In this document: positions 1-64,000 of the stretch, one piece after another | Position numbering within the stretch: the stretch's first letter is position 1 | How the letters are laid out: each line of letters begins with the position of its first letter | Assembly (NCBI RefSeq): GCF_900105305.1 | Contig: NZ_LT629765.1 | Coordinates: forward strand, 930,001-994,000 | Direction of reading: 5' to 3' | Origin: Corynebacterium timonense | GTDB taxonomy: Bacteria; Actinomycetota; Actinomycetes; Mycobacteriales; Mycobacteriaceae | Length of the DNA stretch: 64,000 nucleotides | Made by a program: the position numbers and the translations under genes | The notes under the pieces: generated by a model | Told to the model about the DNA's origin: nothing | Databases searched by the model: none | What the model saw: the letters and a program-made list of their open reading frames with translations, nothing else

Positions 1-889
1 AGATCCCGCCGACGCTCACGAGCACGAGCGAATCGCCGACGCGCTCGTTGAGCCGCGTCAGCACCTCAAGAGAGCGCGCGGCAAGCGGTGCGCCCGAGAT
101 GCCGCCGGCGCCCATCTTCTCCACCTCGGCGGGGTCCGTGGCTAAGCCCTCGCGGGAGATTGTCGTGTTGGTGGCCACGATCCCGGCGAGTCCCAGCTCG
201 ACGGCGAGGTCGGCGACGGCGTCGATATCCTCGTCGCTGAGGTCGGGGGCGATCTTCACCAACACGGGGGTGTCGGTGCTCTCCGTGACCACCTCGAGGA
301 TCGGGCGCAGCTCCTCGACGGCCTGCAGGTCGCGCAACCCGGGGGTATTGGGGGAGGAGACGTTGACGACGACATAATCCGCGAGTGGCCCGAGCAGCGT
401 GGCGCCAGCGCGGTAGTCGGCCACGGCGTCGTCGGCCGTCTTGTTTTTGCCGATGTTGATGCCCACCACGTCCGAAGAGCGGCGTCCTCGCAGGTTCGCC
501 GCCACGGCGAGCGCGCCCGTGTTGTTGAAACCCATGCGGTTGAGGATGGCTTTGTCGGCGGGCAGCCGAAACAGCCGCGGCGCCGGGTTGCCGGGCTGGG
601 GCCGCGGCGTGACGGTGCCGACCTCCGCAAAGCCAAAGCCCGCAGCCCCCCAGGCGTCGATGGCCGTGCCGTTTTTGTCGAGGCCCGCGGCCAGCCCGAG
701 CGGGGCGGGGAAGCGCACCCCGAACAGCTCCTGTTCAAGGACAGGGTCGTGGACTCGGACTGCCCTTTCCACGGCGCGGTTCACCGGCCCGAGGACATGC
801 AGGGTGCGGAAGGCGCCGCCGACGATGCCGTGGATGCGTTCCGGGGGAAGGAGGAACATGCCTTTGAGGAGAAATTCGTAGGGCCGCAT
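1..889 (-). CDS. pyrD: Dihydroorotate dehydrogenase (quinone), class 2, 3' end cut by window edge
   Basis: PyrD oxidises dihydroorotate to orotate in pyrimidine synthesis. Class 2 enzymes are FMN proteins at the inner face of the membrane that pass electrons to quinone. The translation from ATG at 889 reads [10 protein letters not shown] and contains AAGLDKNG, the RMGFNN block, INIGKNK and the family motif [12 protein letters not shown], followed by [13 protein letters not shown] and the FMN-phosphate region VATNTT. About 296 codons are visible and the C-terminus lies outside the window. The gene starts 2 nt after the stop of the lipoprotein gene on the same strand, so the two are probably cotranscribed. 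Confidence 0.95.
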
Positions 890-891
890 GG

Positions 892-1908
892 CTACCTTTC
901 TAGCTGGGAGGGAGCGACGACCTGGAGACCCTCGCCCGTCGCGGAACCGAGGACGAGTGTCCCATCGGGCAGCGCAGCGAGCGACTGGGCGTCGGCGACA
1001 GTGGGGAAGGAGGCGGTTTTGATGGGGACGCCGGTGGCAAGGGAGTAGCCCTCGGCGGTGTTCGTGGACGTCGAGGCCACCCACGCCAGCTCTGCGGGCA
1101 CGTCCCACGCCACGGCCCACGGGCTGTCGGCTACCGGGGCCGTCATTTGCAGGCGGATCACATCGTCCGTGTTGTACACCAGCAGCTGCGAACCCGTGGT
1201 GTCGGCGGCGAGGATGGTGCCCTGAGGCGCGGCCGCCACTTTGCCAACCCCGAGCCCCGCGCGAAGGGTGCCGCCTTGGCGCCCCGCGCGCCAGTCGAGG
1301 TCCTGGATGGTGGTGTCGAAGTTGTTCACGCGCACGACGGAGTCGGGGCTGCCCTCGCCGTTCTGCGCGGCCACAACCCGGTCGGTCTCGCGGGCGACCG
1401 TGAAGGTGTCCTCGACGTCGCCGTCGCGGATGACGCGCACGGAGCTGTCGTCGCCCGAGGCGGCGATGATCTCGCCGGTGGTGGTCACGGCGGCGGCGCT
1501 GGCCGGCTCGTCGAGCGTGACGCTGTCGGCGCCCTTGGCGGTAAACAGGCGGATGTCTGTGCCGCAGGCGGTGACGAAGGTGCCGTTGTTAGGGGAGAGG
1601 GCCCCGCAGGCGTCGTCAAGCGTGTGCGTCGCGGCGGTGCCGTCGACGATGTCGTCGAGCGTGCCCACGTGGAGCGTCGAGCCGGTGCGGACCGCGAGGA
1701 GGTCCCCGGAGGCCTCAATCTCGCTGATGGCGGCAAAGGGGTGCACAGCGCCCGCGGGACTCGCGGTTTCCGTGGAGGCCGGGGAGGGCGCCGGGGTGGC
1801 GTTGCCCATCGACGCGGATGCCTCCGGCTGCGGAGGCTCGGACTGACAGGCGGCGAGGCAGGCAACCAATGTGGCCGCGACCGCCGCTTTCTTCACACGC
1901 ACACTCAC
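892..1908 (-). CDS. Secreted lipoprotein, possible beta-propeller fold
   Basis: The protein has 338 aa. The N-terminus ([19 protein letters not shown]) is a lipoprotein signal peptide with lipobox LAAC, so Cys21 is the likely lipidated residue. A low-complexity Pro/Ala/Ser linker follows, up to about residue 55. The rest is a series of roughly 40-residue blocks ending in motifs such as [21 protein letters not shown] and LLVYNTDD, which resemble the blades of WD40/YncE-type propellers. No catalytic motif is visible. It lies directly upstream of pyrD, but the function is unknown and the link to pyrimidine synthesis may be only positional. Confidence 0.75.
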
Positions 1909-1937
1909 GGTTGCTTAGAGTAGCAACGCCCGCGGTG

Positions 1938-1943
1938 TATGGT
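1938..1943 (+). promoter_or_regulatory. Probable -10 hexamer (TATGGT) for uppP
   Basis: TATGGT ends 8 nt before the uppP ATG, and there is no Shine-Dalgarno sequence in the gap. This is the arrangement expected of a nearly leaderless transcript. Confidence 0.5.
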
Positions 1944-1951
1944 TCCCTCCC

Positions 1952-2785
1952 ATGAACATGAGCTGGATCCAGGTGGTCGTCCTCTCGGTGGTGCAGGGGC
2001 TGACCGAGTTTCTCCCCGTCTCCTCCTCCGGCCACCTGCGGATCGTCTCCGAGCTGTTCTGGGGTGAGGACGCCGGAGCGAGCTTTACGGCGGTGATCCA
2101 GTTGGGCACGGAGCTGGCGGTGCTCGTCTTTTTTGCGCGGGACATCTGGCGCTTTGTCACCGGGTGGTTCCGCGGGCTGGTGAACAAGCAGGAGCGCGGC
2201 TTCGACTATCGGATGGGGTGGATGGTCATCGTCGGTACGATCCCGGTCGGCCTCGCCGGGTTTTTGCTGCAAGACCTCATCCGCGAAAACTTCCGCAACC
2301 TGTGGATCACCGCGACGGTGCTCATCCTTTTCTCCTTCGTGTTTATTGTCGCGGAGCGGGTGGGCACCAAGAAGCGCACCTTCGAGGAACTGACCATGAA
2401 AGACGCCGTGGTCATGGGTCTGTGGCAGTGCCTCGCGCTCATCCCCGGCGTGTCGCGCTCAGGCGGCACGGTTTCCGGCGGCCTGTTTCTCAACCTCGAC
2501 CGCGAGGTGGCAACGCGCTTTAGCTTCCTGTTGGCCATCCCGGCCGTGCTTGCCTCGGGGCTCTTTTCGCTTCCCGACGCCTTCGACCCCCAAGCCGGGC
2601 AAGCCGCCAGCGGTGCTCAGCTGCTGGTGGGCAGCGCGATCGCCTTCGTCCTCGGCTACGCGTCCATCGCGTGGCTGCTGCGTTTCGTCTCCCACCATTC
2701 GTTTGCCTGGTTCGCCGCATACCGCATCCCGCTCGGCATCATCGTGATGATCCTGCTCGCCACCGGTGTGATGAGCCCGGGGTAG
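1952..2785 (+). CDS. uppP: Undecaprenyl-diphosphatase (BacA family)
   Basis: UppP dephosphorylates undecaprenyl pyrophosphate at the membrane, recycling the lipid carrier for cell-wall synthesis. Its overproduction gives bacitracin resistance in other bacteria. The protein is 277 aa, the family's normal length. It has the two signature blocks: [12 protein letters not shown] near residues 17-28 and PGVSRSGGT in the middle, whose Glu, Ser, His and Arg residues form the active site. Several hydrophobic segments ([41 protein letters not shown]) are membrane helices. It is followed 20 nt later by mshC. Confidence 0.96.
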
Positions 2786-2793
2786 CCGAGCGC

Positions 2794-2799
2794 TAGGGT
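2794..2799 (+). promoter_or_regulatory. Probable -10 hexamer (TAGGGT) for mshC
   Basis: TAGGGT ends exactly 6 nt before the mshC ATG, which would place the transcription start at the A of ATG. The gap holds only GGGG-type sequence. Confidence 0.55.
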
Positions 2800-2805
2800 A
2801 GGGGC

Positions 2806-4047
2806 ATGCGTTCTTGGCCCACACCGCCCGTAGCCGACGTGCCGGGCGACCCTGTCGAACTCAGCCTCTACGACACCGCCGACCGCCGCGTCAAGGCTGT
2901 CGATGTCGCCCCCGACGCGAACGGGGAGGTGGGTATGTACGTCTGCGGGATTACCCCTTACGACTCGACCCACCTCGGGCACGCCGCGACCTACCTCACC
3001 TTCGATCTGGTGTACCGGCAGCTTGTGGCCAACGGCCACCGAGTCCACTACGTCCAGAACATCACGGACGTCGACGACCCGTTGTTCGAGCGCGCCGAGC
3101 GCGACGGCGTGGACTGGCGCGAGCTGGGCTCCTCGCAGATCGATCTGTTCCGCAGCGACATGGAGGTCCTCGGGGTCATCCCGCCGCGCGACTACATCGG
3201 TGCGATGGAGGCCGTCGACGAGGTCGTGGAGATGGTTTCCGTGCTGCTCGAACGCGGTGCCGCCTACCAGATTGATCACGGCGATATTTACGCCTCGATC
3301 GCGGCGACAGAGCAGTTCGGGTACGCCTCTAACCTGGATCGTGCCGAGATGGACGAGCTGTTCGCGGAGCGCGGCGGCGACCCAGAGCGTGAGGGCAAGC
3401 GCGACCCGCTCGACGCGTTGGTGTGGCGCGGGCACCGCGAGGGCGAGCCCGCGTGGGAGGCGCCCTTTGGCGCGGGCCGGCCAGGCTGGCACGTGGAGTG
3501 CTCCGCGATTGCCACCAACCGTTTGGGCCGCACCTTCGCGATCCAAGGAGGCGGCTCCGACCTCGCTTTCCCGCACCACGAGTTCTCCGCCGCGCACGCC
3601 GAGGCGGCCTACGGCGTCGACCGCATGGCGGGCCACTACGTCCACTCGGGCATGATCGCCCTCGACGGCACGAAGATGTCGAAGTCCCTGGGAAACCTCG
3701 TGTTTGTGCACTCGCTCACCGAGGACGGCGTCGAGCCGTCGGGGATCCGCGTCGCCCTGTTCTCGCAGCACTACCGCGACGACCGCGAGTTTTCGCCCGC
3801 GCTGGTCGACGACGCACGCGAGCGCCTGTCGCGCTGGAGGGCCGCCGCCGCGCAGCGCTCCAGCGAGGAGGAGGCGCTCGGGGTCGTCGCGCAGCTGCGC
3901 GAGGCCCTCGCTGACGACTTGGACACGCCGCGCGCCCTCGCCGTCCTCGACGCGCTCACCGGCGACCACGAGGGCATCGTCGCCCGCGCTGTCGATGGCC
4001 TCCTCGGCGTGCAGTTGGAACCGTCTTCGCGCACAATGAACGCATGA
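2806..4047 (+). CDS. mshC: Cysteine:glucosaminyl-inositol ligase of mycothiol synthesis
   Basis: MshC joins cysteine to GlcN-inositol with ATP, the third step of mycothiol synthesis in actinobacteria. It is a paralogue of cysteinyl-tRNA synthetase. The 413-aa protein has the zinc/HIGH-like region [42 protein letters not shown] (zinc ligands) and the KMSKS loop in [11 protein letters not shown]. It lacks the long tRNA-binding C-terminus of CysS, and its N-terminal [11 protein letters not shown] fits MshC. ATG at 2806 is favoured because a -10 hexamer lies 6 nt upstream. The 3' end overlaps the next gene by ATGA. Confidence 0.95.
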
Positions 4048-4424
4048 GCATCCGCGAGCAGTTCCAAAGCGACGTCGACGAGTTCATCGCCGACCTGACC
4101 ACCTTCGCCTCCGGCTCCTACCTGCGGGAGGAAGACAAGGAGCTGTGGGAGCAGCCCTTCGACCCAGAGGTACTTCCCACCCTGAAGCACATCATCGAGG
4201 CCTTCCTCGACGCGCTGGAGCTCCTCGGCGACGACCCCGAGGGCGAGGCCCTGTCCAAGGTTGTCGCCGCCTTCTACGACAACCTGCGCGAGTTCAACGC
4301 CGAGCACCACGATGCTGTGCTCGAGCCGGAAGAAAAGGCGGACCTGGAGTCCCTGGTCTTCCGCGCGGCGGCCGCGACCGGCGCGGACGACGAGGCTCTC
4401 AGCGATCTGCCGGAGTTTGAGTAG
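4044..4424 (+). CDS. Small acidic conserved protein
   Basis: The protein has 126 aa, is strongly acidic and is predicted all-helical ([18 protein letters not shown], then repeated Glu/Asp/Leu helices). No signal peptide, membrane segment or metal motif is visible. The start codon overlaps the mshC stop (ATGA), and the stop is only 3 nt before the next start, so it is translationally coupled inside the mshC run. I recognise it only as the kind of short protein conserved beside this locus in corynebacteria. No function can be assigned. Confidence 0.75.
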
Positions 4425-4427
4425 CCT

Positions 4428-5108
4428 GTGACACACCGAGGCCCGCGTGCCATCTTCTGGGACATGGACGGCACGCTCGTGGACACCGAGCCGTTGTGGG
4501 GGATTGCCACCTACGAGCTCGCGGAGATGCTCGGACGCCCGCTCACGCCCGAGCTCCGAGAAAAGACCGTCGGCGGAAGCTTCGCCAACACGTTGAACGT
4601 CTGCGCCGCCAACGCGGGCTACACGCTGCGCGACGGCGACTACGAGCGCTATCACGCCTGGATCTACGAGCGCATGGGGCAGCTGCTGGGCACCGGCCTT
4701 GAGCCCAACCCCGGGATACGTGGGCTTCTCACCTCGCTCGCGGACGCGGGGATGCGGATGTTCGTGACCACGAACACGGAACGCCAGCTTGCCGACGCCT
4801 GCATCGCCGCCATCGGCACCGACTTCTTCGTCGATTCCATTACCGCCGACGAAGTCTCGCGACCGAAGCCGGCCCCCGATATCTACCTCGAGGCCGTACG
4901 CCGCGTGGGCGAGCGCCCCGCGGACTGCCTCGTCGTTGAGGATTCGTGGGCAGGGATGAGCGCTGCCGTGGCCGCAGGCTGCACCGTGCTGGGCCTCGCT
5001 GCCGAGGTGCCCGACCACGTGGTTTCTTTCTCTCCCGAACGCTTCATCGGAGCGGAGGCTGCTGACGTGGACAGGTGGTTCGCCGCGGCCGCGCGGGGGG
5101 ATGGGTAG
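4428..5108 (+). CDS. HAD-superfamily phosphatase, beta-phosphoglucomutase/Gph-like
   Basis: The 226-aa protein starts at GTG 4428. HAD motif I is FWDMDGTLVDTEP (nucleophile Asp12, acid/base Asp14). Motif II is the Thr in VTTNTERQ, motif III is the Lys in VSRPKPAPDIYLEA, and motif IV is VVEDSWAGMSAA. A helical cap of about 60 residues sits between motifs I and II. This is the architecture of small-molecule phosphatases acting on sugar phosphates or phosphoglycolate. The substrate cannot be read from sequence. It precedes hisE by 11 nt, and a role as histidinol-phosphatase is possible but unsupported. Confidence 0.85.
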   Translation: MTHRGPRAIFWDMDGTLVDTEPLWGIATYELAEMLGRPLTPELREKTVGGSFANTLNVCAANAGYTLRDGDYERYHAWIYERMGQLLGTGLEPNPGIRGLLTSLADAGMRMFVTTNTERQLADACIAAIGTDFFVDSITADEVSRPKPAPDIYLEAVRRVGERPADCLVVEDSWAGMSAAVAAGCTVLGLAAEVPDHVVSFSPERFIGAEAADVDRWFAAAARGDG

Positions 5109-5111
5109 AGT
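5106..5111 (+). promoter_or_regulatory. Probable -10 hexamer (TAGAGT) for hisE, overlapping the upstream stop codon
   Basis: The TAG stop codon of the HAD gene is the first half of TAGAGT. The hexamer ends 8 nt before the GTG start of hisE. Confidence 0.45.
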
Positions 5112-5119
5112 AGTTCAGC

Positions 5120-5383
5120 GTGAAAACCTTCGATGATCTCTTTGCCGAACTGTCCCGCAAGGCCGAGGAGCGCCCAGCAGGCTCCGGAACCGTCGAGGCG
5201 CTGGAGAAGGGGGAGCATTTCATCGGCAAGAAAATCATCGAGGAGGCTGGCGAGGTCTGGATCGCCTCCGAGTACCAATCCGACGCGGCACTCGCCGAGG
5301 AGATGAGCCAGCTCCTCTACTGGACGCAGGTGATGATGCTCAAGCGCGGGCTCACCCCGGACGACATCTATAGGTACCTCTAG
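5120..5383 (+). CDS. hisE: Phosphoribosyl-ATP pyrophosphatase
   Basis: HisE hydrolyses PR-ATP to PR-AMP, the second step of histidine synthesis. The 87-aa protein begins at GTG ([11 protein letters not shown]) and has the MazG-like helical motifs [17 protein letters not shown] and [10 protein letters not shown]. Its conserved acidic residues (EEAGE) bind magnesium. The length is normal for a stand-alone HisE. It is followed 11 nt later by hisG, the arrangement known in corynebacteria where hisE-hisG lie apart from the main his cluster. Confidence 0.95.
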
Positions 5384-5394
5384 AAGGAGCAACC

Positions 5395-6243
5395 GTGATC
5401 AAAATTGCCGTGCCCAACAAGGGCTCCCTGTCCGAAAAGGCGATGGAGGTGCTCAAGGAGGCCGGGTACAAGGGCCGCGGCCTGCACAAGGCCCTCAACG
5501 TCGCCGACGAGGACAACGGGGTCGAGTTCTTCTACCTGCGCCCCAAGGACATCGCGATCTACGTGGCGCAAGGCCACCTCGACCTCGGTATTACGGGCCG
5601 CGACCTCGCGCTCGACTCGCGGGCGCAGGTGGAGGAGGTGCTCCAGCTCGGTTTCGGGCGCTCGACGTTCCGCTTCGCCGCGCCGCAGGGCGAGCACTGG
5701 GAGATCGACGACCTCGGCGGCAAGCGGATCGCCACCTCGTACCCGCACCTCGTGGAGGACTACCTCGCTGCCCGCGGCATCCGCCCGGCACAGGTCATCC
5801 GCCTCGACGGGGCGGTGGAGATCTCCATCAAGCTCGGCGTCGCCGACGCCATCGCGGATGTCGTATCCACCGGCCAGACCCTCCGGCAGCAGGGGCTCGC
5901 CCCCTTCGGTGAACCGATGACGAGCAGCGAGGCGGTCGTCGTCAAGCGAGCTGGCTTCGAGCTTGATGCGCGTCACGACGTCCTCCTCAAGCGCATCACC
6001 GGCATCCTCAACGCGCAGAACTACCTGATGATCGACTACAACATCTCCCGCGATGCGCTCGACACCTCGTCGGCGATCACCCCCGGCATCACTGGCCCGA
6101 CGGTCTCCCCGCTGTCGCGGGAGGGCTGGGTGGCGGTGCGCGCGATGGTGCCACGCCACGATGCGAACAAGGTAATGGACGAGCTCGCGACCGTGGGCGC
6201 GGAGGGGATTCTTGCCACTGAGCTGCGAATAGCTCGACTCTAA
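5395..6243 (+). CDS. hisG: ATP phosphoribosyltransferase, long form
   Basis: HisG condenses ATP with PRPP, the committed and histidine-inhibited step of histidine synthesis. The 282-aa protein carries the catalytic N-terminal bilobal domain (IAVPNKGSLSEKAME; ITGRDLALDS; the PRPP loop region around LGVADAIADVVSTGQTL). It also carries the C-terminal regulatory ACT-like domain from about residue 212 (GPTVSPLSREGWVAVRAMV). The long form acts without HisZ. GTG at 5395 is preceded by AGAAGGAGC with good spacing. Confidence 0.96.
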   Translation: MIKIAVPNKGSLSEKAMEVLKEAGYKGRGLHKALNVADEDNGVEFFYLRPKDIAIYVAQGHLDLGITGRDLALDSRAQVEEVLQLGFGRSTFRFAAPQGEHWEIDDLGGKRIATSYPHLVEDYLAARGIRPAQVIRLDGAVEISIKLGVADAIADVVSTGQTLRQQGLAPFGEPMTSSEAVVVKRAGFELDARHDVLLKRITGILNAQNYLMIDYNISRDALDTSSAITPGITGPTVSPLSREGWVAVRAMVPRHDANKVMDELATVGAEGILATELRIARL

Positions 6244-6262
6244 CGCGGTGAATGGGCGTGCG

Positions 6263-6268
6263 TATGAT
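6263..6268 (+). promoter_or_regulatory. Probable -10 hexamer (TATGAT) for aspA
   Basis: TATGAT ends 7 nt before ATG 6276. It lies inside the longer possible reading frame that begins at 6252, so it argues for the shorter, leaderless start. Confidence 0.6.
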
Positions 6269-6275
6269 GGCGCTC

Positions 6276-7700
6276 ATGACTACTCGAATCGAAGAAGATT
6301 TGCTCGGCACCATGGAGGTTCCCGGTGACGTGTACTACGGGGTGCACACGCTGCGGGCCATGGACAACTTCCGCATCTCCGGCTCCACCATCAATGACCT
6401 CCCCGACTTCATCCGCGGCATGGTTCAGGTCAAGAAGGCCGCCGCGATGGCCAACCGGCGCCTGCACACTCTGCCGAAGAAAAAGGCGGACGCGATCATG
6501 TGGGCCTGCGACCAGATCCTTGACGAAGGCCGCTGCCTCGACCAGTTTCCCATCGACGCCTTCCAGGGCGGCGCGGGCACCTCGGTGAACATGAACACGA
6601 ACGAAGTGGTGGCTAACCTCGCGCTGGAGCACCTTGGTTTTGATAAGGGCTCGTACGACGAGGTCAATCCGAATGACGACGTCAACATGTCCCAGTCCAC
6701 TAACGACGCGTACCCGACGGGCTTCCGTCTCGGCGTCTACTACGCCGTGCAGGGCCTGCTGGAGGAGCTCGACGAGCTGCAGAAGGCCTTCCGTGCGAAG
6801 GGCGACGAGTTCCAAGACGTGATCAAGATGGGCCGCACCCAGCTGCAGGACGCGGTGCCCATGACCCTGGGCCAAGAGTTCACCGCCTTCGGCGCGAACC
6901 TGCTGGAGGAGCAGCGCACGATCCAGAGCGCCGCGGAGGCGCTGCTCGAGGTCAACCTGGGCGCGACCGCCATCGGCACCGGCATCAACACCCCGTCCGG
7001 CTACCGCGACCAGGTCGTCGCCGCGCTGCGCGAAGTTACCGGCCTGAACATTCAGGCGTCCCCGGACCTCATCGAGGCGACCTCGGACACGGGCAGCTAC
7101 GTTATGATGCACTCCGCGATCAAGCGCGCCGCGATGAAGCTCTCCAAGATCTGCAACGACCTGCGCCTTCTGTCCTCCGGCCCGCGCGCGGGCCTGAACG
7201 AGATCAACCTGCCGGAACGCCAGGCGGGCTCCTCGATCATGCCGGCGAAGGTGAACCCGGTCATCCCCGAGGTGGTCAACCAGGTGTGCTTCAAGGTGTT
7301 CGGCAACGACATCACGGTCACCATGGCGTCTGAGGCCGGCCAGCTGCAGCTCAACGTCATGGAACCCGTCATCGCTGAGTCGATCTTCGCCTCCATCAAC
7401 CTTCTCGGTAACGCTGCGCGCACCCTGCGCGAGAAGTGCATCACCGGGATTACCGCCAATGCAGAGATCTGCCGGGACTATGTGACCAATTCCATTGGCA
7501 TCATCACCTACCTCAACCCGTACATCGGTCACCACAACGGTGACCTCATCGGTAGGGAGGCCGCGGAAACCGGCCGTAGCGTGCACGAACTCGTCCTCGA
7601 GCACGGCCTGATGAGCGAAGACGAACTCGAACGCGTGTTCAGCATGGAGAACCTCATGCACCCCGAGTTCCGCGGCAAACTCTACTTGAACGAGGACTAG
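6276..7700 (+). CDS. aspA: Aspartate ammonia-lyase
   Basis: AspA interconverts aspartate and fumarate plus ammonia. From ATG 6276 the protein has 474 aa and reads [25 protein letters not shown], the usual aspartase N-terminus. The fumarase/aspartase superfamily signature [11 protein letters not shown] is present, as are the [21 protein letters not shown] and [11 protein letters not shown] substrate-binding blocks. A start at 6252 would add eight residues (MGVRMMAL), but these overlap the -10 hexamer. It follows hisG by 32 nt. Confidence 0.95.
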
Positions 7701-7716
7701 CCGGCGCGCGCGTCTG

Positions 7717-7722
7717 TAGCCT
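7717..7722 (+). promoter_or_regulatory. Probable -10 hexamer (TAGCCT) for fhs
   Basis: TAGCCT ends 6 nt before the fhs ATG, and the G-rich gap has no spaced ribosome-binding site. Confidence 0.5.
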
Positions 7723-7728
7723 GGGGGT

Positions 7729-9384
7729 ATGGCTACAGACGTAGAAATCGCCCAAGCTCACACCCTCGAACCCATCACCGATATCGCGGACAAGGCGGGC
7801 GTCCCCGCCGACGCGCTCATCCCCATCGGCAACCACATGGCTAAGGTCGACGCCTCCCGCGTGCCGGCCACCAACCCCGGCAAGGTCGTCTTGGTCGCAG
7901 GCGTCTCCCCGACCCCGGCGGGCGAGGGGAAATCCACCGTCCTCATCGGCCTGGCGGACGCGCTGGCCAAGCTCGGAAACAACGCCATGGTGGCGCTGCG
8001 CGAGCCCTCGCTCGGCCCGGTCATGGGCATCAAGGGCGGCGCCGCAGGCGGTGGCTACTCCCAGGTCGTCCCGATGGAGAACATCAACCTGCACTTCACC
8101 GGCGACTTCCACGCCGTCACCTCCGCCACCAACACGCTCGCGGCCCTCATCGACAACCACATCCAGAAGGGCAACGAGCTGGGCATTGACCCACGCCGCA
8201 TCATCTGGCAACGCTGCCTCGACGTCAACGACCGCTCCCTGCGCCGCGTCATCACCGGCCTCGGCGGACCCGGCGACGGCGTACCCACCCAGACCGGCTT
8301 CACCATCACCGCTGCCTCGGAGATCATGGCAATCCTCGGCCTTGCGTCTGACCTTCAGGACCTGAAGAAGCGTCTCGCCGCCATCACCATCGGCCTGACC
8401 TTCGACAAGGAGCCCGTCACCGCTGGCCAGCTCGGCGCCGAAGGAGCGCTGACGGCCCTGCTGAAGAACGCGATCAACCCGAACCTGGTGCAGACGCTCG
8501 GCGGGACCCCGGCCCTCATCCACGGCGGCCCCTTCGCCAACATCGCCCACGGCTGCAACACGCTGCTGGCCACGCACACCGCGCAGAACCTCGCCGACAT
8601 CGTCCTCACCGAGGCAGGCTTCGGCTCCGACTTGGGCGCGGAAAAGTTCTTCGACATCAAGGCACGCTACGGCGGCTTCGACGTGGCGGGCGCCGTGGTC
8701 GTGGCCACCATCCGCTCCATGAAGTACAACGCTGGCGTGGCCAAGGAAGACTTGACGGAGGAGAACACCGCCGCGGTCAAGGACGGCATTGTGAACCTAG
8801 AGCGCCACGTGGAAAACGTCGCGAAATTCGGCGTGAAGCCTGTGGTGGCGATCAACCTGTTTACGTCTGACACCCAGGCGGAGCGCGCGGTCGTGCGCGA
8901 GTGGGCCGACAAGCACGGCGTGGCGCTTGCGGAGTGCGAGGTGTGGGCCAAGGGCGGCGACGGCGCCATCGACCTTGCCACCACCCTGCTGGACAACCTC
9001 AGCGAGGGTACCTCCCGAGCGCTGTACGATCCTGCGGACGGCGTAGAAAACGCGATCGAGACCATCGCGACCGAGATCTACCGCGCGGAGAAGGTCGAGT
9101 ACTCCGTCAACGCCCTGCGTGACCTGCGCACGCTGAAGGGCAACGGCTTCGACACCCTGCCGGTGTGCGTGTCCAAAACGCAGTACTCCTTCTCGGACGA
9201 CCCGAGCCAGCTTGGCGCGCCGGAGGGCCACACCCTCCACGTGCGCAAGCTTGTCCCGCTTACCGGTGCGGGCTTCGTCGTCGCCCTGACCGGCGACGTG
9301 ATGACCATGCCGGGCCTGCCGACGATTCCGGCGGCCAACAACATCGACGTCGACGAGAACGGCGTCGTCTCCGGCCTGTTTTAG
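7729..9384 (+). CDS. fhs: Formate-tetrahydrofolate ligase
   Basis: Fhs makes 10-formyl-tetrahydrofolate from formate, THF and ATP, feeding one-carbon metabolism. The 551-aa protein matches the normal length. The P-loop-like ATP site reads SPTPAGEGKST, followed by ALREPSLGPVMGIKGGAAGGGYSQV. Further family blocks are NLHFTGDFHAV, DPRRIIWQRCLDVNDR, TEAGFGSDLGAEKFFDIK and the C-terminal MTMPGLPTIPAAN. Its stop overlaps the stop of the convergent nuclease gene, with no visible terminator between them. Confidence 0.96.
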   Translation: MATDVEIAQAHTLEPITDIADKAGVPADALIPIGNHMAKVDASRVPATNPGKVVLVAGVSPTPAGEGKSTVLIGLADALAKLGNNAMVALREPSLGPVMGIKGGAAGGGYSQVVPMENINLHFTGDFHAVTSATNTLAALIDNHIQKGNELGIDPRRIIWQRCLDVNDRSLRRVITGLGGPGDGVPTQTGFTITAASEIMAILGLASDLQDLKKRLAAITIGLTFDKEPVTAGQLGAEGALTALLKNAINPNLVQTLGGTPALIHGGPFANIAHGCNTLLATHTAQNLADIVLTEAGFGSDLGAEKFFDIKARYGGFDVAGAVVVATIRSMKYNAGVAKEDLTEENTAAVKDGIVNLERHVENVAKFGVKPVVAINLFTSDTQAERAVVREWADKHGVALAECEVWAKGGDGAIDLATTLLDNLSEGTSRALYDPADGVENAIETIATEIYRAEKVEYSVNALRDLRTLKGNGFDTLPVCVSKTQYSFSDDPSQLGAPEGHTLHVRKLVPLTGAGFVVALTGDVMTMPGLPTIPAANNIDVDENGVVSGLF

Positions 9385-10193
9385 TCAGCCGCTGACCCCG
9401 GCCATCCGGGGTAGTGTGGCGGAGTGCCACCGAAGACAGGGCAGATGGCCTGGAAGGAACACCACCCGCACAGCTTGGTGTGGCGGGGACGGTACGTTCC
9501 CTCCACGCCATCTCCTGCTATTTTCTGCCACAGGTCACCCAGGTCGCGCTCGAAGTACTCCAGCTCTTCTCGCGAGGGGGTGAGGAAGAGCGAGTCGGCG
9601 ACCTTGAGGTACATCAGCCGCAGCTGCGTGGGGATCTTTCCGAAGAGACGCCAGTACACGAGCGCGTAGAATCGCATCTGAAACTGCGCGTCCGCAGAGT
9701 AGCGCGGTAGCGGCTTTTTGCCGGTCTTGTAATCGACGACGCGCACCTCACCCGTGGGAGCGATATCGACGCGGTCGATGAACCCGCGCACTGGGACACC
9801 GTTGGGGAGCACGGTGGAGACGTACATTTCCTGCTTGTACGAGTCGAAGCCGAGCGGGTTTTCCATTTCGAAGTACCCACGTAGCAGCGCGCGCGTGTCG
9901 ACGAACAACTGGTGCGTGTCGGTGATGGGGTCGGCGGAGGATGGGTCGTCGTCAAGCATGCTCTCCCACTGCGGTCGAATGCGCTTCACTGCGGCGGGGT
10001 ATGTGCGCTCTTCGCGTGGCCACCCGTGCATTTCCTCGAGCACGGCGTGAACGAGCGTTCCTTTGACCTGTGCTTCTGTCTTTTCTTCGGGCAGTTTGTC
10101 GATCGCCCGGAAGCGGTAGAGCAGCGGACACTGTTTGTAGTCGGAGGCGCGGGAGGGGGACAGGGCGAGGGGTTTAGGTGTGGACGTCGTCAT
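9381..10193 (-). CDS. RecB-family (PD-(D/E)XK) exonuclease with putative Fe-S cysteines
   Basis: From ATG 10193 (MTTSTPKPLALSPSRASDYKQC) the protein has 270 aa. The nuclease core is visible as GTLVHAVLEEM (His), GFIDRVDI (Asp) and VRVVDYKTGKKP (D-x-K). A first Cys (KQCPLLYRFR) and a C-terminal LCGWCSFQAIC cluster (C-x2-C-x5-C) match the four-cysteine iron-sulfur arrangement of Cas4/AddB-type nucleases. It is a stand-alone nuclease domain with no helicase part and no CRISPR genes nearby. A DNA-repair role is likely, and the gene is common in actinobacteria. A longer start at 10226 is possible. Confidence 0.88.
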   Translation of the reverse strand: MTTSTPKPLALSPSRASDYKQCPLLYRFRAIDKLPEEKTEAQVKGTLVHAVLEEMHGWPREERTYPAAVKRIRPQWESMLDDDPSSADPITDTHQLFVDTRALLRGYFEMENPLGFDSYKQEMYVSTVLPNGVPVRGFIDRVDIAPTGEVRVVDYKTGKKPLPRYSADAQFQMRFYALVYWRLFGKIPTQLRLMYLKVADSLFLTPSREELEYFERDLGDLWQKIAGDGVEGTYRPRHTKLCGWCSFQAICPVFGGTPPHYPGWPGSAAD

Positions 10194-10368
10194 GGTGCCT
10201 GTAAGTCTAACCCCGGGATCCGGCACTACGGTCGTGCCGTCGGTGCGGTGCGAACGGGGGCCGCCGGGCCCGATAGGTCGCCAGCGTATATCAGGACTTC
10301 CGGGTAATTATCTAATAATTCCATGTGGTCATACGGTTCATGTTGCGTTAACTTAGCTCGGCGAACTA

Positions 10369-10374
10369 TATATT
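10369..10374 (+). promoter_or_regulatory. Possible -10 hexamer (TATATT) in an AT-rich leader
   Basis: The 10296-10380 stretch is clearly AT-rich compared with its surroundings. It contains TATATT and the short dyad AATTATCTAATAATT at 10306-10320. It probably drives the secreted coiled-coil gene that starts 41 nt downstream of the hexamer. Confidence 0.4.
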
Positions 10375-10414
10375 TTCTTCGTCAGTTTTTCTTCTACGTT
10401 GGGAGAGTCCTAAC

Positions 10415-11272
10415 ATGAGCATCAGTAAATCGCGCCGTCGCGCACTGTCTGTGATGATTGCTACGGCCGTCGCGGCCCAAGGTGTCGCCACAGCCGTGCC
10501 CCCGGCTGCGCACGCGACCGAAGTCTCGGCAGAACAGCAGGGGGGAGAAACCCTTGCGAAGAAGGCGGAGGCCGTCAAGGCCAAGGCGGTCAGGGTCCAC
10601 AAACAAATCTCCGACAGGTCGGATGCCGTGACAACGGAGGAGGGTCAGAAGGAATACGCGACTATCCTTGCCGCGGCGGAGACGCTGGTGAAAGAGACCG
10701 AGGCGCTCGTTGAGGAAGCAAAGAATGCTACCTCGAAGGAAGACATGGATGCGTTGAGCGACAAGGCCGACGCCTTGGGCACTAAGGCGGATCGCATCAG
10801 CCAAGATTGGATCAGGATTCTCCAGGAAGAAGTCGTCCGCTACAGGGCGGGCATCGACGCCGCAGTCAAACGGGCGGAAGATGCGCTCACGGTCATTCAG
10901 GCAGCCTATGACAGGACTGAGGATATGGCAGTCAAGAAGCGGATCGCGTCCGAGTTCCTCAACCCCGCAAAGGAATTCGTTGCCGAGGCTCGACACAAGC
11001 AAGCTGAGGTGGCCGAGATCGAGCGGAACCAGCAATCTGTGTTCCGCGTGGAATCGATCCGCGATGCGCTCGTTGCGGCCAACAGCGCCGCTGGTAAGAC
11101 CGTCGAGCTGAGCAACAGTGTGGACAAGGTCGCCGGCAAGCAGGGTGACAAGGGCTCGAGCATCGACAACAACCTGGCGCTGGGGCTCGGTATCCCCGCT
11201 ATTATCGCGGTGCTTGTCGGGGCCGTGGCCTTGCTGCTGAAGAAGGCCCTGAGCATGGTTGGCAAGCACTAG
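10415..11272 (+). CDS. Secreted coiled-coil protein with C-terminal membrane anchor, unknown function
   Basis: The protein has 285 aa. A Sec signal peptide (SKSRRRALSVMIATAVAA...AAHAT) ends near residue 35. The mature part is charged and helical, with coiled-coil character (KKAEAVKAKAVRVHKQI, TLVKETEALVEEAKNATSKEDMDALSDKADALGTKADRI). A single hydrophobic helix near residues 262-280 (LGLGIPAIIAVLVGAVALLL) is followed by KKALSMVGKH, which fits a C-terminal anchor. GGGAGAG precedes the ATG by 8 nt. Its codon choice looks less GC-biased than that of neighbouring housekeeping genes. I do not recognise a family. Confidence 0.8.
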   Translation: MSISKSRRRALSVMIATAVAAQGVATAVPPAAHATEVSAEQQGGETLAKKAEAVKAKAVRVHKQISDRSDAVTTEEGQKEYATILAAAETLVKETEALVEEAKNATSKEDMDALSDKADALGTKADRISQDWIRILQEEVVRYRAGIDAAVKRAEDALTVIQAAYDRTEDMAVKKRIASEFLNPAKEFVAEARHKQAEVAEIERNQQSVFRVESIRDALVAANSAAGKTVELSNSVDKVAGKQGDKGSSIDNNLALGLGIPAIIAVLVGAVALLLKKALSMVGKH

Positions 11273-11291
11273 AGCCGACTTCCGCACCCGC

Positions 11292-11297
11292 TAGGGT
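11292..11297 (+). promoter_or_regulatory. Probable -10 hexamer (TAGGGT) for the M18 aminopeptidase
   Basis: TAGGGT ends 6 nt before ATG 11304, the same geometry as at mshC. Confidence 0.5.
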
Positions 11298-11303
11298 AAA
11301 GGC

Positions 11304-12524
11304 ATGACCGGACGCTCCCCAGACCAGTTGCCCTCCCTCGCCGACTTCATCGCCGCTAGCCCGAGCCCATTCCACGCCGCGGCGAATGTCCGCGATGAGC
11401 TGCTCACAGCAGGTTTCGCAGACGAATGCTTGTCGACGCCCGGCGGACACGTCCTTGTCAACGGAGGTGCCGTGATTGCCTGGTGGGTGCCCGACAACCC
11501 CCGCCCGCGCATGCGGGTCGTGGGCTCGCACACGGACTCTCCGGGCCTGTCCGTCAAACCGGACCCGGACCTCGTGCGCGAGGGTTTTCACCAGGTGGCG
11601 GTGGAGGTCTACGGCGGCCCCATCCTGAGCACCTGGTTCGACCGCGACATCACGTTCGCCGGGCGTGTCGTGTTGCGTGACGGCACGCACAACCTCGTGA
11701 ACACGGGGCCGGTGGCGCGGGTGTCCAGCCTCGCCATCCACCTCTATCGCGGCGACGCTCCGGCGCTGGAACGCCAGGCGCACACTGCGCCGATCCTCGG
11801 CGGCGGGGAGCCTTTTAGCGAGGTGCTCGCCCGCGCTGCGGGAGTAGAACCGGGGGAGATTCTGGCGCACGAGCTCGTCTCGGCGGACACCCAACGCGGC
11901 GAGCTGGTGGGGGACATGCTGGCGGCGGGGCGGTTGGATAATCTGAGCAGTGTGTGGGCGTCGCTACGCGCGCTGCTCCGGGCGAAGGACGCGGCGCGCG
12001 ACGTGCTCGTGCTGGCGGCCTTCAACCACGAGGAAGTCGGCTCGGCGAGCCCGACGGGGGCCGGCGGGCCTCTGCTGGAAAGGGTGCTGGCCGCCCTAGC
12101 GGCTGAGCTGGGCAACCCGGCCGAGGTGTTCGCGCACTCGCTGCTTGTCTCCGCGGATGCAGCGCATTCGGTGCACCCGAACTACCCGGGCAAGCACGAC
12201 CCAACGCACCGGCCGGTCATCAACGGCGGTCCGGTGCTCAAGATCAACGCGAACCAGCGCTACGCCTCCGACGCCGTGACGGAGGCTGAATGGAAGCGCG
12301 CCTGTGCCGCGGCGGGCGTGCCAGTGCAGACGTTCGTCGGCAACAACGACGTTCCCTGCGGCTCGACCATCGGGCCGATCTCGGCGACGCGGTTGGGTAT
12401 TCCCACCGTCGACGTGGGCGTGCCCCTGTTGTCCATGCACTCGGCGCGCGAGCTGTGCGGCGTGCGCGACATGGAGTGGTTCACCGACGCCTTGGAGTCC
12501 TTCTACCGCGCCGACTACCGTTGA
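11304..12524 (+). CDS. apeB: M18 family aminopeptidase
   Basis: This is a cytosolic dinuclear-zinc aminopeptidase of the aspartyl aminopeptidase (M18) family, 406 aa. Family blocks are RVVGSHTDSPGLSVKP (His and Asp metal/catalytic residues near the N-terminus), AAFNHEEVGSASPTGAGGPLLERVL (the E-E pair), SADAAHSVHPNYPGKHDP and GVPLLSMHSARELCG (last His ligand). The N-terminus LADFIAASPSPFHAAANV is the usual start of the family. It is followed 33 nt later by trmI. The preferred substrate cannot be deduced. Confidence 0.93.
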   Translation: MTGRSPDQLPSLADFIAASPSPFHAAANVRDELLTAGFADECLSTPGGHVLVNGGAVIAWWVPDNPRPRMRVVGSHTDSPGLSVKPDPDLVREGFHQVAVEVYGGPILSTWFDRDITFAGRVVLRDGTHNLVNTGPVARVSSLAIHLYRGDAPALERQAHTAPILGGGEPFSEVLARAAGVEPGEILAHELVSADTQRGELVGDMLAAGRLDNLSSVWASLRALLRAKDAARDVLVLAAFNHEEVGSASPTGAGGPLLERVLAALAAELGNPAEVFAHSLLVSADAAHSVHPNYPGKHDPTHRPVINGGPVLKINANQRYASDAVTEAEWKRACAAAGVPVQTFVGNNDVPCGSTIGPISATRLGIPTVDVGVPLLSMHSARELCGVRDMEWFTDALESFYRADYR

Positions 12525-12557
12525 CGCGTCAGGCCAACCAACGCAGGAGGATCTGGA

Positions 12558-13391
12558 GTGTATTCCCGCCCTTTCCAGGCAGGCGAGAAGGTGCAGCTCA
12601 CCGACGCCAAGCGCCGCCATTTCACCATCGAGCTCGTGCCCGGCGGACAGTTCCACTCCCACAAGGGCATCGTGGAGCACGACGAGATCATCGGCGCTGA
12701 GGAGGGCACCGTGGTCACCTCCACCCTCGGGGCCGACTACCTGTGCTTCCGCCACCTGCTCGTCGACCACGTGCTGTCCATGCCGCGCGGCGCCGCCGTG
12801 ATCTACCCGAAGGACGCGGCGCAGATCCTCGTCGAGGGCGACATCTACATGGGCGCGCGCGTACTCGAGGCCGGGGCTGGTTCGGGCGCGTTGTCGATGT
12901 CCTTGCTGCGCGCGGTGGGCCCTGAGGGGACGGTGTTTTCCTACGAGGTGCGCGAGGACCACCTGGAGTACGCGCGCGCCAACGTCGCGGAGTACTTCGG
13001 CGAGGAGCCCGCGTGGTGGCAACCGCGCCTGGGCGATTTCGGGGCGGTGACGCGGGAGGATCTCGGCGGGCCGGTGGACAGGCTCATCCTCGACATGGTC
13101 GAGCCGTGGCACTTCATCGACACGGTGAAGCAGCTGCTTATCCCGGGCGGGGTGTTTATGACGTACGTGGCCACGGTGCCCCAGCTGATGAACATCATGG
13201 AGAGCATCCGCGAGGCCAAGTGCTTCACGGAACCGCGCGCCTGGGAGACGCTGCTGCGCGAGTGGAAGGTCGAAGGCCTGGCCACCCGCCCCGAGCACCG
13301 CATGAACGCCCACACGGCGTTCCTCGTGTGGACGCGCCGACTTGCCGACGGCGTCACGCCGCCGCGCCCCCAGCGCAAAGCGCGCCGCTAG
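12558..13391 (+). CDS. trmI: tRNA (adenine-58-N1)-methyltransferase
   Basis: TrmI makes m1A58 in the T-loop of tRNA. The 277-aa protein starts at GTG 12558 with AGGAGG seven nt upstream. The N-terminal beta domain contains TDAKRRHFTIELVPGGQFHSHKG. The Rossmann methyltransferase domain has the SAM motif ARVLEAGAGSGALSMSLL, then YEVREDHLEYARANV and LILDMVEPWH. In actinobacteria the gene sits next to the arc/mpa ATPase gene, as here (9 nt apart), an old and conserved linkage. Confidence 0.94.
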   Translation: MYSRPFQAGEKVQLTDAKRRHFTIELVPGGQFHSHKGIVEHDEIIGAEEGTVVTSTLGADYLCFRHLLVDHVLSMPRGAAVIYPKDAAQILVEGDIYMGARVLEAGAGSGALSMSLLRAVGPEGTVFSYEVREDHLEYARANVAEYFGEEPAWWQPRLGDFGAVTREDLGGPVDRLILDMVEPWHFIDTVKQLLIPGGVFMTYVATVPQLMNIMESIREAKCFTEPRAWETLLREWKVEGLATRPEHRMNAHTAFLVWTRRLADGVTPPRPQRKARR

Positions 13392-13394
13392 TGT
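13389..13394 (+). promoter_or_regulatory. Probable -10 hexamer (TAGTGT) for arc, overlapping the trmI stop
   Basis: The trmI stop TAG forms the first half of TAGTGT, and the hexamer ends 6 nt before the arc ATG. Confidence 0.5.
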
Positions 13395-13400
13395 GGACGT

Positions 13401-14924
13401 ATGGCTATCGAGGATGACGCTTTCGGCCCCCAACTGCGCGAACTGAAGCGCGAGAACCAGGCGATGAGCTCGCGCAACAAGAAGCTTGCGGAGCTGCTCA
13501 AGGCGAGCCGCGACAAGCTCACCGACCTCTACGCGCAGATGGAGGCGCTGGAAGAACCCGCCAGCACCTACGGCATCTTCCTCGACGCCTCGCCGAAGGG
13601 CATGGAGGCGGAGGTGTTCACCTCCGGCCGCCGCATGCGCGTCAAGGTGTCACCCCTGCTCTCCCCGGAAGCGCTCGCCCCTGGCATGCTGGTTCGCCTC
13701 GGCGACGGCACGATCGTGGTCGAGGCCTGCGGCTTCGAGCACACCGGCCAGCTGGCCACGGTGATCGAGCGCATCGGGGACAACCGCGCGGTCATCGCCG
13801 ACCAGCAGGGCGCGGAGAGCCTCGTGCAGCTCGCCCAGCCGCTGCGCGGCACCCTGCGCGCCGACGACACGGTCATCTGCGACACCCGCGTGGGCTACGC
13901 CTACGAGAAGGTGGCCAAGACGGAGGTCAACCAGCTCTCGCTGGAAGAGGTCCCCGACGTCACCTACGCCGACATCGGCGGCCTGTCCTCGCAGATCGAG
14001 ACCATCCAGGACTCCGTCGAGCTGCCCTTTTCCTACCCGGAGCTCTACCGCAGCTACGACCTGACCCCGCCGAAGGGCGTGTTGCTCTACGGCCCGCCCG
14101 GCTGCGGGAAGACGCTCATCGCCAAAGCCGTGGCCAACTCCCTGTCCGCCCGCATCGGCGATGGCGGCACCGCCCACTTCATCAACGTCAAGGGCCCGGA
14201 GCTGCTGAACAAGTTCGTCGGCGAGACCGAGCGGCGCATCCGCCTCATCTTCGAGCGCGCCCGCGAGCTCGCCGCGACCGGCCAGCCCGTCATCATCTTT
14301 TTCGACGAAATGGAGTCGATCTTCCGCACCCGCGGCTCCGGCGTGTCCTCTGATATGGAGACCACCGTCGTCCCACAGTTTCTCACCGAGATCGACGGGG
14401 TGGAAGGCATCGCCAACGTCATCGTCATCGGCGCCACCAACCGCGAGGAGCTCATCGACCCGGCCATCCTGCGCCCCGGCAGGCTGGACATCAAGATCCG
14501 CGTCTCGCGCCCCACGCGCGACGAGGCCCGCGACATCTTTGCCCGCTACCTCACCGAGGAGATCCCCCACGAGGGCGAGATCGCATTGCTTATCGACGCC
14601 GCCACCAGCGCCCTGTTCGAGCCCCGCCCGTACCTGCGCCTCGAGCTCGCTGACGGGACCGAGGAAACCCTCCACTACGCCGACTTCGTCTCCGGCGCGA
14701 TGATCGCCAACATCGTCGACCGGGCCAAGAAGCTGGCGATCAAGGATCACATCGCAGGGGCGTCGACACGCGGCGTGCGCGCGGACCACCTGCGGGCGGC
14801 GGTGCGTGCCGAGCAGGACGAGAGCGAGGATCTGCCCAACACGACCAGCCCGGACGAGTGGGCGCGGATCACTGGCCACCACGGCCGGCGCGTCGTTGCT
14901 GTGGAGGTGCTGTCGCGCGTTTAA
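13401..14924 (+). CDS. arc: AAA+ ATPase forming ring-shaped complexes (ARC/Mpa)
   Basis: ARC/Mpa is a hexameric unfoldase that binds pupylated proteins. In mycobacteria it feeds the 20S proteasome; in corynebacteria it unfolds targets without one. The 507-aa protein has an N-terminal coiled coil (about residues 10-50, the Pup-binding part), two OB-like domains and an AAA module. That module has Walker A GPPGCGKT, Walker [10 protein letters not shown] and the sensor-1 region [21 protein letters not shown]. The C-terminus is [10 protein letters not shown] and lacks the Tyr-Leu ending used by mycobacterial Mpa to dock on the proteasome. The dop-pup-pafA cluster is 7 kb away. Confidence 0.95.
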
Positions 14925-14994
14925 GGGCGTGGGGTACCATACCCTCCATCCCGTATTTTGGGACGCAAGTTTCATGTTTTGGAATGGAGGGCTC

Positions 14995-15948
14995 ATGAAA
15001 GACCGTTCCGCCGCAGTCGCGGTCGCGGCGTTCCCGGTATTTATCCTCATCGGCGCGGCCATCGCCTTCGCCGCGCCGGCGCCGTTCCTACCGCTGAAGC
15101 AGTACATCACGTACTTCCTCATGATCATCATGTTCGGCATGGGTCTCACCTTGACCATCCCGGACTTCAAAGAAATCGCGCGCCGGCCGACGCCTGTGCT
15201 CGTCGGCGTCGTGGCGCAGTTCGTGATCATGCCGCTGGGCGCGGTCATCGTGGCCAAGGTTTTCGGGCTCAACCCGATGCTGGCCGTGGGCCTGCTCATG
15301 CTCGGCTCCGTGCCGGGCGGCACAGCCTCGAACGTCATCGCTTACCTGGCCAAGGGGGACGTGGCGCTGTCCGTTGCCATGACCAGCGTGTCCACGCTCG
15401 TCGCGCCGATGATGACACCGCTTCTTATGCTGCTTCTCGCGGGCGCAGAAGTGGAAGTCAACGCCGCCGGCATGGCAACCCAGTTGGCGCAGACCGTGCT
15501 GATCCCCGTCGTGGGAGGCGTCCTGCTGCGCTACCTGCTCAACGCATGGATGGAGAGGATCTCTCCTGTCCTGCCGTGGATCTCCATCCTCGGCATCGGC
15601 GGCGTGGTCTTTCCCACGGTGGCCGCGAACAGGGAAGCACTCATCGAGGTCGGCGGGCTCGTCCTCCTAGCGGTGCTGGCCCACAACGTGTTCGGCTATG
15701 TGCTTGGCTACTACGCCGCCAAAGCCGTGGGGCAACCGGAAAGCTACCGTCGAACTGCCGCCGTCGAGGTTGGAACCCAGTCGGCCGGTCTCTCGTCCGG
15801 CATGGCCGGGCAGTTCTTCGCGCCGGAGGCGGCGCTGCCTGGCGCCGTCGCCGCCGTGCTGCACAACGTCACCGGCGCGATCTACGCCTCCCTCGTGCGC
15901 CGGCGCCCGACCGAGCGGGAGCAGGTGCCCGTTAAGGTTGCGGCCTGA
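14995..15948 (+). CDS. BASS-family (bile acid:Na+ symporter-like) transporter
   Basis: This is a polytopic inner-membrane protein of 317 aa with about nine or ten hydrophobic segments. It carries family blocks MIIMFGMGLTLTIPDFKEI, LLMLGSVPGGTASNVIAYLAKGDVALSVAMT and EVGTQSAGLSSGMAG. Corynebacterial relatives carry organic anions, but the substrate here is unknown. ATG 14995 is chosen because GGAGG lies 4 nt upstream. The open frame extends further 5' but that part has no supporting signal. Its last 17 nt overlap the end of the convergent pdxR. Confidence 0.88.
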   Translation: MKDRSAAVAVAAFPVFILIGAAIAFAAPAPFLPLKQYITYFLMIIMFGMGLTLTIPDFKEIARRPTPVLVGVVAQFVIMPLGAVIVAKVFGLNPMLAVGLLMLGSVPGGTASNVIAYLAKGDVALSVAMTSVSTLVAPMMTPLLMLLLAGAEVEVNAAGMATQLAQTVLIPVVGGVLLRYLLNAWMERISPVLPWISILGIGGVVFPTVAANREALIEVGGLVLLAVLAHNVFGYVLGYYAAKAVGQPESYRRTAAVEVGTQSAGLSSGMAGQFFAPEAALPGAVAAVLHNVTGAIYASLVRRRPTEREQVPVKVAA

Positions 15949-17266
15949 GGACAGCGATGGCGTGGGCGAAGTCTTCCTCGCTGAGGTGACCAAACCCGAG
16001 GAGGAGCCCGTCTCCTAGGTACCCACACGTCAGACGCCCGCGCCGCATCTGTTCCTCGAAGGCCTGCTTTGCCGCGGCGTCGTCGAAGTAGACAAGAGCG
16101 TCGACGCCGAGCGAGTCATCGCTGTGCACGATGCGCGCGCCGCGCTCCCGGAGCGCCGGAAAAACCGTGCCCGCCAGCACCTCGCGGCGTACCACAAGGC
16201 GCGCGTGCACCCTTTTCGTGGTGCGGCGGACATCGCCGCTGTCGAGCAGGTGGGCGATGGCGTCCTGCGTGACGCTCGACACCGGCATGCCGAGCAGCTC
16301 CCGGGTGGCGCGCAGCGTGACCGCGGTGGCGGGGTCGGCCACCACGTAGCCGGCGTTGAGCTCGCGGCTAAGCAGGGTCGAAAACGTTCCGAGCGAGACC
16401 ACCGTAGCCTCCGTGGACAGGGCCGCCAGGGTGGGCTGCGGGGACACGCGGTAGCGCAGCTCGCTGTTGAAATCGTCCTCGATGAGCACCACGTCCGTGC
16501 GGGCAGCCCACTCCAACAGCGCGTGGCGGCGCGGGGCAGGCATCGAAGCGCCCAGCGGATAAAGGTGCGAGGGGGTGACAAGCAGGGCGTCGAGGTCCGT
16601 CGGCAGCGCCTCCACCACCAGGCCGTTTTCGTCGGTCGGGCAGGTCACAGGGGTGTGCCCGGCGAGCGGGACGATCGTGCGCAACCCCGGGTGCCCCGGA
16701 TCTTCCACGCCCACACGCAGCGCCCGCCCGAGCGACATGAGGATAAGGAGCAACCCCTCGCGCGCCCCGCCCGTGACCAGGACGTTCTCGGGATCGACGC
16801 GCAGGCCACGGGCGAGGCGGAGGTGCTCGGCGACGGCGCCACGCAGGTAGGGCTGGCCCGCCTTATCCACCGGTTGGGCAGGCGCCGCCGCCGCTTCGCG
16901 CCAGGCCCGCCGCCAGGCGGCTGGCCTGATCGTCCCGGCGTGACCGGACGTCGGCTTCAGCGAAATGACGCGCTGTGCGCCGCGTCGCGACGGCGGAGCG
17001 GGGCGAGGAACCGGCGGGCTCAAACGGGGCAGCTGCGGGTGGACGATGGTCGGCGCCCCCTGGGAGGCCAACAGGATGCCCTCGGAGGACAGCTGGTCGT
17101 AGGCGGTGACAACGCTTCCGCGAGAGACGTCAAGGAGCGCGGCAAGCTCGCGCGTCGAAGGCACGCGCTCGCCTGCGGCGAGCTGGCCGCTGGCGACGAG
17201 CTCGCGCATGCCCGCGGCGATCTGGGCGGGTAGTGACAGGGGGAGGGAACGATCGACGCTCAACAC
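15932..17266 (-). CDS. pdxR: MocR/PdxR-type transcriptional activator of pyridoxal phosphate synthesis
   Basis: The 444-aa protein joins an N-terminal GntR-type winged helix (about residues 5-72: [52 protein letters not shown]) to a fold-type-I aminotransferase-like domain. In that domain the PLP-binding lysine region would lie around [19 protein letters not shown]. The usual aminotransferase Lys is not evident at that site (TFSTLLSRE), which deserves a check. It is divergent from pdxST with a 68-nt gap. PdxR in C. glutamicum activates pdxST and is inhibited by PLP. The GTG start lies beside the AACTGG repeats. Confidence 0.92.
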
Positions 17267-17315
17267 AACTGGTCCAAAAAACTAACGATAAACTGGCACT
17301 AGTAATCTACCAGTT
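17267..17315. promoter_or_regulatory. Putative PdxR operator region with three AACTGG elements
   Basis: AACTGG occurs at 17267-17272 and 17291-17296 as direct repeats, and inverted (CCAGTT) at 17310-17315. The second and third form a dyad with 13 nt between the arms. TAATCT (17303-17308) inside the dyad could be the pdxS -10. Direct repeats plus an inverted copy between divergent pdxR and pdxS are typical of MocR regulators. Confidence 0.6.
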
Positions 17316-17334
17316 GCACCGGCACGATAGAGAC

Positions 17335-18225
17335 ATGTCTGAAAACACTTTTACTGTGAAATCCGGCCTCGCCCAGATGCTCAAGGGCGGGGTGATCATG
17401 GACGTTGTCACCCCCGAGCAGGCGCGTATCGCCGAGGATGCCGGCGCGGTGGCCGTCATGGCGCTGGAGCGCGTGCCCGCCGACATCCGCGCCCAAGGCG
17501 GCGTGGCCCGCATGTCGGACCCCGACCTCATCGAGGGAATCATCGACGCCGTCGACATCCCGGTCATGGCGAAGGCGCGCATCGGCCACAGCGTCGAGGC
17601 ACGCATCCTGGAGCACCTGGGAGTGGACTACATCGACGAATCCGAGGTGCTCAGCCCCGCGGATTACGTCAACCACATTGACAAGCGCGACTACCGCGTC
17701 CCCTTCGTCTGCGGCGCGACCAACCTCGGCGAGGCCCTGCGCCGCATCAACGAAGGCGCGGCGATGATCCGGTCCAAGGGCGAGGCCGGAACGGGCGACG
17801 TGTCCGAGGCGACCAAGCACATCCGCACCATCAAAGCCGAGATTGCTCGCCTGCAGGGGCTGTGGAACTCGAACCGCGACGAGCTCTACGTCGCGGCCAA
17901 GGAGCTGCAGGCCCCCTACGAGCTGGTCCAGTACGTCGCAGAGCACGGCGCGCTGCCGGTCGTCCTGTTCACCGCAGGAGGGGTTGCCACCCCCGCGGAT
18001 GCCGCGCTCATGATGCAGCTCGGTGCGGACGGCGTGTTCGTCGGCTCGGGCATCTTCAAGTCGGGCGACCCGGCGGCGCGCGCCGCGGCGATTGTCAAGG
18101 CCACCGCCGCGTGGGACGACATTGAGGTTGTCACCGAGGCCTCCCGCGGCCTCGGTGAAGCGATGGTGGGGATCAACGTCGCCGACCTGCCCGCCCCGCA
18201 CCGCCTGGCGGAGCGGGGGTGGTAG
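17335..18225 (+). CDS. pdxS: Pyridoxal 5'-phosphate synthase, synthase subunit
   Basis: PdxS builds PLP directly from ribose 5-phosphate, glyceraldehyde 3-phosphate and ammonia, forming a dodecamer decorated by PdxT. The 296-aa protein starts [24 protein letters not shown]. It has the TIM-barrel signature blocks [26 protein letters not shown] (catalytic Lys), [32 protein letters not shown] (second Lys) and [31 protein letters not shown]. The upstream extension to 17233 crosses the operator and is not used. pdxT overlaps its end. Confidence 0.97.
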
Positions 18226-18800
18226 CCCCCACCGTCGGGGTCCTCGCGCTGCAAGGCGGAGTGCGCGAGCACGTAGACATGCTCGCTTCCTTGGGCGCCG
18301 CCGTCACCACGGTTCGCACGCCCAAGGACCTGACCGGGATCGACGGGGTTGTCATCCCCGGCGGTGAATCCTCCACCATCGACCGGCTGCTGCGGATCTT
18401 CGGCCTGTTCGACCCGCTGCGCGAGGAGCTCGCCCGGGGGCTGCCGGTGCTCGGCACGTGCGCCGGGCTCATCACTCTCGCCAGCGAGATCGTTGATCCC
18501 GCGCCGGGGCAGGGAAGCCTCGGGGTCATCGATATGACGGTGCGACGCAATTCCTTCGGCCGGCAGATCGCGAGCGACGTCGAAAAGCTTGCGACTTCCT
18601 ACGGCGAGGTGAGAGGGGCGTTCATTCGGGCGCCGGAGGTGCTGGACGCCCGCGGGGCGGCCCGGGTGATAGCCCGGCGCGGCGAGGCGATCGTCGGAGT
18701 GGAGACGGACACGGCGATCGCGGTCAGCTTCCACCCGGAGCTGACCGGCGACACCACCATCCACGAGAGGTTCCTGGAGGCAGTCTCGGCCCGTGGCTAG
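18219..18800 (+). CDS. pdxT: Pyridoxal 5'-phosphate synthase, glutaminase subunit
   Basis: PdxT hydrolyses glutamine and channels ammonia to PdxS. The 193-aa protein starts at GTG inside the pdxS coding end. The triad is visible as [10 protein letters not shown] (nucleophile Cys) and SFHPELTGD (His and Glu). Other family blocks are [31 protein letters not shown] and [14 protein letters not shown]. Its TAG stop shares the palindrome CTAG with the stop of the convergent membrane-protein gene, so no terminator separates them. Confidence 0.96.
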
Positions 18801-19453
18801 CGGTCGGCGCGCAGCGCCCGCCCGCTGGCGCCGGCGGTGCGGTGCTGGACGGCGGCATCCGCCGCGAGCACGAGCAGGGTCGCGGCCACGTGCGGCCAGG
18901 AGAACCAGGGCCCGGCTTCGGCGAGCACCGCGAAAGGCCACGGAGTAAACCCGGAGAAGAACAGCAAGGCCGAGTTCGCCGCCAGCCACACAGCCAGGGA
19001 CACCACAACTCCCCGCAGTTTCCCGAGGGCTGTAATGGCGAGGCCCGCGATGGCGAAGAGGAGCAGGCTGTTGTTGATGATGAGCTCGCTTTCCGGAACT
19101 CCGCCCTTAGTTGTCTCGGCTAGCACGACAAACCCGGCCTTGACCTGGTGATCAGCGAAGCTGGCCACGGCGACGACGCAAAGAGCGGCGCCCGCGTGGC
19201 GGGCTACGGCCAGCCCCTGGCTGCGTGGCCGTCGCAGGTCAACCTCCGGCATCGTGGGCGCGGCCAACGCGGCCGCGCACACGGCGAAAATCAGCGAGGC
19301 GATCTCCGGCGCCGTCACCACGAAGGGATCGAAAGGGTCGCGGCCAACGTGGAAGCTGATCACGCGCAGGGCTCGCACCCCGAGCATGCAGGTGCCGAGG
19401 AGCACCAGGAGCGTGACCCACGGCATGGACCGCAGCACACTGCGAATCGGCAT
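18797..19453 (-). CDS. Integral membrane protein of the ABC cassette, unknown function
   Basis: From ATG 19453 (MPIRSVLRSMPWVTLLVLLGTCMLGVRALRV) the protein has 218 aa and about six hydrophobic segments (for example FVVTAPEIASLIFAVCAAALAAP, ALCVVAVASFAD, LLLFAIAGLAITAL, LAVWLAANSALLFFSG). The in-frame extension upstream to 19702 overlaps the preceding permease gene and looks like shadow sequence. It starts 13 nt after the permease stop, so it is the last gene of a four-gene minus-strand unit. It may be a second transmembrane subunit of the exporter or an immunity-type membrane protein. There is no family match I can name. Confidence 0.7.
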   Translation of the reverse strand: MPIRSVLRSMPWVTLLVLLGTCMLGVRALRVISFHVGRDPFDPFVVTAPEIASLIFAVCAAALAAPTMPEVDLRRPRSQGLAVARHAGAALCVVAVASFADHQVKAGFVVLAETTKGGVPESELIINNSLLLFAIAGLAITALGKLRGVVVSLAVWLAANSALLFFSGFTPWPFAVLAEAGPWFSWPHVAATLLVLAADAAVQHRTAGASGRALRADR

Positions 19454-19466
19454 GACTTGTCCCCGC

Positions 19467-20777
19467 CTACCGCGCCGCCGGCGCGCGAACCATGTCGATG
19501 TTTCCCTGGCAGGACGTGATGGCGTCCCAGTTGTCGTGGATGAGTTGGTCGGCAACGCCCTCGGGAAGCATCGACAGCTCGTCCACCGGGGCGGGGAGAG
19601 CCGAGCCGGCGTCCGAGTAGGCCTTGTAAAACGCCCCGTTTTCCTCGACATTTTTGGAATAGGCGCCCGTCTTATTGACGATGTACACGCCCACCCTGTC
19701 AATGACGAACGCGCCTTCCGCCGTCGGATCGGTGCACGAACTCAACCCAAGCTCGGCAAGGAGAAACTCCCCGATATCCAGACGCCGCTCCGACCCCCTG
19801 ACTAGGAAATATCGGTAACCCGGGTGCGCGGTCTTAATCCGGTACGAAGAGACATCCGCCAGGGCGGGGGGCTGGTTTTCGGCGGGAAGAAACTCTTCCA
19901 CGGCCGCCACATCGCCAACCATTCGCTGCAAGCCGGGTGCGTCGGAGGCGTCAACACAGACCTGCGTGCCGCCGGGGGTGGTAGCGCACACGTCGCGGTC
20001 CAGCACTACCACGGGGCCGGCGAGCGCCTGCCCGCCGACGGCCACCCCAGAGATAGCGAGCACCGCCGCCGCTCCTACCAGCGCCTCGCCCCTTCGCACC
20101 CTGGCGACCACGGCCACCAGGACCACACTGAGGAGCGCGACGACCCCGCTCACCAGCACTGCCACGGAGGAGTTGCGGGGCTCTACCACGTCCGTCCGAT
20201 TGATGGCGTCTAGAGAGATGGCAGCGACAGCCCAAGTCGCCGAACTGTTCGCCGCAAACGCCACAACGAAATACGTCACCAGGAGAGCAACGAGGGCGGA
20301 GATGACGGGGTGCAGTCGGCGCAAGGAGATCCCGATAAGGGCAGTAAACGCGGCGATGATCGCCAGAAAGGCGACACAGGCGAGGAGGTTGAGCAACACA
20401 CCGCCAGACATCGCCCGGCCACGGGCGGCGGCAAGGGCCACGACGGGAAGAAAGCCGATCAGCACGCCTGCCGCGGCCACGGCGGCAGGCGTGAGACTAA
20501 GCAGCACCACCTGGCGGGCGAGCGGGTACCGGCCCAGCGAAGTCGCTGAGTACACCCGCGGGGCGCTCAAGGCGGCGACGTTGAACGCTGTGACAATACC
20601 GACGCCGAAGGACAGATAACTGGTGGCTAATCGCAGGCTGTAGCCGACATCTGGCGTTCTCACGTAAACGAATTGAAGCTCCCTGGCGGCAAACAAGAGT
20701 GAGATTCCGACGCTGGCAACAAGCAGGATAATCCCCAGCATCGGCAGGGCGGGGGAGCCGAATTTGCGGGCGATCAT
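19467..20777 (-). CDS. ABC-2-like permease with large extracytoplasmic C-terminal domain
   Basis: From ATG 20777 (MIARKFGSPALPMLGIILLVASVGISLLFAA) the protein has 436 aa. Residues 1 to about 250 contain six or seven membrane helices. The last 180 residues are polar, with Cys residues in DRDVCATTPGGTQVCVDASD, LGLSSCTDP and TSCQGN, and presumably lie outside the cytoplasm. It follows the ATPase gene by 4 nt and is the likely membrane partner. The cysteine-bearing external domain is unusual for a plain ABC-2 permease and may contact the secreted product of the first gene. Confidence 0.72.
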   Translation of the reverse strand: MIARKFGSPALPMLGIILLVASVGISLLFAARELQFVYVRTPDVGYSLRLATSYLSFGVGIVTAFNVAALSAPRVYSATSLGRYPLARQVVLLSLTPAAVAAAGVLIGFLPVVALAAARGRAMSGGVLLNLLACVAFLAIIAAFTALIGISLRRLHPVISALVALLVTYFVVAFAANSSATWAVAAISLDAINRTDVVEPRNSSVAVLVSGVVALLSVVLVAVVARVRRGEALVGAAAVLAISGVAVGGQALAGPVVVLDRDVCATTPGGTQVCVDASDAPGLQRMVGDVAAVEEFLPAENQPPALADVSSYRIKTAHPGYRYFLVRGSERRLDIGEFLLAELGLSSCTDPTAEGAFVIDRVGVYIVNKTGAYSKNVEENGAFYKAYSDAGSALPAPVDELSMLPEGVADQLIHDNWDAITSCQGNIDMVRAPAAR

Positions 20778-20781
20778 GGGC

Positions 20782-21543
20782 TCAGCCCCTCCTCTGCGCG
20801 GTACCCGCAATGAAGGCGAGGGCGCTTTCCAGATCGTCCGTGGTCAATCCCTCCATCTCCTGCCGGGCAGCGGACTTTAGCTCATCCCACGTGCCCTCGA
20901 ACGCGACGCGCCCCGCGTGCAGCGCTATAACGTGTTGTGATAGCGACTCAATGTCGTCCGAAAGATGCGTGGACAGCACAACGGTTGCTTCCGTGCCTAG
21001 CCGCTCAACGATTCGGCGCACCTCGATCCGGGCGTGCGGGTCAAGCCCAGCGGTGGGCTCGTCAAAGAAGAGAATGTCCGGCGAGTGCATGAGAGCAGCC
21101 GCAATGCCAATTCGCCGGGTTTGCCCTCCCGACAGCGCTCCGACGCGCGCGTTTTCGGTGCCGGAAAGCTCAACGAGGGAGAGCACCTCGGGTACGCGCG
21201 CCAGGTAGTGGGGGCGGTTGAGGCCCGCAACCCAGCCCGCGTAGGAGAGAGCATCCTTGCAGGTCATGGTGGACACGAAGTGCACGTCCTGCGGGACGTA
21301 CCCGATCCGCTGCCTGTAGCTGGTGCGGGCCCTGCCCGCAATCACGTCCCCCGCGACAGTAAAACTTCCGCGCGATGGTTCCTCGAGTGTGCACAGGAGG
21401 CGCATTAGCGTGGACTTGCCGCTGCCATTAGAACCGATGAGTGCGGTCACCCCAGGCGGGATAGCAACAGAGACATCTTTCAGCGCATCCGTAGAGCCCT
21501 TACGCGTCCGGTACGTCTTGGACAGGGAACGTGTGCAGATCAT
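20782..21543 (-). CDS. ABC transporter ATP-binding protein
   Basis: From ATG 21543 (MICTRSLSKTYRTRKGSTDAL) the protein has 253 aa. Walker A is IGSNGSGKST, the Q-loop region is IGYVPQDVHF, the signature is GALSGGQTRRIGIA, Walker B is DILFFDEPTAGLD, and the H-loop is VVLSTHLSDD. It is a single nucleotide-binding domain of the exporter type (DRA/CcmA-like). A TTG start at 21576 is possible but overlaps the previous gene. It powers the adjacent permease. The context of a secreted Cys-containing protein upstream suggests export or self-protection, which is inference only. Confidence 0.9.
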   Translation of the reverse strand: MICTRSLSKTYRTRKGSTDALKDVSVAIPPGVTALIGSNGSGKSTLMRLLCTLEEPSRGSFTVAGDVIAGRARTSYRQRIGYVPQDVHFVSTMTCKDALSYAGWVAGLNRPHYLARVPEVLSLVELSGTENARVGALSGGQTRRIGIAAALMHSPDILFFDEPTAGLDPHARIEVRRIVERLGTEATVVLSTHLSDDIESLSQHVIALHAGRVAFEGTWDELKSAARQEMEGLTTDDLESALAFIAGTAQRRG

Positions 21544-21566
21544 TGCGAGTGTTTTCTCCGTTCTTC

Positions 21567-22070
21567 CTAGCGGCAAGCGCCTGAATTATCCCCTCGCAGC
21601 GTCCGTCCAGTGCTGCTGGTTACCTTCCCGTAGTACAGTCCGCTGCCCTGGCAGGCACCAAAAGCGCGAACAATCTGGTTGTTCACTCCACGGACCGAAC
21701 CGATGAGCGGATCGGGCCTTAACTGCAAATCTTTACGCAACTCAACGTTGAAGGATGCGTAGTTCTCGCAATTTTCGCGGCCGCCCTGGATACCGAGCCA
21801 GTTTGCAGCCTGATCCCACCCGACATCCCACACCACGAGACGGCAAGCACCTTGGGGTCCAGTCCCGCGGAAGTCAAAGGGCGTGATATCGAAGGGGTCT
21901 TGAGCTTTGAGGTCATCTCCGCTGGTGTCCGGAACTGAGGCGCTGGGCGCTCCGCTCCAGCTGCCCGCCAACGAGACCGACGCTACAGCGTCTTCTGCGT
22001 GGGAGGGTGGAGTGATTGCAGCCGCACACACGAGGGTGAGCGTGACAACGGCACATGCAGGTCGAAACAT
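21567..22070 (-). CDS. Small secreted protein with four cysteines, unknown function
   Basis: ATG 22070 is preceded by AAGGAG with 8 nt spacing. The 167-aa product has a signal peptide (MFRPACAVVTLTLVCAAAITPPSHAEDA) likely cleaved after SHA. The mature part has only four Cys (GACRLVVWD, RENCENY, GACQGSG and the terminal GACR), which would give two disulfides. It also has Trp-rich and Gly-rich segments. It is the first gene of a unit with an ABC transporter. The layout recalls bacteriocin-plus-transporter operons, but I see no sequence similarity to lactococcin 972 or another named family. Confidence 0.72.
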   Translation of the reverse strand: MFRPACAVVTLTLVCAAAITPPSHAEDAVASVSLAGSWSGAPSASVPDTSGDDLKAQDPFDITPFDFRGTGPQGACRLVVWDVGWDQAANWLGIQGGRENCENYASFNVELRKDLQLRPDPLIGSVRGVNNQIVRAFGACQGSGLYYGKVTSSTGRTLRGDNSGACR

Positions 22071-22172
22071 GACAGATTCTCCTTCCAAAGTTGTCGGGGT
22101 TATGCGCTCCCCGTGTTGGTGAGTGGCCCACCGTTCAAGCTGATGTGAAAGCTCGACAGTGGCAAATCAAAG

Positions 22173-22193
22173 AATAACTGATCCTTAGTTATT
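22173..22193. promoter_or_regulatory. AT-rich inverted repeat in the divergent region before dop
   Basis: AATAACT and AGTTATT are perfect 7-nt arms around a 7-nt spacer. They lie in the 179-nt AT-rich gap between the secreted-protein gene (minus) and dop (plus). TATTCT on the minus strand (22171-22176) overlaps the left arm and could be the -10 of the secreted-protein unit. An operator is therefore plausible. Confidence 0.45.
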
Positions 22194-22237
22194 GTGGGGT
22201 CAATTTAAGGAAAATAATGTGGCTCGCCGGCGTGCAG

Positions 22238-22243
22238 TAACCT
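22238..22243 (+). promoter_or_regulatory. Probable -10 hexamer (TAACCT) for dop
   Basis: TAACCT ends 6 nt before the GTG start of dop. The gap sequence GGCCGG has no useful Shine-Dalgarno. Confidence 0.5.
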
Positions 22244-22249
22244 GGCCGG

Positions 22250-23755
22250 GTGAGCGCAACGAACCAACCCCGGTACATGGGGACCGAAACCGAGTACGGG
22301 ATTACGTGCCCCTCCGACCCGAGCCTGAGCCCGATCGTGACATCGACGCACACGGTGGTGGCCTACGCCGCGATGCATACGGGGGCGCGGGCGCGCTGGG
22401 ATTACGAAGATGAGCACCCGCTGAAGGACGCACGGGGCTTCGACCTGAAGCGCTACCACACCGCCCCCGTCGTCGACGCGAACGCGATCGGTGTGGCGAA
22501 CGTGGTCACGTCGAACGGGGCGCGCTTTTATGTCGACCACGCGCACCCGGAATACTCCAGCCCGGAGGTGTCCAACGCGTGGGACGCGATGGTCTACGAC
22601 GCCGCCGGGGACGTCGTGTTGAACACAGCGGCGGCGAACATCACGGGACTATATGAGCAGGGGGTGAGCGTGCTCAAGGATAAGGAGCCGTGCCCGCCGC
22701 TGAAGTTCTACAAAAACAACGTCGACGGAAAGGGCGCCTCCTACGGTAGCCACGAGAATTACCAGTACTCTCGCCACACCGACTTTCCTACGCTTGCCCA
22801 GGCTCTCATTCCCTTCTTTGTCACCCGCCAGGTCCTCGTCGGCGCGGGGCGCGTGGGCCTCGGTGCGGAAGGAGAGCGCGAGGGGTTCCAGATCTCGCAG
22901 CGCGCCGACTACATCGAGCAAGAAATCAGCCTCGAAACCACGCTCAACCGAGGCATCGTGAATACTCGCGACGAGCCGCATGCGGACGAGCGCGAGTTTC
23001 GTCGCCTCCACGTCATCGTCGGGGATGCGAACATGAGCCAATACTCGAACCTGCTCAAGCTGGGCACGACGAAGCTCGTGCTCGACGCCATAGAGTCGGG
23101 CGTTGATTTCAGCGACCTGAAGCTCGCTGACGCGGTGAGCGAGATCAAGCGGGTTTCGCACGACCCCACCTGCACGCATGAGCTTGTGCTTAGCGACGCC
23201 CGAAGGCTCACCGCCATCGCCATCCAGCGCGAGTACCTAGCGCGGTGCCGCGGCGAAGGGGACGTCGACACGCGCGTGCTCGAGCTGTGGGGCGAACTGC
23301 TCGACGACCTTGAGCGCGACCCACTGTCCACGTCCGACCGCCTCGACTGGACGGCGAAGTACGCGCTGGTGAAAGGCTTCTCCGCGCGCGGGGTCGGCGT
23401 CGGGGACGCGAAGCTGAAGGCGGTGGACTTGCAGTACGCGGACATCGACCCAGCGTCTTCCCTCTACCATGCCCTAGTGCGCAAGGGGAGGATGAAAACC
23501 CTGGTGTCGCCTGAACAGATTGAGGCGGCCGCCCTCGACGCTCCCGCGGACTCGCGGGCGTGGTTCCGCGGCGCCGTAAGCCGTAAGTTCGGCGAGGACA
23601 TCCTCGCCTCCAACTGGCAGTCCGTGCTGTTTTCCACGGCGACCGGGCCCCGCAGGGTGCACATCGACGCGGTCGACGGGTTCACGGCCGCCGAGGTGGG
23701 CGCAGTGGTGGACACGGCCAGGACTGTCGACGAATTGCTTGCCGCGCTCGGTTAG
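22250..23755 (+). CDS. dop: Pup deamidase/depupylase
   Basis: Dop removes Pup from target lysines and, where Pup ends in Gln, deamidates it to Glu. It is a glutamine-synthetase-like carboxylate-amine ligase fold of 501 aa. The ATP/Mg2+ motif MGTETEYGITCP is at the N-terminus, followed by the Dop-specific loop region (about residues 35-75), YVDHAHPEYSSPE, HENYQYSR, RADYIEQE and NTRDEPHADEREFRRLHVI. The GTG start is supported by the nearby -10. The dop-pup-pafA order matches corynebacteria, without the prcB-prcA genes found here in mycobacteria. Confidence 0.96.
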   Translation: MSATNQPRYMGTETEYGITCPSDPSLSPIVTSTHTVVAYAAMHTGARARWDYEDEHPLKDARGFDLKRYHTAPVVDANAIGVANVVTSNGARFYVDHAHPEYSSPEVSNAWDAMVYDAAGDVVLNTAAANITGLYEQGVSVLKDKEPCPPLKFYKNNVDGKGASYGSHENYQYSRHTDFPTLAQALIPFFVTRQVLVGAGRVGLGAEGEREGFQISQRADYIEQEISLETTLNRGIVNTRDEPHADEREFRRLHVIVGDANMSQYSNLLKLGTTKLVLDAIESGVDFSDLKLADAVSEIKRVSHDPTCTHELVLSDARRLTAIAIQREYLARCRGEGDVDTRVLELWGELLDDLERDPLSTSDRLDWTAKYALVKGFSARGVGVGDAKLKAVDLQYADIDPASSLYHALVRKGRMKTLVSPEQIEAAALDAPADSRAWFRGAVSRKFGEDILASNWQSVLFSTATGPRRVHIDAVDGFTAAEVGAVVDTARTVDELLAALG

Positions 23756-23758
23756 GCT
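23753..23758 (+). promoter_or_regulatory. Probable -10 hexamer (TAGGCT) for pup, overlapping the dop stop
   Basis: The dop TAG stop is the first half of TAGGCT, and 6 nt separate the hexamer from the pup ATG. Confidence 0.5.
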
Positions 23759-23764
23759 TGGGGC

Positions 23765-23947
23765 ATGGCGAACCAGCAGCAGATCCACGGCAACGGGGGC
23801 GGCGAGGACTCTCACGAGGAGTTTGAGGCCGCTCAGGCGCAGATCACCACGACGGGCACGGAAGACCTGCTCGACGAGATCGACTCCCTCCTCGACTCCA
23901 ACACCGAAGAGTTTGTGCGCTCCTACGTGCAAAAGGGCGGCGAATAG
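23765..23947 (+). CDS. pup: Prokaryotic ubiquitin-like protein Pup, Glu-ending form
   Basis: Pup is the 60-aa disordered tag ligated through its C-terminal Glu side chain to substrate lysines. The C-terminal half carries the conserved ARC-binding helix (TEDLLDEIDSLLDSNTEEFVRSY) and ends QKGGE. Ending in Glu rather than Gln means it is ligation-ready without deamidation, as in C. glutamicum. The N-terminal half is the usual Gln/Gly/Glu-rich disordered part. pafA begins 3 nt after the stop. Confidence 0.97.
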   Translation: MANQQQIHGNGGGEDSHEEFEAAQAQITTTGTEDLLDEIDSLLDSNTEEFVRSYVQKGGE

Positions 23948-23950
23948 CGC

Positions 23951-25345
23951 GTGGCCACCGTGTACACGCGCCGGATTATGGGCGTGGAAACCGAGTTCGG
24001 CGTTACCGCCTTCCGCGACGGGCGCCCTGTGCTCAGCCCGGAAGAGGTGGCGCGTTACCTGTTTCGCCCCGTGGTGTCGGCGCACCGCAGCTCGAACATC
24101 TTCACCGCCAACGGCGCCCGCCTCTACCTCGACGTGGGGGCGCACCCCGAGTACGCCACCGCGGAGTGCGACTCGGTGACCCAGCTGCTCAACCACGACA
24201 AGGCCGGTGAGCTGACGTTCGACCGACTCTCCCGCCAGGCGGAAAAGACGCTGGCGGCCGAGGGGATCGGGGGAGAGGTTTACCTGTTTAAAAACAACGT
24301 GGACTCGCGTGGAAACTCCTACGGCGCGCACGAGAACTACCTGGTCAGCCGCGAGCTCGTGCTGAAGAACTTCTCCCGTCAGCTCCTGCCTTTCCTTATT
24401 ACCCGCCAGCTGACGTGCGGGGCGGGCGTGATCAAAGACGGGCGCTTCCTCCTCTCGCAGCGCGCCGACCAGGTGTGGGAAGGGGTCTCTTCGGCGACGA
24501 CGCGGACCCGGCCCATCATCAATACTCGGGACGAGCCGCACGGAGATTCGCACCGATTCCGGCGCATGCACGTCATTGTCGGAGACTCGAACATGTCGGA
24601 GACCACCTTCGCGCTGAAGATCGGCTCGACGCTGCTGCTCATCGAGATGCTCGAGGCCGGCTTCGGCCTACCCGACCTGGAGCTCGCCGACCCGATCGCG
24701 CATATCCGCGACATTGCGGCCGACCCGACCGGGCGCACAAAGCTACAACTGAAAAACGGCGGCACGATCACCGCGCTCGAGGTCCAGCGTAGTACGTGGG
24801 AGGCCGCGACCCGCTGGTGCGCACAGCGCGAGAGCCACGGTGAGGGGGACAACGCCGAGATGGGGCGCGTCGTCGAGCTGTGGGGGCGCGTCCTCGACGC
24901 TCTCGACACCGGAGATTACTCCGGGGTGGACACCGAGGTGGACTGGATGATCAAGCGCGCGCTCCTCGAGCGCTTCAGGGAGCGCCTCGGGTGCGACTGG
25001 GGCCACCCCAAACTCGCTCACATCGACCTGACCTACCACGACATTCGCCGCGAGCGCGGCCTGTTCTACCTGCTTGAGCGCAAGGGTCTTGCCGCGCGCT
25101 GGACAACCGACGAGGCCATCGCCGACGCGGAGCGCACCCCGCCGCCCACCACGCGGGCCCACCTACGCGGAGCTTTCCTCCGCGCGGCACGGGAGGCCGG
25201 AGCTTCGCACAACGTCGATTGGGTGCACCTGAAGGTCAACCGCCCCGAGCCGCGCACCGTCGAGCTTCTCGATCCCTTCGCCACCGCCGACGAACGCGTC
25301 GACGAGCTCATCGCCTCCTTCCGCGCCGGCAGGGAGACGCAATGA
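23951..25345 (+). CDS. pafA: Pup-protein ligase
   Basis: PafA activates the C-terminal Glu of Pup with ATP and forms an isopeptide bond to substrate lysines. The 464-aa protein begins at GTG (VATVYTRRIMGVETEFGVTAF), with the carboxylate-amine ligase ATP motif GVETEFGV. It shares LYLDVGAHPEYATAE, VYLFKNNVDSRGNSYGAHENYLV, NTRDEPHGDSHRFRRMHVI and the C-terminal VDWVHLKVNRPEPRTVELLDPF with the family. It lacks the extended Dop loop, which separates it from its neighbour. The stop overlaps the pafB start (ATGA). Confidence 0.97.
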   Translation: MATVYTRRIMGVETEFGVTAFRDGRPVLSPEEVARYLFRPVVSAHRSSNIFTANGARLYLDVGAHPEYATAECDSVTQLLNHDKAGELTFDRLSRQAEKTLAAEGIGGEVYLFKNNVDSRGNSYGAHENYLVSRELVLKNFSRQLLPFLITRQLTCGAGVIKDGRFLLSQRADQVWEGVSSATTRTRPIINTRDEPHGDSHRFRRMHVIVGDSNMSETTFALKIGSTLLLIEMLEAGFGLPDLELADPIAHIRDIAADPTGRTKLQLKNGGTITALEVQRSTWEAATRWCAQRESHGEGDNAEMGRVVELWGRVLDALDTGDYSGVDTEVDWMIKRALLERFRERLGCDWGHPKLAHIDLTYHDIRRERGLFYLLERKGLAARWTTDEAIADAERTPPPTTRAHLRGAFLRAAREAGASHNVDWVHLKVNRPEPRTVELLDPFATADERVDELIASFRAGRETQ

Positions 25346-26265
25346 GCGCCGATGCGGAGGCCATCGGGAGGCTCACGAACCTGACCTTTGCGCTGCTTGG
25401 CGCCCAGCGCCCCCGCACCTACGACTGGGTTTACGCGCACGTCGACGGCTACGCGCCGCGCACGACGGATTCTTTCCAGCGCCAGCTCGCGCGCGACGTG
25501 GACACGCTGCGCCGCGCCGGGGTGCCCGCCCGCATGTCTCACGGCCTGGTGTGGGTACTCAAGGACGCCTACGAGCTGCCGGCGATCGAGTTTACCGACG
25601 AAGAGGCCACCGTCCTCGGGTTGGCGGGTGACCTGGGCCGCGGCACCAGCCTGGGCGCATTCGCCCGCTCCGGATGGACCAAGCTGGCGGCCTCGGGCGC
25701 GACGCGTACCTTCGACAGCCCCGCGCTGGCTTCCGTCGACAACGACGTGCTGCGCCTCGACGCCGACACCGTGACGGCCGTGACGGCCTGCGTGCGCAAC
25801 AGGCGGCGCATGATTTTCGACTACGCGCCCTCGCCGACCGCCGCGACGCAGAAACGCACGATGGACCCGTGGGGCATTGTCGCCCTGAATAATCGCGCCT
25901 ACGTCGTCGGATGGGACACCGACCGGGAGGCGGAGCGGGCCTTCCGCGCCATGCGGGTAAGTAACGTGCGCAAGGCCACCACCAGCGCCTACCGGGGGCC
26001 GGACCGCCCTCTCCAGCAGGTCGTCGAGGACGCCCTGCGCGGGCCGGTCACCGACGCGCGCGTGACCATAGGCGGTGCGGTAGGCGAGGAGCTTGCGCAG
26101 CGAGGGCAGCGCGAGGGCGAGACCATCACGCTGCGCGCCGTCGAACGCGACTGGCTCGTGCGCACTGTGGCCAGCTACGCGCCGGACGTCACGCGGGTGG
26201 AGCCCAAGGACGTGCTGGATGACGTCGTCACGCTTTTAAAGGCGAACTCTGGAGGCGAACGATGA
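25342..26265 (+). CDS. pafB: WYL-domain transcriptional regulator PafB
   Basis: PafB with PafC forms a heterodimeric activator of the LexA-independent DNA-damage response in mycobacteria. The 307-aa protein has an N-terminal winged helix (SFQRQLARDVDTLRRAGVPARM), a central WYL domain (MIFDYAPSP...TMDPWGIVALNNRAYVVGWDTDREAERAFRAMRVSNV) and a C-terminal WCX-type region. ATG 25342 overlaps the pafA stop, and the 5' extension to 25219 is shadow sequence. pafC starts in the ATGA overlap at its end, so pafA, pafB and pafC are translationally coupled. Confidence 0.93.
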   Translation: MSADAEAIGRLTNLTFALLGAQRPRTYDWVYAHVDGYAPRTTDSFQRQLARDVDTLRRAGVPARMSHGLVWVLKDAYELPAIEFTDEEATVLGLAGDLGRGTSLGAFARSGWTKLAASGATRTFDSPALASVDNDVLRLDADTVTAVTACVRNRRRMIFDYAPSPTAATQKRTMDPWGIVALNNRAYVVGWDTDREAERAFRAMRVSNVRKATTSAYRGPDRPLQQVVEDALRGPVTDARVTIGGAVGEELAQRGQREGETITLRAVERDWLVRTVASYAPDVTRVEPKDVLDDVVTLLKANSGGER

Positions 26266-27191
26266 GCGATAGCGCCGCGAAGCTGGAGGGCCTCGTGCGC
26301 TCCCTCAACCTGATCCCGTACCTGCGCAAACACCCGGACGCGACCCCGATGGAAATCGCGCGCGACCTCGGCGGCAGCCACGAGGACATCATGGCCGACC
26401 TGACCCGGCTCACCCTCTCCGGGGTGGGAAACGGCCCCGGGGAGCTCATCGACCTCGTCGCCTCCTGGAGGGGCATTACGCTTATCGACGACCAAGGGCT
26501 GACCGCCCCCCTGCGCCTGACGCCCACGGAGGCGAACGCGCTGCTTCTCACGCTCGAATCCCTGGAGACGATGCCGGGGTTGGTCGACCACTCCGCCGTG
26601 ACCTCGGCCGCGGCCAAGCTGCGCGCGGTCACGCGCGCAGGCGTCGCCGACGCCGATCACCCCGCCGACGAGAACGAGGCCGTCGGCTCCGCCGTCGCTC
26701 GCGCCCTCGCCGACGGCGTCGAGGTGGAGCTGCTCTACTACTCCGCGTCCTCGGACACCACCAGCACCCGCATCGTCTCCCCGGTCGAGCTGTTCCACCA
26801 CAACGGCCAGACCTACCTGCGGGCGCTCGAGGACGGCCACGACAAAACCTTCCGCCTCGACCGGGTCCGCACCGCTCGTCCGACGCAGCGGCCCGCGGGG
26901 AGGGTACCCGCTCGAGCAGGAGGCAGCGACCCCTTCGGCTTCGGCGACGCCGCGCGGGCCACGCTGCTCATCCGCAGCGAGGCAACGTGGCTGGCGGACT
27001 ACTGGGAGATCGAGCTCGACGCCGACACTCTGGACCAGGAGTGGGTGCGCGCCACCATGCCCTACGGCAGCGCCGACTGGCTGATCCGGTTTTGCCTGGG
27101 GCAGTCCGACCGGGTTCGGCTGGAGAAACCGACGGAACTCGCCGAAGAAGTCACATGGCGCGCTAAAAAGGGCGCCGAGAGGTTAGGATAA
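26262..27191 (+). CDS. pafC: WYL-domain transcriptional regulator PafC
   Basis: This is the partner of PafB, 309 aa. An N-terminal HTH (LNLIPYLRKHPDATPMEIARDLGGSHEDIMADLTRL) is followed by a WYL domain (VELLYYSASSDTTSTRIVSPVELFHHNGQTYLRALEDGHDKTFRLDRV) and a C-terminal WCX extension (ATWLADYWEIELDADTL...SADWLIRFCLGQSDRVRLEKP). It starts in an ATGA overlap with pafB and lies 51 nt before tatA. The association pafBC-tatAC is conserved in actinobacteria. Confidence 0.93.
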   Translation: MSDSAAKLEGLVRSLNLIPYLRKHPDATPMEIARDLGGSHEDIMADLTRLTLSGVGNGPGELIDLVASWRGITLIDDQGLTAPLRLTPTEANALLLTLESLETMPGLVDHSAVTSAAAKLRAVTRAGVADADHPADENEAVGSAVARALADGVEVELLYYSASSDTTSTRIVSPVELFHHNGQTYLRALEDGHDKTFRLDRVRTARPTQRPAGRVPARAGGSDPFGFGDAARATLLIRSEATWLADYWEIELDADTLDQEWVRATMPYGSADWLIRFCLGQSDRVRLEKPTELAEEVTWRAKKGAERLG

Positions 27192-27242
27192 GGCGATGGC
27201 AGCGCGCCGGTGGCGCGAGCACGACCTACGAAAGGAACACCC

Positions 27243-27512
27243 ATGCCCAACCTGGGTTGGACCGAAATCCTCATCATCCTGCTGATTATCCTGCTGCTGT
27301 TCGGGGCGGCGAAGCTGCCCGATCTTGCGCGCTCGCTGGGTCGCTCCGCGCGCATCTTCAAGTCTGAGGTGAAGGAGCTCAAGAACGACGATCGTCCCGT
27401 GCCCGAGCAGCAGGCCGAGCTGACTCAGGGCTCGCCCGAAACGCAGAGCGCCTCCCAGGGCGCGGAGAGCTTCTGGGACCGGCCGGAAAACCAGCCGCGC
27501 ACCCAGGGCTAG
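27243..27512 (+). CDS. tatA: Twin-arginine translocase subunit TatA
   Basis: TatA forms the pore-like oligomer of the Tat pathway, which exports folded proteins. From ATG 27243 (GAAAGGA upstream) the protein has 89 aa. The N-terminal membrane helix is LGWTEILIILLIILLLFG, followed by the hinge and amphipathic helix AAKLPDLARSLGRSARIFKSEVKEL, then a charged tail (PEQQAELTQGSPETQ). The tatA-tatC spacing is 6 nt, so the two are one unit. No tatB is present in the window. Confidence 0.95.
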   Translation: MPNLGWTEILIILLIILLLFGAAKLPDLARSLGRSARIFKSEVKELKNDDRPVPEQQAELTQGSPETQSASQGAESFWDRPENQPRTQG

Positions 27513-27518
27513 TCACCC

Positions 27519-28502
27519 GTGGCGCGGCGTAAACCCAAGAACCCCACCGGGGACATGACCCTGGTGGAGCACCTGTCCGAGCTGCGGCGCAGGGTGATGA
27601 TCTCGCTGGCGGCCATCGTCGTCGGCACCATCATCGGCTTCATCTGGTACCAAAACGCCCCCTTCGGCACGGCTCCGCTGGGCGAGATTATCCGCGGGCC
27701 GTACTGCAACCTGCCCAGCGAACTGCGCGCCGACTTCACCGGCGACGGCGAGTGCCGCCTTCTGGCCACCACGCCGTTCGAGATGTTCATGCTGCGCCTC
27801 AAGGTGGGCGCCCTCGCCGGTTTGGTGCTGTCCTCGCCCGTGTGGCTCACCCAGATTTGGGGCTTTATTACCCCCGGCCTGCGTACACACGAGAAGCGCT
27901 ACACCTTTACGTTTGTCACCCTCGCCGTCGTACTATTCGTCGCGGGCGCGGCGCTGGCGTACTTCGTCCTCGACCAGGGCCTGTACATCCTCATGTCCAT
28001 CGGTTCCGAGTTCCAGGTCGCGGCGCTAACCGGCCATGAGTACTACAACTTCCTGCTTGCCCTCATCACGATCTTTGGCGTGAGCTTCGAGCTGCCGCTG
28101 CTCATCGTCATGCTCAACATCGCGGGGGTGCTGCGCTACGAGCACGTGAAGGACAAGCGCCGCATGATCATTGTCGGCCTCTTCGCCTTCGCGGCCTTTA
28201 TGACGCCGGGCCAGGACCCCTTCTCCATGGTCGCCCTCGCGCTGTCCATGACCCTCCTCGTCGAGATCGCTTTCCAGTTCTGCCGCCTGCGCGACAAAAA
28301 GGCCGCCAAGCACAAGCCCGAGTGGATGACGCTTGACGACGACGAAGCTTCCGGCCCCGTCACCTCCTCCGGGCCCATCGCGTCCTCCGCCCCGGTCACG
28401 GCCTCCGTCCCGTCGTCCTCGCCGACCCCGACGCCGTCCGTCGTGCGGACGAGGCCGAAGAACTCCCCGCCGCCCGAGGAGTATTACGACGACGTACTCT
28501 AA
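27519..28502 (+). CDS. tatC: Twin-arginine translocase subunit TatC
   Basis: TatC is the signal-peptide receptor of the Tat system, with six membrane helices. The 327-aa protein starts at GTG (VARRKPKNPTGDMTLVEHLSELRRRVMISL), and the cytoplasmic EHLSELRRR motif is diagnostic. The later block FGVSFELPLLIVMLNIAGVLRYEHVKDKRRMIIVGLFAFAAFMTPGQDPFSM is also typical. The C-terminal 60 residues are a Ser/Pro/Thr-rich low-complexity tail (PVTSSGPIASSAPVTASVPSSS) ending PPPEEYYDDVL, longer than in most TatC proteins. Confidence 0.95.
   Translation: MARRKPKNPTGDMTLVEHLSELRRRVMISLAAIVVGTIIGFIWYQNAPFGTAPLGEIIRGPYCNLPSELRADFTGDGECRLLATTPFEMFMLRLKVGALAGLVLSSPVWLTQIWGFITPGLRTHEKRYTFTFVTLAVVLFVAGAALAYFVLDQGLYILMSIGSEFQVAALTGHEYYNFLLALITIFGVSFELPLLIVMLNIAGVLRYEHVKDKRRMIIVGLFAFAAFMTPGQDPFSMVALALSMTLLVEIAFQFCRLRDKKAAKHKPEWMTLDDDEASGPVTSSGPIASSAPVTASVPSSSPTPTPSVVRTRPKNSPPPEEYYDDVL
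28495..28500 (+). promoter_or_regulatory. Probable -10 hexamer (TACTCT) for the helicase gene
   Basis: TACTCT covers the last two sense codons and first stop base of tatC and ends 7 nt before ATG 28508. Confidence 0.4.
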
Positions 28503-28507
28503 AGGGC

Positions 28508-31270
28508 ATGGCTCTTAGTGCACCGCTGCTGGATGATTTTCGGGCCACCCGCCCCTTTCCCCTCGACGACTTCCAGGTCCAGGCCTGCCGCAGCGTCGAC
28601 GGAGGCAAGGGGGTCCTCGTCTGCGCCCCCACCGGCTCCGGCAAGACCATCGTCGGCGAGTTCGCCGTGTACGCGGCGCTGCGCCGCGGTACCAAATGCT
28701 TCTACACCACCCCTATTAAGGCGCTGAGCAACCAGAAGTACCACGACCTGGTGAACGAGCACGGCGAGGACGCGGTCGGCCTGCTCACCGGCGACGTCAG
28801 CGTCAACGGCTCCGCCGACATCGTGGTCATGACCACCGAGGTTCTGCGCAACATGATCTATGCGGATTCGCCGCAGCTCGAGCGCCTCGCCTACGTCGTG
28901 ATGGACGAGATCCACTACCTCGCCGACCGCGACCGCGGCGCGGTGTGGGAAGAGGTGATCCTCAACCTCGACGACTCCGTGGCGCTCATCGGGCTGTCCG
29001 CGACCGTGTCTAACTCGGAGGAGTTCGGCGAGTGGCTCAACACCGTGCGCGGGGGCACCGACGTCATCGTGTGGGAGGAGCGCCCCGTTCCGCTCAGCCA
29101 ATACATGATGGTGGGCCGGAAGATCTTTCCCTTGTTCGAGCCCGGCACCGACGGGCGCGTCAATCGTGATCTCGAGCACGCCATCGAGCGCATCGACGAG
29201 GACCGGGCGCAGGAGGGCCGCCGCGACTACGAGGAGGGCAGGGGCTTTCGCTCCCGCGCGGCCGGGCGACGCAGCGGCAAGGAACGCCCCCGCGACAAGA
29301 CGCGCCCCATCGGCCGGCCGGAGCTGGTCTCCGCGTTGCAGGGGCGCGACATGCTGCCCGCCATCGTCTTCATCTTCTCTCGCGCGGGCTGCGACGGGGC
29401 ACTGTTCCAGTGTCTGCGCTCGCGCAAGGAGCTGACCACGCCCGAGGAGCAGGACGAGATTAAGCGCATCGTGGACGAGGGCGTGGAGGGCATCCCGGAG
29501 GAGGACCTGAAGGTGCTCAATTTTCGCCAGCTTCGCACCGCGTGGTCGCGCGGCTTCGCCGCCCACCACGCCGGCCTGCTGCCCGCCTTCAAGCACATCG
29601 TCGAAGAGCTCTTCGTGCGCGGGCTCGTGCGGGTCGTCTTTGCGACGGAGACGCTCGCCCTCGGCATCAACATGCCCGCGCGCACGGTGGTGCTGGAGAA
29701 ACTGGTCAAGTTCAACGGCGAGGCGCACGTCGACCTCACGCCAGGGCAGTACACGCAGCTAACGGGTCGGGCCGGCCGACGCGGCATCGACTCCATCGGC
29801 AACGCCGTCGTCCAATGGGCACCGGCGATGGACCCACGCGAGGTCGCCGGGCTCGCCTCCACCCGCACCTACCCGCTCATCTCGCCCTTTGCACCGGGAT
29901 ACAACATGGCCATCAACATGCTCAAGATGAACGGCTACGACGACTCGATCCGGCTCATCGAGCAGTCGTTCGCCCAGTTCCAGACCGATCGCTCGGTGGT
30001 CGGGGAGGTCCGCGAGATCGAGCGTCGGCGCGCGAAGGTGTCGTCGTTGCGGGCTCAACTCGAGCGCGATATAGCTTCCTATGCACCGCCTAGCGACGAC
30101 CCAGTGGCCGACGTGCTCGACTACCTTCGCCTGCGGCGCGATCTGACCGACGCCGAGCGCGAGGCGCGCCGCCACGCGCTTGAGGACCGCGCCGCCGAAA
30201 CCGCCGCTATCCTGGGCCGCCTGCAGGTCGGCGAGGTGATTGCTCTGCCGGGCAAGAAAAAGCCGGAGCTCGCAGCCGTGGTCCAGGTCGCGGGCAAGCG
30301 GCACGACCCGCGCCCGTGGGTCACCACCGAGCGCGGCTGGTCAGGGCGTATCGACGCCGCCGCCTTCCGCAACCCTCCCGTGGTGGTGGGCCGGATCAAG
30401 GTGCCGCGCCACATGCAGGACCAGCCGCGGCGCCACGCGCGCAAGGTGGCAAGCATGCTCCACGCTGCCAACCTGCGCGGGCCCAAGAAGCTGCGCGAGG
30501 CGGCGCGGGTGCGGCCGTCGAAGAAGGTCACGGCACTGCGCGAGGCCGTGCGCTCCCACCCGGCGCACTCCTGGCCCGCCACCGACCGTGAGATGCTCGC
30601 CCGCGTGGGGGAGGAGCTCGTGCGGGAGGAACGGAAGCTCTCGTCCCTCGAGCGCCGCGTGGATTCCTCCACGGATTCGCTGGGCCGCACGTTCGAGCGC
30701 ATCGTCGGGCTGCTGACGGAGATGGACTACGTCGAGGTCGTCGAAGGGCAGCCTCGCGTGACGGAGGAGGGCGAACGCCTCGCCCGGATCCACAACGCCT
30801 CCGACCTGCTCGTCGCCCAGTGCCTCAAGCGCGGCGTGTGGGAGGGGCTCGACCCGGCGGAGCTAGCCGGCGTCGCCTCGATGTGCGTCTTTGAAAACCG
30901 CAAGGCAACCGGGGGCGCCCCCGACGCGGCGACCGAGCCGATGGCGGGAGCGATGAACGCCACCGAGCGGATTTACGGCGAAATCGTGTCCGACGAGCAG
31001 CGCCACGAGCTTCCCCCCACGCGGGTTCCGGACGCCGCCTTCGCACTCGCCGCGCACCAATGGACGGCGGGCGCGCCGCTCGGCTACGCCATGGCGGCCG
31101 CCGCCGAATCGGGCGCCGAGCTCACTCCCGGCGACTTCGTGCGCTGGTGCCGGCAGGTCGTCGACCTCCTCGAACAGGTGGCGGCCACTGGATATACCGA
31201 CGAGATCCGCCGCAACGCCCGCCGGGCTATCGACTCCATCCGCCGCGGCGTCGTGGCCATCGGAAGCTAG
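28508..31270 (+). CDS. helY: Ski2-like DEAD/DEAH-family RNA helicase (HelY)
   Basis: The 920-aa superfamily 2 helicase resembles yeast Mtr4/Ski2 and mycobacterial HelY. Motifs in order are Q-motif region FPLDDFQVQAC, Walker A APTGSGKT, motif Ia TTPIKALSNQKY, motif Ib, DEIH in VVMDEIHYLAD, motif III IGLSATVSN, motif V FATETLALGINMPA and motif VI QLTGRAGRRGID. The C-terminal half carries the DSHCT-type helical domain (RVTEEGERLARIHNASDLLVAQCLKRGVWEGLDPAELAGVASMCVFENRK). An RNA-processing or decay role is inferred from the family. Confidence 0.93.
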   Translation: MALSAPLLDDFRATRPFPLDDFQVQACRSVDGGKGVLVCAPTGSGKTIVGEFAVYAALRRGTKCFYTTPIKALSNQKYHDLVNEHGEDAVGLLTGDVSVNGSADIVVMTTEVLRNMIYADSPQLERLAYVVMDEIHYLADRDRGAVWEEVILNLDDSVALIGLSATVSNSEEFGEWLNTVRGGTDVIVWEERPVPLSQYMMVGRKIFPLFEPGTDGRVNRDLEHAIERIDEDRAQEGRRDYEEGRGFRSRAAGRRSGKERPRDKTRPIGRPELVSALQGRDMLPAIVFIFSRAGCDGALFQCLRSRKELTTPEEQDEIKRIVDEGVEGIPEEDLKVLNFRQLRTAWSRGFAAHHAGLLPAFKHIVEELFVRGLVRVVFATETLALGINMPARTVVLEKLVKFNGEAHVDLTPGQYTQLTGRAGRRGIDSIGNAVVQWAPAMDPREVAGLASTRTYPLISPFAPGYNMAINMLKMNGYDDSIRLIEQSFAQFQTDRSVVGEVREIERRRAKVSSLRAQLERDIASYAPPSDDPVADVLDYLRLRRDLTDAEREARRHALEDRAAETAAILGRLQVGEVIALPGKKKPELAAVVQVAGKRHDPRPWVTTERGWSGRIDAAAFRNPPVVVGRIKVPRHMQDQPRRHARKVASMLHAANLRGPKKLREAARVRPSKKVTALREAVRSHPAHSWPATDREMLARVGEELVREERKLSSLERRVDSSTDSLGRTFERIVGLLTEMDYVEVVEGQPRVTEEGERLARIHNASDLLVAQCLKRGVWEGLDPAELAGVASMCVFENRKATGGAPDAATEPMAGAMNATERIYGEIVSDEQRHELPPTRVPDAAFALAAHQWTAGAPLGYAMAAAAESGAELTPGDFVRWCRQVVDLLEQVAATGYTDEIRRNARRAIDSIRRGVVAIGS

Positions 31271-31324
31271 GCGCGTACGAGGACATGGTGTGAGGACATG
31301 TGTGACGATAAGGAGACAAGCAGC

Positions 31325-32419
31325 ATGAAAGCGTTTGCCCCGGAGGTCTACCGCGACCGCATCCGCCGCGTCGTCGACGAGCTCCGCCGTCAAAGGATGG
31401 CGGGGGCCGTCATCGGGGCGGGCCCCGAACTCGCATACCTCACCGGCTCCTGGGTGAGCTCCCACGAGCGGTTAACGGCGCTGTGCCTGAGCGCTGAAGG
31501 CGCGGCGCGCCTCGTCGTCCCCGCCACCGACGCTGGCGGCATCGACGTCGCCGGCGTCGAGATCGTAGGCTGGCGCGACGGCGACGACGCGCACGCCATG
31601 GCGGCCAGCGCGCTCGGGGAGGGCGCGCAGCGGGGGCCCGTGGGGTTGGGGAGCTCGCTTACCGCGGATCACGTGCTGCGCCTCCAAGAACTCCTGCCGG
31701 AAACGACGCTGGCGGCACGGGCGTTGGCCGGGGTCTTTGCCGTCAAAGACGCACTCGAGATCGAACAGATCGGCGCTGCCGCCGACGCTATCGACGCTGT
31801 CCACGCCCGCGTTCCCGGGCTTCTTCGCCCCGGCCGCACGGAGGAGGAGGTCGCACTCGACATCGAGCGCCTCATTCTCAGCGGCCACGACGCCGTGGAC
31901 TTCGTCATCGTCGGCTCCGGCCCCAACGGTGCGAACCCACACCATAGCCGTTCCGGGCGCGTGCTGCGCGAAGGCGACCCCGTCGTGGTGGACATCGGCG
32001 GCAGCTTCGGCGCCGGCTACCACTCCGACTGCACCCGCACCTACCAGGTCGCCGGACCGGCCGACCCCGAGTTCACGCAGGCCTACGCCGTTTTGCAGCG
32101 CGCGCAGCAGGCGGCGGTCGAGGCTGCCGCGCCTGGTATGACGGCCGGGGCGCTCGACGCCGTCGCGCGCCGCATCATCGCCGAGGCGGGCTACGGCGAC
32201 TACTTCACGCACCGAACCGGGCACGGGCTGGGCCTGTCGCTGCACGAGGAGCCTTTCATCGTCGCTGGCTCGGACGTCGAACTGCGCGAAGGCATGGTCT
32301 TTTCCATCGAGCCGGGTATCTACCTGCCCGAGCGGTGGGGGATGCGCATCGAAGACATCGTCGTGCTCGAGGGCTCGGGGGCGCGCCGACTCAACCGCGC
32401 GCCGCGGGGCCTAAGGTAG
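31325..32419 (+). CDS. pepQ: M24 family aminopeptidase P / Xaa-Pro dipeptidase
   Basis: This is a cytosolic dinuclear metallopeptidase that releases residues N-terminal to proline, 364 aa. AAGGAG lies 8 nt before ATG 31325. A creatinase-like N-terminal domain (about 1-135) is followed by the pita-bread catalytic domain with all metal ligands visible: VVDIGGSFGAGYHSDCTR (two Asp), HRTGHGLGLSLHEEP (His), SIEPGIYLPERWGMRIEDIVVLEGSG (two Glu). The closing region RRLNRAPRGLR is short, as usual. Aminopeptidase P versus prolidase cannot be separated by sequence alone. Confidence 0.9.
   Translation: MKAFAPEVYRDRIRRVVDELRRQRMAGAVIGAGPELAYLTGSWVSSHERLTALCLSAEGAARLVVPATDAGGIDVAGVEIVGWRDGDDAHAMAASALGEGAQRGPVGLGSSLTADHVLRLQELLPETTLAARALAGVFAVKDALEIEQIGAAADAIDAVHARVPGLLRPGRTEEEVALDIERLILSGHDAVDFVIVGSGPNGANPHHSRSGRVLREGDPVVVDIGGSFGAGYHSDCTRTYQVAGPADPEFTQAYAVLQRAQQAAVEAAAPGMTAGALDAVARRIIAEAGYGDYFTHRTGHGLGLSLHEEPFIVAGSDVELREGMVFSIEPGIYLPERWGMRIEDIVVLEGSGARRLNRAPRGLR
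32412..32417 (+). promoter_or_regulatory. Probable -10 hexamer (TAAGGT) for the SDR gene
   Basis: TAAGGT overlaps the end of the peptidase gene and ends 7 nt before ATG 32425. Confidence 0.45.
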
Positions 32420-32424
32420 GGCCC

Positions 32425-33153
32425 ATGGGAACGTCGCAAGGCACGCTGTTGCTGCTGGGGGCCACCAGCGAGATCGGCGGAGAAGTCGCGGTGCGGATGT
32501 GCCGCGGCAGGCCGGTCGTTCTCGCGCTGCGGGATGTGGGGCGCGGGGCGAGCGTCGAAAAGCGACTGCTCGAGGCGGGCGCCACCGCGGTACGCACCGT
32601 CGAGTTCGAAGCGACCGACCTGGATTCGCACCGCGCGGTCGTCGAGGATGCGGGCGAGGTGACCACCGCGATTGTGGCCTTCGGCGTGCTCGGGGACCAG
32701 CAGCGCGCGGAACGCGACGAGCGCGAGGCAGCGCGCATCGCCACGATCGACTACCTCGCGCAGGTGAACGCGCTGACCGTGCTCGCCGATACGATGACGC
32801 GCGGGGAGATTGTTGCGTTTTCCTCCATCGCCGGGTGGCGCCCGCGCCGCGCCAACTACGTTTACGGCTCGACGAAGGCCGGCCTTGACGCGTTTTGCCA
32901 GGGGCTCGCCGACCGCCTCCACGGCAGCGAGCTGAAGCTCATCACCGCGCGCCCCGGCTTCGTCATCGGCTCGATGACCGCGGGGATGACGCCGGCGCCG
33001 ATGTCGGTGACCCCGGGCGTCGTCGCGGACGCGGTCGTCCGCGCGGCGGAGGGGACGCGCAGCGCAACCGTCTGGGTGCCCGGCCGGTTGCGGGTGCTCG
33101 CCGCGATCATGCGCCTCGTCCCGCGCCCGATCTGGCGCCACATGCCGCGCTAA
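32425..33153 (+). CDS. Short-chain dehydrogenase/reductase, DprE2-like
   Basis: The 242-aa protein has the NAD(P) motif LLLGATSEIGGEVAVRM at residues 9-25, the strand IVAFGVLGDQQ, the catalytic Ser in VAFSSIAGWRPRRANYVYGSTKAGLDAF with the Y-x3-K pair, and ARPGFVIGSMTAGM after the active site. The Y-G-S-T-K arrangement and the C-terminal WVPGRLRVLAAIMRLVPRPIWRHMPR with a hydrophobic helix resemble decaprenylphosphoryl-2-keto-ribose reductases. Those enzymes supply arabinose for the corynebacterial cell wall. It could equally be a paralogue with another substrate. Confidence 0.78.
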   Translation: MGTSQGTLLLLGATSEIGGEVAVRMCRGRPVVLALRDVGRGASVEKRLLEAGATAVRTVEFEATDLDSHRAVVEDAGEVTTAIVAFGVLGDQQRAERDEREAARIATIDYLAQVNALTVLADTMTRGEIVAFSSIAGWRPRRANYVYGSTKAGLDAFCQGLADRLHGSELKLITARPGFVIGSMTAGMTPAPMSVTPGVVADAVVRAAEGTRSATVWVPGRLRVLAAIMRLVPRPIWRHMPR

Positions 33154-33169
33154 GAGAGGTGAACGTGCA

Positions 33170-34366
33170 GTGAACGTGTTGCCCACCATCCTCCGCGCGA
33201 GCGTGCCTTACGTGGCCGATCCGCTGCGTCGCGCGCCGCGCAGCGATCCCGACTTTGCCCCCGCGACGTGGCTTGCGGGCGTTGCGCCCGGCACTTTGCT
33301 GCGCTCTTCTGAGATTTCCCCGGTCGGGCTGCACTCGCGGCTCAACCCGGCGAGCGCCCACCGGATCAGCTACGTCACCACGGACACCCGCGGGCGCGTC
33401 CTCACCGCCACCGGCGCGGTCATGCGCTCGCGGGTGCCCTGGGCGGGAAACGGGCCGCGCCCGACGGTCGCCTTCGCGCCGTCAACGCAGGGGGTGGCGG
33501 CGCGCTGCGACCCCTCTTTCTCGTGCACCGTGGGCTTCGCCGTGCGCACCGGCCCGCTCGACGCGATCGCCTCCTACGAGCAACCCGTCATCAGCCTGCT
33601 GATCGCCGCGGGCGCGGACGTTGTTCTCAGCGACTACCCGCGCGACCCGGAAGACCACGTGATGCTCTACGGAGACCACTTTTCGGCAGCCCGCGCTCTC
33701 GCCGACGCGGTGCGCGCCGCGCGTGAGCTCGGGGTGGACTCGCGAGTGCTCGGTCTCTGGGGCTTCTCCCAGGGCGGGGGAGCAGCCGCCGGGTGGATGG
33801 AAGCGCCGGAGTACGCCCCGGAACTCCAGGTGGCCGCCGCGGTCATCGGCGCCCCGCCGGTCCACCTGCCCGAAGTCCTCGGCCACCTCGAGGGGTCCTT
33901 TGTCGCCCCGCTGGCGCTGTACGCCGTGGCTGGCCTCGCCGCCTGGGACGAAGAGATCGCCGACGAGCTCTACGCGCACCTGAGTCCTGCGGGCATTGCC
34001 GCCGCGGAAGAAGCTCGAACTACCTGCGCTGTCGGGACCGTGCTGCAGCACCCCTGGGCGACGACGCGGGAGTGGACCACCGCGGGCATTGCGATGACCG
34101 AGCTCCTCGCCGACTTGCCCGCAACGCGCAGGCGCCTCGCGGAGCTCGAGCTGGGTACCCGGCCACCCCTCAACGCGCCCACCCGGCTCTGGGCGGGCCT
34201 CGACGACAGCGTCGTTCCCTACGACGGGGTGGCGAGGCTCGCTCGGGCGTGGGGCGTGGAGCTGGACACGCGGCGCCCGCCCCGGGTGGGGGTAAGCCAT
34301 TCCCTCCCGTATTTCCTGCACGCGCCGTGGGACGTGCGTTGGTTGATGGAACATCTTGGCGGGTAG
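33170..34366 (+). CDS. Alpha/beta-hydrolase of the secretory lipase (LIP) family
   Basis: The 398-aa protein starts at GTG, preceded by GAGAGGTGAA. The nucleophile elbow is GLWGFSQGGGA (G-x-S-x-G), the acid is in LWAGLDDSVVPYDG and the His in VGVSHSLPYFLHAP. Two Cys in ARCDPSFSCTVG could form a disulfide. Family members in corynebacteria and mycobacteria usually carry signal peptides, but here no clear one is visible (MNVLPTILRASVPYVADPL is only weakly hydrophobic). Either the protein is cytosolic or the true start lies elsewhere. It is followed 9 nt later by fxsA. Confidence 0.8.
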   Translation: MNVLPTILRASVPYVADPLRRAPRSDPDFAPATWLAGVAPGTLLRSSEISPVGLHSRLNPASAHRISYVTTDTRGRVLTATGAVMRSRVPWAGNGPRPTVAFAPSTQGVAARCDPSFSCTVGFAVRTGPLDAIASYEQPVISLLIAAGADVVLSDYPRDPEDHVMLYGDHFSAARALADAVRAARELGVDSRVLGLWGFSQGGGAAAGWMEAPEYAPELQVAAAVIGAPPVHLPEVLGHLEGSFVAPLALYAVAGLAAWDEEIADELYAHLSPAGIAAAEEARTTCAVGTVLQHPWATTREWTTAGIAMTELLADLPATRRRLAELELGTRPPLNAPTRLWAGLDDSVVPYDGVARLARAWGVELDTRRPPRVGVSHSLPYFLHAPWDVRWLMEHLGG

Positions 34367-34369
34367 TCT
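34364..34369 (+). promoter_or_regulatory. Probable -10 hexamer (TAGTCT) for fxsA, overlapping the lipase stop
   Basis: The lipase TAG stop is the first half of TAGTCT, and the hexamer ends 6 nt before ATG 34376. Confidence 0.5.
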
Positions 34370-34375
34370 GTGCCC

Positions 34376-34933
34376 ATGCGGCTACTCCTTTTTGCCTATT
34401 TCGTCGTCGAGGTCCTTGCATTCATCGGGGTTTCGAGCCAGATCGGCCTCGGGTGGGCTTTCCTCGCGGTCTTCGCTTTGTCCGTGTTCGGCGGCCTCGG
34501 CGCGAACATCGCCCTGCGCAACTCGCTGCGGCGCGCCGCCGGCGGGCAGGGTTCGTTGGGCCGCCTAGCAGGCGACGGCGCGCTGCTTGCCGTCGGGTGG
34601 CTGCTCTGCATTCTGCCCGGCTTCGTCTCCTCGGCGGTCGGCCTCATCATGGTCTTCCCGCCGACGCGTGCGCTCCTGCGCCGAGCGCTGACCGCGAGCG
34701 CCACGAAGGCAATGGAGGACTTCAGCGTGCGCGTTTACTCGGCCTCCCCGGTGGCGCAGTACCGCACGAGCTACGGCACGTTTACCACGCCGCCGACCGA
34801 GTCCTCCCAGCCCTCCCAATCCTCCCAGCCCGAGGTCGACGTCGAGAAGCTCGAAGAATGGTTCCGCGCCGACAGTGCCACCGACGACGACCGACGCCGG
34901 GGCCGGGATAACGGCCCGGAGGGGACCAGCTAG
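34376..34933 (+). CDS. fxsA: FxsA-family membrane protein
   Basis: The 185-aa protein has three or four hydrophobic segments (LLLFAYFVVEVLAFIGV, LGWAFLAVFALSVFGGLGANIAL, GDGALLAVGWLLCILPGFVSSAVGLIMVFPPTRALLRR), which is the FxsA (suppressor of F exclusion) domain. It is followed by a Ser/Pro/Gln linker with a repeated QPSQS motif and an acidic tail ending RGRDNGPEGTS. The role in actinobacteria is unknown. Its stop abuts the GTG start of lnt. ATG 34376 is supported by the hexamer; the in-frame GTG at 34370 lies within the predicted promoter spacer. Confidence 0.85.
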   Translation: MRLLLFAYFVVEVLAFIGVSSQIGLGWAFLAVFALSVFGGLGANIALRNSLRRAAGGQGSLGRLAGDGALLAVGWLLCILPGFVSSAVGLIMVFPPTRALLRRALTASATKAMEDFSVRVYSASPVAQYRTSYGTFTTPPTESSQPSQSSQPEVDVEKLEEWFRADSATDDDRRRGRDNGPEGTS

Positions 34934-36454
34934 GTGGCAACGCTCCTGCGCCTGGCTCTCGCCGTTGCCTCTGGGGCGCTCGTGTATTGCTCGTACGAGC
35001 CGCTCGGCCTGTGGTTCCTCGCTATCGCGGGCTGTGCCGTGTTCTGGATCGCCCTGATGCCGTGGCGCGATCGCCCCTCGGGCTGGCTGGGCGCGCTGCT
35101 GGGCTTCGTCCACGGCGCCTCTATCTACGTGCTCTTGCTGCCGTGGGTGGGGGAGTTCGTCGGCGCGGCGCCGTACCTGGCTCTTTCCGTGGCGCTAGCC
35201 CTGTATTCCATACCGGTCGGTGCCTTCGGCGTCCTGCTTGCGCGCCTGCGCTACGGCTTCGTGCTCTTCCCGCTCGTGTATGTGGCGTGGGAGTTTCTCC
35301 GCTCGAGCTTCCCCTTCGGTGGTTTCCCGTGGGTGCGTCTCGCGTGGGGGCAGATCGAGGGCCCGCTGCGCTACCTCGCTCCGTGGGGCGGCACGGCTCT
35401 CGTGACCACGGCCACCGTCCTCGTCGCCTGCGCTGTCGTCGCCGTTGTTGCTTCTCGACGCCCCGCCGCCCGCCTCACCGCGCTCGCCTGCGCCGTCGTC
35501 CCGGCGGGTCTCGCTTTCGCCGCTGGAGCCGCGGCCCCGCCGGCCGGCCCAACCCCGGAGGAGGCGACGGCGACCGTGTCCGCCGTGCAGGGCAACGTGC
35601 CCCGTTTAGGCCTCGACTTTAACGCCCAGCGCCGCGCGGTGTTGAGCAACCACGTGGAGCAGACCAAGAACCTCGCCGCCTCCGGCGCGGACCCGGACTT
35701 CGTGGTGTGGCCGGAAAACTCCTCGGACGTCAACCCCTTCGCCGATGCGGAGGCCGCCGCGCAGATCACGGAGGCGGTCAGCGCTGTCGACGCTCCCGTC
35801 GTGGTGGGCACGATCACCCGCGACGAGGTCGGTGCCCGCAACACCATGGTCGTCTTCGACCCGGTCACCGGGGCGGGGGACCGGCACAACAAGAAGTACC
35901 TGCAGCCTTTCGGCGAGTACATGCCCATGCGCGACTTCTTCCGCCTCTTCTCCGAGTATGTCGATCTGGCGGGCAACTTCAAGCCCGGCGATGGCGACGG
36001 AACGGTCCAGGTGGGCGACGTCATCCTGGGCGTGGCGACGTGCTACGAAGTCGCCGTGGACGCCGCCTTCCGCTCCGCGGTCGACGCGGATGCCGAGATC
36101 TTGGCAACCCCGACGAACAACGCCACGTTCGGTTTCACCGACATGACCTACCAGCAGATGGCCATGAGCCGATTCCGCGCGATTGAGACGGACCGCTCCG
36201 TCGTCGTCGCGGCGACGTCCGGTTCCTCGGGCATTATCCTGCCCGACGGCAGCGTCGTCGAGCAGTCCGGCATCTTCGAACCGGCGCTGCTGACCGCGGA
36301 GCTTCCGCTGCGCAGCACGGTCACCCCGTCGATGCGCTTCGGCGCGGCCCTAGAATGGCTGATCGTCGCCTGCGGCGTCGCCGCCATGCTCTGGTCGTTG
36401 GTGCGGCGCCGAGGCGGGTATGCTGCAAGGGAGAACAAAGACGCACCATCTTAA
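34934..36454 (+). CDS. lnt: Apolipoprotein N-acyltransferase
   Basis: Lnt adds the third acyl chain to the N-terminal Cys of lipoproteins at the outer face of the cytoplasmic membrane. The 506-aa protein has eight or so membrane helices (residues 1-200) and a nitrilase domain. The triad is visible as the Glu in FVVWPENSSDVNP, Lys in HNKKYLQPFGEY and Cys in ILGVATCYEVAVDAAFR. A last helix (LEWLIVACGVAAMLWSLV) closes the protein. It starts at GTG immediately after the fxsA stop. In mycobacteria this domain can be fused to the next gene's product; here they are separate, as in C. glutamicum. Confidence 0.94.
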   Translation: MATLLRLALAVASGALVYCSYEPLGLWFLAIAGCAVFWIALMPWRDRPSGWLGALLGFVHGASIYVLLLPWVGEFVGAAPYLALSVALALYSIPVGAFGVLLARLRYGFVLFPLVYVAWEFLRSSFPFGGFPWVRLAWGQIEGPLRYLAPWGGTALVTTATVLVACAVVAVVASRRPAARLTALACAVVPAGLAFAAGAAAPPAGPTPEEATATVSAVQGNVPRLGLDFNAQRRAVLSNHVEQTKNLAASGADPDFVVWPENSSDVNPFADAEAAAQITEAVSAVDAPVVVGTITRDEVGARNTMVVFDPVTGAGDRHNKKYLQPFGEYMPMRDFFRLFSEYVDLAGNFKPGDGDGTVQVGDVILGVATCYEVAVDAAFRSAVDADAEILATPTNNATFGFTDMTYQQMAMSRFRAIETDRSVVVAATSGSSGIILPDGSVVEQSGIFEPALLTAELPLRSTVTPSMRFGAALEWLIVACGVAAMLWSLVRRRGGYAARENKDAPS

Positions 36455-36467
36455 AGGAGTTATGCCC

Positions 36468-37439
36468 GTGGCCAACACCACACTGGTGATCATCCCGACG
36501 TACAACGAGGTGGACAACCTCCCGCTCATTGTCGACAGGGTTCTTTCGGCGACACCGGACGTTGACGTCCTTGTTGTCGATGACAATTCTCCGGACGGCA
36601 CCGGTGGGAAGGCCGACGAGCTCGCCGCGGCGCACCCCGAGGTCCACGTTCTGCACCGCGAGGGCAAGGAGGGACTCCTTGCCGCGTACCGTGCCGGCTT
36701 CGCATGGGCGCTCGAGCGCGATTACGAGATCATCTGCCAGATGGACGCCGACGGCTCCCACGCCCCCGAGGAGCTGGAGCTGCTTCTCGGCGAAATCTCC
36801 AACGGAGCCGACCTCGTCATCGGGTCGCGCTACGTCGAGGGCGGCCAGGTGGATAACTGGTCGAGCGAGCGTTACGCCCTCTCGCGCTGGGGCAACCGCT
36901 ACATTTCCCTCGCGCTCGGGGACGACGTGGAGGACATGACCGCGGGCTACCGCGCCTTCCGCCGCGAGGTGCTCGAGGCCGTCGACCTGGACGGTCTGTC
37001 CACCAAGGGCTACATCTTCCAGGTCGACATGGTGCGCAAGGCGATTGAGGCGGGTTTCGACGTCCGCGAGGTGCCCATCACCTTCGTCGACCGCCAGCTG
37101 GGGGAGTCCAAGCTGGACGCGTCTTTCGCCAGCGAGTCCCTGCTCGAGGTCACCAAGTGGGGCGCCGAGCGGCAGTCCGCCTTCCTGCGGGAGCTCGCCC
37201 GGGAGACCAGCAAGCTGCTGCGTCACGAGATTGACCAATCGGGTCTGTGGAAGACGCGCCGCGTCGTGGGCGACGTTGCCGAGACGGCCGTGAACATGGT
37301 GGGCGAGGGCGCGAAGCTCGCTGGCCACGAGCTGAAGCGCTCCGGCGTCTACGAGCTACCGCGACGCGCCGCGCGTGCCGCCGACACCGCCGTGGAGTTT
37401 GTCCGCGAGACGATTCGCGTGGGGGCCTCCGGCCACTAG
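36468..37439 (+). CDS. ppm1: Polyprenol monophosphomannose synthase (GT2) with extended C-terminus
   Basis: Ppm1 transfers mannose from GDP-mannose to polyprenyl phosphate, giving the donor for lipoarabinomannan, lipomannan and protein mannosylation. The GT2 domain spans about residues 1-240: TLVIIPTYNEVDNLPLIV, VLVVDDNSPDGT, CQMDADGSHAPEEL, VIGSRYVEGG and TAGYRAFRREVLEAV. The last 80 residues (VVGDVAETAVNMVGEGAKLAGHELKRSGVYELPRRAARAADTAVEFVRETI) are amphipathic helices beyond the usual core. AAAGGAG is only 2 nt from ATG 36462 but 8 nt from GTG 36468, so GTG is preferred. Confidence 0.92.
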   Translation: MANTTLVIIPTYNEVDNLPLIVDRVLSATPDVDVLVVDDNSPDGTGGKADELAAAHPEVHVLHREGKEGLLAAYRAGFAWALERDYEIICQMDADGSHAPEELELLLGEISNGADLVIGSRYVEGGQVDNWSSERYALSRWGNRYISLALGDDVEDMTAGYRAFRREVLEAVDLDGLSTKGYIFQVDMVRKAIEAGFDVREVPITFVDRQLGESKLDASFASESLLEVTKWGAERQSAFLRELARETSKLLRHEIDQSGLWKTRRVVGDVAETAVNMVGEGAKLAGHELKRSGVYELPRRAARAADTAVEFVRETIRVGASGH

Positions 37440-37459
37440 CGGCCACTAGCGGCCACTAG
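37431..37459 (+). repeat. Three tandem copies of GGCCACTAGC at the ppm1 stop codon
   Basis: The 10-nt unit GGCCACTAGC occurs at 37431, 37441 and 37451 (the last copy ends in G instead of C). The first copy encodes the final Gly-His-stop of ppm1, so the two extra copies lie in the 3' untranslated part. Confidence 0.9.
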
Positions 37460-37477
37460 GCCCACAGACGAACAAAA

Positions 37478-37508
37478 AACCCGAGCCGCGCTTCGCGGGG
37501 CTCGGGTT
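37478..37508. terminator. Bidirectional terminator between ppm1 and rbpA
   Basis: AACCCGAGCC pairs perfectly with GGCTCGGGTT around a GC-rich 11-nt loop region. An A-run precedes and a T-rich stretch follows, so it can serve both converging genes. Confidence 0.88.
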
Positions 37509-37515
37509 GTGTTTA

Positions 37516-37890
37516 CTATTTCTTCTGCGCCTGCTGCTCTTTGGCAATGCGCGCCGCGGTGCGGCGCCGCTTACGCAGCTGTTCGAGGCGCTCCTCCAGC
37601 AGGACATCGAGTTCCTCGATCGTGCGGCGCTCGCGCAGCATGTCCCAGTGGGTGCGCGGCGGCTTCACGGGCTTCGCCTCGACGCCTTCGCCTTCTATGA
37701 GGGTGCCCACTTGGCCGTTCTTACACATCCACTCCTCGGGGATCTCGGCGTCGTCGGCAAAGGGGACGTCGAACACCTCGCCGTTCGGAGTGCGGTACTT
37801 CGCCATCTGGCGGGGTGCGAGATCGTGGTCACGGTCCGTCTCGTAGCTCACGGCGCCCATCCGGCTTCCGCGTAGGACCCGATCAGCCAT
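37516..37890 (-). CDS. rbpA: RNA polymerase-binding protein RbpA
   Basis: RbpA binds the RNA polymerase beta' subunit and sigma factors (SigA/SigB) and stabilises open complexes in actinobacteria. The 124-aa protein reads MADRVLRGSRMGAVSYETDRDHDLAPRQMAKYRTPNGEVFDVPFAD, followed by the core EEWMCKNGQVGTL and the C-terminal sigma-interaction domain THWDMLRERRTIEELDVLLEERLEQLR, with a Lys/Arg-rich tail. AAGGAAGGGA precedes the ATG, and a TATACT -10 lies further upstream. Confidence 0.96.
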   Translation of the reverse strand: MADRVLRGSRMGAVSYETDRDHDLAPRQMAKYRTPNGEVFDVPFADDAEIPEEWMCKNGQVGTLIEGEGVEAKPVKPPRTHWDMLRERRTIEELDVLLEERLEQLRKRRRTAARIAKEQQAQKK

Positions 37891-37927
37891 GCTTTACATC
37901 CCTTCCTTACGTGAGTTCAATCGCTAC

Positions 37928-37933
37928 AGTATA
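37928..37933 (-). promoter_or_regulatory. Probable -10 hexamer (TATACT) of rbpA
   Basis: On the minus strand TATACT lies 37 nt before the rbpA ATG, leaving a short leader with a clear Shine-Dalgarno. This contrasts with the leaderless neighbours. Confidence 0.55.
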
Positions 37934-37971
37934 ACGTCAGCGCCGTCTTCTTTGTTCCCGGCGTCGTGTAC

Positions 37972-37977
37972 TACGCT
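37972..37977 (+). promoter_or_regulatory. Probable -10 hexamer (TACGCT) for the zinc-finger gene
   Basis: TACGCT ends 6 nt before the in-frame GTG at 37984, which supports that start over GTG 37966. Confidence 0.4.
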
Positions 37978-37983
37978 GAGGCT

Positions 37984-38346
37984 GTGGCTGTGGCTGTGTC
38001 TGTGTCTGGGTCCGTCGTCCCTGTTCGTCCCGCGCCCACCTGCCAGTGGTGCGGCGCGGAGCTCCCCGAGCACAAGGGGAGGGGCAGGCGGCGCAGGTAC
38101 TGCAGCGACTCCTGCAAGCAACGCGCTTACGAGCAGCGCAATGGCGTGAGCGGAACCTCGATCCCACGCGACGCCGTCATCCTGCACCCAGACAAGGCAC
38201 AACGCATGCGGGATAAACTCTTTGAGTTAAGGTGCGCAGCAGAAGACATAGCGACCGCGCACGCGGAAGGTGCACAGTCCGCCGAAATTCGTCACCTCTG
38301 TGACGAATTAGTCGACATAGCCAGAAGTTTGGAGAAGCTCAGGTGA
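37984..38346 (+). CDS. Small zinc-ribbon protein, unknown function
   Basis: The protein has about 120 aa. The N-terminus is encoded by a simple repeat (GTGGCT/GTGTCT units) and reads AVAVSVSGS. It is followed by a treble-clef-like zinc motif CQWCGAELPEHKGRGRRRRYCSDSCKQRAYEQR (C-x2-C, C-x3-C). The C-terminal half is helical (MRDKLFELRCAAEDIATAHAEGAQSAEIRHLCDELVDIARSLEKL). The zinc-finger plus Arg patch suggests nucleic-acid binding. The start is uncertain because several in-frame GTG codons lie in the repeat. The end overlaps the yceI start (GTGA). Confidence 0.7.
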   Translation: MAVAVSVSGSVVPVRPAPTCQWCGAELPEHKGRGRRRRYCSDSCKQRAYEQRNGVSGTSIPRDAVILHPDKAQRMRDKLFELRCAAEDIATAHAEGAQSAEIRHLCDELVDIARSLEKLR

Positions 38347-39035
38347 AACGCACGCCCATCATCGTCACCGGCATTATCGCGATCGTCGTGCTGGCAAGTA
38401 TCGCGATCGTCCCGATGGTCATCTCGCTCATCCGCGGTGGCGCCGGTATCAAGACCGAGGGGATTAACGAATCGAGCTTGCAAGCCGCAAGCACCGATAT
38501 CGACGGCACGTGGAGCGTCTCCGGCGCCTCCGGGCCGAACCAAACGTCGGCGGGCTTTACGTTCTTCGAGGTTCTGCCCGCCGAACGGAAGTCGACCTCA
38601 GGGTCGACGCGCGAGGTCAGCGGCTCGGTCACCGTCGAATCCGGCACCCTCAGCGCCGGCGAGATCGTCGTCGACATGGACACGCTGACGACGGACAGCG
38701 ACGTGCGCGATAACAACGTGCGCCGCAAGATCCTGCACACGGACCAGTACCCAGTAGCAACCTTCGTTGTCACCGAGCCCGTCGACGTCACGCACGTGCC
38801 TGACGACGGCACCGTGGCGCCCGTCGAGCTGACGGGCGACCTGACGATCCACGGCGTGACCAACACGGTGACGCAAGAGTTTGCCGTGGCGCGCACGGGC
38901 GACAACGTCGTCGTCGCCGGCGACATTCCGATCGCTCGCACCGACTATGGGGTCGAGACGCCGGAGTTCGTCGCCGCGAAGATCGCGGACGAGGGCGAGA
39001 TCAACATCCGCGTTAACCTCGAGAAGTCCGAGTAG
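38343..39035 (+). CDS. Membrane-anchored YceI-family protein
   Basis: The 230-aa protein has an N-terminal membrane helix (IIVTGIIAIVVLASIAIVPMVISLI, residues 5-29). A YceI lipocalin-like beta-barrel domain begins near DIDGTWSVSGASGPNQTSAGFTFFEVL and includes SGSVTVESGTLSAGEIVVDMDTLTTDSDVRDNNVRRKIL, FVVTEPV and ELTGDLTIHGVTNTVT. The family binds polyprenoid or amide lipids in a hydrophobic pocket. The start codon overlaps the stop of the zinc-ribbon gene, so expression is coupled. The lipid ligand is unknown. Confidence 0.88.
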   Translation: MKRTPIIVTGIIAIVVLASIAIVPMVISLIRGGAGIKTEGINESSLQAASTDIDGTWSVSGASGPNQTSAGFTFFEVLPAERKSTSGSTREVSGSVTVESGTLSAGEIVVDMDTLTTDSDVRDNNVRRKILHTDQYPVATFVVTEPVDVTHVPDDGTVAPVELTGDLTIHGVTNTVTQEFAVARTGDNVVVAGDIPIARTDYGVETPEFVAAKIADEGEINIRVNLEKSE

Positions 39036-39079
39036 GACTGGCCGCACCCGCCACTTCCGCGCACATCGCTAATTGTCCG

Positions 39080-39093
39080 ATAATGTACATTAT
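39080..39093. repeat. Perfect 14-bp AT palindrome (ATAATGTACATTAT)
   Basis: The palindrome lies in the 82-nt gap between the convergent ends of the YceI gene and the CFA-like gene, where no promoter is needed. It looks like a regulator operator rather than an RNA terminator (weak AT stem, no loop). Confidence 0.7.
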
Positions 39094-39117
39094 GTCAAGT
39101 AATCGCTGAGGGGCCCG

Positions 39118-40413
39118 CTACCTCCGGCCCCGCCGTGTGCGCGGCACGAGCGTCACGTGGACAAGGTCGAGCATGCCCGCGCGCGCCAGCGCCTCGCGCA
39201 GCGCGAACTGCCACTGCCACAGCCGCCGGTACACGGCGTCGAAGCCGTCGGCGGCGGCCTCGCGCAGGTGCGCGTCGAAGGTCTGGCGCTGCAGCCGCAG
39301 CGAATGAGCGACATGCTCGGGCGCATGCGACTGCGCGATGATGCGCAGCTCGGTACGGCGGTCAACGAGCGTAGCGAGCTCGTCGGGCGTCGCAAAGCTC
39401 AGCCCTGCCCACACGTAGGCTCGGAGGGAGTCGAGCGCGGCATCGGCGGACGCCGAGTACGTCGGCGTCCGCATAATGGTCTGCAGCGCGATACGCCCGC
39501 CCGGGTGGATGAGCGCGCCGAGGCCGGCGAGGTAGCCCGCTTTCTCGCGCGGGGCCAGCGCCTCGAGCCGCTCCACCGAGACGGCCGCGTCGTACGATCC
39601 GCGACGCTGCTGCCCCTCCTGCGCGACGCGGATCGCGGACCCGCTCACTCCGGCGAAGGTCACGCGCTCGCGGATGGCCCCCGCGGCCGCCGCGTCGGCC
39701 GCAAACGAGTCGACCGTCGCCCCACGTCGCGCCGCTTCGATCGCGATCGCCCCGCCCGAGGCCGGGTACTCAGCCAGGTGCGTGCCGGAGCCGACGCGCG
39801 CGGCCTCAAGGAGCATCTCGACCGAGCGGGCCTGGGCGTGCGCCAGATCGCCGCGCTCCGCGTCGAGCGGGGCGCCTATAGTTGTCACATCTACAAAATG
39901 GGTCGCAGGCGCGCCACCCCGACCTGCGCCCGGCACGTGCGATGTCACAGCGACGCGCTCCTTCGTGGGCACCCCGGTGGCAAAATGCCCGGCGAAACCG
40001 CTCATCCCGTCGCCCGCGTACAGCTGGACAAGCTCCGGCGGGACATCTCCGCTGGCCGCGGCGTGCGACCCCGCCTGCACCGCGGGCCGGGCCTTCGGCC
40101 GGTAGCCGCCCCGAATCAAGCTCTCGAGCGCGTCGACAAGCGCGTCCGTACTCGTCGCCGACCACTCCCCGGCCATGAACCCCTCCGCGAGCCCCACCCA
40201 GCCGCTGTCGGCAATACGCGCGAACACCTCAGGGCGGGCGACGACGATCTTCGCCCCCGCCGCCGGGTCCAGCTCGATCCCGGCCTTCGCGCACGCGCGG
40301 GCAAAGACCGCCTCCGCATGCCTCGCCCGCAGCCGAGTCGCCCTGCCAGCGGGCACGGTGGCGACGCCCGGCCACGCCTCGGCGTCGATGGATTCGAGGT
40401 GAGACTGGGGCAT
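39118..40413 (-). CDS. Cyclopropane-fatty-acid-synthase-like protein with degenerate SAM site
   Basis: From ATG 40413 (MPQSHLESIDAEAWPGVATVPAGRATRLRARHAEAVFARACAKAG) the protein has 431 aa. The layout follows CFA synthases: an N-terminal lipid-binding domain (WVGLAEGFMAGEWS, DALVDALESLIRGGY) and a methyltransferase domain. The glycine-rich SAM motif, normally E-I-G-x-G-x-G, reads LAEYPASGGAIAIEAARRG, and the bicarbonate-region motif reads SVERLEALAPREKAGYLAGL. Both are substantially altered. It may be a non-catalytic paralogue or an enzyme with a changed cofactor. The 5' part up to 40692 is shadow sequence. Confidence 0.75.
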   Translation of the reverse strand: MPQSHLESIDAEAWPGVATVPAGRATRLRARHAEAVFARACAKAGIELDPAAGAKIVVARPEVFARIADSGWVGLAEGFMAGEWSATSTDALVDALESLIRGGYRPKARPAVQAGSHAAASGDVPPELVQLYAGDGMSGFAGHFATGVPTKERVAVTSHVPGAGRGGAPATHFVDVTTIGAPLDAERGDLAHAQARSVEMLLEAARVGSGTHLAEYPASGGAIAIEAARRGATVDSFAADAAAAGAIRERVTFAGVSGSAIRVAQEGQQRRGSYDAAVSVERLEALAPREKAGYLAGLGALIHPGGRIALQTIMRTPTYSASADAALDSLRAYVWAGLSFATPDELATLVDRRTELRIIAQSHAPEHVAHSLRLQRQTFDAHLREAAADGFDAVYRRLWQWQFALREALARAGMLDLVHVTLVPRTRRGRR

Positions 40414-40558
40414 GCGCGCGGAAACCACGCCCCACACCTTAAACGGCCAAACATTGTGAGGGAGTGCGCCACGTCGCACGGAGAGATAGACGTTTCCGAG
40501 GCGAGGCGTATCATGGCGTGGGTAATACAAACCTAGTATCACAAGGAGACGTAACACA

Positions 40559-41959
40559 ATGGCTGATGCAGCCGTTCGACCCGCAGGCAACCGCCACCAC
40601 GTAGTCATCATCGGCGCCGGATTCGGCGGCATGTTCGCAGCACGCGAGCTTGCCGACGCCGACGTTGACATCACTCTCATTAACCGCACCAACCACCACC
40701 TTTTCGCGCCGCTGCTCTACCAGGTCGCCACCGGCCTGCTGTCCACCGGTGAGATCGCCGCCTCCGTGCGCCAGATTCTTGCCCACCAGGACAACGTCGA
40801 CGTCGTGCGCGGCGACGTCACCGGTGTCGATGTCGACGCTCAGACCGTGACCTTTGAAGAGGGCGAGTTCTCGCAGGACGTCGAGTACGACTCCCTCATC
40901 GTCGCCGCCGGTGCTGGCCAGTCCTACTTCGGCAACGACCACTTCGCCCAGTACGCCCCAGGCCTGAAGACGCTCGACAACGCCCTCGAGATCCGCGGCC
41001 GCCTGATCAGCGCCTTCGAGCGCGCCGAGGTCGCCCAGACCGCCGAGGAACGCGAGCGCTTCCTCACCTTCGTCGTCGTCGGCGCGGGCCCGACCGGCGT
41101 TGAGCTTGCCGGCCAGATCGCGGAGATGGCGCACCGTTCCTTCGGCGGCCAGTACAACAACTTCGTCCCCTCGCAGGCCAAGATCGTGCTCGTCGACGGC
41201 GCGCCGCAGGTGCTTCCGCCCTTCGGCAAGCGCTTGGGTAAGAAGGGCCAGCGCGAGCTGGAGAAGAAGGGCGTCACCGTCATCCTCAACGCCATGGTTT
41301 CCGACATCGATGAGAACTCCGTCACCTACAAGGACACCAACACCGACGAAGAAACCACGATCCAGGCAGAGACCAAGATCTGGTCCGCTGGCGTCCAGGC
41401 CTCTCCGCTGGGCAAGCTCATCGCGGATCAGGTCGGCGTCGAGGCGGAGCGCAACGGCAAGGTCCCGGTGAACGAGGACCTCACCGTCGGCGACAAATCC
41501 AACATCTTTATCATCGGCGACATGATGAGCCGCGACGGCCTGCCGGGCGTGGCTCAGGTGGCTATCCAGTCCGGTGAGTACGTCGGCAAGATCATCGCCG
41601 AGCAGGTCGAGCACGAGGTCGCCCCGGAAGACCGCGATGCCTTCGAGTACTTCGACAAGGGCTCCATGGCTATCGTCTCCCGCTTCAACGCGGTGGTGAA
41701 GATGGGCAAGGTCGAAATCACCGGCCTGCTCGGCTGGTTCATGTGGCTCGCTGTCCACGTCTCCTTCCTGGTCAGCGCTCGCAACCGCCTGGTGTCCATG
41801 TTCACGTGGACGCTCAACGCCCTCTCGCCCAAGCGCTACAACTTGGCGACGAGCCTGCAGGAGATGCACGCCCGCACGGCTCTGGATAAGCTGCGCGAGC
41901 TCACCAACGAGGACGACGAGAAGCTGCCCGAGGTGCGCGACACCAACGGCGAAAACTAA
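40559..41959 (+). CDS. ndh: Type II NADH dehydrogenase
   Basis: NDH-2 is a peripheral membrane FAD protein that passes electrons from NADH to menaquinone without proton pumping. It is the main NADH entry point in corynebacteria, which lack complex I. The 466-aa protein has the FAD motif VVIIGAGFGGMFAARELA, the NADH motif FVVVGAGPTGVELAGQIAEMA, the FIIGDMMSRDGLPGVAQVAIQSGEYVG block and a C-terminal amphipathic/hydrophobic membrane anchor (ITGLLGWFMWLAVHVSFLV). AAGGAG precedes ATG by 12 nt. A strong terminator follows. Confidence 0.96.
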   Translation: MADAAVRPAGNRHHVVIIGAGFGGMFAARELADADVDITLINRTNHHLFAPLLYQVATGLLSTGEIAASVRQILAHQDNVDVVRGDVTGVDVDAQTVTFEEGEFSQDVEYDSLIVAAGAGQSYFGNDHFAQYAPGLKTLDNALEIRGRLISAFERAEVAQTAEERERFLTFVVVGAGPTGVELAGQIAEMAHRSFGGQYNNFVPSQAKIVLVDGAPQVLPPFGKRLGKKGQRELEKKGVTVILNAMVSDIDENSVTYKDTNTDEETTIQAETKIWSAGVQASPLGKLIADQVGVEAERNGKVPVNEDLTVGDKSNIFIIGDMMSRDGLPGVAQVAIQSGEYVGKIIAEQVEHEVAPEDRDAFEYFDKGSMAIVSRFNAVVKMGKVEITGLLGWFMWLAVHVSFLVSARNRLVSMFTWTLNALSPKRYNLATSLQEMHARTALDKLRELTNEDDEKLPEVRDTNGEN

Positions 41960-41975
41960 GCCCTCGCTCCGTGCC

Positions 41976-42009
41976 ACCCGGGTCCGCGCTACGCGGGCCC
42001 GGGTTTTTT
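41976..42009 (+). terminator. Rho-independent terminator after ndh
   Basis: ACCCGGGTCCGCG and CGCGGGCCCGGGT form a 13-bp stem with one mismatch and a CTA loop, followed directly by a run of six T. Confidence 0.93.
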
Positions 42010-42082
42010 CGGTCATGCCGTAGTATTCTCAAGGTCTTCATTCGGACGCGCCCCGCGCCACAAGGAAGGGAGGATTACTACC

Positions 42083-43156
42083 TTGCCGCCATTGATTCCG
42101 CTGTCGAAGCAGCGCGGAAAGCGCCCCGCCGGCTCCTCGCGGCCCCCCGTGCCCGTTCCGATCGAGCGCTCGACGGACTTCTGCCGGGTTTTCGTCGACG
42201 GTAAACGCCTGCCCGGCGAAGCCCGCATCTCCCACGCCCTCGAGCTAGCCCGGGAGCGGGACAACGCCTTCGTCTGGCTGTCGTTGCGCGAGCCTCCGCG
42301 GGCCCAGATGGACAGGCTTGCCGACGTCTTCGGGCTGCACGACCTCATCGTCGACGACGTGGTCACCGCCCACCAGCGCCCCAAGTTCGAGCGCTACGAC
42401 GACCAGCTCTTCCTCGTGATCCGCACCGTCCAGTACCGCGACGATGAAGAAGTCGAGGACCTCCGCGAGATCATTTCCACGGGAGAAGTGCAGGTGGTGA
42501 CCGGGCCGCACTTTGCCATCACGATCCGCCACGGCGTGTCCATCCCCGACCTGACCTCCGACCTCGAGGAGGAAGAGGAGCTCGCGATTCTTGGCCCTCC
42601 GGCTGTGGCGTGGAAGATGGCCGACTACGTTGTGGACAACTACCTGCGCGTCACCCAGGAGCTGAACCGGGACGTCGACGAACTGGAAAACGAGGTGTTC
42701 ACCCCGCGCAAGTCGATCAACATCGACAAGATCTACATGTACAAGCGCGAGATCTTGGAAATGCGCCACGCCATCGACCCGCTCGGCCCAGCGCTGCGCG
42801 GCGGCGTGACCAACAACAAAGACCTCCTGCGCAAGGCCCTGCGCTCTTATTTTCGTGACGTGCAGGGCAACGCCATGATCGTCAGCGACCACGTCTCCGG
42901 GTTCGACGAAAGGTTGTCGTCGCTTCTCGACGCCTCCGTCGCCAAGGTCAGCATGCAGCAAAACCGCGACATGCGCACGATCTCGGCCGTGGTGGGCATG
43001 GCGGCGGCCCCGACGATGATCGCGGGCATCTACGGTATGAACTTCACCAATATGCCGGAACTGGAGTGGCGGTGGGGCTATCCCGTCGTCCTGCTCACAA
43101 TGGCCACGGTTATGCTGCTGATGTACTGGTGGTTCCGCCGCAACGACTGGCTGTAA
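42083..43156 (+). CDS. corA: CorA-family magnesium/divalent cation channel
   Basis: The 357-aa protein starts at TTG 42083, with GGGAGG nine nt upstream and no better start nearby. A long cytosolic domain (about 1-290) is followed by two C-terminal membrane helices. The pore signature YGMNFTNMPE lies between TISAVVGMAAAPTMIAGIYGMN and YPVVLLTMATVMLLMYWWFRRNDWL. CorA proteins are homopentameric Mg2+/Co2+ channels gated by cytosolic Mg2+. It is preceded by the ndh terminator and convergent with the thioesterase gene. Confidence 0.94.
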   Translation: MPPLIPLSKQRGKRPAGSSRPPVPVPIERSTDFCRVFVDGKRLPGEARISHALELARERDNAFVWLSLREPPRAQMDRLADVFGLHDLIVDDVVTAHQRPKFERYDDQLFLVIRTVQYRDDEEVEDLREIISTGEVQVVTGPHFAITIRHGVSIPDLTSDLEEEEELAILGPPAVAWKMADYVVDNYLRVTQELNRDVDELENEVFTPRKSINIDKIYMYKREILEMRHAIDPLGPALRGGVTNNKDLLRKALRSYFRDVQGNAMIVSDHVSGFDERLSSLLDASVAKVSMQQNRDMRTISAVVGMAAAPTMIAGIYGMNFTNMPELEWRWGYPVVLLTMATVMLLMYWWFRRNDWL

Positions 43157-43159
43157 AGG

Positions 43160-43597
43160 TTAGCGCTGGCGCAGGATCATCAGCTTCAGGTGGGTCAGGG
43201 CGACGAGGGCTCCCTCGTGGCGCATCTCGATGCGCCACAGGTGCGTCGACGAGCCGACGTGGACGGGCTCAGCCACGGCCTCGAGGCGCCCCTGCCTCAC
43301 GCTGCGTAGGAAGTCCGTGCTGTTGCTCATCCCCACCGCCGGCGCCCCCGAGGCGGCGACGGCGGCGATGGAGCCGAGCGTCTCCCCGATGCTGGCCATT
43401 ACCCCGCCGTTGGCCAGTCCCATCGGCTGGTGGTGGCGCGGCCCGATGTCGATGTACCCGTCGACGCGCTGCGCCGAGACGTGCGTGACAACAAGCCCGA
43501 TCGTCCTCGAAAACCCAGAGTCCGCCTCGCGGAGCGCGGAGAGTTCCTCCTCGCTCAAGGGGGTGTCCAGAATCTCTTTTCCGTATTTGGTCTGCAT
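43160..43597 (-). CDS. PaaI/hotdog-fold thioesterase
   Basis: This is a hotdog-fold acyl-CoA thioesterase of 145 aa. The active-site region HHQPMGLANGGVMASIGETLGSIAA includes the G-x-x-N-G-G-V block with the conserved Asn and the Glu of the following helix. The strand VGSSTHLWRIEMRHEGALVALTHLKLMIL closes the fold. Small ungrouped members hydrolyse aromatic or fatty acyl-CoAs; the substrate here is unknown. It is divergent from gnd with a 38-nt gap and convergent with corA. Confidence 0.88.
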   Translation of the reverse strand: MQTKYGKEILDTPLSEEELSALREADSGFSRTIGLVVTHVSAQRVDGYIDIGPRHHQPMGLANGGVMASIGETLGSIAAVAASGAPAVGMSNSTDFLRSVRQGRLEAVAEPVHVGSSTHLWRIEMRHEGALVALTHLKLMILRQR

Positions 43598-43622
43598 GCC
43601 CCGCGATTCTAACCGCGCTGCG

Positions 43623-43628
43623 TACTAT
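43623..43628 (+). promoter_or_regulatory. Probable -10 hexamer (TACTAT) for gnd
   Basis: TACTAT ends 7 nt before ATG 43636 and argues for that start over the in-frame GTG/ATG codons upstream. Confidence 0.55.
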
Positions 43629-43635
43629 GAGGGCC

Positions 43636-45102
43636 ATGACAAACCCCGAAAACAGCACTCCCCTTGCGCAGATCGGCGTGGTCGGTATGGCCGTCATGGG
43701 CTCCAACCTGGCCCGCAACTTCGCGTCCAAGGGCCACACCGTCGCCCTGTTCAACCGGTCCCCCGAAAAAACAAGGGCCGTCCTCGACGCCTACGGCTCT
43801 GAAGGCTCGTTCATTGGCACGGAGAGCATCGAGGAGTTTGTTGCCTGCCTCGAGCGCCCCCGGAAGGCCATCATCATGGTGCAGGCTGGCCCGGCCACGG
43901 ACGCCGTCATCGGCCAGCTCGCGGACGCGATGGAGGAAGGCGACATCATCATCGACGGCGGAAACGCCCTGTTCACCGACACGATTCGCCGCGAGCGCGA
44001 GATCGCAGCCCGGGGCCTCAACTTTGTCGGCGCGGGCATCTCTGGCGGTGAAGAGGGCGCCCTGACCGGCCCCTCGATCATGCCGGGCGGCCCGGCCGAG
44101 TCCTGGGAGACGCTCGGGCCCCTTCTCGAGGACATCTCCGCAAAGGTCGACGGCGTGCCCTGCGTGACGCACATCGGCCCCGACGGCGCGGGCCATTTTG
44201 TGAAGATGGTTCACAACGGCATCGAGTACGCCGACATGCAGGTCATCAGCGAGGCCTACCACCTGCTGCGCTATGCCGCGGGCCTCGAGCCCGCGGCGAT
44301 CGCCGACGTCTTCGCCGAGTGGAACCGCGGCGACCTAGACTCCTACCTCATCGAGATCACCGCTGAGGTCCTCCGCCAAGTCGACCGCCGCACGGGCACC
44401 CCTTTTATCGACGTCATCCTCGACGCAGCGGGCCAGAAGGGCACCGGCCGGTGGACAGTGAAGGAGGCCCTCGATCTCGGGGTGCCCGTCACCGGTATCG
44501 GCGAAGCCGTCTTTGCGCGCGCTCTGTCCTCTGCGCTTGCCCAGCGCCAGTCGGCACAGGACGAGGGCCTGCCCTCCGGCCGGCTCAGTACCCTGGAGGA
44601 GCTCGGAATCGACCGCACCGAGTTCACGGAGGACGTCCGCCGCGCCCTCTACGCCTCCAAGCTCGTCGCCTACGCCCAGGGCTTCGACGAGATCAACGCC
44701 GGCTCGCAGGAGCACGGCTGGGACATCAACCCGGGCGACCTCGCGCGCATCTGGCGCGGCGGCTGCATCATCCGGGCGCAGTTCCTCAACCGAATCACCG
44801 ACGCCTACGACACTCAGCCGGACCTGCCCTCCCTCCTCCTCGACCCCTACTTCAAGAACGAGCTGGGCGGCCTCGTCGACTCCTGGCGCCGTGTCGTTGT
44901 CACCGCGACGCGCCTCGGCCTGCCCGTTCCCGTGTTTGCGTCCTCCCTGTCCTACTACGATTCGCTCCGGGCGAAGCGCCTGCCGGCGGCTCTGATTCAG
45001 GGTCAGCGCGACTTCTTCGGCGCTCACACCTACAAGCGCATCGACATGGAAGGCACCTTCCACACGACGTGGTCAGGCGAGCGCGAGGAGCTGGAATACT
45101 AG
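43636..45102 (+). CDS. gnd: 6-phosphogluconate dehydrogenase (decarboxylating)
   Basis: Gnd is the NADPH-producing step of the oxidative pentose-phosphate pathway (6-phosphogluconate to ribulose 5-phosphate and CO2). From ATG 43636 the protein has 488 aa. The NADP motif is IGVVGMAVMGSNLARN. Substrate and catalytic blocks are NFVGAGISGGEEGALTGPSIMPGG, GHFVKMVHNGIEYADMQ (catalytic Lys) and DAAGQKGTGRWTVKEALDLGVP. The C-terminal tail includes IQGQRDFFGAHTYKRIDMEG. The length and tail match the long dimeric form. Confidence 0.96.
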   Translation: MTNPENSTPLAQIGVVGMAVMGSNLARNFASKGHTVALFNRSPEKTRAVLDAYGSEGSFIGTESIEEFVACLERPRKAIIMVQAGPATDAVIGQLADAMEEGDIIIDGGNALFTDTIRREREIAARGLNFVGAGISGGEEGALTGPSIMPGGPAESWETLGPLLEDISAKVDGVPCVTHIGPDGAGHFVKMVHNGIEYADMQVISEAYHLLRYAAGLEPAAIADVFAEWNRGDLDSYLIEITAEVLRQVDRRTGTPFIDVILDAAGQKGTGRWTVKEALDLGVPVTGIGEAVFARALSSALAQRQSAQDEGLPSGRLSTLEELGIDRTEFTEDVRRALYASKLVAYAQGFDEINAGSQEHGWDINPGDLARIWRGGCIIRAQFLNRITDAYDTQPDLPSLLLDPYFKNELGGLVDSWRRVVVTATRLGLPVPVFASSLSYYDSLRAKRLPAALIQGQRDFFGAHTYKRIDMEGTFHTTWSGEREELEY

Positions 45103-45120
45103 CTCGGCGCCGGTGCCGGG

Positions 45121-45126
45121 TACACT
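45121..45126 (+). promoter_or_regulatory. Probable -10 hexamer (TACACT) for the DEAD-box gene
   Basis: TACACT ends 7 nt before ATG 45134, which supports this start over the in-frame codon at 45113. Confidence 0.5.
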
Positions 45127-45133
45127 GCCGGCA

Positions 45134-46414
45134 ATGACCTCTTTCGCCGAGCTCGGCCTCCCCGACCCCATCGTCCGCGTCCTCAGCAAACAGGGCATCA
45201 CGGACGCCTTCCCGATCCAGGAGGCAGCCATCCCCGACGCTTTGTCGGGCCGCGACATCCTCGGCCGCGGCCCCACGGGCTCGGGCAAGACCTTCACGTT
45301 CGGGCTGCCCATGCTCGCCCGCCTCGCCGGCGCGCCCTCGCGACCCGGCAGCCCGCGGGGCCTCGTCCTCGCCCCCACCCGCGAGCTCGCGGCCCAGATT
45401 CGCGAGCGGCTCGAGGACCCCGCCTCGGCGCTGGGGTTGCGCGTGATCGACGTCGTCGGAGGCGTGAACATCAACCACCACATCCGCGCGCTCGCCGCGC
45501 CCGTTGACCTACTGGTAGCCACCCCGGGCCGCGCCGAGGACCTCATCAACCAGGGCAAGCTCGACCTCGGACGCGCCGAAATAACGGCGCTCGACGAGGC
45601 CGACCAGATGGCCGACATGGGCTTTCTCCCCCAGGTGCGCAAACTGCTGGATCGCACGCCTAACGACGCCCAACGGATGTTGTTCTCCGCAACGCTCGAT
45701 GGGGACGTCGAAAAGCTCGTGCAGGCCTATATGCACGACCCGGTGACGCACTCGACGGCCCCCGCCGAGGCGGCCGTGGACACGATGGCCCACTACGTGC
45801 TGGAGGTCGGCGACCGCGAGCAGCGCAACGACGTCGTGCTGCGCATTGGCGCGCGCGAGGGCCGCACCATCATGTTCATGCGCACGAAACATGGGGTGGA
45901 CCGGCAGGTGAAGAAGCTGCGTCGCGCGGGCATCCACGCGCAAGGGCTGCACGGCGATAAGGGCCAGGGGGCGCGCACCCGGGCAATCGAGGGGTTTAGC
46001 GACGGTTCAACGCCCGTTCTCGTGGCCACCGACATCGCCGCCCGCGGTATCGACATCGGGGGTGTCTCTCTCGTCGTCCACGTCGACCCTCCGGCCGAGC
46101 ACAAGGCGTACCTGCATCGAGCCGGGCGCACCGCGCGCGCGGGCACGTCGGGGACGGTCGTCACCCTCGCCATGGATGAACAGCGCGACGAGGTCGCCCA
46201 GCTGCTCCGCAAGGCCGGGGTGGAGGCCACGAGCGTTACTGTTGCGCCGGGGTCGGAGGCCTTGGTTAGAATCACAGGAGCGCGCGAACCTCAGGGCCCG
46301 CCGCTTCCGCCGCCCGGGCACGCCAGCCCTGCTGGCCCCGGCACCCGCACTGGAACGGGTGGGAAACGTCGCCCCGCTCGGTCGCGCCGACAACGAAGGG
46401 GCGGCGGGCGCTAA
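45134..46414 (+). CDS. DEAD-box RNA helicase (RhlE/DeaD-like)
   Basis: The 426-aa superfamily 2 helicase has motifs in order: Q-motif around GITDAFPIQEAAIPDAL, Walker A GPTGSGKT, Ia APTRELAAQ, Ib ATPGR, II DEAD in ITALDEADQMADMGF, III SATLD, V VATDIAARGIDI and VI HRAGRTARAG. The C-terminal tail is Pro/Gly/Arg-rich (GPGTRTGTGGKRRPARSRRQRRGGGR), an RNA-binding feature. A role in rRNA maturation or mRNA handling is inferred from the family. It stands 31 nt before the CNNM gene pair. Confidence 0.93.
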   Translation: MTSFAELGLPDPIVRVLSKQGITDAFPIQEAAIPDALSGRDILGRGPTGSGKTFTFGLPMLARLAGAPSRPGSPRGLVLAPTRELAAQIRERLEDPASALGLRVIDVVGGVNINHHIRALAAPVDLLVATPGRAEDLINQGKLDLGRAEITALDEADQMADMGFLPQVRKLLDRTPNDAQRMLFSATLDGDVEKLVQAYMHDPVTHSTAPAEAAVDTMAHYVLEVGDREQRNDVVLRIGAREGRTIMFMRTKHGVDRQVKKLRRAGIHAQGLHGDKGQGARTRAIEGFSDGSTPVLVATDIAARGIDIGGVSLVVHVDPPAEHKAYLHRAGRTARAGTSGTVVTLAMDEQRDEVAQLLRKAGVEATSVTVAPGSEALVRITGAREPQGPPLPPPGHASPAGPGTRTGTGGKRRPARSRRQRRGGGR

Positions 46415-46444
46415 CACGCCGCCCGTAAAGGACTTCACACATAC

Positions 46445-47866
46445 ATGGACATAGTTTTATCGATCCTCGCGCTCATCGGATTTGTCGTGCTGACGGCCTC
46501 GACCGGGTTGTTCGTGGCCATCGAGTTCTCCATGACGGGGCTGGAGCGATCCACGATTGATGCGCATGTGCGCGCAAAGGGGGACAAAACGGCGCACGCG
46601 GTCGCGCGCGACCACGCCAACCTCTCCTTCGTCCTTTCGGGCGCGCAACTGGGTATCACGGTTTCCACCCTGGCGGCCGGATACCTCGCGGAGCCGGTGC
46701 TAGGGGCCTTCTTCACCCCGCTGCTCGAGCTCGTGGGGCTCAACGAGTCGGCGTCTTCTGCGGTCGCGCTCGTCATCGCCCTCATCGTGGCGACCTTCCT
46801 GTCGATGGTCTTTGGCGAGCTCGTGCCCAAAAACGCGGCCATCGCCGAGCCGCTGACGGTCGCGCGCGTGGTCGTCCCGCCGGTCAACGTCTTCAACACG
46901 ATCTTTACGTGGTTCATCCGCGCGATGAACACCTCCGCGAACTGGTTCGTGCGCAAGCTCGGCTTCGAGCCCGCCGACGAGCTGACGTCGGCGCGCTCCG
47001 GCACGGAGCTCGGGGCGATGGTCCGTAGCTCGGCCGAGGCCGGCGGCCTCGACGCGCGGACGGCGCGCGTGCTTGACCGCTCCCTCCAGTTCGGCGAGAC
47101 CACCGCGGAGGAGGTGATGACGCCGCGTTCGAAGATCGAGTCCCTCGACGCGGAGGACACCGTCGCTGACCTCATCGAGATGGCCCGCGACACCGGTTTC
47201 TCGCGCTTTCCCGTGCGTCGCGGAGACCTCGACGACACCCTCGGTGTCGTCCACATCAAGGACGCCTTCTCCGTCGACGCGCCTTTGCGCGCGAGCACCC
47301 CTCTCTCCGAGCTTGCTCGCCCGGTGATTTTGGTGCCCGGCACCCTCGATGGCGACGCCGTGCTCAACCGCGTGCGCTCCGCGGGCTCCCAGGTGGTGCT
47401 CGTCGCCGACGAGTACGGCGGGACGCAGGGGCTCGTGACCATCGAGGACGTCGTCGAGGAGATCCTCGGCGAGGTCTACGACGAGTACGACGACCGCGAG
47501 TCCGAGCGCGACTTCCAGCGCTTCGGCGCCTCCTGGGAGGTCTCGGGCCTCGTGCGTCTCGACGAGGTGAGCGAGCGCACGGCCTACACGGCCCCCGACG
47601 GCCCCTACGAAACCCTCGGTGGGCTCGTCGTGCACACCCTCGGGCGCATCCCCCGCGTGGGGGATAAGGTGCTGCTGCCGGAGGATAACGCCTCGCTTCG
47701 CGAGTCCTTTAACTCGGTCAACGCCGGGCGCTGGCTCGCCCAGGTGTCGGTCATGGACGAGCGCCGCGTGGACAAGGTGATCCTCACCCCCGTGTCCCAC
47801 CCCGCCGACAACGGCCAGAAGGAACACACCGGAAACACCACAGCTCGGAACGGGGGTGCGGCATGA
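46445..47866 (+). CDS. CNNM/CorC-type (hemolysin C-like) membrane protein 1
   Basis: The 473-aa protein has a DUF21/CNNM membrane domain (helices in IVLSILALIGFVVLTASTGLFVAIEFSM, LSGAQLGITVSTLAAGYLAEPVLGAFF, VALVIALIVATFLSMVFGELVPKNAAIAEP). Two CBS motifs (TAEEVMTPRSKIESLDAEDTVADLI and RPVILVPGTLDGDAVL...GTQGLVTIEDVVEEILGEVYDEYD) and a C-terminal CorC_HlyC domain follow. Such proteins are linked to magnesium or cobalt transport or resistance; the old hemolysin name is not evidence of toxicity. It ends in an ATGA overlap with its paralogue. Confidence 0.9.
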   Translation: MDIVLSILALIGFVVLTASTGLFVAIEFSMTGLERSTIDAHVRAKGDKTAHAVARDHANLSFVLSGAQLGITVSTLAAGYLAEPVLGAFFTPLLELVGLNESASSAVALVIALIVATFLSMVFGELVPKNAAIAEPLTVARVVVPPVNVFNTIFTWFIRAMNTSANWFVRKLGFEPADELTSARSGTELGAMVRSSAEAGGLDARTARVLDRSLQFGETTAEEVMTPRSKIESLDAEDTVADLIEMARDTGFSRFPVRRGDLDDTLGVVHIKDAFSVDAPLRASTPLSELARPVILVPGTLDGDAVLNRVRSAGSQVVLVADEYGGTQGLVTIEDVVEEILGEVYDEYDDRESERDFQRFGASWEVSGLVRLDEVSERTAYTAPDGPYETLGGLVVHTLGRIPRVGDKVLLPEDNASLRESFNSVNAGRWLAQVSVMDERRVDKVILTPVSHPADNGQKEHTGNTTARNGGAA

Positions 47867-48927
47867 ACATCGGCATCGCCATCATCTTGATCGTGCTGCT
47901 CCTGGCGATGAACGCCTTCTTCGTCGCCTCGGAGTTCGCCCTGATCTCGTCGCGCCGCGACCGCCTTGAATCACTCCTCGCGCAGGGCAAGCAGGAGGCG
48001 AATCGCGTCATCGACGCCATCGAGCACCTCACCACCTACCTTGCCGGTGCGCAGTTTGGCATCACGATCGCCTCGCTTGTGTTGGGTAAGGTTGCCGAGC
48101 CCGCGGTGGCCCGGTACGTGGAGATGCCCTTTTCGGCCTTGGGGCTTCCCCCCAACATGCTCCACCCAGTCTCCTTCGTCATCGCCCTCGGGCTGATCTC
48201 CTACCTGCACATCCTCTTCGGCGAGATGGTGCCCAAGAACATCGCCATCGCCGGCCCAGAGCGGCTCGCGCTGGTGCTCACCCCCGCGATGACGGTCTGG
48301 GTGAAGATCACCCGCCCGATCATCGAGTTCCTCAACTGGGTGGCCAACAAGACGCTGCACGCTTTCGGCATCGAGCAGCGCGACGAGCTCGAGTCCACGG
48401 TTGACCAGGAGCAGCTCGCGGACATGATCCAGGAGTCTCGCAAGGAGGGGCTTCTCGACGCCGAAGAGACCGTCCGCCTCGCCAAGGCGCTGCGCTCCGA
48501 CTCGCGCAACCTCAAAGAGGTCATGATCCCCCTGGACAAGCTGACAACCATCCCCTACTCTGCGCGCGGAATCCCCCTGTCCACGGTCGAGCAGGCCGTC
48601 CGCGACACCGGCTTCTCCCGCTTCCCCGTCGAGCGCTCCGCCGGCGTGGTCGTGGGCTACATCCACGTCAAGGACATCCTCGACCTCATGGCCACCGGCG
48701 CCGAAGACGAACAGACAGACCCGCTCATCCCCACCTCCCGCATCCGCGCGCTCAGCATCGTCGACGGCGCAGGCAGCCTCGATGACGCGCTGACGTCCAT
48801 GCACCGCCGCTCCGCGCACATGGCGCAGGTGCGAGACAACGGCGAACTGATCGGCGTCCTCGCCCTTGAGGACCTCATCGAGGAGTACGTGGGCACGGTG
48901 TCCGACTGGACGCACGAGGGCGCCTAG
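47863..48927 (+). CDS. CNNM/CorC-type (hemolysin C-like) membrane protein 2
   Basis: The 354-aa paralogue of the preceding gene starts in the ATGA overlap. The DUF21 domain has helices IGIAIILIVLLLAMNAFFVASEFALI and LAGAQFGITIASLVLG, plus LISYLHILFGEMVPKNIAIAGPERLALV. A CBS pair follows (LKEVMIPLDKLTTIPYSARGIPLSTVEQAVRDTGFSRFPVE; LDDALTSMHRRSAHMAQVRDNGELIGVLALEDLIEEYVG). It lacks the C-terminal CorC_HlyC domain, so the pair probably works as a heteromer. The next gene starts directly after its stop. Confidence 0.9.
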   Translation: MNIGIAIILIVLLLAMNAFFVASEFALISSRRDRLESLLAQGKQEANRVIDAIEHLTTYLAGAQFGITIASLVLGKVAEPAVARYVEMPFSALGLPPNMLHPVSFVIALGLISYLHILFGEMVPKNIAIAGPERLALVLTPAMTVWVKITRPIIEFLNWVANKTLHAFGIEQRDELESTVDQEQLADMIQESRKEGLLDAEETVRLAKALRSDSRNLKEVMIPLDKLTTIPYSARGIPLSTVEQAVRDTGFSRFPVERSAGVVVGYIHVKDILDLMATGAEDEQTDPLIPTSRIRALSIVDGAGSLDDALTSMHRRSAHMAQVRDNGELIGVLALEDLIEEYVGTVSDWTHEGA

Positions 48928-49730
48928 ATGCGCACAACGCTCGCGAAAACCGACTGGCAGGCACGGCAGGCTCACCACGAGCGACGCGCCGACCGGTGGG
49001 TCGGGCCCCACCGCGCGCGCCGCAGCGCCGGGACGACCCACCCCGTGTGGGACTTCCTCTTCGACTACTACCGGCTGCGCCCGAGCCACCTGAAGCGCTG
49101 GCAGCCGGGAATTGGCGTGGAGCTCGAGGACGCCGACACGTTTCGCGGGCGGCGCTACGTTGACGTCGATACGCATGGCACCGCCCGCCTGAACCTCGAC
49201 GAGCTGCTGGAGCACCGGGGTGCAGACCTGCGGCGGGTGCGCGACCTCGTGGCTCGGATCGGCGCGTCGCAGGCGCACTTCGATTGCTTCGGGCTCCACG
49301 AGTGGGCGATGGTCTACCGCACGGGCGAGCCGCGGCACGACCTACCGTTGCGGCTCGGCGCCGCGGGGACCGACGCGGTCGTGGAATCGCACCAGCTCAG
49401 GTGCAGCCACATCGACGCGTACCGCTTTTTCACCCCCGCGGCGCGTCCGCTGAATCTCACGGTGCTCACGCGCGAGGGCCAAGCGGACAACGACCAGCCG
49501 GGCTGCGTGCACGTGACGATGGACCTGTACAAGTGGGCGGCGAAGGCGGGCCCGATCGTCCCCGGTGACCTGCTGCTCGACTGCTTCGAGCTGGCGACGC
49601 GGGCGCGCCGGCTTGACATGGAGGCCTCGCCCTACGACTGCCGCGGCTTGGGCTTCGACGTCGTGCCCATCGAGACGCCGGAGGGCAAGGCGGAGTACGT
49701 GCGGCGGCAACGCGAGCTGAGCGACCACGC

Positions 49731-49738
49731 GCAACCGC
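49731..49738. repeat. Left 8-bp target-site duplication (GCAACCGC); right copy at 52440-52447
   Basis: The two copies are identical. One copy removed together with the element restores the interrupted reading frame exactly. Confidence 0.95.
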
Positions 49739-50125
49739 GGGTTAAGGGTCAAAATGTGTGTCTGACTCCGGCGTGTCGCGGGGTTAGATCTGGCCTTTTT
49801 GGATCCCGATTGAGTGGGTGTAGTGGGTGTCGATAGCGTTGTCGTAGAGGGCTGGTCGTCCTGTTTCGTGGTCGGCGTGGTTCTCGTTGTGGGTCAGGGT
49901 TGAAACTTTGGCGAGTTGGTCCTGACCCCAGTTGGACTGTCTGGCGATCTCGACTGGGTCGTCAGGCAGTTCTGTTTTCAGGTAAAGCCACCAGTCGAGC
50001 ATCCGGCGTTGATGCTCACCGGATCTGCCGCGATGGGTGCGGGCAAGCAGTTTCAGCTGGGCGTTGATCCCGCCTTCAAGACTGTGTCAAGCCCCGAGTT
50101 TTGTAGAGGGTCCTATTGTTGTCGA

Positions 50126-51067
50126 TTAGGCCGCTTGGGTGTTCGCGGCGGTGTATTCCTGATGGACCTGGCTCGGTGGGCGGTACCCCAGCGCCGAGTG
50201 CAAGCGGCGGTTGTTGTACCAGCCGACCCATGTCGACGTCGCGACGAGAACATCTCGCAGTGCCGGCCAGGTCCTACGGTCGATGAGTTCAGCTTTGAAC
50301 ACTGAGTTCAGCGCTTCTGCCATCGCGTTGTCGTAGGAGTCTCCCCGCGAGCCAACCGAAGCGATAACCTGCGACTGGGCCAAGGTCTCTCCGTAGACGA
50401 CCGACCTGTACTGCACGCCCCTGTCTGAGTGATGGATCAGACCGGAGACATCTTCACCGGCACGCAAGCGCGCTGACAAGGCCATGTCAAGTGCGTCTTT
50501 AGCCAGTGATGCTCGCATGTGGTTGGTGATCTGCCAGCCAACAATCTCCCGGGTATACGCGTCGAGGACGAACGAGGCGTACACCCACCCGGCACGCGTG
50601 GGGATGTACGTGATATCCGCGACCCACAGCCGGTTCGGCGCATCGACACAAAAGTCGCGCTCGACCAAGTCGACTGGGCAGTTATCGGGGGCAGCGCTGC
50701 GGGTGGAAGGCTTTTTCTTCCTGCGCCGGATACCACGGATGCCTTCGAGTGCCATGAGACGCTCGACGGTGCACCGGGCGACGTGACAGACATCGCCTCG
50801 GCGATTGACCTCGGCCCATAGTTTGCGCGCTCCATAGCAGGAGTAGTTGTCGTCGTAGATAGCACGCAAAGCTTTGCGTAGTTGTCGGTCGCGGATAGAT
50901 CGAGATGATTCAGGCCGGGATTTGTAGGCGTAGTAGGTGCTCAGGGCGATTTTCGCGTCGGTTGCCGCCAAGGCGCGAATAATCGGCTCGACCCCGAATT
51001 CCTCCCGGTTGTCGTCGATGAACCGGACGACTACGTGTGTGGGCGGTCGGGCTCCGCCGCGAAAAAA
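50126..51067 (-). CDS. IS3-family OrfB transposase (DDE integrase domain)
   Basis: After a -1 shift at 51061-51067 the frame continues FRGGARPPTHVVVRFIDDNREEFGVEPIIRAL and on through the catalytic core. The DDE triad is visible: Asp in WVADITYIPTRAG, Asp in IHHSDRGVQYRS and Glu in AMAEALNSVFKAELI. The C-terminus has WVGWYNNRRLHSALGYRPP, typical of the family. OrfB itself is undamaged, but it normally works as the OrfAB fusion and OrfA is frameshifted here. An independent start at 50971 is the only isolated ATG-type start. Confidence 0.9.
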   Translation of the reverse strand, partial: FFRGGARPPTHVVVRFIDDNREEFGVEPIIRALAATDAKIALSTYYAYKSRPESSRSIRDRQLRKALRAIYDDNYSCYGARKLWAEVNRRGDVCHVARCTVERLMALEGIRGIRRRKKKPSTRSAAPDNCPVDLVERDFCVDAPNRLWVADITYIPTRAGWVYASFVLDAYTREIVGWQITNHMRASLAKDALDMALSARLRAGEDVSGLIHHSDRGVQYRSVVYGETLAQSQVIASVGSRGDSYDNAMAEALNSVFKAELIDRRTWPALRDVLVATSTWVGWYNNRRLHSALGYRPPSQVHQEYTAANTQAA

Positions 51068-51343
51068 GCTGATGCTCTTTTCAAAATCTCGTTGGCGCGC
51101 TTCGCTTCAATCAGTTCAGCTCGCAGTCTGCGGTTTTCTGCTGCACAATCCACCGATTCAGCCGGGGTTGCCGCGCCGGATTGTTTATGAGCGCGGACCC
51201 AGCCGCGCAGAGTTTCCTTGACTGATTCCGAGCTCGACAGCGATGCGGGATATCGCACCACGAGACGTGTCAGGGTCAGCTTGCGCGTGCAGCACCAGTT
51301 CGATGGCGCGCTGCCTCAACTCAGGCGTGTACTTCGAGGGCAT
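51031..51343 (-). pseudogene. IS3-family OrfA, frameshifted
   Basis: From ATG 51343 the frame reads MPSKYTPELRQRAIELVLHA... through SRIAVELGIS and then stops at 51185 after 52 codons. The expected continuation, KETLRGWVRAHKQSGAATPAES...KRANEILKRASAFFAAEPDRPHT, lies in the next frame and ends at 51031. A net one-base gain (or two-base loss) near 51225 explains this. OrfA supplies the helix-turn-helix and leucine-zipper part of the transposase, so the element is probably not autonomous. Confidence 0.8.
51061..51067 (-). promoter_or_regulatory. Programmed -1 frameshift site (TTTTTTC) of the IS3 element
   Basis: In the OrfA frame the codons are GCT TTT TTC, which gives the canonical slippery string U UUU UUC. 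The -1 frame leads straight into OrfB. Confidence 0.75.
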
Positions 51344-52542
51344 GTGTAGGGCTCCTTTTCCACATCCCTACCCTCTATTAAACCCGGGGCGAACCAACTG
51401 TTAGTCGTCGGTTTGATCCGCCCGGGGTTGATCACACCAGCGGGTGGGTCGAGGTAGACAAACAACAAGTTGTTGCGCCACAGGTGGTTGAGGCTGTTGT
51501 AGGCCTTGCGGGTGCGCTCATGCGTCCACGACCAGGTGCGTTGTTTCGTCAATGGGTCGGTTGTCCACGTTTTCTGGTTCATCCAGTCGCGGTAGACGTT
51601 GCCGTATTCGTGGAGCTTGGCGCCCCACGCGGCCGCCTCATCAAGATCGGTGATCTTCGTGAGGTTAAGCGCGAGTTGGTAGATCGCTCGTCCAGCATCC
51701 GTGCGCGGGCGGGAGGTGGTGTAGCGGCGCACCACACGTTGGGCGTGGACAAGGCAGCGTTGGATCTTGGTGTTAGGCCAGCACTTTTTGATCGCGCTGG
51801 CTGCGCCTTGTCCACCGTCGATCACGGCGATCAGGGGCGCGGGGATGCGTTCACACAGTTGCTGGTAGTCGCGGGTGGTTTCGTGTGTGCACCAGTGCCA
51901 GGCGATGACGTGATCCAAGGTGGCGGCAACTATGAGACATCCGCCAGCGGTGTAGGTGCCGTCGATGAACACCTGGTCGTATACCCGCCCGGTATGCGCG
52001 AGTGTGGGATCGGGCACATCAATGAGCCAGCACCACGAAAACCGCCGTTTCATGGTGGAGTGGCTGATCCCAGCGTCTCCTGCGATCTGCCTCAGGGCGG
52101 TGGTCGATGTGCAGTGCTCGATGAATTGTCGAAACACCGCTTGGTTGGTGATATCGCTGCGGGTTTTGGTGGTTGATGCACCGCAGATTTTGCAGCGCCA
52201 CCGAGCGGTGCCCTTGGATGTGGTTCCGTTGCGTTTCATTTCCCCACCGCAGTGGCAGCGTGGTCGGTTCTTCGGCATTGAGCCACCACACCACCGGCTC
52301 CTACCACATCAACCACGCCACACCGGGGATATACGACCACAACAGCGGGTATATGCCCTTAAGGCATATACTTCCGGAAACCACAAAGGTCAGGCACCGG
52401 AAATCACCAATTCCGGACACACTTTTTGACCCTTAACCCGCAACCGCTGCGTCTGCGGCTGCTGTCGCTTCTCGACGCCGCGTTGGGCGATAAGATGGCA
52501 CGAAAGGTTCATTAGCACCAAGTTTCTCGAGGTGGTTCCCGC

Positions 52543-53925
52543 ATGGGTCGGCATTCCGACGGCACAAACAACTACTCACTGTCGCGCAGTGTGATCGCGG
52601 CGCTGATCATCGTCGTGCTCGTGATAGCAATGGCGATCTGGTACGTCGCCGCGCGCCCCGGCTCGACCACCGCGGACCACGAGGAGCCGGACTGCGTCGC
52701 GGGCGAGCTCGAGCTTCCCGTCGCCTCCTCCGACGAAGCGGTCGCGCGCAGCCTGAACGACGCCTACGCCGCGTCCCACCCCGTCGTCCGCGATTACTGC
52801 GTCACGCCGATCCTGGTGAGCGACCTGTCCGCCGCGGCCGTCTACGTCGGCTCCGACTCCCCCGCCACCGACCAGCTCCTCGAGCAGGCGGGGCGGACCG
52901 TCTCCGTCGCCGACGCGGAGCCCGTGGCTACGCAACCGGTGGGCGTGGCCGCGGACGTCGAGGTCGCGCGCGAAGACGTCGCTCTCGAGCAGGTCGCCTT
53001 CCCCACTGACGTTGACCCGGCGGTGTCGGCCGCGGTGGCGACCGAGCTCGCCGCCGGCGACGAGGACGCCGCGGCCGCGCTGCGCGACCAGCGCGTGCAC
53101 ACGGCCGAGGACGTCCTCAACGAGGACCGGTACGCCGCCACTACCCGCGACGGGTCCCCCGTCGGCTGGTTCTTCACCGAGCTCGACTCGTCCGTGTCCT
53201 TTGCGGCGCTGCCGCTCAACCAGACCGAGAGCGTGAGCGAGGACAAGGCCCGCGCCGGGCAGGACTTCGCCCGCTTCGCGGCCGAGAGCTTCGCCGGCGG
53301 CGACGCGCAACAGCCAGAAATCTCGGACACCGTGTGGGAGGCCGCGCTGCCGGCTACCGGGCAGGCACCGGCCACGCCGGCCGACGACGATGCGCCGGAA
53401 GCACAGGCCGCTCCCGAGGTGATGAGCACCCTGTTCCTTCTAGATACCTCCGACGCGATGTCGCCCTTCCTCCCGGCAGCAGCCGAGGCGATCGGCGAGG
53501 CCGCCCGGGGCGTCGCGGGCGCTGGCCATAGCGTCGGGCTGTGGAACTACTCCTCGCCGCTCAACCCGGGCGTGCAGAAGAGCTACCGCGAAAACGTCAT
53601 GCTCGGGCCGGCTGCGGAGGCTGTCGCTGCTGCCGCCGGACGCTTTAGCACCGGTGGGCAGCCGAACACGCGCGAGGCACTCAGCGCCGCCACCGGATAC
53701 GCCGCGGAGGTGCAGGGCCCCGTGCGCGTTGTGCTCATCACCACCGGGACCGCCGACTCGGGCGCCGCACTCCCCGAGATCGCCGGCGACGACGTGCGGG
53801 TCTCCGTTGTGCACATCGGGCCAAACGAACCTGACCCCGCAGTGGCGGATGTCGCCGAGGTTGTCACTACGGCGCAGACCGCCGAGGGGCTCAACGACGC
53901 CGTCGGTCAGGCCGTCGGCGAGTAG
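52543..53925 (+). CDS. Membrane-anchored VWA-domain protein
   Basis: The 460-aa protein has one N-terminal helix (VIAALIIVVLVIAMAIWYVAA, residues 19-39), so the bulk is extracytoplasmic. A substrate-binding-like segment (about 50-260) is followed by an acidic Ala/Pro linker. A von Willebrand A domain begins near STLFLLDTSDAMSPFLPAAAEAI, where the MIDAS motif D-x-S-x-S is altered to D-T-S-D-A. A second acidic site may lie in VGLWNYSSPLN. The gene starts just after the interrupted conserved gene. Function unknown; a surface binding role is inferred. Confidence 0.8.
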   Translation: MGRHSDGTNNYSLSRSVIAALIIVVLVIAMAIWYVAARPGSTTADHEEPDCVAGELELPVASSDEAVARSLNDAYAASHPVVRDYCVTPILVSDLSAAAVYVGSDSPATDQLLEQAGRTVSVADAEPVATQPVGVAADVEVAREDVALEQVAFPTDVDPAVSAAVATELAAGDEDAAAALRDQRVHTAEDVLNEDRYAATTRDGSPVGWFFTELDSSVSFAALPLNQTESVSEDKARAGQDFARFAAESFAGGDAQQPEISDTVWEAALPATGQAPATPADDDAPEAQAAPEVMSTLFLLDTSDAMSPFLPAAAEAIGEAARGVAGAGHSVGLWNYSSPLNPGVQKSYRENVMLGPAAEAVAAAAGRFSTGGQPNTREALSAATGYAAEVQGPVRVVLITTGTADSGAALPEIAGDDVRVSVVHIGPNEPDPAVADVAEVVTTAQTAEGLNDAVGQAVGE

Positions 53926-54003
53926 CACCGGCCGGTCGCACGCGAAACGGCGCGACGACGGGCCGCCCCGCTCGCCGCGCCGTCGATGCCGCGAGTGCGT
54001 CTC

Positions 54004-54579
54004 CTAGGAGGACTTGCGGCGCCGACGCGCCGCGAGCTCGTCAAGGCCGATGACGTTGTCGCCCTGCTCATCGTCGCCGACGCGCTCGGCGGGGAAAGCA
54101 GAGATCGTGCCCGTCAGCTCGCGCATGATCTGCGGCACCGCGATACCGAAGACGCCCTGGCCGCCGCTGAGCAGGTCGATGATGTCCTCGTTGCTGCGGC
54201 ACTCGTACACCGTCGTGCCATCGGACACGAGGGTGATCTCGGCGATGTCGTTGACGCCGCGATCGCGAAGCTTGTCGACGGCCAAGCGAATGTTCTGGAG
54301 GGAGATACCGGTGTCGAGCAAGCCCTTGACAATCTTCAGGACGAGCAGGTCCTTGAAGGAGTACAGGCGCTGCGAGCCGGAACCCCGTGCGCCGCGGATG
54401 GAGGGGCGCACCAAGTTGGTGCGCGCCCAGTAATCCAGCTGGCGGTAAGTGATGCCGGCGACCTGGCAGGCGATGGGGACGCGGTAGCCGACGACGTCGG
54501 AGGGTCCGACGTCGAAAAGCGTCTCTTGCACGGCCTCTGCCGTGGGCTCCGTGCTGAGGTGTGGGGTGTCCTTGCTCAC
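54004..54579 (-). CDS. MerR-family transcriptional regulator
   Basis: The 191-aa protein starts at GTG 54579. The MerR HTH is VGYRVPIACQVAGITYRQLDYWARTNLVRPSIR, followed by GSGSQRLYSFKDLLVLKIVKGLLDTGISLQNIRLAVDKL. The C-terminal half (VSDGTTVYECRSNEDIIDLLSGGQGVFGIAVPQIMREL) has no metal-binding Cys pair. The tail is basic (LDELAARRRRKSS). In this cluster it is the second MerR-like gene, after ftsR and the bifunctional nuclease gene, an order conserved in corynebacteria and mycobacteria. Its targets are unknown to me. Confidence 0.9.
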   Translation of the reverse strand: MSKDTPHLSTEPTAEAVQETLFDVGPSDVVGYRVPIACQVAGITYRQLDYWARTNLVRPSIRGARGSGSQRLYSFKDLLVLKIVKGLLDTGISLQNIRLAVDKLRDRGVNDIAEITLVSDGTTVYECRSNEDIIDLLSGGQGVFGIAVPQIMRELTGTISAFPAERVGDDEQGDNVIGLDELAARRRRKSS

Positions 54580-54695
54580 GTAATTACTCCCGTGAAGTTA
54601 TGCGGTGCGCGCTCTTTCCTATTAAAAGGCAACCTTATGCCGGGGTCAAGACCAGCGTACCGCGACACGCCGAAGTTTCAACGTGAACTTTAGGG

Positions 54696-55244
54696 TTAGT
54701 CCTCGTTGCCGAGGTCCCCTTCTTCGACGCCGAGGTCGCGCATCAGCTGTTCGAACTCCGCGTCGGCCGCAGCGTCCCCGCTGGCCGACTCGCCCTCAGC
54801 GGCGCTGCCGCCCGGGTCGATGTCCAGGTTGAAATATGTGGCGAGGTCCGCCGCCGAGATGCGCAGCCCCGCCTGGGCGAGCACCGCCTCGTCGGCTTCA
54901 ATCTCCTCGTCGAGGGCCGCGGCGAGCACGAGTGCGTCCGAGGCGCGCAGGTCGTACTCGGTGCCGTCGGCAAGGGTGAGCGTCGCCATGAACACGCCGT
55001 TGACGTAGCTCGAAATCTCGATCGACGACACGCCGCGCCCCGATTGCGTGATCACGTCCGAGAGCACATCGTGCGTGCCCGGCCTGGTGGGACGCGCCCC
55101 GCTCAGCCGCGCAGACAACTGGGCGCCCTCGACGGGCGGGAGCCACACGGGAAGGAAACGGCCTTTCTCGGGGGCGTGAAGCAGGGCGCAGAGAAAGTTC
55201 TCCGGGCCAAGCGGGAACACGCCTGCGACGCTAAGTGGGACCAT
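54696..55244 (-). CDS. Bifunctional nuclease domain protein (DUF151)
   Basis: From ATG 55244 (MVPLSVAGVFPLGPENFLCALLHAPEKGRFLPVWLPPVEGAQL) the protein has 182 aa. The DUF151 core includes RPGTHDVLSDVITQSG and the strand pattern GVSSIEISSYVNGVFMATLTLADGTEYDLRASDALVLAAALDEEI. The C-terminal 50 residues are acidic and disordered. The family is credited with RNase/DNase activity in plants, but the bacterial role is unclear. It sits between ftsR and the second MerR gene, all on the minus strand. Confidence 0.9.
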   Translation of the reverse strand: MVPLSVAGVFPLGPENFLCALLHAPEKGRFLPVWLPPVEGAQLSARLSGARPTRPGTHDVLSDVITQSGRGVSSIEISSYVNGVFMATLTLADGTEYDLRASDALVLAAALDEEIEADEAVLAQAGLRISAADLATYFNLDIDPGGSAAEGESASGDAAADAEFEQLMRDLGVEEGDLGNED

Positions 55245-55251
55245 CAACGCC

Positions 55252-55257
55252 ACCCTA
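55252..55257 (-). promoter_or_regulatory. Probable -10 hexamer (TAGGGT), overlapping the ftsR stop
   Basis: The ftsR TAG stop is the first half of TAGGGT on the minus strand, and 7 nt separate it from ATG 55244. Confidence 0.45.
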
Positions 55258-56004
55258 GTGGTCGAGGCGGTTGCGTAGTTCGTTCTTGACCAAGTCGGCG
55301 TGCAGGGAAACAACCAGCGCCGTCATCTGGTGGCTGATCTCCTCCGCCTTTTGCTTCGCCGCCGCCGTGCGCGACTTCGCAACAGGCTCGACAACCTGGG
55401 AGATGAGGTCGGCCTGGCGCCCCGCTGTGGTACGCAGGGATTTCAGGTGGCGCGTGTCCAACCCGAACTCGGACAGGGCAAGAGCCGTGGTGACCACGCG
55501 GACGTCGTCCGCGCAGAAATGGCCCGTCGCGTCCGGGGTGAGCAAACCTGCCTTGACGAGCTCGGCGACGGTCGACTCGTCGGTCGCCGCCTGCTCCGCG
55601 AGATCGACGTCGGTCAGCCGCGTCGGGGGTGCCGGGCGGAACGTCTCCGGCGAGACAATCGGCTCGGCCTTCGCCGCGGACATGATCGCCGTGACCTGGC
55701 CGGAGTCCATCGCCTCGAGCTGTTCGCGGATCACCTTCAGCGGCAGGTAGTTGTCGCGCTGGGTGACCAGGATGTAGCGCAGGCGCTCAACGTCATCATC
55801 GGTAAAGCGACGGTAACCGGACGCGGTGCGCTGCGGAGTGATCAGCCCCTCCGATTCGAGGAAGCGGATCTTCGACACCGTGACGTCCGGGAACTCTTCG
55901 CGCAACCGGTTAAGCACGACGCCGATGGACATGGTCTTGGCGGTGGTGGACGCGCCTGCGCGCGTGGCAGGCTGCTGCGGGGAGGTCTGAGGGAGTGCGC
56001 TCAC
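55255..56004 (-). CDS. ftsR: MerR-type regulator FtsR
   Basis: FtsR activates ftsZ transcription in C. glutamicum and influences cell growth and morphology. The 249-aa protein starts at GTG and has a disordered N-terminus. The MerR HTH is MSIGVVLNRLREEFPDVTVSKIRFLESEGLITPQRTASGYRRFTDDDVERLRYIL, followed by DNYLPLKVIREQLEAMDSG. A second helical domain (DLAEQAATDESTVAELVKAGLLTPDATGHFCADDVRVVTTALALSEFGLDTRHLKSL) follows. Position next to odhI matches the known corynebacterial order. Confidence 0.9.
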   Translation of the reverse strand: MSALPQTSPQQPATRAGASTTAKTMSIGVVLNRLREEFPDVTVSKIRFLESEGLITPQRTASGYRRFTDDDVERLRYILVTQRDNYLPLKVIREQLEAMDSGQVTAIMSAAKAEPIVSPETFRPAPPTRLTDVDLAEQAATDESTVAELVKAGLLTPDATGHFCADDVRVVTTALALSEFGLDTRHLKSLRTTAGRQADLISQVVEPVAKSRTAAAKQKAEEISHQMTALVVSLHADLVKNELRNRLDH

Positions 56005-56090
56005 GGTGTTTGCTCGGGTTTCTACTCAGGCGGGCGAAAACATGCGGCCCGGCGGGCGGAAAACGACGCCCCTCCGAGCCCGTATGCCAC

Positions 56091-56522
56091 TTAGTTGGTG
56101 GCGGTGAGGAAGACGAGGCGGAACTTGCCAATCTGAATTTCGTCGCCGCTCGACAGCGCCTGGGAGTTGCGCGGCTCGCGGTTGACGTAGGTGCCGTTCA
56201 GCGAGCCTACGTCGACGACCTCGAAGCCGCCGTCCTCGCTGAGGCGGAACTCCGCGTGGCGGCGCGAGACCGTAACGTCGTCGAGGAAGATGTCGGCCTC
56301 AGGGTGGCGGCCAGCGGTGGTCGTGTCTTGGTCCAGAAGGAAGCGGGAACCTGCGTTCGGGCCGCGCTTGACCACAAGAAGCGCAGCGCCCTCGGGAAGG
56401 TTTTCCGCACCTCCCACAGCGTCGGAGGCGGCAGCGCCCGACTCCATTTCCTTCAGCAGGTCTGCACGGAACACCGAAGTGGTTTCTACTTGATTCTCCG
56501 GCGTACCAGTGTTTTCGCTCAT
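56091..56522 (-). CDS. odhI: FHA-domain 2-oxoglutarate dehydrogenase inhibitor
   Basis: OdhI binds and inhibits the E1o/OdhA component of 2-oxoglutarate dehydrogenase when unphosphorylated. Phosphorylation by PknG and related kinases at the N-terminal Thr pair makes it fold back on its own FHA domain and releases the inhibition. From ATG 56522 (AGGAGAA upstream) the protein has 143 aa. The phosphosite is VETTSVFRADLLKEME near residues 12-27. The FHA domain carries TTAGRHPEADIFLDDVTVSRRHAEF and DVGSLNGTYVN with the Arg, Ser, His and Asn phosphopeptide contacts. Confidence 0.96.
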   Translation of the reverse strand: MSENTGTPENQVETTSVFRADLLKEMESGAAASDAVGGAENLPEGAALLVVKRGPNAGSRFLLDQDTTTAGRHPEADIFLDDVTVSRRHAEFRLSEDGGFEVVDVGSLNGTYVNREPRNSQALSSGDEIQIGKFRLVFLTATN

Positions 56523-56657
56523 GAACTTCTCCTGACGCTGTCGAGGGATTTTCAAATCAACTGTTAGCCATACTAGCCATTGGCACCCGCCCCGGGGAAC
56601 AAAGGCAGCTCACAACAGCCTACCCGCAGCTTAGCGCGCGACGCGCCCGCAAGCCGC

Positions 56658-58949
56658 CTAGCGGAAGATGTTGGCCACGCCCGTCATGAAAGAATTTCCC
56701 GAGCCCGCCAACGGGTTGTCGGAGACCATGTAGGTCCACGTGGCGCTCGGGCGTTTCCACCCAGCGTCGTCGAGGTGTGCCCCGTCGGCGTCGATACGCA
56801 CCTGCTCAAAGCTCTCCACTGCCTGCTCGACGGCCCGGTTGGCCAGATCCTTGAATTCGCGCACCGCGATGCGGTGATATTCGTCGATGGGCGTCTCGCG
56901 GGCGATCGCGCGCAAGTGGATGGATTCGCGCACGTCGTCCATGAGCGCGAGGTGTTCCGACCACTGCGCGTCGAGGTGGAAGAGCATGATCTCGCGCGCT
57001 GCTTGCTCACGCACTTCCGCGGGCAGCCCGGAGAGCGAGGCGGCGCGTTCCGGGCTGCGTTCGGCGAGCTCGCGCCACGCGGTGTCCGTGTCCAGCAGGC
57101 GGGCGCGGCGCTCATCGAGGATGTCGCGGTGGTCGGCGAGCAGCTTGTTGTACTTCCACGTCTGCGCGTGGATTTCGAGCAGCTGGCCCTCGGTGACGCG
57201 CTGGCAGTGCTCCACAAAGGCCTGCACCCGCCCGGACTCGACGCGCCCATCGGGCCCGGGGTGGGCGGTGACCTGCTCGTCGGCGCCGCCGCTCACCACG
57301 ATGTCGTCTTCCAGCGACACGAAGAACACGCTCAGCCCCGGGTCTCCCTGGCGGCCGGCTCGTCCGCGCAGCTGGTTATCCAGGCGCGCGGTGCGGTGGC
57401 GGGCGGTGCCGATGACGGCCAGGCCGCCGCGCTCGGCGACCTCGTCGCGCTCGGCCTCGTTCGCACCGCCGAGGCGGATGTCGGTGCCGCGCCCGGCCAT
57501 CTGGGTCGACACGGTCACCCGGCCGAGGTCGCCCGCCTCGGCGATGATGCGGGCTTCCTCCCTATCGTTTTTCGCGTTGAGTACGTTCGCCTCCACCCCG
57601 CGGCGCGAGAGCGCGTCCGCCAGCGCCTCCGACTCGGCGACGTCGTGGGTGCCCACCAACACGGGCTGGCCGGTGGAGTGTAGGTGCACGATCTCCTCGA
57701 CGATCGCAGCGTTCTTCTCCTCCATCGTGGCGTAGATGCGGTCGGCCTCGTCGAAGCGGCGCAGCTCCTTCGCGCGGTCAATGACGGAGACGTGCAGCCC
57801 GTAGAAGGAGCGCAGCTGGTCGGTCGCCTCCACCGCGGTGCCGGTCATTCCGGTCACGCGCGGGTAGCGGCGCATGAGCGCCTGGAGGGTAATGGAGTCG
57901 AGGATGCGCCCACCCTCCGACACGTCGAGACCTTCCTTCGCCTCCACGGCGGCTTGGAGGCCGTCGGGCCAGCGCTGAAGCTCGGCGACGCGCCCGCGGG
58001 AGGCGTCGACAAGCGCGACCTTGCCCTCGTCGATGATGTAGTGGACGTCCCGGATCAGTAGCGCCTTGGCGTGCAGGGCGAGGTTCACGCGCACGAGCGT
58101 GTCGCCGATGTGCTCGTCGGAGTAGAGCGAGTCGATGCCAAGCAGCTTCTCCACCCGCGCCGAGCCCTCGTCGGTGAGGAACGCGTTGCGCCCGTCGGAG
58201 TCGATGGTGTAGTCCGTGCCCTCTTCAAGCCGGGAGACGGCCTCGGTGATACGCCCCGTCGCTTGCGTGCCCGGCTCGGAGCCCGCGAGGACGAGGGGGA
58301 CGAGGGCTTCGTCGACAAGCACGCTGTCGGCCTCGTCGACGAGGGCGACCTGCGCCGGCGCCTGCACCGTCTGGTCCCGGTGCGTGATCTGGTTGTCACG
58401 CAGGTGGTCGAAGCCGATTTCGGTGATGGGCGCGTAGACCACGTCGCTGCGGTACGCCAGGGCGCGCTCCGAGCGTGTCGACGCCTCCGTCACGGCCGCG
58501 ACGTTCAGGCCGAAGAACTCGACGAGGGGCCGCATCCATTCCGCGTCGCGGCTGGCCAAGTAGTCGTTCACCGTGATCACGTGGACCCGCTTGCCCGTCA
58601 GGGCGTAGCCCGTGGCCGTCATCGCCCCCACCAGCGTCTTGCCCTCGCCGGTGGCCATCTGGATCACATCGCCCTCCAGCATGCGCAGTACGGCCTGGCT
58701 CTGGACCTCGTAGGGCGTCATGCCGAGCGTCCGCGTCGAGGCGACGGAGAGGATCCCCAGGAAGGCGGCCTTGTCCTCGATGTTCTCGCCTTTCACGGTG
58801 GCGCGGATCGCCGCCGCCAGCTCGGCGTCGGAGAGCTGTTCGTACTCCCGGGTCAGCTCGTGCGCCTTCGCCACAATGCTTTTCGACGCCTTATTGTTGC
58901 GCTCCGCGCTCGCGCCCATGGCCCTCCAGAACCAGTCAAAGGCACCCAT
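56658..58949 (-). CDS. secA2: Accessory Sec translocase ATPase SecA2
   Basis: SecA2 is the second SecA of corynebacteria and mycobacteria, which exports a subset of proteins with SecYEG. The 763-aa protein starts MGAFDWFWRAMGASAERNNKASKSIVAKA. It has Walker A TGEGKTLVGAM, DYLASRDAEWM, Walker B region LVDEADSVLVDEAL, TAVEATDQLRSFYG, STQMAGRGTDIRLGG and LRGRAGRQGDPG. It ends SFMTGVANIFR without the Cys-rich zinc tail of SecA1, and it is shorter than SecA1, as expected of SecA2. ATG 58949 has AAGGA 10 nt upstream. Confidence 0.93.
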   Translation of the reverse strand: MGAFDWFWRAMGASAERNNKASKSIVAKAHELTREYEQLSDAELAAAIRATVKGENIEDKAAFLGILSVASTRTLGMTPYEVQSQAVLRMLEGDVIQMATGEGKTLVGAMTATGYALTGKRVHVITVNDYLASRDAEWMRPLVEFFGLNVAAVTEASTRSERALAYRSDVVYAPITEIGFDHLRDNQITHRDQTVQAPAQVALVDEADSVLVDEALVPLVLAGSEPGTQATGRITEAVSRLEEGTDYTIDSDGRNAFLTDEGSARVEKLLGIDSLYSDEHIGDTLVRVNLALHAKALLIRDVHYIIDEGKVALVDASRGRVAELQRWPDGLQAAVEAKEGLDVSEGGRILDSITLQALMRRYPRVTGMTGTAVEATDQLRSFYGLHVSVIDRAKELRRFDEADRIYATMEEKNAAIVEEIVHLHSTGQPVLVGTHDVAESEALADALSRRGVEANVLNAKNDREEARIIAEAGDLGRVTVSTQMAGRGTDIRLGGANEAERDEVAERGGLAVIGTARHRTARLDNQLRGRAGRQGDPGLSVFFVSLEDDIVVSGGADEQVTAHPGPDGRVESGRVQAFVEHCQRVTEGQLLEIHAQTWKYNKLLADHRDILDERRARLLDTDTAWRELAERSPERAASLSGLPAEVREQAAREIMLFHLDAQWSEHLALMDDVRESIHLRAIARETPIDEYHRIAVREFKDLANRAVEQAVESFEQVRIDADGAHLDDAGWKRPSATWTYMVSDNPLAGSGNSFMTGVANIFR

Positions 58950-59083
58950 ACACCGCACATCCTTTCGTTGGCGACTCCATCTCTGTCAACCTTACGGCAG
59001 GCATTTGCACACGCCGCGCGCTCCTGCAATATCCTCTACTGGCGTACACCGGCTCTGCCGCCTTCCAGGAGGTTCCACCCCGC

Positions 59084-60247
59084 ATGCATTCGCTCAACGT
59101 CACGGTCCCCTCGTCGACCGGGGTCGCCATGGCCGGCACCATCGACCAGCCAGTCCACCCCGCCGAGGCCTACGCCATCTTCGCGCACTGCTTCGCTGGG
59201 TCCCGCCACACCCCGGGCGCCTCCCGGATCTCCAAAAAACTCACCGAGTACGGCATCGCCACCCTCCGTTTCGACTTTCCTGGGCTTGGCCAGTCCGAGG
59301 GGAATTTCCGCGACACGAGCTTTAGCCAAAACGTCGACGACATCGTCGCCGCGGCCCAGTGGCTCGAGGAACACTACAGCGCGCCCCAACTCCTCATCGG
59401 CCACTCCCTCGGCGGGGCGGCCGCGCTCAAGGCCGCGACCCGCCCCGAGCTGAAGAAGAAGCTCAAAGCCGTCGCCACGGTCGGCGCGCCCTTCGACCCA
59501 GCGCACTCCGTCCTGCACTACGCCGACAAAATCCACGAGGCCGACACCTCCGGCTCCGTCGTGGTCACCCTCGGCGGGCGCGAGCTGGAGATTTCTCGCG
59601 AGTTCCTGCTCGACCTCGCCGAGACCGACCCGCAGACCTACCTGCCCACCCTGCGCACGCCTCTCCTGTTGGTCCACTCGCCCATCGACCAGACCGTGGG
59701 CATCGACAACGCCCAAACCATCTTCCGCCTGACCCGCTACCCCAAGTCGCTCATGGCCCTGGACAAGGCGGACCACCTGCTCACCCGTCAGGGCAGCGCC
59801 CAGCGCGCCGCCGACATCATCGGCTCCTGGGCGACGCAGTACATCGACCCGGAGTTTGTCCCCGAGCCCACCACGGATACAACGGCCGTGTCCTACTCCG
59901 CCCGCGGCACACGCTTCGGCGACGTCGTGCGCACCTCCAATCGCTCCATCGCCACCGACCGCGCCAAGAACTCCGGCGGCCGCGGCCAGGGGGTGACCTC
60001 CACGGGGCTGTTCATGAGCGCACTTGCCGTCTCTACGTCCCAGGCGGTCCGCGAGGCGGCCCGGGGCATGAAGCTTGACGACGTCCGCGTCGCCGTCACC
60101 CACCACGACGGCGCCCGGTTCACCCGCGCGGTCACCCTCGTCGGCGACCTCTCCGACGCCGAGCGCGCCCAGCTCCTCGGGGCCGCCAGCCGCTCCCGCG
60201 TGGACACCTTCATCGGCGCGGCCACCATCGAAACCACATTGGTGTAA
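59084..60247 (+). CDS. Fused alpha/beta-hydrolase and OsmC-like protein lacking OsmC cysteines
   Basis: The 387-aa protein has two domains. Residues 1-250 are an alpha/beta hydrolase: FDFPGLGQSEGNF, the nucleophile elbow LLIGHSLGGAAALKA, and HSPIDQTVGID and DKADHLLTR for the acid and His. Residues 285-387 resemble OsmC/Ohr (GQGVTSTGLFMSALAVSTSQAVREAARGMKLDDVRVAVTHH...). The two peroxidatic Cys positions are Ser (Ser317 in ALAVSTSQ, Ser371 in ASRSRVD), so peroxidase activity is unlikely. AGGAGG lies 11 nt before the ATG. It is divergent from secA2. Confidence 0.88.
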   Translation: MHSLNVTVPSSTGVAMAGTIDQPVHPAEAYAIFAHCFAGSRHTPGASRISKKLTEYGIATLRFDFPGLGQSEGNFRDTSFSQNVDDIVAAAQWLEEHYSAPQLLIGHSLGGAAALKAATRPELKKKLKAVATVGAPFDPAHSVLHYADKIHEADTSGSVVVTLGGRELEISREFLLDLAETDPQTYLPTLRTPLLLVHSPIDQTVGIDNAQTIFRLTRYPKSLMALDKADHLLTRQGSAQRAADIIGSWATQYIDPEFVPEPTTDTTAVSYSARGTRFGDVVRTSNRSIATDRAKNSGGRGQGVTSTGLFMSALAVSTSQAVREAARGMKLDDVRVAVTHHDGARFTRAVTLVGDLSDAERAQLLGAASRSRVDTFIGAATIETTLV

Positions 60248-60351
60248 CTTACTCCCCAATTTTTCCGCCGTGACCTGCCGATTTCTACTATCGGAGGCGC
60301 GTGATGTAATCTATCCGAGTTACCGCGAGCGCCCCACGCGCTCAACGTACA

Positions 60352-60425
60352 CGGGCTATGGCGCAGTTTGGTAGCGCACTACACTGGGGGTGTAGGGGTC
60401 GCAGGTTCAAATCCTGTTAGCCCGA
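60352..60425 (+). tRNA. tRNA-Pro (anticodon GGG)
   Basis: The 74-nt cloverleaf has acceptor CGGGCTA/TAGCCCG and a D-arm with GCGCAGTTTGGTAGCGC. The anticodon stem CTACA/TGTAG holds the loop CTGGGGG (anticodon GGG). The T-arm is GCAGG-TTCAAAT-CCTGT and the discriminator is A. CCA is not encoded. TAATCT at 60307-60312 is a possible -10. Confidence 0.95.
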
Positions 60426-60438
60426 CGCAGAGCATTCA

Positions 60439-60462
60439 GACCCCGCTCCGAGGAGCGGGGTC
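60439..60462 (+). terminator. Terminator hairpin after tRNA-Pro
   Basis: GACCCCGCT pairs perfectly with AGCGGGGTC around CCGAGG, followed by TTCGTCTG, 14 nt after the tRNA. Confidence 0.8.
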
Positions 60463-60749
60463 TTCGTCTGCCTGACGGCGGATCCAGGGTGGGCCCTACC
60501 CTCGCGTGTGCCGCTGGGGTGCGAGTGCTCTGGTTCGAACGTGCAACCGTCACCGCCCTCTTCACCCGCTCGAATGACCTGCTTGCCTTAGCTCGTCCCC
60601 TCCTCCAACTCACAAAAACCAACACGTGTGCGACACTCCGGCCGGATATGTCAGAGAGACGGCGAAAATGGGCCGTGTTAGGGAGTTGGAAGAATTCTCG
60701 CCCCCTTAGAGTTGAAAGCTCACGACAAAACCGCAATCAAGGACAGGCA
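60463..60749. other. Gap between tRNA-Pro terminator and hsdM, no gene seen
   Basis: This stretch of about 290 nt is less GC-rich towards its right end. I see no credible coding frame with start signals. TAGAGT at 60707-60712 is a possible -10 for the RM operon, and AAGGA at 60739-60743 is the probable ribosome-binding site of hsdM. No copy of the tRNA 3' end that would mark an attachment site is visible here. Confidence 0.5.
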
Positions 60750-62683
60750 TTGGCAAACACCGAGCTCAATCAGACCGCTGTATGGAATACGGCCGATCGC
60801 TACCTGCGCTCCATCGTGGAGCCGGAGGACTACGGCGACTTCATCATCCCCATGACCGTGCTGCGGCGCATGGAATGCATCCTCGCCCCCACCAAGGACG
60901 CGGTACTCGACTTGGTCTGGCAGCTCGAAGAGGAAAACGCCTCCCAGGAGATGATCGACTGGGAAGTCCACACACGCTTCGATCTGTCCTTCTACAACTC
61001 CTCGCGCCTGGACCTGACCCGCATCGCCGAGCTCGACGACCACGTCTATGACGCGCTCATGGAGTACGTCTCGGGGTTTTCCGAGTCAGTGCGCGACATC
61101 TGGGACGCATTCGACTTCGAAGTGAAGATGCGCACGCTTGACGCTGCGGGTCGCCTCTGGCCGGTGGTAAAACACTTCGCCTCCATCGACATGAGTGAAG
61201 AGGCGTTGCCGGACCACCAGATGGGCGACTTGTTCGAGAACATCATGTACCGCTCCTTCAACACGAAAGGCAAAGCCGCGGGCGCCTTCTACACCCCGCG
61301 CGACGCCATTCGCCTCATGGTGGACATCCTTTTCGCCTCCGACGATGTGGGGCTGACTTCGGACGGCGCGTCGCGTACGGTCTACGACCCCACCGCGGGA
61401 ACCGGCGGCATGCTGCTCATCGCCCGGGAGGCCCTGCAGGAGCTCAACCCGGACATTGAGGTGGTGCTCGCGGGCCAGGAGCTCATGCCGATGGGCTATG
61501 CCATCGGCAAGGCCGACCTACTCATTCAGGGCGGCGAGCCGGACGCTATCCGCCACGGCGACACGCTGCTGACCGACCTTTACGAGGGCGAGCAGTTCGA
61601 GTACATCCTGTCCAACCCGCCGTTTGGCACGGACTGGTCCGTGCAACAGCCGGCCGTGAAGGCCGAGGCGAAAATCCCCGGCTCGCGCTTTTCCCACGGC
61701 CTTCCCGGCAAATCCGATGGTCAGATGCTGTTCCTTGCCCACGTTACTTCCAAGCTCACCGCAGCCGGGCCGAACGGGTCGGGTGGCCGCGGCGCAGTGG
61801 TCTCCAACGGGTCCCCGCTGTTTACGGGCGGGCCGGGCTCCGGCCCCGACCAGATTCGCGCGTGGCTGCTCGAAAACGACCTGGTGGACGCGATCATTCA
61901 GTTACCGACGAACATGTTCTACGGCACCGGCATTTCCACCTATGTGTGGATTCTGGACACGAACAAGGAGGACCACCGCAAGGGCTTCGTCCAGCTCATC
62001 GACGCATCCGAGTGCTGGTCTGTCCCCCGAAGGGGCTAGGTGACAAGCGCCGCGAGATGCGCGAGGACGATCGCGCCAAGGTGCTCGACGCCTACGCCGC
62101 GTTCGAGGACTCCGGCATGTCGAGGGTACTCACGCCCACGGACTTGGGTTTTCGGGACGTGCCGGTCACCAAACAGGCGCGTCTACGCGTCGAGGTCACC
62201 GAGGACGCCAAGGCCGCGGTGGCGGAAGCGAAGAACGCGGTGTCTGAGCACGCCGACATGCTCGACGATGTGGCCGGCGCCCAGTTCAACGACCTGCCCG
62301 CGGCGCTGAAGATCGCGGCGAAGAACCGCGGCCTGAAACTGCCCGTCACTGTGGTGGATGCGGCGCTCGAGGCTGTTGGTGTGCCGGACGAATCCGCGGA
62401 CCCGAGCGTGGACCGGAAGGGAAAACCGGTGCTCGACCCCACGTTCACGTTGACCGAGCGCGTGCCGCTCACCGAGGACATCGACGAGCACATGGCGCGC
62501 GAGGTTGTGCCGTTCGCGCCCGACGTGATCTGGGATGCGGACAAGGCCAAGGTGGGCTACGAGATCCCATTCAAGCGGGTGTTTTACACCCCGGCCCCGG
62601 TGCGCCCGTTGGAGGAGATTGACGCGGATCTGGCCGTGGTCATGGGCCGGTTGGCGGAGAAGTTCGCGGAGGTGCGGGGGTGA
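60750..62683 (+). pseudogene. hsdM: Type I restriction-modification DNA methyltransferase, one-base frameshift
   Basis: HsdM methylates adenine within the site chosen by HsdS. TTG 60750 (LANTELNQTAVWNTADRYLRSIVEPEDYGDFIIPMTVLRRMECI) has AAGGA 6 nt upstream; a longer open frame begins at 60489. SAM and catalytic motifs are intact: YDPTAGTGGMLL and ILSNPPFGTDW. The first frame ends at 62039 after ECWSVPRRG. The normal continuation, GLGDKRREMREDDRAKVLDAYAAFEDSGMSRVLTPTDLGFRDV, lies in another frame to 62683. One extra C in the CCCCC run at 62024-62028 would rejoin them (about 644 aa). Confidence 0.85.
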
Positions 62684-63915
62684 TGGGGTCACCGAGCACT
62701 GCGCCTCTTTGGAAGTTTGCCGAGGTTTCTCCCCCAACCCCGGAGTTTGGGAATCTTTCGAAGCATGACGAAGTGACGTTTATCCCGCTAGAGGATGTTT
62801 GGCCGTCTCAGTCAGGTGAGGGTTTCCAAACGGTACCCTGGCACAAAAAATTGATTGGTTACACGCAGTTTCGAAGGGGTGACCTCCTACTCCCCAAGGT
62901 GACTCCTACGGTCACTCACGGTAGAACGATGATTGCTCAAATTCCCACTGAGTTGGGAGTGGCATCCACAGAGGTATATACAGTCCGTCCCCGACCTGGG
63001 ACAGACTCGCGCTGGCTTGCCTATCTACTCGTAGGAATAGAATTCCTTGGGCTAGCCGGTGCTTCAGCTCAGGGTACCGGAGGACTGAAGCGAATCAGTG
63101 CTCAGTTCGTCGAGTCATTCCCTCTCCCGGACTCTTCTCCGTCCGTCCAGCGAGCCATCGCGGACTACCTCGACCGGGAGACCGGCGAGATCGACGCCAT
63201 GAGCGCGGATCTCGACGAGATGGAAGCGCTGCTGACCGAGCGGCAAGCAACCGCAATTGGGCGGCACCTTTGCGGGTCGAACGCACCCTATGCTCCGATC
63301 GCGACGATGGCGGAAGTCACGCTCGGGAAGATGGTCCAACCCGAGCGCAAAAACACCGAGGAGATAGAGGCGCCCTATCTACGTGCGGCTAACATATCTG
63401 CGCCAGGACAGCTCGATTTAACCGTTAAACCTAAGGTGATGTGGTTTTCGCAGTCAGAGTTATCACATTTGACGCTGGACCGCGGAGACGTCGTTATTGT
63501 CGAGGGGGGTGCCGGTTACGGGCGTGCGGCGTTGGTAGGCGACGCGCTCGACGGGTGGGCGTTCCAGAACTCGATTGTGCGCGTACGACCTCGCTCGGGT
63601 ATCGCTTCAGGTCCGTATCTCGCGTACGCATTGCAACACGCCCAAGCTCAGGGCCATATCGAGATCCTAGTGAATACCGCAACCCTGCCGCACTTCACAG
63701 CAGAGAAAGTAGAGCGGTTCCGCCTACCGCTTCCCCCCCTCGAAGAGCAGCGCCGCATCGCCGACCAGATCAACCGTGAAACCGTCGAGATCGACGCCAT
63801 GCTCGCCGATATTGCTGAACTGCGCGACCTTCTCGCCGAACGCCGCGCCGCCGCCATCTCGGCTGCTGTGGCCGGCCAGATCCACGTCCCCACCCCGTCT
63901 AAAGGAGCCCACTGA
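62683..63915 (+). CDS. hsdS: Type I restriction-modification specificity subunit
   Basis: HsdS recognises the bipartite DNA target and bridges HsdM and HsdR. The 410-aa protein starts in a TGATG overlap with hsdM. Two target-recognition domains (about 10-155 and 205-360) each end in a related helical spacer: RAIADYLDRETGEIDAMSADLDEMEALLTERQATAI and RRIADQINRETVEIDAMLADIAELRDLLAERRAAAI. The near-duplicate spacers are the conserved regions that pack between HsdM subunits. The first recognition domain is noticeably less GC-rich than the surrounding genes. The stop overlaps hsdR (ATGA). Confidence 0.93.
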   Translation: MGSPSTAPLWKFAEVSPPTPEFGNLSKHDEVTFIPLEDVWPSQSGEGFQTVPWHKKLIGYTQFRRGDLLLPKVTPTVTHGRTMIAQIPTELGVASTEVYTVRPRPGTDSRWLAYLLVGIEFLGLAGASAQGTGGLKRISAQFVESFPLPDSSPSVQRAIADYLDRETGEIDAMSADLDEMEALLTERQATAIGRHLCGSNAPYAPIATMAEVTLGKMVQPERKNTEEIEAPYLRAANISAPGQLDLTVKPKVMWFSQSELSHLTLDRGDVVIVEGGAGYGRAALVGDALDGWAFQNSIVRVRPRSGIASGPYLAYALQHAQAQGHIEILVNTATLPHFTAEKVERFRLPLPPLEEQRRIADQINRETVEIDAMLADIAELRDLLAERRAAAISAAVAGQIHVPTPSKGAH

Positions 63916-64000
63916 TGGTTAAGCCGTACATCCTCCACGAAGCTTCCCTCGAAGACACCATTTGCAACGGCCTCGCCCAGCGGGGGTGGGTCTACGTCGA
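63915..64000 (+). CDS. hsdR: Type I restriction endonuclease subunit, 5' end only
   Basis: Only 28 codons are in the window (MVKPYILHEASLEDTICNGLAQRGWVYV). The wording LHEASLEDTICNGLAQRGW is typical of the N-terminus of HsdR, the ATP-dependent translocase and nuclease. It starts in an ATGA overlap with hsdS, with AAAGGAG 8 nt upstream. The remainder lies beyond the right edge. Confidence 0.8.
   Translation, partial: MVKPYILHEASLEDTICNGLAQRGWVYV

Follow-up and report, generated by a model that had tools for sequence, protein, structure and literature searches.

Insertion sequences (ISs) of the IS256 family have a DDE transposase, which makes a staggered cut and leaves a duplication of 8 bp. 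As a rule, an element receives the name of a known IS when its DNA is about 95% identical to it or more. A described relative of the element which we will discuss here is IS1249, which flanks Tn5432 in C. striatum, as described in PMC8304765. A large-scale report has described IS hotspots which receive new ISs; its section 8 treats clusters of ISs and not nesting at the level of bases (PMC9208149). Neither the present locus nor an exchange of domains in IS1249 is described among the literature matches listed, which were mostly titles and beginnings of abstracts.

The window, that is the whole stretch of 64,000 nucleotides which was analysed, corresponds to positions C1:930001–994000 of a Corynebacterium chromosome of 2.63 Mb (one contig, 2,633,085 bp). 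It contains an IS3-family element inside an IS1249-like element of the IS256 family, which is itself inside a conserved Corynebacterium gene, near the end of the gene. This nested structure of two levels had been proposed in a first-pass annotation; the structure, all its coordinates and both target site duplications (TSDs) are confirmed in the sequence (Table 1). The outer inverted ends differ by one mismatch in 22 positions, and the ends of the inner element are TGTCAAGCCCCGAGTTT and TGGTTCGCCCCGGGTTT. The probability of a chance match of 8 bp and 4 bp at the predicted ends is about 1.5e-5 x 3.9e-3. Without the IS3 and the extra copy of its TSD the outer element has 1385 bp, while its intact siblings have 1389 bp. 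The pre-insertion states of both levels were taken from natural sequences, with no pieces rejoined artificially: the inner one from the same chromosome, the outer one from a related genome (G017) and not from a strain of the same species. Since both states survive naturally in this way, the locus is a clean test case. The nested IS itself matters little beyond annotation: an automatic procedure would give broken transposase genes and a protein of 302 aa with a foreign tail.

Table 1. Features of the nested insertion and its surroundings (positions in the window)
Feature	Position	Strand	Remarks
Host gene as it stands, 302-aa ORF	48928..49836	+	270 native codons and 32 codons from the end of the outer IS
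Left outer TSD, 8 bp, GCAACCGC	49731..49738	+	Single copy (GCAGCCGC) in G017
Outer IS1249-like (IS256-family) element	49739..52439	-	2701 bp when the inner IS3 and the second copy of its TSD are counted in
Outer element, left inverted end	49739..49760	.	GGGTTAAGGGTCAAAATGTGTG
Outer transposase, 3' part of 99 aa, from SLEGGINAQ to the stop, with the presumed catalytic E	49784..50083	-	Left arm translated
Left inner TSD, 4 bp, ACTG	50081..50084	+	Single in 5/5 sibling copies
Inner IS3-family element, 1312 bp	50085..51396	-	NF033516, 288.9 bits for orfB
IS3 orfB open frame, DDE transposase	50126..51106	-	HTH_21, rve, rve_3
IS3 orfA region	51031..51343	-	Frameshifted
Right inner TSD, 4 bp, ACTG	51397..51400	+	
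Outer transposase, 5' part	51401..52278	-	Zinc-binding N-terminus, core up to ...KPTT
Segment in which the transposase N-terminal domains of the window copy and the three siblings differ (about)	51960..52260	-	Sliding identity, protein split
Outer element, right inverted end	52418..52439	.	GGGTTAAGGGTCAAAAAGTGTG
Right outer TSD, 8 bp, GCAACCGC	52440..52447	+	
Displaced 3' end of host gene, last 22 codons and stop	52448..52515	+	Homologous to the tails of orthologues
Downstream gene, 460 aa	52543..53925	+	Adjoins the host gene in G017 and C. senegalense

The left arm of the outer element is found at six places in the stretches examined of its own chromosome, one of them being the window copy. 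In all five others the right arm follows directly, with a single ACTG. Three of these copies are intact siblings of 1389 bp (C1:927212–928600, 2065553–2066941 and 2236798–2238186), each with its own 8-bp TSD (GCAAAGGA, CAAACGGA and CCTTTTTC). Of the other two, the one at 784 kb is broken and lacks an 8-bp repeat, and the one at 1574 kb is truncated. In the three intact siblings an open frame passes through the predicted junction, contains GRIKPTTNSLEGGINAQ and codes for a transposase of 393 aa (this length is printed for one of the three). The rejoined frame of 392 aa which had been claimed for the window copy has therefore a natural counterpart with the exact junction: the window copy is one codon shorter near its start, which brings the two lengths into agreement.

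The family labels of the first-pass annotation hold for both elements. The ORF of the outer right arm passes the NCBIfam IS1249 model NF033544 with 395.9 bits (cut-off 300), and a database protein of the sibling type (P0186, 393 aa) reaches 527 bits with the same model. Besides the model, the outer element shares with IS1249 a zinc-binding N-terminus of the transposase, and it resembles IS1249 in its approximate length and in having a TSD of 8 bp. However, its right arm has only 75.4% DNA identity with IS1249 of pTP10, over 99% of the arm. This is below the naming level of about 95%, so that we are dealing with a different IS, and the name IS1249-like shows the right caution. The window element also differs in having no passenger gene and in being interrupted by an IS3. 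The interruption falls just before the presumed catalytic E, so that the D-D-E triad is not contained in one complete frame; in the three siblings the frame is unbroken. Thus this copy should not make an active enzyme, though its ends are whole, and it could move solely in trans.

The inner element has the features of the IS3 family to a large extent. Its orfB passes the IS3 model NF033516 (cut-off 160), it codes for a DDE transposase with HTH_21 and rve (also rve_3), its ends are of the TG...CA type and its TSD has a length within the usual 3–4 bp, the ACTG being single at all five uninterrupted sibling junctions. It departs from the family in orfA: an overlapping orfA and orfB, both open, are not present, since orfB is open and orfA is frameshifted. 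The element has diverged and mostly broken relatives in its own genome. Both frames are open in only two of the nine full-length copies there, and the identical orfA frameshift appears in 5 of the 13 copies aligned. A frameshift common to several copies must have been inherited or spread by gene conversion, so that the inner IS3 probably came by means of the transposase of another copy, or was converted afterwards. Its identity to any of the aligned copies of its genome is at most 97.9%, with six private sites when compared with eight full-length copies; a TSD is present in 4 of the 12 two-ended copies examined. The family looks old in this genome. A search of 72,556 plasmid records ('near' mode) gave no match for the inner IS3.

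The host gene is uninterrupted in G017, which has a syntenic intact orthologue with the same two neighbours, 81% identical in protein. The 5' flank of the window copy aligns to positions 3172–3925 of G017 (81%) and the 3' flank to 3918–4476 (80%); the overlap of 8 bp at 3918–3925 is the single target, GCAGCCGC, and the TSD falls there. The orthologue has 292 aa, as had been predicted for the rejoined host gene. The insertion is found at codon 271 of the 292 native codons, and the last 22 are exchanged for 32 codons which belong to the IS. The downstream gene is now parted from the host gene. The top relative of the host gene is found in C. senegalense. The native tail follows in all 82 loci of relatives which could be parsed; 91 loci were given to the script, nine were not parsed, and the 82 include two repeats of genomes in the set. 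The gene is not universal in the genus: a match was found in 220 out of 242 genomes (E <= 0.001).

NCBI gives the name '3-methyladenine DNA glycosylase' to the orthologues. In our searches the host protein had no Pfam (E <= 0.001) or NCBIfam (E <= 0.01) family and no PDB fold in Foldseek (E <= 0.001), so neither a glycosylase family nor a glycosylase fold was found for it. No defence-system family was matched either by this protein or by the downstream one. The effect of the insertion is not a simple shortening. The ORF has not become shorter: its tail is swapped from 22 to 32 codons with the loss of two invariant residues. The window protein keeps 70 of the 72 residues which are invariant in 38 relatives (counted without the window protein); R272 and L275, beyond the break, are the ones lost, which speaks against a harmless tail swap. 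In AlphaFold2 models the 302-aa ORF has a mean pLDDT of 89.6, compared with 90.4 for an intact relative. The order of helices is similar in both, the last helix ends at 284 instead of 291, and the ORF has a tail of low confidence from residue 289. The insertion may have damaged the function of the protein, possibly to the point of loss, or may have left it working. A consensus scan of 52150–52650 for an outward promoter of the outer element found no sigma-70-like site.

The whole structure is very probably the result of two ordinary transpositions. An IS1249-like element would have entered the conserved gene at codon 271, duplicating 8 bp, and the host protein would have swapped its last 22 residues for a tail of 32 residues encoded by the IS. 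An IS3-family element, brought by the transposase of another copy or converted afterwards, would then have entered the outer transposase gene with a duplication of 4 bp. From that moment the outer copy, its transposase split, would be movable in trans alone. The first-pass annotation held that the TSDs fix this order. They do show the nesting, but not that the IS3 came second, because an outer copy which already contained the IS3 could have moved in trans. The IS3 would in this case have entered the outer element elsewhere, and a sibling transposase would have carried both into the host gene as one unit. The TSDs would look alike under either order, the outer ends are intact and the genome has three intact sibling transposase frames. 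Nevertheless we consider a move of the whole unit improbable. The left nested junction is found in only one of 242 genomes, its own, and only once, even when up to two mismatches are allowed; its absence elsewhere favours an outer element which came first. Furthermore, the N-terminal domain of the intact siblings is different (63% identity), so that they may not act on the ends of the window copy. Another nested structure in the same chromosome, an IS256-like element inside an IS3-type element which is present three times with the same site (C1:51, 2615105 and 2626626), gives no example of such a move. We have rejected it as a case of whole-unit transposition since the right-hand flank is also shared: the common stretch measures 4.4–5.1 kb, of which about 2 kb belong to that flank, and its continuation into the flank indicates a duplication or rearrangement. 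From these sequence comparisons we infer, with due caution, that the outer element arrived before the inner IS3.

Two other explanations have a much lower probability. An assembly chimera of unrelated IS copies might be suspected in a genome so rich in ISs, which also has near-identical repeats by the contig ends, where repeats may be hard to place. But both TSDs are exact, the natural counterparts of both pre-insertion sites agree with the locus to the left and to the right, and the outer copy is told from every sibling by private sites, as is also the case for the inner IS3. We have rejected this explanation on account of the exact TSDs and the private variants, and it would be very surprising if it were true. 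Still less credible is a composite transposon similar to Tn5432, with a passenger gene and with the outer element as one of its arms. The idea comes from the role of the related IS1249 at the flanks of Tn5432 in C. striatum, as given in PMC8304765; another IS1249-like copy is indeed found 51 kb away in inverted orientation, and an Erm-type gene is present in the genome. However, this inverted copy and the one in the window have each their own 8-bp TSD and were thus inserted alone. In addition, about 780 kb separate the Erm-type gene (C1:199897–200634) from the nested element, and the closest IS1249-like copy that was found is still about 580 kb away from it. Two IS1249 copies and a passenger enclosed by a single outer pair of TSDs were not found. 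With an individual TSD in the window copy and in each of the three intact siblings, and with no passenger seen, the composite was rejected.

Both insertions had been considered recent. For the outer element the right arm agrees with this claim: it has three differences in 866 bp with the copy found in G017, and two private substitutions. This would suit a young insertion or a recent exchange between species. The left arm does not agree: it has 12 differences in 346 with the same G017 copy, its first 88 bp contain seven private substitutions and one indel, and it looks like a separate tract with its own history. The G017 copy is also interrupted by other DNA, 866 bp into the arm compared. For the inner IS3 recency does not follow from its own sequence, given the maximum identity of 97.9%, the few copies with a TSD and the shared orfA frameshift. 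As the IS3 family looks old, it is the outer right arm that supports the word recent.

The IS1249-like copies also differ in their transposases. When the window copy is compared with its three intact siblings in blocks of 60 bp from the right end, the first 180 bp are 88–95% identical, the next 300 bp 58–76%, and thereafter each block is 95–100% identical. In the protein the identity is 63% over residues 1–105 and 98–99% over what remains of the right-arm part. Thus in this chromosome a near-identical catalytic backbone carries two different N-terminal domains with sharp borders. The copies of G100 and G236 match the window copy at 76–100% by segment, the N-terminal part included; they are of the window type over 161–400 bp, and neither type is favoured over 401–480. 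For this reason it is more likely that the intact siblings, and not the window copy, arose by recombination. The copies of G119, G187, G227, G174, G080 and G033 are of the sibling type over 301–480 bp, with little difference over 191–300. On the simplest reading of these comparisons, the N-terminal part of the sibling type was acquired from another lineage. The left end partly follows the same division: in this chromosome both copies of the window type have GGGTTAAGGGTC there, while the three siblings have GGGTTAAACGAC or GGGTTATACGAC. The window-type copy of G017 breaks this rule, as its left end is GGGTTAAACGAC, immediately preceded by a right-type end.

It is conceivable, although we find it rather doubtful, that in Corynebacterium the DNA-binding N-terminal domain of the transposase is passed as a cassette between IS1249-like elements. 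If it were true, such swaps could alter the set of ends on which a transposase acts, and with it the set of broken copies, such as the nested one, which can still be moved in trans. It bears on how defective copies stay mobile and on how the specificity of ISs changes.

Nested ISs are ordinary and common in this chromosome. In the stretches examined, 11 full-length copies of an IS256-like element (338 bits, cut-off 150) were found, and nine of these, the query included, are identical. Three copies share one site, which leaves nine independent sites, and five of the nine are inside other ISs, in line with the hotspots mentioned above. The chance of at least five such sites is about 2e-5 if ISs occupy about 123 kb, a value assumed from 88 matches of 1.4 kb, some of which are pieces, with other IS families uncounted; it is 1.5e-4 for 180 kb. 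Selection against insertion in genes would yield an equal excess of ISs inside ISs. The IS1249-like copy at 784 kb contains an insert of 3,780 bp which looks IS21-like, with an istB-like ORF whose best model is the IS21 helper (139 bits, below the cut-off of 200); this insert contains in turn the IS256-like element and another IS3 copy.

The gene interrupted near its end by the outer element encodes a protein of a conserved family (orthologues at loci L031 and L159), to which NCBI gives the name '3-methyladenine DNA glycosylase'. Its AlphaFold2 model is confident and helical for the most part. This name looks unsupported, since the family searches in Pfam and NCBIfam gave no match with the host protein and the fold search of its model against the PDB gave none at E <= 0.001.

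The transposase of the IS1249-like copies has two types of N-terminal domain within one chromosome (window positions 51960–52260 versus loci L112, L116 and L117); the backbone is near-identical between copies of different type. A related genome, G017, also has an IS1249-like copy, which is interrupted too and is 99.65% identical over 866 bp to the right arm of the window copy, the part which lies to the right of the inner IS3 element. A right-type end sequence is found immediately before the left end of this copy. Elsewhere in the C. timonense chromosome there is a nest deeper than that of the window: an IS1249-like copy is interrupted by an IS21-like insert, which itself contains an IS256-like element and an IS3 element.

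Positions of the features discussed in the text
Feature	Locus	Position
Host gene		window 48928–49836
IS1249-like copy in G017	L130	G017:C1:621394–625259
Deeper nest	L111	C1:783935–789107
IS256-like copy in open coding sequence	L174	C1:880634–882087
IS256-like copy in open coding sequence	L176	C1:1755106–1756559
Contig-end stretch	L187	C1:1–4500
Contig-end stretch	L178	C1:2613000–2619500
Contig-end stretch	L186	C1:2625000–2631500
Second rRNA adenine methyltransferase gene	L189	C1:199897–200634

Two IS256-like copies lie within open coding sequence; judged by eye, their flanking peptides presumably resemble MetX and an aminotransferase. Near the contig ends there are three near-identical stretches (4.4–5.1 kb, 99.7–99.8% identity). 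All of them have an IS256-like element nested in an IS3-type element in the same arrangement, with a common right-hand flank, and they represent either a duplication or an assembly problem. The second rRNA adenine methyltransferase gene scores 278.6 bits against the broad Erm model, above its cut-off of 212, and does not lie close to the IS1249-like copies found.
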